From assembly GCA_016926475.1 (NCBI GenBank), contig JAFGON010000078.1:1-16600 (forward strand): 16,600 bases of DNA, given 5' to 3'. This DNA comes from a candidate division WOR-3 bacterium. Its GTDB lineage: Bacteria; SDB-A. Positions 1 through 16,600 of the stretch are shown in pieces. The notes under the pieces were generated by a model, which saw nothing but the letters and a program-made list of their open reading frames with translations, was not told the DNA's origin and made no database searches. The translations under genes were made by a program, and so were the position numbers. Position 1 is the stretch's first letter, and each line of letters starts with the position of its first letter.

Positions 1-1
1 A

Positions 2-934
2 TTTTACAAAATTCAAGAATGCAGAATCGCCAAATTTATTTTTAACCCACAAAGCGCTGAGAGTCCTGATGTAATACTCTACACAGCGCCTAGCGAATCC
101 GAAAAAAAAGAACTGATAGAAAAATACCAACTCGACGAACACACTCTCAATTCAATTTTCGACCCAGATGAGCTTGCGAGAATTGAGTTTGAAGAAAAAC
201 ATTGCGCCATAGTCTACAAAAGACCGAAAAATTATTCAAGCGAGGATAATTATTTCTTCAAAGTTAATTCAGCCGGTCTTTTTATTTTCCATGAAGTCTT
301 GATAATCATCTCGCCTGAGAATGTTTACGTGAATGATTTCAAAAACTTCAAAAATATTCGAACAATCCAGGATTTCTTTTTAAAAATTTTCGGAAACGGC
401 ATCACCCACTTTTTGGAACATTTGAGAATAATCAACAATATTTCAAGCGAGTTAGAAAATAAAATTAACAAATCTATGGAAAACAAATACCTGATAAATC
501 TCTATACCCTCGAAAAGAGCCTTGTTTATTATTTCAACGCAATCAGCTCCAACGCATCCGTTTTAGACAAATTGAGAATATATTCAAAAAAACTTTTCTT
601 TGAAGAGCACAATCTCGAATACCTTGACGATCTAATAATCGAGAACAACCAATGCATGAAACAAGCAGAGATACTCTCAAATATTCTCGCTGGACTTCTC
701 GGAGCCAACGCATCGATTGTCTCCAATAATTTAAACGTGTTGATGAAAAATCTGAACGCTGTGGTGTTGGCCATAATGATTCCGAGTTTTTTTGCTGGTG
801 TTGGCGGTATGTCTGAATTGACCTATCTTTTCGGGAAGAAATGGAGTTTAATAGCTTATCCAGTTTTTCTAATTCTGATGCTCGTACTGGCAATTTTTAC
901 ATTTTATTTAGTCAAAAAATCCGAAAGACACTGA
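2..934 (+). CDS. CorA-like divalent metal-ion channel, 5' end cut by window edge
   Basis: The reading frame is open from base 2 to the TGA at 932-934 (310 residues seen). CorA proteins are usually about 310-350 residues, so only a few N-terminal residues are missing. The first two thirds form the soluble alpha/beta plus long-helix region (visible residues about 1-245). Two C-terminal hydrophobic segments follow (about 248-267 and 286-306), ending in a basic tail, KKSERH, as in CorA. The loop after the first segment reads GVGGMSE (GGMS at about 268-271), where classical CorA has YGMN. Family knowledge: CorA forms a pentameric inner-membrane channel for Mg2+ or Co2+, and the GMN loop is the selectivity filter. 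The GMS variant makes the exact ion uncertain. The gene runs head-on into the minus-strand DUF6150 gene with 5 bp between stop codons, and I see no clear terminator there. Confident for the family, not for the ion. Confidence 0.85.
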   Translation, partial: FYKIQECRIAKFIFNPQSAESPDVILYTAPSESEKKELIEKYQLDEHTLNSIFDPDELARIEFEEKHCAIVYKRPKNYSSEDNYFFKVNSAGLFIFHEVLIIISPENVYVNDFKNFKNIRTIQDFFLKIFGNGITHFLEHLRIINNISSELENKINKSMENKYLINLYTLEKSLVYYFNAISSNASVLDKLRIYSKKLFFEEHNLEYLDDLIIENNQCMKQAEILSNILAGLLGANASIVSNNLNVLMKNLNAVVLAIMIPSFFAGVGGMSELTYLFGKKWSLIAYPVFLILMLVLAIFTFYLVKKSERH

Positions 935-939
935 TTTTT

Positions 940-1218
940 TTAAATTTTCCCCTTCAATGGATGATCAGCTACCCAGCCGGCTTGACTTTCGTATGGAACA
1001 AACATTACTTTGAGGTCCGCCACGTCTTCGCTGTCGGTCCACATCATTTTACTTGTAGCCTTTTCTTCGTGATCCACGTAATACCAGATGAAGTCGTCTT
1101 CAGCCGCGTCTTCAGAATCGCATATATAGACCATTATATCTGCCTGTGATTCAAATTTAACTTCCAGAATTCTATGATCGGCCTGGCTTTCGTAGTCAAC
1201 CATTAAAACTTTTGCCAA
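940..1218 (-). CDS. DUF6150-type protein made of six ESQAD-like repeats
   Basis: A 92-residue protein with no signal peptide or membrane segment. It consists almost entirely of six short repeats with a period of 13-15 residues: DYESQAD (8-14), KFESQAD (21-27), DSEDAAE (34-40), DHEEKAT (49-55), DSEDVAD (62-68) and PYESQAG (75-81). They are separated by hydrophobic beta-like stretches. I recognise this as the DUF6150 pattern; the function is unknown. I chose the TTG start at 1218 because a strong Shine-Dalgarno sequence, AAAGGAGGAA, lies just upstream (1221-1230) and the protein then begins MAKV, as is usual for such short repeat proteins. An ATG at 1203 is possible. A longer frame reaching 1281 would overlap the upstream ybaK-like gene and lacks such a site. 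The gap to ybaK is 28 bp, so co-transcription is likely. Confidence 0.75.
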   Translation of the reverse strand: MAKVLMVDYESQADHRILEVKFESQADIMVYICDSEDAAEDDFIWYYVDHEEKATSKMMWTDSEDVADLKVMFVPYESQAGWVADHPLKGKI

Positions 1219-1246
1219 TCTTCCTCCTTTTCCGTTTATAGAAATC

Positions 1247-1711
1247 TTATTTCGAAAAATAAAATATTCTCGACCCGACAATTTTTTTATATTGTTCTAT
1301 GTCCATAATGACAGAGTTTGTTCTCGAAGCAGCATTGAATGCAATTTTTGGGTTTTCAAAAACCGAATTATCAACAAATAAATCGACATCAATCAAAGGT
1401 CTTCCGAAAGGAGGCACGCAATTAGGTTCCAGCTCTGTCAATCCGAATAGTTCTTTCTCTGTCGCGAACCTGATTCTTTTTGCGTCGAATATTTTTCTCA
1501 GTGAAGATGAATCAATTTTCTTTGAAGCGCTCAGAATAAACATTAAGAATTTCCCGTCGATTTTCATAACTATAGCTTTTCCGCCGATAGAAATTTCTTC
1601 GCCCCTCGCTTTGGCTGACTCTTTTGAATTGAAAGTCGGTTCGTGTGATATTTTAGTATACACCGCTCCCCTTGAATCGAGAAAGTCATAAAGTTCTTTC
1701 ATTGTAACCAT
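1247..1711 (-). CDS. YbaK/ProX-type aminoacyl-tRNA deacylase domain protein
   Basis: A 154-residue single-domain protein, the usual size for stand-alone YbaK/EbsC/ProX proteins. Family features: an N-terminal helix and 'SHEPTFNSKESAKARG' (22-37); the GGKAIVMK strand (43-50) with the conserved lysine; the ASKKID segment; and the loop VPPFGRPLIDVDLFVD (about 98-113), the typical PPFG substrate loop. The family hydrolyses mischarged tRNAs such as Ala- or Cys-tRNA(Pro), keeping translation accurate in the cytoplasm. Which tRNA this one clears cannot be read from the sequence. Two ATGs are close together (1711 and 1702) and neither has an obvious Shine-Dalgarno sequence, so the true start may be MKEL at 1702. 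The gene lies between the GT9 gene (56 bp upstream) and the DUF6150 gene (28 bp downstream), all on the minus strand. Confidence 0.85.
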   Translation of the reverse strand: MVTMKELYDFLDSRGAVYTKISHEPTFNSKESAKARGEEISIGGKAIVMKIDGKFLMFILSASKKIDSSSLRKIFDAKRIRFATEKELFGLTELEPNCVPPFGRPLIDVDLFVDNSVFENPKIAFNAASRTNSVIMDIEQYKKIVGSRIFYFSK

Positions 1712-1767
1712 AAATTCTATTATATATTAAAAATTAAATCATAAAAACAGATATAGTCTTTTCTTCA

Positions 1768-2754
1768 TTAGACTTTTTTTGCTAAATTTTCGGCAATTAC
1801 ACAAATTCTCTTCGGATTTATATCTTTTAGGCATCTTTTGTCCCTGCAATCGGTTTTTGAATTACAGGGCGAGCATTCAAGCCCAAGTGATACGACCTCG
1901 AAATTCCTTCCGTGGGGCCCCCATACAGCGGGGTTGGAAGGTCCAAAAACCGCGACCACAGGGGTATCCATTGCCTGCGCTATATGGAGAGGACCAGTGT
2001 CGATGGAGACGAGAACTTTGGAAAGGTACAAAAGCGCCGCCGCTTCTCCAATGGTCAAGGATCCTGGGAACACCCTGACTTTTCCTTCAGTCATCTCCCT
2101 TAAATTTTCAAGATATTGCTTTTCCCTTGTACTGCCTATTGCGAAAACAGTGAAACTTCTGGTCAAACAATCAGCGATTTTAGCGGTTATTTCAATTGGC
2201 AAACTGTTAAAAAAGCTTGAACTGGCAGGACAAATGACTGCTGTTCGCCTTTCTTTATCAATTAATTTTTTGACTTTCTTTAAATCCCGTTTTTTGGGAA
2301 CCAGCAGAGGATTCGCATCAAAGGAAGTAATGCCCAAAGGCTTAAGAACTTGCAGTTGATTCAAGCCTTCTTTTTGTATGACTTTTCTTTCGCCGGGAAC
2401 CATGTGCGTTAAAAATATTCCGCTTTTTTTGTGATCGTATCCAAGCCGAATTTTTGGGTGGATCAAAAATGCGAGAAGAGAACTCCTCATGGCGAAATTC
2501 AAAGAAAGGCTCATGTCGAAACGCTTATTTTTCAATCTGAGAACCATGTTCAAATAATCTTTCAAGTTAGTTTTATTTTTATCGTAGGTCAATACTTCAT
2601 CCACGTAAGGGGACAACTCCGCGATACCCGCGCATAGAGGTTGAACTAGATAGGAAATTACTGAATCAGGATATTTATTTTTGAGTTCCCTCGCCACTAC
2701 TGTTGAAAGAACGGTGTCGCCTATCGCCGCGAGGTTTATTATGAGTATTTTCAA
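1768..2754 (-). CDS. Glycosyltransferase family 9 (heptosyltransferase-like)
   Basis: A 328-residue GT-B fold enzyme of the ADP-heptose:LPS heptosyltransferase family. The N-terminal Rossmann half begins KILIINLAAIGDTVLST, the usual GT9 opening. The C-terminal nucleotide-sugar half has STREKQY and the signature DTGPLHIAQAMDTPVVAVFG, followed by GPSNPAVWGPHG. The end carries the cysteine cluster CSPC...C...C common in GT9 proteins. Such enzymes add heptose or a related sugar to lipopolysaccharide core or another surface glycan on the cytoplasmic face of the inner membrane; acceptor and donor are not predictable here. I chose the TTG at 2754 because it puts the protein start at MKILII and a weak GCGGGA lies upstream. 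An alternative TTG at 2799 would add 15 hydrophobic residues right behind the preceding stop codon. No other LPS genes are nearby, so it looks like an orphan. Confidence 0.85.
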   Translation of the reverse strand: MKILIINLAAIGDTVLSTVVARELKNKYPDSVISYLVQPLCAGIAELSPYVDEVLTYDKNKTNLKDYLNMVLRLKNKRFDMSLSLNFAMRSSLLAFLIHPKIRLGYDHKKSGIFLTHMVPGERKVIQKEGLNQLQVLKPLGITSFDANPLLVPKKRDLKKVKKLIDKERRTAVICPASSSFFNSLPIEITAKIADCLTRSFTVFAIGSTREKQYLENLREMTEGKVRVFPGSLTIGEAAALLYLSKVLVSIDTGPLHIAQAMDTPVVAVFGPSNPAVWGPHGRNFEVVSLGLECSPCNSKTDCRDKRCLKDINPKRICVIAENLAKKV

Positions 2755-2802
2755 TTTTCCCGCTTTATGTGAAAATTCAAAAAACCACCAAAAGTTCAAA
2801 CA

Positions 2803-3657
2803 CTATTTTAATTTCTTCGCTCTTTTGTAAAGTTGACCCATGGAATTCAATTTCACACCCTCAAAAATTTTCATCTTGTTGATATCCCTGTAAATCATTC
2901 CGCATTCGTCTTTTAATTTTACGAGAATTTGAGACCTGATTTTTTTCCAATTTTTCTTGTTAAAATCTGCAAGCTCCAAAAGAACTCCGTGCTTTCTTTC
3001 CATTTCCAGAAATATTTCTTCAGGTTTTCTGAAAAGGGTTTTCGAGCCATCCGTAAAGAAACCTTCCGATGGTTCCCAGTTGCCGTCACCTATTATTTTT
3101 CCTCTACCTATATTTTTTTTCCGGAGTTCTGTCAATCCGTTTTCTCTGACATATTTTCTGAAATCATCTGAATCCCTAAACAGACTTTCGACGAATTTTG
3201 TTTTCAAAAAACCGCCTTTTTGGTTGAAATAAAAATTCGCACTCGACCACCTGTATGAAAAAGGGTCGGATGTTTTTCCTTCTTTCACTGGAATATTCAA
3301 AATATAAGCAAGAGTTTGGGTAAAAAATATCTTGTCCTGAATCACAAAAGAATCGTATCTGTCAGCAAAAACATTGCCTTTAGTGCCGGTTTTCCTTCTT
3401 ATATGATAGGCGAACTGGCTGTTCAACTGCCTGACGAAATCAGAGAGTCTTCCCGAAGCGTTTCTCAGGAGTAGATGAAAAGAATTATCCGTAAGACAAA
3501 AAGCAAAAATATCAATTCTGTGTAACTCTGATGACCCTTCCAGAAACTTCAAGAATTTGACCGCGTAAAAATCGTCTGGAAATATTTTTGTGGCGGCATT
3601 AGCTCTGGAATTTATGTAGTGAAAAGCATTTGCATATGTAAACCTCGGTTTTCTCAC
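2803..3657 (-). CDS. Degenerate Y1/HUH transposase-like (REP-associated tyrosine transposase type) protein
   Basis: A 284-residue protein whose first about 145 residues follow the RAYT/IS200-like Y1 transposase pattern: MRKPRF, a strand FHYINSRAN (12-20), IFPDD (25-29), FAFCLTDNSFHLLL (51-64), GNVFADRYDSFVI (94-106) and LAYILNIPVKEG (116-127). Normal RAYTs read PNHxHLLL; here the first HUH histidine is replaced by Ser59 and only His61 remains. The tyrosine in the YIxxxPV block (Tyr118) is kept. The C-terminal about 140 residues are basic and not recognised. The start is a GTG at 3657; a stop codon lies just upstream in frame. There are no terminal repeats of a mobile element, but an inverted repeat lies directly upstream (3664-3742). 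Family knowledge: RAYTs nick and join single-stranded DNA at REP palindromes. The loss of a metal-binding histidine suggests a repurposed or inactive protein. Confidence 0.75.
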   Translation of the reverse strand: MRKPRFTYANAFHYINSRANAATKIFPDDFYAVKFLKFLEGSSELHRIDIFAFCLTDNSFHLLLRNASGRLSDFVRQLNSQFAYHIRRKTGTKGNVFADRYDSFVIQDKIFFTQTLAYILNIPVKEGKTSDPFSYRWSSANFYFNQKGGFLKTKFVESLFRDSDDFRKYVRENGLTELRKKNIGRGKIIGDGNWEPSEGFFTDGSKTLFRKPEEIFLEMERKHGVLLELADFNKKNWKKIRSQILVKLKDECGMIYRDINKMKIFEGVKLNSMGQLYKRAKKLK

Positions 3658-3663
3658 GGTTAA

Positions 3664-3742
3664 TTTTTACCCTACAAAGGACAATGAGTCAAGCACCGTC
3701 CCTCTGTTTGAGGTCCGAAATTCCGGTTTTTTGGGGTAAAAA
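3664..3742. repeat. 9-bp perfect inverted repeat upstream of the Y1 transposase-like gene
   Basis: TTTTTACCC at 3664-3672 and its exact complement GGGTAAAAA at 3734-3742 flank a 61-bp core. Inside are smaller palindromes: CCTC/GAGG (3701-3704 with 3710-3713) and CCGAAATTCCGG (3715-3726), which is palindromic apart from one G-T pair. Read on the minus strand, a GTAG tetranucleotide (3672-3675) abuts the left arm; GTAG leads many REP elements. The whole lies in the 140-bp gap between the transposase-like gene and the next gene. It may be a REP-like substrate or a folded leader; this is inference. Confidence 0.5.
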
Positions 3743-3797
3743 GGCTCAAATCAAAAAGGAAAAAAACTAAATTGCTGAAATAGGAAAATTTCTGATT

Positions 3798-4361
3798 TTA
3801 ATATAGATAGTCCCAGAGAATAGAGGGAACCAAAACTGGTAAATTCTCAAAAAAAGATTTCATATTAAGAGCGTTTTCGTAATATCCGGCGGCGATTGAG
3901 TCCGGATTTTCTTCCTGGACTGGTTCACCGTTTAGTTCGCAATAATAACCCTTGCATTCACCTTCTTCAAAATAAAAAACCTTCTCTGAAAGTTTCACGC
4001 TTTCTTCCAAAGAAACTTCCTCAAATAAAACTGAAACTGTCTTAACCGGAAATCCGTCGTATCGGTAATACGCGGCATCTCTCGCCCTGTATGAAAGATA
4101 CGAATAGTTGTTTTCAATGAATAAATATACGATATCGCCGTATTCGTCGTCTATACCTGGTAAATCGTAGTGTGCTATCAAATTGCTTGAAGGAAAACCA
4201 ATTCCGGGAATGACTGTATGTTCTATCCAGATTTCCCTTGAATACAATTCGCCTGATACAATCCGGTTGTGAACATCAAGGGCAAACTCATCGGCTTTGT
4301 CCATGAAATCTTTGCTGTAAACAGGAATCTGGATGAAAAGAGTCAAAAGTATTAACGCCAT
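3798..4361 (-). CDS. Unrecognised secreted or anchored protein
   Basis: A 187-residue protein that I do not recognise. The first about 16 residues (MALILLTLFIQIPVYS) are hydrophobic and end in a signal-peptidase-like VYS-K site, so export is likely. There is no lipobox cysteine. The mature part is rich in Tyr, Asp and Glu, with WIEHTVIPGIGFPSSN (about 46-61) and a late ELNGEPVQEE turn. The ELNGEPV phrase resembles LNGEPIEL in the DUF6794 protein at 7090-7524, but I see no wider similarity. The start is uncertain: the ATG at 4361 has no Shine-Dalgarno sequence and gives a signal peptide without the usual basic N-terminus. The in-frame codons upstream encode NAKYIF, so a rare upstream start is conceivable. 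It follows the GH114 gene by 53 bp on the same strand. Confidence 0.6.
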   Translation of the reverse strand: MALILLTLFIQIPVYSKDFMDKADEFALDVHNRIVSGELYSREIWIEHTVIPGIGFPSSNLIAHYDLPGIDDEYGDIVYLFIENNYSYLSYRARDAAYYRYDGFPVKTVSVLFEEVSLEESVKLSEKVFYFEEGECKGYYCELNGEPVQEENPDSIAAGYYENALNMKSFFENLPVLVPSILWDYLY

Positions 4362-4414
4362 AAAAATATATTTAGCATTATGACATGGATTTTACAAATG
4401 ATATTTTCTGTCTT

Positions 4415-5404
4415 TTACCTGCTTTCGTAATACTCAAAAGCGTCTATGATGTCAAGATAAACGCCGTCAAAACCGGCATCAATGATCTTTTTTGTGTATG
4501 AACTGTCGTTGCCGAAGATGATATCCTGCCACTGGGGATTCCAATATTCGACCCTGAAGTTCCCAGGCCAGTCAGGATTTTCAACACCCAACCAATCAGG
4601 AGGGTCCGTATTCCACTCGTTTTTCCAGTAGTACCTGTAGTCTTCAGCCTCTCCTATGCTCATGTAAGACAGGACCAGCCTGCTGCCTCCTGAATGCTTG
4701 TTTCCGATTGATTGTACATCATCATACGTCAGTAGAGTTCCCTGAAAAAAGGCGTCGACAATCAAAATGTCAAAATCAGTTGAAGAGAGCGCATTGAGGT
4801 ATTGAACTTTATTCTGGTATTGGTCTGGGTTTATCAGATACAGAAAATTTCTGGCATCTTCAAGACTCACAACATCCAAAAGATTTGCATGATAAGGGCT
4901 CGCCGGGTAAGCAGGAATACCGTCCAGCTCTCTCCTGTTCGCTGCAAACGAAATGTAATCACGGTCATAATTCATTTCGTATGAAGAATCCACGTATACT
5001 CTCGTCGAACAGTAGTCTGTAACCAGTATTTCAACACCGGTCGCTTCCGCTCGGTCGAGAAAACCTTTCATGTATTCTCTTTCCGCCGACGGTGTCGGGA
5101 CATCGTCATGGTCGTAACCGTAAAACAGGTCTTCTCTACCCAATCCGTCTATTGATGAAACGTATCCGGTTTCAATAGGGCCGTTTGCTTCACCGTCGGA
5201 TGTGATAAGTTCATTGCCGTTCTGAGGAACGACGATGAAATTCGGACTTAAATTTTCTGCGTAAGCACTTATTCCGCGAACGAAATTCCTCATGTCCTCA
5301 CGGTAATTCCTGGCCTGTCCCGGATCCGGTTCACCGGGGCTCTGGTTGCTGCAACCCGTCAACAAAACAATAAACGACAGCAAATAAACCAGCATTTTAA
5401 GCAT
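4415..5404 (-). CDS. GH114/TM1410-type glycoside hydrolase lipoprotein, apparently circularly permuted
   Basis: A 329-residue protein with a lipoprotein signal (LLTGC, Cys18), so it is probably tethered to a membrane facing the periplasm or outside. Start ATG 5404 has a strong GGGAGG site 5-10 bases upstream. The body matches the endo-alpha-1,4-polygalactosaminidase / TM1410 family, but the blocks come in swapped order. The family's usual C-terminal half comes first: DMRNFVRGISAYA (37-49), FIVVPQNGNEL (56-66), SIDGLGREDLFYGYD (84-98) and EILVTDY (125-131). The usual N-terminal half follows: NFLYLINP (186-193), FDILIVDAFF (211-220), YMSIGEAEDYRYYW (247-260), EYWNPQWQDIIF (286-297) and GFDGVYLDIIDAFEYYE (311-327). 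The protein stops where a normal member would continue. Acidic residues of SIGEAED and VYLDIID are present, so activity on a GalNAc/galactosamine-type polysaccharide is possible but unproven. Family assignment is strong; the permutation is judged from memory of TM1410. Confidence 0.85.
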   Translation of the reverse strand: MLKMLVYLLSFIVLLTGCSNQSPGEPDPGQARNYREDMRNFVRGISAYAENLSPNFIVVPQNGNELITSDGEANGPIETGYVSSIDGLGREDLFYGYDHDDVPTPSAEREYMKGFLDRAEATGVEILVTDYCSTRVYVDSSYEMNYDRDYISFAANRRELDGIPAYPASPYHANLLDVVSLEDARNFLYLINPDQYQNKVQYLNALSSTDFDILIVDAFFQGTLLTYDDVQSIGNKHSGGSRLVLSYMSIGEAEDYRYYWKNEWNTDPPDWLGVENPDWPGNFRVEYWNPQWQDIIFGNDSSYTKKIIDAGFDGVYLDIIDAFEYYESR

Positions 5405-5464
5405 ATCAACCTCCCGGTAAAAATATGCTCTTATGTTGTATGCGCGTCAAGGCAGTATTTGTGT

Positions 5465-6316
5465 TTACAGAAAATCCTTCGTCGGATCTTTGTAACCAAT
5501 TTCCGATACACCGGACACATTTTGATTGGCGTAACAGTAAATGCACCCCGCGGGGCAAGTGCTGTATGCACCAATGTCGACGCTTTCGTCGCAAAGACAC
5601 TGCTCCCTTTGCGATCTGTCTTTTTTAGAACTGATTGTCTTCCCGCTTATCCTCTCTAAAAGCCTCGCGTCCACACACTTTCCCTTTCTGACGCCGAATG
5701 ACGATAGGTCCATGCTTTCAGCGCAAGTAAAAACTTCCAACCCCGCTATTTTACAGATATTCCCGAAATTCAGGGCGATTTGCGACATTTGGTCCTCGCC
5801 TATTTCCACAGCTCCTACCGAATCAAGTTTTTGGGCGTTTTTCCTGTATATATCTACAAAACTGAAAACTATCCGCTCTGTGTAGTTTTGAAGAAGAAAA
5901 ACAGTCTTTTCGAAAGATTCGATGTGCCATCCAACAGTATATTTTTCCGTAATTATCACCGGATCGATCCTCAAAACATTTTTTTCAGGTCCAATTTTGT
6001 CTGAAAGTCTTTTAAAGTCGTCAATTCTAAGAGAATATGGGGGAACGCCGGGTTCGATTTCTTTTCCATAGGAATTTAGAGTGAACTGAAAATAGTAGTT
6101 GTAGTTTTTCAGTTCTTCCAAATGAGAAATAAATCTACGAGGATTTTTTGTCCAGAAAACTATCCCGTCAACACTGTCGTAAGAAAGCGAAACATGTCTG
6201 AATTGTTTTGAGTTTCGAGGGTTTTTCACGTTGATAAAGCCTTCCCTAATTCTATTGAACAGCCAATCCCCGTGAAAAGCCGGTATGTCGGTGCGTCTGC
6301 TGGCGCTTATTATCAA
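5465..6316 (-). CDS. DUF1848 protein with C-terminal radical-SAM-like cysteine cluster
   Basis: A 283-residue cytoplasmic protein of the DUF1848 family. It opens with MIISASRRTDIPAF (1-14), has GIVFWTKNPRRF (51-62), EIEPGVPPYSLRIDDFKRL (86-104) and VLRIDPVI (114-121), and ends with CLCDESVDIGAYSTCPAGCIYCYAN (240-264). Cys254, Cys258 and Cys261 form a CxxxCxxC motif, with a further CxC at 240-242. Family knowledge: these cysteines resemble the Fe-S site of radical SAM enzymes, but sit at the C-terminus rather than the N-terminus. Substrate and reaction are unknown. The start is a TTG at 6316; a stop lies upstream in frame with no ATG between, and GAGG sits 11 bases before it. The gap is 63 bp from the HEAT gene and 60 bp to the GH114 gene. 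Confidence 0.85.
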   Translation of the reverse strand: MIISASRRTDIPAFHGDWLFNRIREGFINVKNPRNSKQFRHVSLSYDSVDGIVFWTKNPRRFISHLEELKNYNYYFQFTLNSYGKEIEPGVPPYSLRIDDFKRLSDKIGPEKNVLRIDPVIITEKYTVGWHIESFEKTVFLLQNYTERIVFSFVDIYRKNAQKLDSVGAVEIGEDQMSQIALNFGNICKIAGLEVFTCAESMDLSSFGVRKGKCVDARLLERISGKTISSKKDRSQREQCLCDESVDIGAYSTCPAGCIYCYANQNVSGVSEIGYKDPTKDFL

Positions 6317-6379
6317 AAAACCAACAACCTCGAAAGTCTATGCAATTGAATGCCTTTTAGGTCCATGTTTTTCATATTA

Positions 6380-6970
6380 TCACCCTGTACTGGAATTTCT
6401 CCAAGCAATCCACTTTGAAACGTCTTTTCCCAAATCTTCTCCCGTGATATTTTTCAATGCTTCGTAAGCCGAATCGTAGGGAAAACCGGCATCTGTAATT
6501 TTACTTGTCTGTTTCATGGCTTCAACCAGAAAATCGACTGCATTGTCCTTTTTCAAACCCTTTTCTGCGAGCTTTTCCAAGACATAACAAGCCCACCATT
6601 TATTCCCTGGGTCGGAAAATTTCACTTCGGAGATGAGAATGTCCGTGACGCAACCATCCTCCATATTTACAAGAGCTTGTGCTGCTTTCAACAAAAGGTC
6701 GGCGTCTTCTTCTTCGGCAATGATTCTCACAAGAGAGTTCACGGCTTTTCTTTCCTTTTTTTCTCCGAGAAGTTGCGCTGCCTGTTCTCTTGAATCACTT
6801 TTTTTGTTTTCAAGTTCTTTTAAAACAGGCTTAATTCCTTTTATTTTGTATTCCTCATCAATTTTTTTCTTCGCCCTTGCATGCCTGATGTAATGAACAG
6901 TTATTATGGTGGCAAACAATAGAGCTATGCCAAGCCCTATTGTCCAATTTATGCTCATGTTTATTTCCAT
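6380..6970 (-). CDS. Membrane-anchored HEAT-repeat protein
   Basis: A 196-residue protein with one N-terminal transmembrane helix (about residues 8-26, WTIGLGIALLFATIITVHY), then a basic stretch HARAKKK, so the bulk should be cytoplasmic. Residues about 45-150 read as HEAT-like helical repeats: VLKELENKKSDSREQAAQLLGEK, AVNSLVRIIAEEEDADLLLKAAQALVNM, and a further unit around 111-135. Such repeats bind other proteins; no catalytic motif is visible. The C-terminal EALKNITGEDLGKDVSKWIAW resembles the 'L..ITG.d.g.d...W..W' end often seen after HEAT repeats in uncharacterised bacterial proteins. AAGGA upstream of ATG 6970 supports the start. The partner is unknown. Confidence 0.75.
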   Translation of the reverse strand: MEINMSINWTIGLGIALLFATIITVHYIRHARAKKKIDEEYKIKGIKPVLKELENKKSDSREQAAQLLGEKKERKAVNSLVRIIAEEEDADLLLKAAQALVNMEDGCVTDILISEVKFSDPGNKWWACYVLEKLAEKGLKKDNAVDFLVEAMKQTSKITDAGFPYDSAYEALKNITGEDLGKDVSKWIAWRNSSTG

Positions 6971-7089
6971 AGATCTTTTCCTTTCTGAATTAATTTGGCA
7001 AATAAACCATTTTCCAAAAAAACGATATAATACTGTTTGTAATTCAAAACACCCGCGTTTTTAATCCAATATGATCCTACAATAAAAAA

Positions 7090-7524
7090 TCATTTCCTGG
7101 GATTACTCCAGAATTCTTTATAGTATTTTATTTGTTCATTGAGTTCAATCGGTTCCCCGTTTAAGTTTCTCCAATATGAAATTATTACTATTGAAAACAT
7201 GTCATCGGGGTGGAATACTCCCATAGAGTTGAAATACTCCGACAATCTTGAATCGGACCAAAGCCCTGAGTTGTTTCTTATCCATTTTTCCAAACCATGA
7301 TGGTACTCAATCATATCTTCCTCGGTTCTTTCCGTCATTTTATCAATTAATTCACGGGGCAGCATTATGTCTAATTCATTGATGCAATCCTCTATATCTG
7401 AGGGTATGTAGTATCCTGTCGGTGAATTTTCATCTTCGGTCGGAGTGAGTTGAATTTTGTTTTTTTCTTCACAGAATAACCGGGTTGAAAATAAAAAAAG
7501 AACAATCAAACAGGCTTTTGTCAT
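7090..7524 (-). CDS. DUF6794-type small secreted protein
   Basis: A 144-residue protein. Residues 1-18 (MTKACLIVLFLFSTRLFC) form a signal peptide with a basic N-terminus; the cysteine at 18 lacks a convincing lipobox. The mature part follows a pattern I associate with DUF6794: DIEDCINELDIMLP (44-57), YHHGLEKWIRNNSGLWSDSRLSEYF (about 74-98), GVFHPDDMFSIVI (102-114) and LNGEPIELNEQIKYYKEFW (122-140). The function is unknown; family members often occur in several copies per genome. ATG 7524 is preceded by AGGGAGATAAAT, a good ribosome binding site. It sits 90 bp behind the antiporter gene and 119 bp before the HEAT gene; I see no clear promoter or terminator in either gap. Confidence 0.7.
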   Translation of the reverse strand: MTKACLIVLFLFSTRLFCEEKNKIQLTPTEDENSPTGYYIPSDIEDCINELDIMLPRELIDKMTERTEEDMIEYHHGLEKWIRNNSGLWSDSRLSEYFNSMGVFHPDDMFSIVIISYWRNLNGEPIELNEQIKYYKEFWSNPRK

Positions 7525-7614
7525 ATTTATCTCCCTAAAAGCTCAACCTCATTACTGTTCGTTTTATGGGAATATGCCATTTTTAAATATTAGGTAAAAC
7601 AGTTACTACCCTGA

Positions 7615-9759
7615 TTAGATTTTTTTTAGTTTTTGCAACGCTTCTGAAGTACCAATGACAACGAGCTTATCCCCTGCAAGTATTTTTAGGTCTGGATTCA
7701 CTTTGGTAATTTTTTTCTCTTCCCTTAAAATCCCTACTACTGTAGCTCCGAATTTCTGCCTAAAAGAAAATTCAGCCAGAGTAGTCCCTTTAACAACAGA
7801 GTTTTCTGATACTTCAATCTCGGCAATTTCAAAACCGAAGGGCTCGTTTTCATAACCGCTGGAATCAAACCTGTTCAGTATTTGCTCAGCTTCTTTCAAA
7901 TTTTCAGGGTTTCCTGCTATTATCAGCCTGTCGCCGGGAAACACCCTCTTTTCAGAAGTCACTTCAAAATCAATATTACCGGCCCTCACTACAGCAAGGA
8001 CAGACACTCCTGTTTTTGACCGAAGCGGTATGTTTTTTATCATTTTGCCTGCTTCAGACGAATCAGAACGAATTCTAACTTCAGCGAATTCTATGGGCCA
8101 ATCGATATTTTTCGGCAGGAGTTCCATCGCGTATGTAAGCGAATCCGCCGCCTGTTCCGCGGCATCGGAAAAAGTTCTGAAAACGAGATGCGCGCCTGAT
8201 TTTTCGTACTCTTCCGCGTCTTGTTTGTTTGAGGCCGTCACCGCGACTTTTCCCATAAATTTTTTTTCCTTTAAAAGATTAATCAGTACCGAGTTGAGGT
8301 TTCTGTCGCGTATGCTGCTGACAACCCACTTTGTCCTGTCAAGCGGCAGTTGCTCGTGGATTTCCGGGTCGGTTATGTCACCGTAAATAACCGGTATGTT
8401 CTTCGATCGCCACTTCTGCAAACTCTCCGGGTCAAAGTCCACGCCGAGTAAAGCCATTTCCCTGTGCAGCAGTTCTTCTGCAATCCCGCTTCCGTAATTG
8501 CCTAAGCCTACCAGTATGACTTGGAAAGTTTTATCTTCTTCCTTGAAGTCGATTGCCGATTCTCTATGGGGGTTTTTTCTCTCGAACAATTTCAAAGGTC
8601 TGGATAAGATTTTGTAGAGCTGATTTGAATAAAGAATCATGTATGTTGAAAAAAAGATGGTCACCACTCCCACAAAAGTCACGACACCTACTGTTTCTTT
8701 AGATATATGTCCTATAGCGTATCCCATCGAAATCACAATCAGTGAAAATTCGCTTATCTGGGCGACAGCAAGACCCGATAAGAAACCGGTGCGCCTTCTA
8801 TAACCCATTAACCCCATAATCACCATGACTATGACTGGGTTTCCAATAAGGACAAAAATCGAAAGAAGTATTGAAAGCGCTAAACCGGAGCCTATGAGTG
8901 TAACGTCAAGTCTTGCTCCAAGTTCTATAAAGAAAAAAAGAAGAAGAAAGTCCCTCAAAGTCGTAAGCCGAGCTCCGATAGAATCCCTGAATTCGGTTGA
9001 AGCCAGCGAAAAACCAGCCAAAAAAGCCCCGACTTCCTTGCTGAAACCGAGATATTCACCCGCGGCACCGAGAACCACCGCCCAGGCAATGGCGAACAGT
9101 GTCAACAATTCCATTGATTGGGCGAGTTTTTTTGTAAGCCATGGCAGGACATATCTCATAAGCAAGCCTACAATAAGAAAAAAAACCATTCCTTTGGCAA
9201 AGACAAAAAACGCCGACTCCCAAAAAGAAATTTCTTTTCCCGCGGGTATTCTCAAGGTAGTCAGGGCGACCAACGCTATTATTGCCGCGATGTCCTGGAC
9301 AATCAGAAATCCTATCGCTATTTGCCCGTGAAGCGAATCAATCTCTTTTTTGTCTGAAAGAAGCTTGACGATTATAATCGTGCTCGAAAATGTCAGGGCT
9401 ACCGCCGCGTAAGCTGAACTTACTAGATCAAGACCCAACACCAAAAGGATAATCAGGCCGAAGACAGACGTGAATACTATCTGTCCTAGCCCTGTCGCGA
9501 GAGCTACAGGACCTATGGTTTTTATAAGTTTCAGGTCAAGTTTCAGGCCGACGATAAACAGAAGAAGTGCGACCCCCATTTGACTTAGCAGTTCTATCTG
9601 CTCATGGCTTTCGATTATTTTAAAGCCGGAAGGTCCGGCCAAGATTCCAGCCACCAAAAACATTATGATAAGCGGCTGTTTTAATACCCTCCCTAAGACA
9701 CCGAGGACTGTTGATACAGCTAATATTGCCGCGATTTCAACAAAAGGATTTCCTGTCAA
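7615..9759 (-). CDS. CPA2-family K+(Na+)/H+ antiporter with TrkA_N and two RCK_C domains
   Basis: A 714-residue inner-membrane cation/proton antiporter. Residues 1-380 are about 12 hydrophobic segments with family landmarks: VALLLFIVGLKLD (63-75), ALTFSSTIIIVKLLS (121-135), FLIVQDIAAI (151-160, containing the QD pair) and KEVGAFLAGFSLA (241-253). Residues about 412-530 form a TrkA_N (RCK) Rossmann domain with VGLGNYGSG (417-425) and Asp443/Asp445 near the end of beta-2 for nucleotide contact. Two TrkA_C domains follow (about 556-630 and 642-714), each ending in a 'gD.L.viG' strand. KefB/KefC usually lack the paired RCK_C domains, so regulation by a bound ligand such as a nucleotide is likely; the ligand is unknown. 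The start is a TTG at 9759; a stop two codons upstream in frame rules out a longer form, and GAGG lies 10 bases before it. The role is pH and K+ homeostasis. Confidence 0.9.
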   Translation of the reverse strand: MTGNPFVEIAAILAVSTVLGVLGRVLKQPLIIMFLVAGILAGPSGFKIIESHEQIELLSQMGVALLLFIVGLKLDLKLIKTIGPVALATGLGQIVFTSVFGLIILLVLGLDLVSSAYAAVALTFSSTIIIVKLLSDKKEIDSLHGQIAIGFLIVQDIAAIIALVALTTLRIPAGKEISFWESAFFVFAKGMVFFLIVGLLMRYVLPWLTKKLAQSMELLTLFAIAWAVVLGAAGEYLGFSKEVGAFLAGFSLASTEFRDSIGARLTTLRDFLLLFFFIELGARLDVTLIGSGLALSILLSIFVLIGNPVIVMVIMGLMGYRRRTGFLSGLAVAQISEFSLIVISMGYAIGHISKETVGVVTFVGVVTIFFSTYMILYSNQLYKILSRPLKLFERKNPHRESAIDFKEEDKTFQVILVGLGNYGSGIAEELLHREMALLGVDFDPESLQKWRSKNIPVIYGDITDPEIHEQLPLDRTKWVVSSIRDRNLNSVLINLLKEKKFMGKVAVTASNKQDAEEYEKSGAHLVFRTFSDAAEQAADSLTYAMELLPKNIDWPIEFAEVRIRSDSSEAGKMIKNIPLRSKTGVSVLAVVRAGNIDFEVTSEKRVFPGDRLIIAGNPENLKEAEQILNRFDSSGYENEPFGFEIAEIEVSENSVVKGTTLAEFSFRQKFGATVVGILREEKKITKVNPDLKILAGDKLVVIGTSEALQKLKKI

Positions 9760-9830
9760 AAGAGCTCATCCTCAATCGAAAGGTTTAAATTGCTTTTTCT
9801 CAAAGTGTCCTTCCGAAAAATATTCCGGTT

Positions 9831-11873
9831 TTAAGGTTCTATTCCCAGAGTTTTAAACAAGAAAGAATAGACGTCCGCTGTTTTTTCAACAGCTTTGGAA
9901 ACCGACATGCCGTGCCCATGCCCGGATTTTTTTTCGATTCTTAAAAAAACAGGATTTTTTCCGTTGGATTTTTCCTGCAATGTTGCGGCAAATTTAAAAG
10001 AATGCGCAGGGTAGACTCTGTCGTCCGTGTCAGCTGTGTTTATGAGAATCGGTGGATAATTCTCACCTTTTTTGACGTTGTGCAGAGGGGAATAAGCTAC
10101 CAAAAATTTGAAATGCTCCTCGTTTTCCGGATCGCCGTATTCGGGAATCCAGTATCTGCCGACAGTCCACTTGTGATACCTGAGCATGTCGAGCACCCCG
10201 ACTTCGCATACCACTGCTCCGAAGAGATCGGGTCTCTGAATCATGCAAGCCGCCGTCAGAAGTCCGCCGTTGCTCCCTCCGCTTATAGCCAGTTTTTCTC
10301 TTTTTGTGTACTTCTTTTCTGTCAACGCTTGGGCAACAGCTATAAAATCGTCGAAAACATTCTGCTTGGCACCCAACATTCCGCCCCGGTGCCAGTTTTC
10401 TCCGAATTCTCCCCCCCCTCTCAAATTTGCAAGAGCGTACACTCCGCCTTTTTGTATCCAATAATAGACCGTGGGGGAAAACCATGGAGTCTGAGGAACA
10501 TTAAATCCCCCGTAACCGTACAGTATAGCTGGATTTGAACCGTCAATTTTCAGGTCTTTTCTCCTGGCGACAAAAAACGGTATTTTTGTGCCGTCTCTGG
10601 ATTGGGCGAAAAGCCTTTCTACGATAAATTTGGAGACGTCTGTTTCAAGCCCCTCCCTTCCGAATTCTGTGGTCTCACCGCTTTTAATATCGTATCTGTA
10701 AACTGTACCCGGGTACAAAAAAGAAGAAAATTTGAAATACAAGTCCTGCCTTTCAGCATAACCCAAAAGTCCCAGAACCATTCCTTTGTCCGGGAGTTTT
10801 ATCTCACGCTCAAACTTGCCTTCTTTTGAAAAGGTTTTTATTATCGAACTCGCGTCGTGCAGGTATTCGACGACGAATTTTCCTCCCGCAAATACAGCCC
10901 TTTCCAAATTGTCCTCAGATTCCGAAATCACTTCTCTCCAATAATCCGGTTCTGGTCTGTTAAGGTCGATAGAAATCAACCTCCCAAGGGGGGCGTCCTT
11001 GTCGGTTTTAAAAAAAATTATTTCACCTATGCTGAAAACGTATGTATAATCAGCGTCAAAAACACCGATCAATTGATTGAACTCATTTTCTTCTTCTACT
11101 TTTCTCATAAAGACGAGATTTTTTCTCTCGGTCCCAACGCTCGCGAAAACTAAAAGATACTTCCCGTCATCCGTTACAATAGAGTAAAAACCGTATTCTT
11201 TGTTTTTTTTGTCTTCATAAACAAGTACGTCTTCCGCCTGAGGGGTTTTAATCCGGTGAAAATATATTTTGGAATAATTAACCCTGTCTTCAGGAGGAAC
11301 GGAACCCTCCTCGGGAAACCGGTTGTAGAAAAAACCAGATGAATCTTTTTTCCAACTCACTTGAGTAAACCTGCACCAATTGATCATCTCAGGAAGGTCT
11401 TCTCCGTTATCAACGTCTAAAATCCTTATCTCAGACCAGTCCGACCCCGAACAGTTTTTTCCATAGACAACGAATTTACCGTCTTCTGAGACACTCCACA
11501 AAGAGAGAGAATAGGAACCGTCATCGCTCCATTTATTTGGATCCAAGAGAACCTTGGCATTGTCGTCTTTGGGTTCCCGGCAGTATAAAACCGGATAGTC
11601 CTGTAAAGCGTCTTTCGCCAAATAAAACATTTTATCGCCTTTGACTTCAGGGGTGCCTTGTGTCGAATAACTCCATACCTTTTTGAGCCCTTCGTATATA
11701 CTCCTGAATTTGCCGCCCTCTCTTAAAAACTTTCTCGTCAGTTCGTCCTGCTTAAACGCCCATCTCTGGACTTGATCAGATTCTACTTCTTCAAGCCACC
11801 TGTATGGGTCTTCAATTTTGTCCCCATGAATCTTCTCAACTATGTCAACTTTCTTGGTGTGTGGATACTTCAT
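9831..11873 (-). CDS. Prolyl oligopeptidase, serine peptidase family S9A
   Basis: A 680-residue prolyl endopeptidase, the normal family length (about 680-710). It opens with KKVDIVEKIHGDKIEDPYRWLEE, the typical S9A N-terminus. The middle is a seven-bladed beta-propeller lid (about 70-420), and the C-terminal alpha/beta-hydrolase follows. The catalytic triad is visible: Ser534 in GGSNGG, Asp617 in ADTDDRV (with Arg619 for the substrate carboxylate) and His652 in SGHGHG. It cleaves short peptides after proline. No signal peptide is seen with the chosen start, so it should be cytoplasmic. I chose ATG 11873 because GAGGG lies just upstream and the family start fits. The frame runs open to 12035, but that stretch is AT-rich, unlike any family N-terminus, and contains the promoter. 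The antiporter gene follows after 71 bp. Confidence 0.93.
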   Translation of the reverse strand: MKYPHTKKVDIVEKIHGDKIEDPYRWLEEVESDQVQRWAFKQDELTRKFLREGGKFRSIYEGLKKVWSYSTQGTPEVKGDKMFYLAKDALQDYPVLYCREPKDDNAKVLLDPNKWSDDGSYSLSLWSVSEDGKFVVYGKNCSGSDWSEIRILDVDNGEDLPEMINWCRFTQVSWKKDSSGFFYNRFPEEGSVPPEDRVNYSKIYFHRIKTPQAEDVLVYEDKKNKEYGFYSIVTDDGKYLLVFASVGTERKNLVFMRKVEEENEFNQLIGVFDADYTYVFSIGEIIFFKTDKDAPLGRLISIDLNRPEPDYWREVISESEDNLERAVFAGGKFVVEYLHDASSIIKTFSKEGKFEREIKLPDKGMVLGLLGYAERQDLYFKFSSFLYPGTVYRYDIKSGETTEFGREGLETDVSKFIVERLFAQSRDGTKIPFFVARRKDLKIDGSNPAILYGYGGFNVPQTPWFSPTVYYWIQKGGVYALANLRGGGEFGENWHRGGMLGAKQNVFDDFIAVAQALTEKKYTKREKLAISGGSNGGLLTAACMIQRPDLFGAVVCEVGVLDMLRYHKWTVGRYWIPEYGDPENEEHFKFLVAYSPLHNVKKGENYPPILINTADTDDRVYPAHSFKFAATLQEKSNGKNPVFLRIEKKSGHGHGMSVSKAVEKTADVYSFLFKTLGIEP

Positions 11874-11919
11874 AGATTCCCTCTTTCTTTTTGTTTCACA
11901 TAATTTCATCGACAAAAAT

Positions 11920-11948
11920 AATATAAAAGACCGATAGTTTTTTGTAAA
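11920..11948 (-). promoter_or_regulatory. Predicted sigma-70-type promoter for the prolyl oligopeptidase gene
   Basis: On the minus strand, TTTACA (11943-11948) is followed after exactly 17 bases by TATATT (11920-11925), about 47 bp before the ATG at 11873. Spacing and both boxes are close to consensus. It is a prediction by eye only. Confidence 0.5.
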
Positions 11949-12198
11949 TTTAATTTTGCTTTGTCTTTGTAAATATTGCGTTTTCAAATTATCAGGATAA
12001 AAATTCATAAAACAAACATCAACCATAAACGACAAGAAGGTTTAAGAATAAAAGACAAGAGTTTATACCGCCGGGAAATTTTCAAACTAATTCCCAAAAA
12101 ATTCGTGGTGAAAATTCTTGCTTATTAAATAATCAATTACTAAAAAAAACAGGCAATACCAAAGAAAACTTAGAATGAAACGCATGGAGGGAGGAGAA

Positions 12199-12240
12199 TA
12201 CCCCATTCACAAAAGGATTTGTGGGTACAAATTTCATGGG
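12199..12240. other. Structured element with competing hairpins in the 501-bp divergent intergenic region
   Basis: CACAAA (12208-12213) pairs with TTTGTG (12218-12223) around AGGA, and the outer TACC (12199-12202) pairs with GGTA (12224-12227). An overlapping alternative pairs ATTTGT (12217-12222) with ACAAAT (12227-12232) around GGGT. CCCAT (12202-12206) can also close with ATGGG (12236-12240). The first two folds exclude each other. No gene covers it, and it lies upstream of the predicted feo promoter, so it may belong to an unmapped transcript or be protein-binding DNA. The rest of 11874-12374 holds the two promoters, an A7T7 palindrome and otherwise unremarkable AT-rich sequence. Confidence 0.35.
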
Positions 12241-12248
12241 TCCAGTGT

Positions 12249-12264
12249 TAAAAAAATTTTTTTA
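12249..12264. repeat. A7T7 perfect palindrome
   Basis: TAAAAAAATTTTTTTA is a perfect 16-bp palindrome about 60 bp upstream of the predicted feo -35 box. A-tracts of this length bend DNA and can act as an upstream promoter element or nucleoid-protein site. It is not a terminator, since no GC stem precedes it. Confidence 0.4.
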
Positions 12265-12321
12265 CCAAAAAATACGAACATTAATATAATCATCCTCATG
12301 AAACCCTGTTTTGTTTATCTA

Positions 12322-12349
12322 TTTGACAATTTATCAAAACGGATATTAT
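12322..12349 (+). promoter_or_regulatory. Predicted feo promoter with operator-like palindrome over the -35 box
   Basis: A perfect -35 box TTGACA (12323-12328) is followed after 15 bases by TATTAT (12344-12349); 15 is slightly short. The -35 lies inside the imperfect palindrome TTTGACAATTTATCAAA (12322-12338), where 7 of 8 base pairs match around a central T. A repressor bound there would block RNA polymerase. The first gene downstream encodes a DtxR-type regulator with all its metal ligands, so iron-dependent autorepression is the natural reading, although the sequence is not a textbook DtxR box. The ATG is 25 bp after the -10 box. Confidence 0.5.
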
Positions 12350-12374
12350 CTTAAATAAAATCGAGACAAAAAAT

Positions 12375-12986
12375 ATGAATGAAAAAGACAAAATTTCGGA
12401 AATCCTCAAGATAATGCGTGAAGACATTTTGAGAACTCTTGCTGAAGAAGACAAGAAACTCACCCTAAAATCCTTAACAGCAGAAATAACGGGTGATCTA
12501 TCTCTGATGTCTGAAGCTATCGGAATCCTTCAGAAAGAAGGGCTCCTCTCCATTGATGAGGGATCTTTTTTTCTTACGTCATCGGGAAAAGAACATGCAG
12601 AAGAAATAATGAAAAAACACCTTGTCCTAGAAGAATTTTTTTTGACCAGAGGCGAAATCGACAAAGCGCATAAAATGGCTCACATCCTCGAACATTACAT
12701 AAAAAATGAAGTACTGAATAATATAAAAAAACTCTCCACTCTCAAAGAAGAAGGAATACCTCTTCTTAAGTTCGGAAAAGATAAAACAGCGCTGATAACC
12801 GATATGCCATTTTCTGACACGAGGCTTTTGGAGAGGCTTGTCAGTATGGGAGTACTGCCGGGTGAAATAATTGAATTGACAAATGTCATACCAGGCGCTT
12901 GCGTTGTCCATATAAACAACAAAAAAATCGTCATGGACAAGAGTATTGCCTCACAAATTCGTGTTTTCAAATATGAAGAAAATTAA
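12375..12986 (+). CDS. DtxR-type metal-dependent repressor fused to a FeoA domain
   Basis: A 203-residue protein. Residues about 10-75 form a winged-helix DNA-binding domain (LKSLTAEI...MSEAIGILQKEGLLSID). Residues about 76-120 are the DtxR dimerisation and metal domain; all expected ligands are present at DtxR spacing: His82, Glu86, His99, His103 (Cys102 in DtxR), Glu106 and His107 (AHKMAHILEHYI). Residues about 128-200 are an SH3-like FeoA domain (PFSDTRLLERLVSMGVLPGE...VVHINNKKIVMDK). It probably represses the feo operon when Fe(II) is plentiful, while the FeoA domain could contact FeoB. DtxR proteins often end in an SH3/FeoA-like domain, so this may be one normal regulator serving both roles, as no separate feoA is visible. 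Its 3' end overlaps feoB by 14 bp. No clear Shine-Dalgarno sequence precedes the ATG. Confidence 0.85.
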   Translation: MNEKDKISEILKIMREDILRTLAEEDKKLTLKSLTAEITGDLSLMSEAIGILQKEGLLSIDEGSFFLTSSGKEHAEEIMKKHLVLEEFFLTRGEIDKAHKMAHILEHYIKNEVLNNIKKLSTLKEEGIPLLKFGKDKTALITDMPFSDTRLLERLVSMGVLPGEIIELTNVIPGACVVHINNKKIVMDKSIASQIRVFKYEEN

Positions 12987-14856
12987 AATACTCCTGGTAG
13001 GGCAACCCAATGTCGGAAAATCATCTCTTCTCAACGCGCTTGTCGGTTCAAAAGTAGTAGCCTCAAACTACCCCGGGACGACCGTAGAAATATTAAAAGC
13101 TGAAAAAACCGTCGGCGAAACGATTATAATTTTTGTTGATACACCTGGTATATATTCCATAGCCGACAGGAGTAAAGAGGAAAAGATAACCGCCAAAGCG
13201 CTTTTTGAGGGAAAATTCGACGGGGTGGTAATAGTAGCTGATGTATGTTCTTTGGAAAGAAGTCTCTACCTTGCTTTACAGATTTTGGAAGCGGAAATAC
13301 CTGCGGTGATAGCTCTCAATTTCGTGGAAGAAGCGGGAAAAAAAGGCATCAGCGTTGACGCTGATAAACTTTCCCACCTACTCAGAATTCCTGTAATACC
13401 TATAAATCCGGTAAAGAGGAAAGGTATGGATATACTTTTGGACTCCCTTACAAATATTGGGCAGGAGGATTTCTATAAAATAGTTTATGATGACCATATA
13501 GAACAGGCCATACATGAAATTTCTTATGATTTAAAACAGACAGATCTACCTAAAAGATTTATTTCCGTGCGAATCTTGGAAAAAGACGAGGATTTTTACA
13601 AATATGTATCCTATGAAGATACAGCCAAAAAAACGCAAAAAATTCTTTCGCCACACCCAAAAGTGGAAGAGGATATTTCGGTGACGAGGTATGGAATCGC
13701 GGCATTCATTGCCGAAAAAGCCACGACTATAATCCACAGAGACAAATCAGCTTCAATTCAAAAAAAGATGGACGACATACTCCTGCATAAAATTTACGGT
13801 CCTTTAGCGACATTTCTCATACTCCTTACAATATTCGGACTTCTCCTGTTCCTCGGAAACTATACACAGGATATTTTGATGAATCTTACAGAAAAATTGC
13901 TTCTGCCTTTGACATTTTCCAACACTTCGATTTTCAAAATCGTTCTCGTCCAAGGCCTCACAGGCGTTATGGCCGGTATTTCAATAGCCCTTCCTTACGT
14001 GTTTCTCTTTTATGTGATACTGGGTTTTCTCGAAGACGTAGGCATTTTGCCAAGGTTCATCGTCAACACAGAGAGATTCTTCAAACTCTTGGGTCTCCCT
14101 GGGAAAGCTTTCATACCTCTATCCTTAGGCCTTGGATGCTCTGTATCCGCTGAGAGGGCGACGAGGATTCTGACATCCGATAAAGAAAAAATGTTCACCT
14201 TGTCGTTATTCGCCTTTGTGCCTTGTTCAAGCCGTATAGCAGTCATAATGGGTATTGTTGGCTTTTTCGGAGGTCAAATGATGGCTGTTTCGGTTTTGTT
14301 TTCTCTGTTTATAGCAGCTTTGATATGGTCTTTTGCCCTCAAAAAGGTGCTTAGGATCAAAAAAGAACCTTTGCTCATTGAACTCCCGCCGTACAGAGTT
14401 CCGCTTTTAAAAAACATTATGATAAAAAGCTGGATCAGAATGAAGGATTTCATTTATTTGGTAATACCCCTTTTGGCTCTCGGGGGAATAATTTACGCGC
14501 TTTTTGACACCATGAACTTGACTGAAAAAATCGCAAATCCATTTTCTCCAATCACAGGATGGCTGGGACTTCCTAAAGAGACAATAATACCTCTGTTGTT
14601 CGGGTTCTTCCAAAAAGATCTGACGGCCACAATGCTTTTGTCCGCGCTCGGACAGGATATTTCGTCTATCTTAAAACCCATGCAGATATTTACTTTCGGC
14701 CTGGCGTCTTCCATAGGCATCCCATGCATCATAGCTTTCGGAGTCTTAATAAAAGAAATCGGTATAAAAAAATCAGCTTTAATATTTATAGCCACAATGG
14801 CATACGGCATTTTATTTTCCGGCGTGGTTTTTAGAATGATTAGATTTATTTTCTGA
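12973..14856 (+). CDS. feoB: Ferrous iron transport protein B (FeoB)
   Basis: A 627-residue inner-membrane Fe(II) transporter; shorter than E. coli FeoB (773) but usual for many phyla. The N-terminal G domain shows G1 GQPNVGKS (10-17), G2 Thr in PGTTVE (34-39), G3 DTPG (56-59) and, at the G4 place, NFVE (116-119) instead of the usual NxxD. A helical spacer (about 165-255) follows, then about 8-10 membrane segments. Gate motifs are present in altered form: GLGCSVSAERATR (usually GCxVPAxxATR) and FVPCSSRIAV. The chosen ATG at 12973 gives the family start MKKIKILLVG and overlaps the regulator gene by 14 bp, which suggests translational coupling. A longer in-frame start at 12946 lies deep inside the upstream gene. 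No obvious terminator follows; a 7-bp hairpin lies about 130 bp downstream. Confidence 0.93.
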   Translation: MKKIKILLVGQPNVGKSSLLNALVGSKVVASNYPGTTVEILKAEKTVGETIIIFVDTPGIYSIADRSKEEKITAKALFEGKFDGVVIVADVCSLERSLYLALQILEAEIPAVIALNFVEEAGKKGISVDADKLSHLLRIPVIPINPVKRKGMDILLDSLTNIGQEDFYKIVYDDHIEQAIHEISYDLKQTDLPKRFISVRILEKDEDFYKYVSYEDTAKKTQKILSPHPKVEEDISVTRYGIAAFIAEKATTIIHRDKSASIQKKMDDILLHKIYGPLATFLILLTIFGLLLFLGNYTQDILMNLTEKLLLPLTFSNTSIFKIVLVQGLTGVMAGISIALPYVFLFYVILGFLEDVGILPRFIVNTERFFKLLGLPGKAFIPLSLGLGCSVSAERATRILTSDKEKMFTLSLFAFVPCSSRIAVIMGIVGFFGGQMMAVSVLFSLFIAALIWSFALKKVLRIKKEPLLIELPPYRVPLLKNIMIKSWIRMKDFIYLVIPLLALGGIIYALFDTMNLTEKIANPFSPITGWLGLPKETIIPLLFGFFQKDLTATMLLSALGQDISSILKPMQIFTFGLASSIGIPCIIAFGVLIKEIGIKKSALIFIATMAYGILFSGVVFRMIRFIF

Positions 14857-14986
14857 ACCCAGTTCCTATTTCAAATACACCATCAGGAGGTCTCCACCAA
14901 AAATCTCAAATCGCCAAACAATCACTTTTAAAAAAGCCTATTACTTTATTGAACGAAAACAGACAAAGGAAAACCTCATGTGCGAA

Positions 14987-15002
14987 TCGGTTTCTAAACC
15001 GA
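14987..15002. repeat. 7-bp inverted repeat downstream of feoB
   Basis: TCGGTTTCTAAACCGA pairs seven bases on each side of CT. It lies in the 293-bp gap between feoB and the next gene, about 80 bp before that gene's predicted -35 box. No T-run follows on either strand, so it is not a convincing terminator; it may be an operator. Nothing else of note is seen in the gap apart from the promoter at 15083-15111. Confidence 0.35.
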
Positions 15003-15082
15003 AAATTTGATGTTTACCTCAATTTAGACCGCTGATTAATATCAATTATACAGCAGAGACTCCAAGTAAAAGAAATTCCCGG

Positions 15083-15111
15083 TTGAGATCAGACAAACTC
15101 CGTACTAAAAT
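15083..15111 (+). promoter_or_regulatory. Predicted sigma-70-type promoter for the secreted sorting-domain protein
   Basis: TTGAGA (15083-15088), 17 bases, then TAAAAT (15106-15111), each box one mismatch or so from consensus. It lies 38 bp before the ATG at 15150, leaving a short leader with the strong ribosome binding site AAAGGAG (15138-15144). This suggests the gene is transcribed independently of feoB. Confidence 0.55.
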
Positions 15112-15149
15112 CTACCGCTGTCATCAATATTTCAAAGAAAGGAGTGACT

Positions 15150-15914
15150 ATGAGAAATAGAAAAATATTTTTGGTTTTGTTTCTCCTTGCAAATTGTTCG
15201 TCCTTGCTGTTTTCGCAGGGTCAGCTGATATGGGGCCCAGTCACCCCGGCTACGCAGGACACATGCGGATTATACGGGGTGTGTTACAACACGAACAATG
15301 ACAGAATTTACTACCTCAACATCTACAGAAACCTGATATACATAGCGGGTTCTGACCAAGCTATGACTTCATATGGAACCATTCCAGCACCCAACGGAAT
15401 GACCCATTTTACAGACATTACTTTCTGCGGCCACGACAACACTTTTTGGCTTGTCAACTGCAGCAACGATATGGCGTATCACATTGACACTTTAGGAAAC
15501 ATTCTCGGATCTTTTGCATGTCCGGCGACGACTTATGCTTCGGGAATAACTTACTTCGAAAACACGGGAACATTGTTTTTCGTGGACAGGATGGCAAATT
15601 CTCCCCACTACATTTACGAAACCGACACAATGGGAAACCTCCTCAACACGATGATCCACCCCGGGCAGGGCTACATGGGTCCGCGATGTCTTGGCTCGAT
15701 ACAAGCCGGATACAGTTCTCGTCTGATAAACGTATTTACGTATTTCAACAGCGTAAACGGCCTTGATTCATCTTCGGTTTTTTTGATGGATCCAGGATCC
15801 GGCTCTCTGGAATCACAATTCAGGTTCTCCTGCTCTGGCAACGACAACATAAGGGGTGTTGAGTTTGATCCGAGAGACGGCAGTCTTTGGATAACAAACT
15901 TCGCCGACGGCTGA
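15150..15914 (+). CDS. Secreted beta-propeller-like protein, ended by an in-frame TGA
   Basis: This is 254 residues up to the TGA at 15912-15914. Residues 1-22 (MRNRKIFLVLFLLANCSSLLFS) are a classical signal peptide with a basic start. The mature part shows repeated beta-rich units of the kind 'GVCYNTNNDRIYYLNIY', 'FTDITFCGHDNTFWLV', 'ASGITYFENTGTLFFVD', 'IRGVEFDPRDGSLWITNF', typical of a beta-propeller that is probably extracellular. The frame continues without a shift after the TGA into a C-terminal sorting domain (15915-16268), so gene and domain belong together; full length would be 372 residues. Start ATG 15150 follows AAAGGAG at 5 bases; a GTG two codons earlier overlaps that site. The TGA may be a nonsense mutation, a base error or, less likely, a selenocysteine codon. 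The function is unknown. Confidence 0.75.
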   Translation: MRNRKIFLVLFLLANCSSLLFSQGQLIWGPVTPATQDTCGLYGVCYNTNNDRIYYLNIYRNLIYIAGSDQAMTSYGTIPAPNGMTHFTDITFCGHDNTFWLVNCSNDMAYHIDTLGNILGSFACPATTYASGITYFENTGTLFFVDRMANSPHYIYETDTMGNLLNTMIHPGQGYMGPRCLGSIQAGYSSRLINVFTYFNSVNGLDSSSVFLMDPGSGSLESQFRFSCSGNDNIRGVEFDPRDGSLWITNFADG

Positions 15915-16268
15915 GGGAGCTGTCCAGGAGCCTTTTTCAAGGTCTCCGGCTTCTCAGTTGGAGGAGTTGAAGAAAACCCGGAACCAATAGCAACCCAGGT
16001 GTTACAGCTTACAATTAGCCCTAATCCGTTCAGGGGGTCAACGGTCATATCGTATCAACTTCCGTCAGCATGTCACGTCAGCCTCATAATATTCGACGTC
16101 ACCGGAAGAGAGGTCATCTCCATTAAGGATCAGCTTCAGAGCCCCGGCGATCATCAACTGATATGGAACGGCACTGACTCAAGGTTGTTACCTCTTAGGG
16201 CGGGAACATACTTTTACAGGTTCCAGATGGATGAAAACCAAACCACGGGAGTGATCGACCTTATTTAG
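15915..16268 (+). pseudogene. 3' part of the same gene: C-terminal sorting / FlgD-like domain after the TGA
   Basis: In the same frame as the preceding segment, 117 residues follow the TGA. GSCPGAFFKVSGFSVGG completes the last propeller strand. A linker GVEENPEPIATQ follows, then a domain starting LTISPNPFRGSTVISY with VSLIIFDVTGREV, HQLIWNGTDS and LRAGTYFYRFQ. This is the typical Por/T9SS-type or FlgD-Ig-like C-terminal domain that directs proteins across the outer membrane. The GTG at 15999 has no ribosome binding site, so it is unlikely to be translated alone. Without read-through the protein would lose its sorting signal. Confidence 0.65.
15927..15947 (+). other. Hairpin 12 bases after the in-frame TGA
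   Basis: GGAGCCTT (15927-15934) pairs with AAGG (15939-15942) and CTCC (15944-15947), with TTTC as loop and one bulged T at 15943. The stem is eight base pairs. The distance from the TGA to the loop is 20 bases, within the range of bacterial SECIS elements, but the loop lacks the expected G and the bulge is on the 3' side. It may be chance. Confidence 0.3.
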
Positions 16269-16436
16269 ATTTTAAACATCTTTGAGGTACAGCTATCGGT
16301 TTACCGCGAAAACTTCTGGAAGGGATGATACATAATAACTAATTTCCTTTAGCATGTTCATTCTAATTCCTTTCTCTGATGACGATAAAAAAACTTTGAA
16401 TGGTCTATAGCACAATATTCATACCAGGAGGGTCGT

Positions 16437-16600
16437 ATGAAAGCATTTTACGCGGTATTGATGATTCTTGGTGTTATTTACAAAGTTCAAAATCTTTCAG
16501 CCTGTACCACGATACTTGTGACATCGGGAGCTTCCAGAGACGGATCCGTCCTCGTCACCCACTCAGACGACAACGAACTCTGCGACGAAAGGGTCATATA
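16437..16600 (+). CDS. C69-family (Ntn-hydrolase) dipeptidase, N-terminal part cut by window edge
   Basis: Fifty-four codons are visible. A signal peptide (MKAFYAVLMILGVIYKVQNLSA) ends directly before Cys23 in ACTTILVTSGASRDGSVLVTHSDDNE. This is the N-terminus of C69 dipeptidases, where the exposed cysteine is the nucleophile of an Ntn-hydrolase fold and the DGS and HSDD blocks follow closely. Such enzymes cleave dipeptides, here probably in the periplasm or outside. The ribosome binding site AGGAGGG (16426-16432) lies just ahead of ATG 16437. The 168-bp gap upstream holds a short CGGT/ACCG palindrome (16297-16306) and no convincing promoter or terminator. Confidence 0.85.
   Translation, partial: MKAFYAVLMILGVIYKVQNLSACTTILVTSGASRDGSVLVTHSDDNELCDERVI

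Follow-up and report, generated by a model that had tools for sequence, protein, structure and literature searches.

The protein of 329 amino acids encoded at 4415..5404 on the minus strand of the window (the whole 16,600-nucleotide stretch of DNA analysed here) is circularly permuted relative to TM1410 and the GH191 enzymes, a conclusion that we regard as practically certain. Our reading as a whole, to which we give a probability of roughly 0.6, is that it would be an exported, lipid-anchored, permuted endo-α-galactosaminidase of GH191 type, with a single origin, that acts on a Pel-type polymer. The permutation is natural, is apparently of single origin and is spread across several phyla with the active site kept, and for that reason it offers a clean case of how barrels become permuted. 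Among TIM-barrel glycoside hydrolases a circular permutation has long been described for the GH70 glucansucrases relative to GH13; the window protein resembles them in being a permuted TIM-barrel glycoside hydrolase but belongs to an unrelated family. In the literature we found no paper that links GH114, GH191 or TM1410 with permutation. An earlier description may exist, and the 2011 work of Naumoff and Stepuschenko reportedly may discuss unusual domain arrangements.

The two halves of the barrel are exchanged

The open reading frame starts with ATG, and a ribosome-binding site, GGGAGG, lies 5 nt 5' of it (5410..5415, minus strand). The encoded protein is laid out as a lipobox signal, a short spacer and two blocks. 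Its signal peptide, residues 1-18 (5351..5404, minus strand), carries the lipobox LTGC and is predicted to provide a lipid anchor; the LPAM_1 profile gave a weak match to it that fell under the cut-off (E 0.46). The first block, residues 31-165 (4910..5314, minus strand), comprises what in a standard barrel is the second half (a4 and b5-b8) and contains the motifs PQNG, REDLFYGYD and TDYC. A joint, residues 166-185 (4850..4909, minus strand), then connects b8, the former C-terminal end, with b1, the former N-terminal end. The second block, residues 186-328 (4421..4849, minus strand), is the first half of the standard barrel (b1-b4) placed last, with the motifs VDAFFQG, SIGEAEDYR and DGVYLDIIDAFEY.

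When solved structures were searched with phmmer, the TM1410 structures 9euz, 9eux and 2aam were matched in two swapped stretches, residues 23-139 of TM1410 by residues 206-327 of the query (i-E 2e-26) and residues 148-238 by residues 33-133 (i-E 0.013). A profile built from 11 standard-order members gave the same picture: in the native protein residues 31-165 matched profile positions 143-279 (64 bits) and residues 201-328 matched positions 13-135 (148 bits). When the protein was rotated at residues 179-194 it matched as a single domain over positions 13-279 with 209.7 bits, and a doubled copy of the protein gave a single match of 206.8 bits that spanned the joint. By rotation against this profile the halves were swapped in all 34 of the permuted proteins tested, and in a leave-one-out test the 11 standard members all scored best at zero rotation or a few residues from it. 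No collinear alignment with standard members was obtained by phmmer, profile or rotation. The sequence-only reading had proposed exchanged family blocks at residues 35-140 and 186-329, and both the exchange and the ranges, which are close to those found here, hold; its statement that the protein ends exactly where a normal member would continue is correct to within about 8 profile positions but is not exact.

General family profiles see only parts of the permuted chain at a time. TIGR01370 reached 184.1 bits on the window protein (cut-off 181.25) as two stretches, and PF03537 passed its cut-off with 44.8 bits through positions 17-119 of 231, which correspond to residues 211-324. Because such Pfam and NCBIfam profiles catch broken halves, one half for PF03537 and two pieces for TIGR01370, permuted enzymes are easily under-called. 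The break in the permuted form falls after b4, at YLDIIDAFEYYE, ahead of helix a4. Both original termini persist in the joint, the C-terminal one as RELDxIPxYP and the N-terminal one as xxAKNFLYLI, and the permuted proteins have in common the joint motif NENxxDIxxLxxAKNFLYLINP.

The permuted chain is predicted to retain the GH191 active site

An AlphaFold2 model of the window protein was obtained with a pLDDT of 88.7 and a pTM of 0.86 from an alignment of 14 rows, comprising five permuted proteins and nine fragments of standard members; it took the place of a three-sequence model that was rejected (pLDDT 40). It can be seen in the model that the strands run b5-b6-b7-b8-b1-b2-b3-b4, so that the permuted order is reproduced and the b1-to-b8 order of GH191 is not found. 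The elements follow one another along the chain as a4, b5, b6, a6, b7, a7, b8, b1, a1, b2, a2, b3, three insertion strands, a3 and b4. The strands of the first block lie at residues 57-61, 87-91, 125-131 and 151-155 and those of the second at 186-190, 213-217, 243-249 and 314-318, and the three-stranded b3 insertion that is a feature of GH191 is present at 252-254, 272-275 and 282-285. When the model was compared with the PDB using Foldseek, the best matches were TmGH191 and Env-GH191, each over about 130 of the 329 residues, since a sequential aligner cannot follow the permutation; 5tcb was a further match. VIA-align, which is likewise sequential and cannot follow the permutation, placed unrelated TIM barrels in its best rows (Z about 11), and a structure search of BFVD with the model gave no match at E 0.001.

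The catalytic residues of TmGH191 are Asp156 and Glu225, and Trp121 forms a lid (Roth et al. 2025, PMC12054363). In the phmmer alignment to TM1410 these map to Asp318, Glu91 and Trp279 of the window protein. Glu91 (5132..5134, minus strand) is the predicted general acid/base and Asp318 (4451..4453, minus strand) the predicted nucleophile, and both are invariant in all of the 24 permuted sequences aligned. Trp279 (4568..4570, minus strand), the predicted active-site lid of the b3 insertion on the basis of conservation and the model, is conserved in at least 90% of the same 24 sequences. The permuted chain keeps the catalytic residues and the lid Trp, so that the Glu precedes the Asp nucleophile, which is found 11 residues short of the C-terminus. 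The chain begins with helix a4, continues through b5-b8, passes by a joint of about 20 residues to b1 and ends just past b4, and we suggest that it would fold to a normal active site.

TM1410-like enzymes are now placed in CAZy family GH191, separate from GH114 (PMC12054363), which refines the earlier label of a GH114/TM1410 enzyme. The window protein is homologous to GH191 (TM1410/TmGH191 and Env-GH191; NCBIfam TIGR01370, MJ1477/TM1410) across the whole barrel, has about 40% identity with it in the b2-b4 half, and has the same catalytic Asp and Glu, three-stranded b3 insertion and Trp lid; it differs in its exchanged barrel halves, its new b8-b1 joint and the lipoprotein signal ahead of a4. 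With GH114 (Ega3, FsGH114; PF03537) it has in common the fold superfamily and a C-terminal half that matches PF03537 over the cut-off, but the full-length PF03537 domain that is a feature of GH114 sensu stricto is absent, only half of the protein being spanned, the order is permuted, and the protein is nearer to GH191. Sequence, active site and fold agree and strand order differs, and the protein is best called a member of a circularly permuted subgroup of GH191-type enzymes.

Genomic context and the putative substrate

Env-GH191 cleaves Pel (PMC12054363), and a separate PelA-hydrolase (PelAH) encoded beside the Bacillus cereus pel operon limits biofilm (PMC7112168). By analogy we consider it probable that the permuted enzymes also have a Pel-type substrate. 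They would cut partly deacetylated alpha-1,4 GalN/GalNAc polymers of this type. Cells with a pel operon might use the enzyme to trim their own matrix, and cells without one, as in the case of the window's genome, to attack that of neighbours. With the PelA hydrolase (GH166) and the separate PelAH of Gram-positive pel loci the permuted proteins would have in common a matrix hydrolase role alongside pel genes, and with the PelA hydrolase a related fold (the Foldseek match 5tcb); they belong to another sequence family with another strand order, and the window protein is a lipoprotein without a fused deacetylase.

A link with pel genes is seen in two phyla. In Cetobacterium the permuted gene is followed by genes for a GAF protein, a DUF2194 protein and a hypothetical protein and then by pelF and pelG, while in Fusobacterium vincentii pelF and pelG lie directly upstream of it. 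The latter record (L059, NZ_CP084075.1) is a 2.1-Mb 'plasmid', which from its size is probably a mislabelled chromosome. In three Bacteroidota (L109, L114 and L124) the order is permuted gene, PelF (159 bits in L124, cut-off 100), PelG-like protein, standard-order GH114 protein, membrane protein and DUF2194. Placement in a pel operon was found in L059, L060, L061, L109, L114 and L124. PelF also passed its cut-off in 18 of 22 Bacteroidota carriers of the permuted gene and in 1 of 15 non-carriers (Fisher 7e-6), a figure that overstates the strength of the co-occurrence because of relatedness among the carriers; most Bacteroidota carriers do not have PelF next to the permuted gene. This link in Bacteroidota and Fusobacteriota, whose Pel systems lie outside the papers cited here, makes the permuted proteins candidate matrix hydrolases.

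A potential explanation that would keep the same permuted fold is that the enzymes act on another amino-sugar polymer, for example a cell-wall or capsule galactosaminan, the pel link being confined to some lineages. At E 1e-20 PelF was absent from the genome of the window and from those of its three closest relatives, and most carriers outside the Bacteroidota also had none that passed the cut-off; in the window the gene stands alone, outside any pel or polysaccharide operon. In addition, TM1410 itself showed neither activity nor binding on the substrates tested and its substrate is not known (PMC12054363). Against this stand the recurrent pel-operon placement in two phyla and the intact GH191 active site, and we consider a non-Pel substrate possible but on balance doubtful. 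The neighbours in the window, a DUF1848 gene, an IS200-type transposase-like gene and a heptosyltransferase-like gene, suggest no pathway. The IS200-type (Y1) transposase-like gene (2803-3657, minus strand) has a weak Pfam match and is found in the same place within the genus. A small open reading frame at 940-1281 (minus strand) contains repeated ESQAD / SEDxAD motifs.

Distribution and origin of the permuted form

Searches for relatives with the same order of halves returned large numbers, which agrees with the suggestion of the sequence-only reading that a permuted subgroup may lie in databases without being described as such. Including that of the window, 42 permuted proteins were collected from Bacteroidota, Fusobacteriota and many unnamed families, and two more came from viral contigs. 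Full-length relatives collinear with the window protein were found in one Bacteroidales and one Flavobacteriales genome, in Cetobacterium somerae, in Fusobacterium vincentii and in 24 of 395 Bacteroidota genomes. In a broad sample of 386 genomes, 14 of the 46 with a TIGR01370 match had such members.

A tree was built from the 42 permuted proteins, rotated back to standard order, and 28 standard members. The permuted proteins formed one clade in this tree (support 100/96), as they did after the viral-contig proteins had been added and long branches dropped (98/94) and in a reduced set (98/96). We conclude that the permuted form very probably had a single origin. In a single event two standard copies would have become fused in tandem and then have lost their outer halves; the presence of both old termini in the joint fits such duplication and trimming. 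The 728-aa open reading frame L078 encodes two standard-order domains in natural tandem, at residues 56-330 and 384-691, and these lie far apart in the tree. This shows that tandem fusions do occur in the family, but is no proof that one led to the permutation.

Two divergent, standard-looking proteins, L017 and L026, lack the N-terminal b1, and their C-terminal residues, about 25 in number, resemble the b8-b1 joint; scored as a b1 strand, these tails were matched or outscored by 6 and 8 of 3000 shuffles. The catalytic Asp is lost (YLT/YFT), the Glu apparently too, and the pair may be pseudoenzymes and may represent a second permutation. In the tree they come out as sister of the permuted clade (83/96), but another placement was not rejected. 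One tandem-duplicated ancestor might therefore have given rise to two permutants with the same b8-b1 joint, the window clade (b5...b8-b1...b4) and L017/L026, in which b1 alone was transferred to the C-terminus. We think this unlikely; if it were true, extant relatives would allow the course of permutation by duplication to be followed step by step.

The unrooted tree gives no direction, and the permuted order could in principle be ancestral and the standard order derived. This is very improbable, as the distant GH114-type outgroup consists entirely of standard-order proteins and the permuted clade is nested within the standard members, albeit with moderate inner supports (85/89, 81/54). It is also possible to imagine several independent permutations at one favoured loop, since the break lies in a single loop after b4 that may tolerate repeated cutting; the single clade in 99-100% of bootstrap trees from all three data sets and the common joint motif make this very improbable as well. 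An explanation by misassembly, a frameshift or a local rearrangement confined to one genome can be dismissed: nothing was found in its favour, and it is refuted by the recurrence of the breakpoint in 41 further relatives, whose sequences come from independent assemblies and include complete Cetobacterium records.

Relatives on viral contigs

An earlier scan of viral contigs returned none of the permuted proteins, and no relatives were found in named phages; the two viral members came from a profile scan. In both (L141:2059-3456 and L142:2041-3438) the permuted domain is C-terminal in a 465-aa protein, and the surroundings include a collagen-repeat protein of tail-fibre type (L141:3407-5446) and LRR_5 proteins. 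We consider the 465-aa protein a candidate phage-borne matrix depolymerase. Relatives of TM1410 in standard order are also encoded on viral contigs (L135-L140), and in two of these, L137 and L139, the catalytic Asp has apparently been lost.
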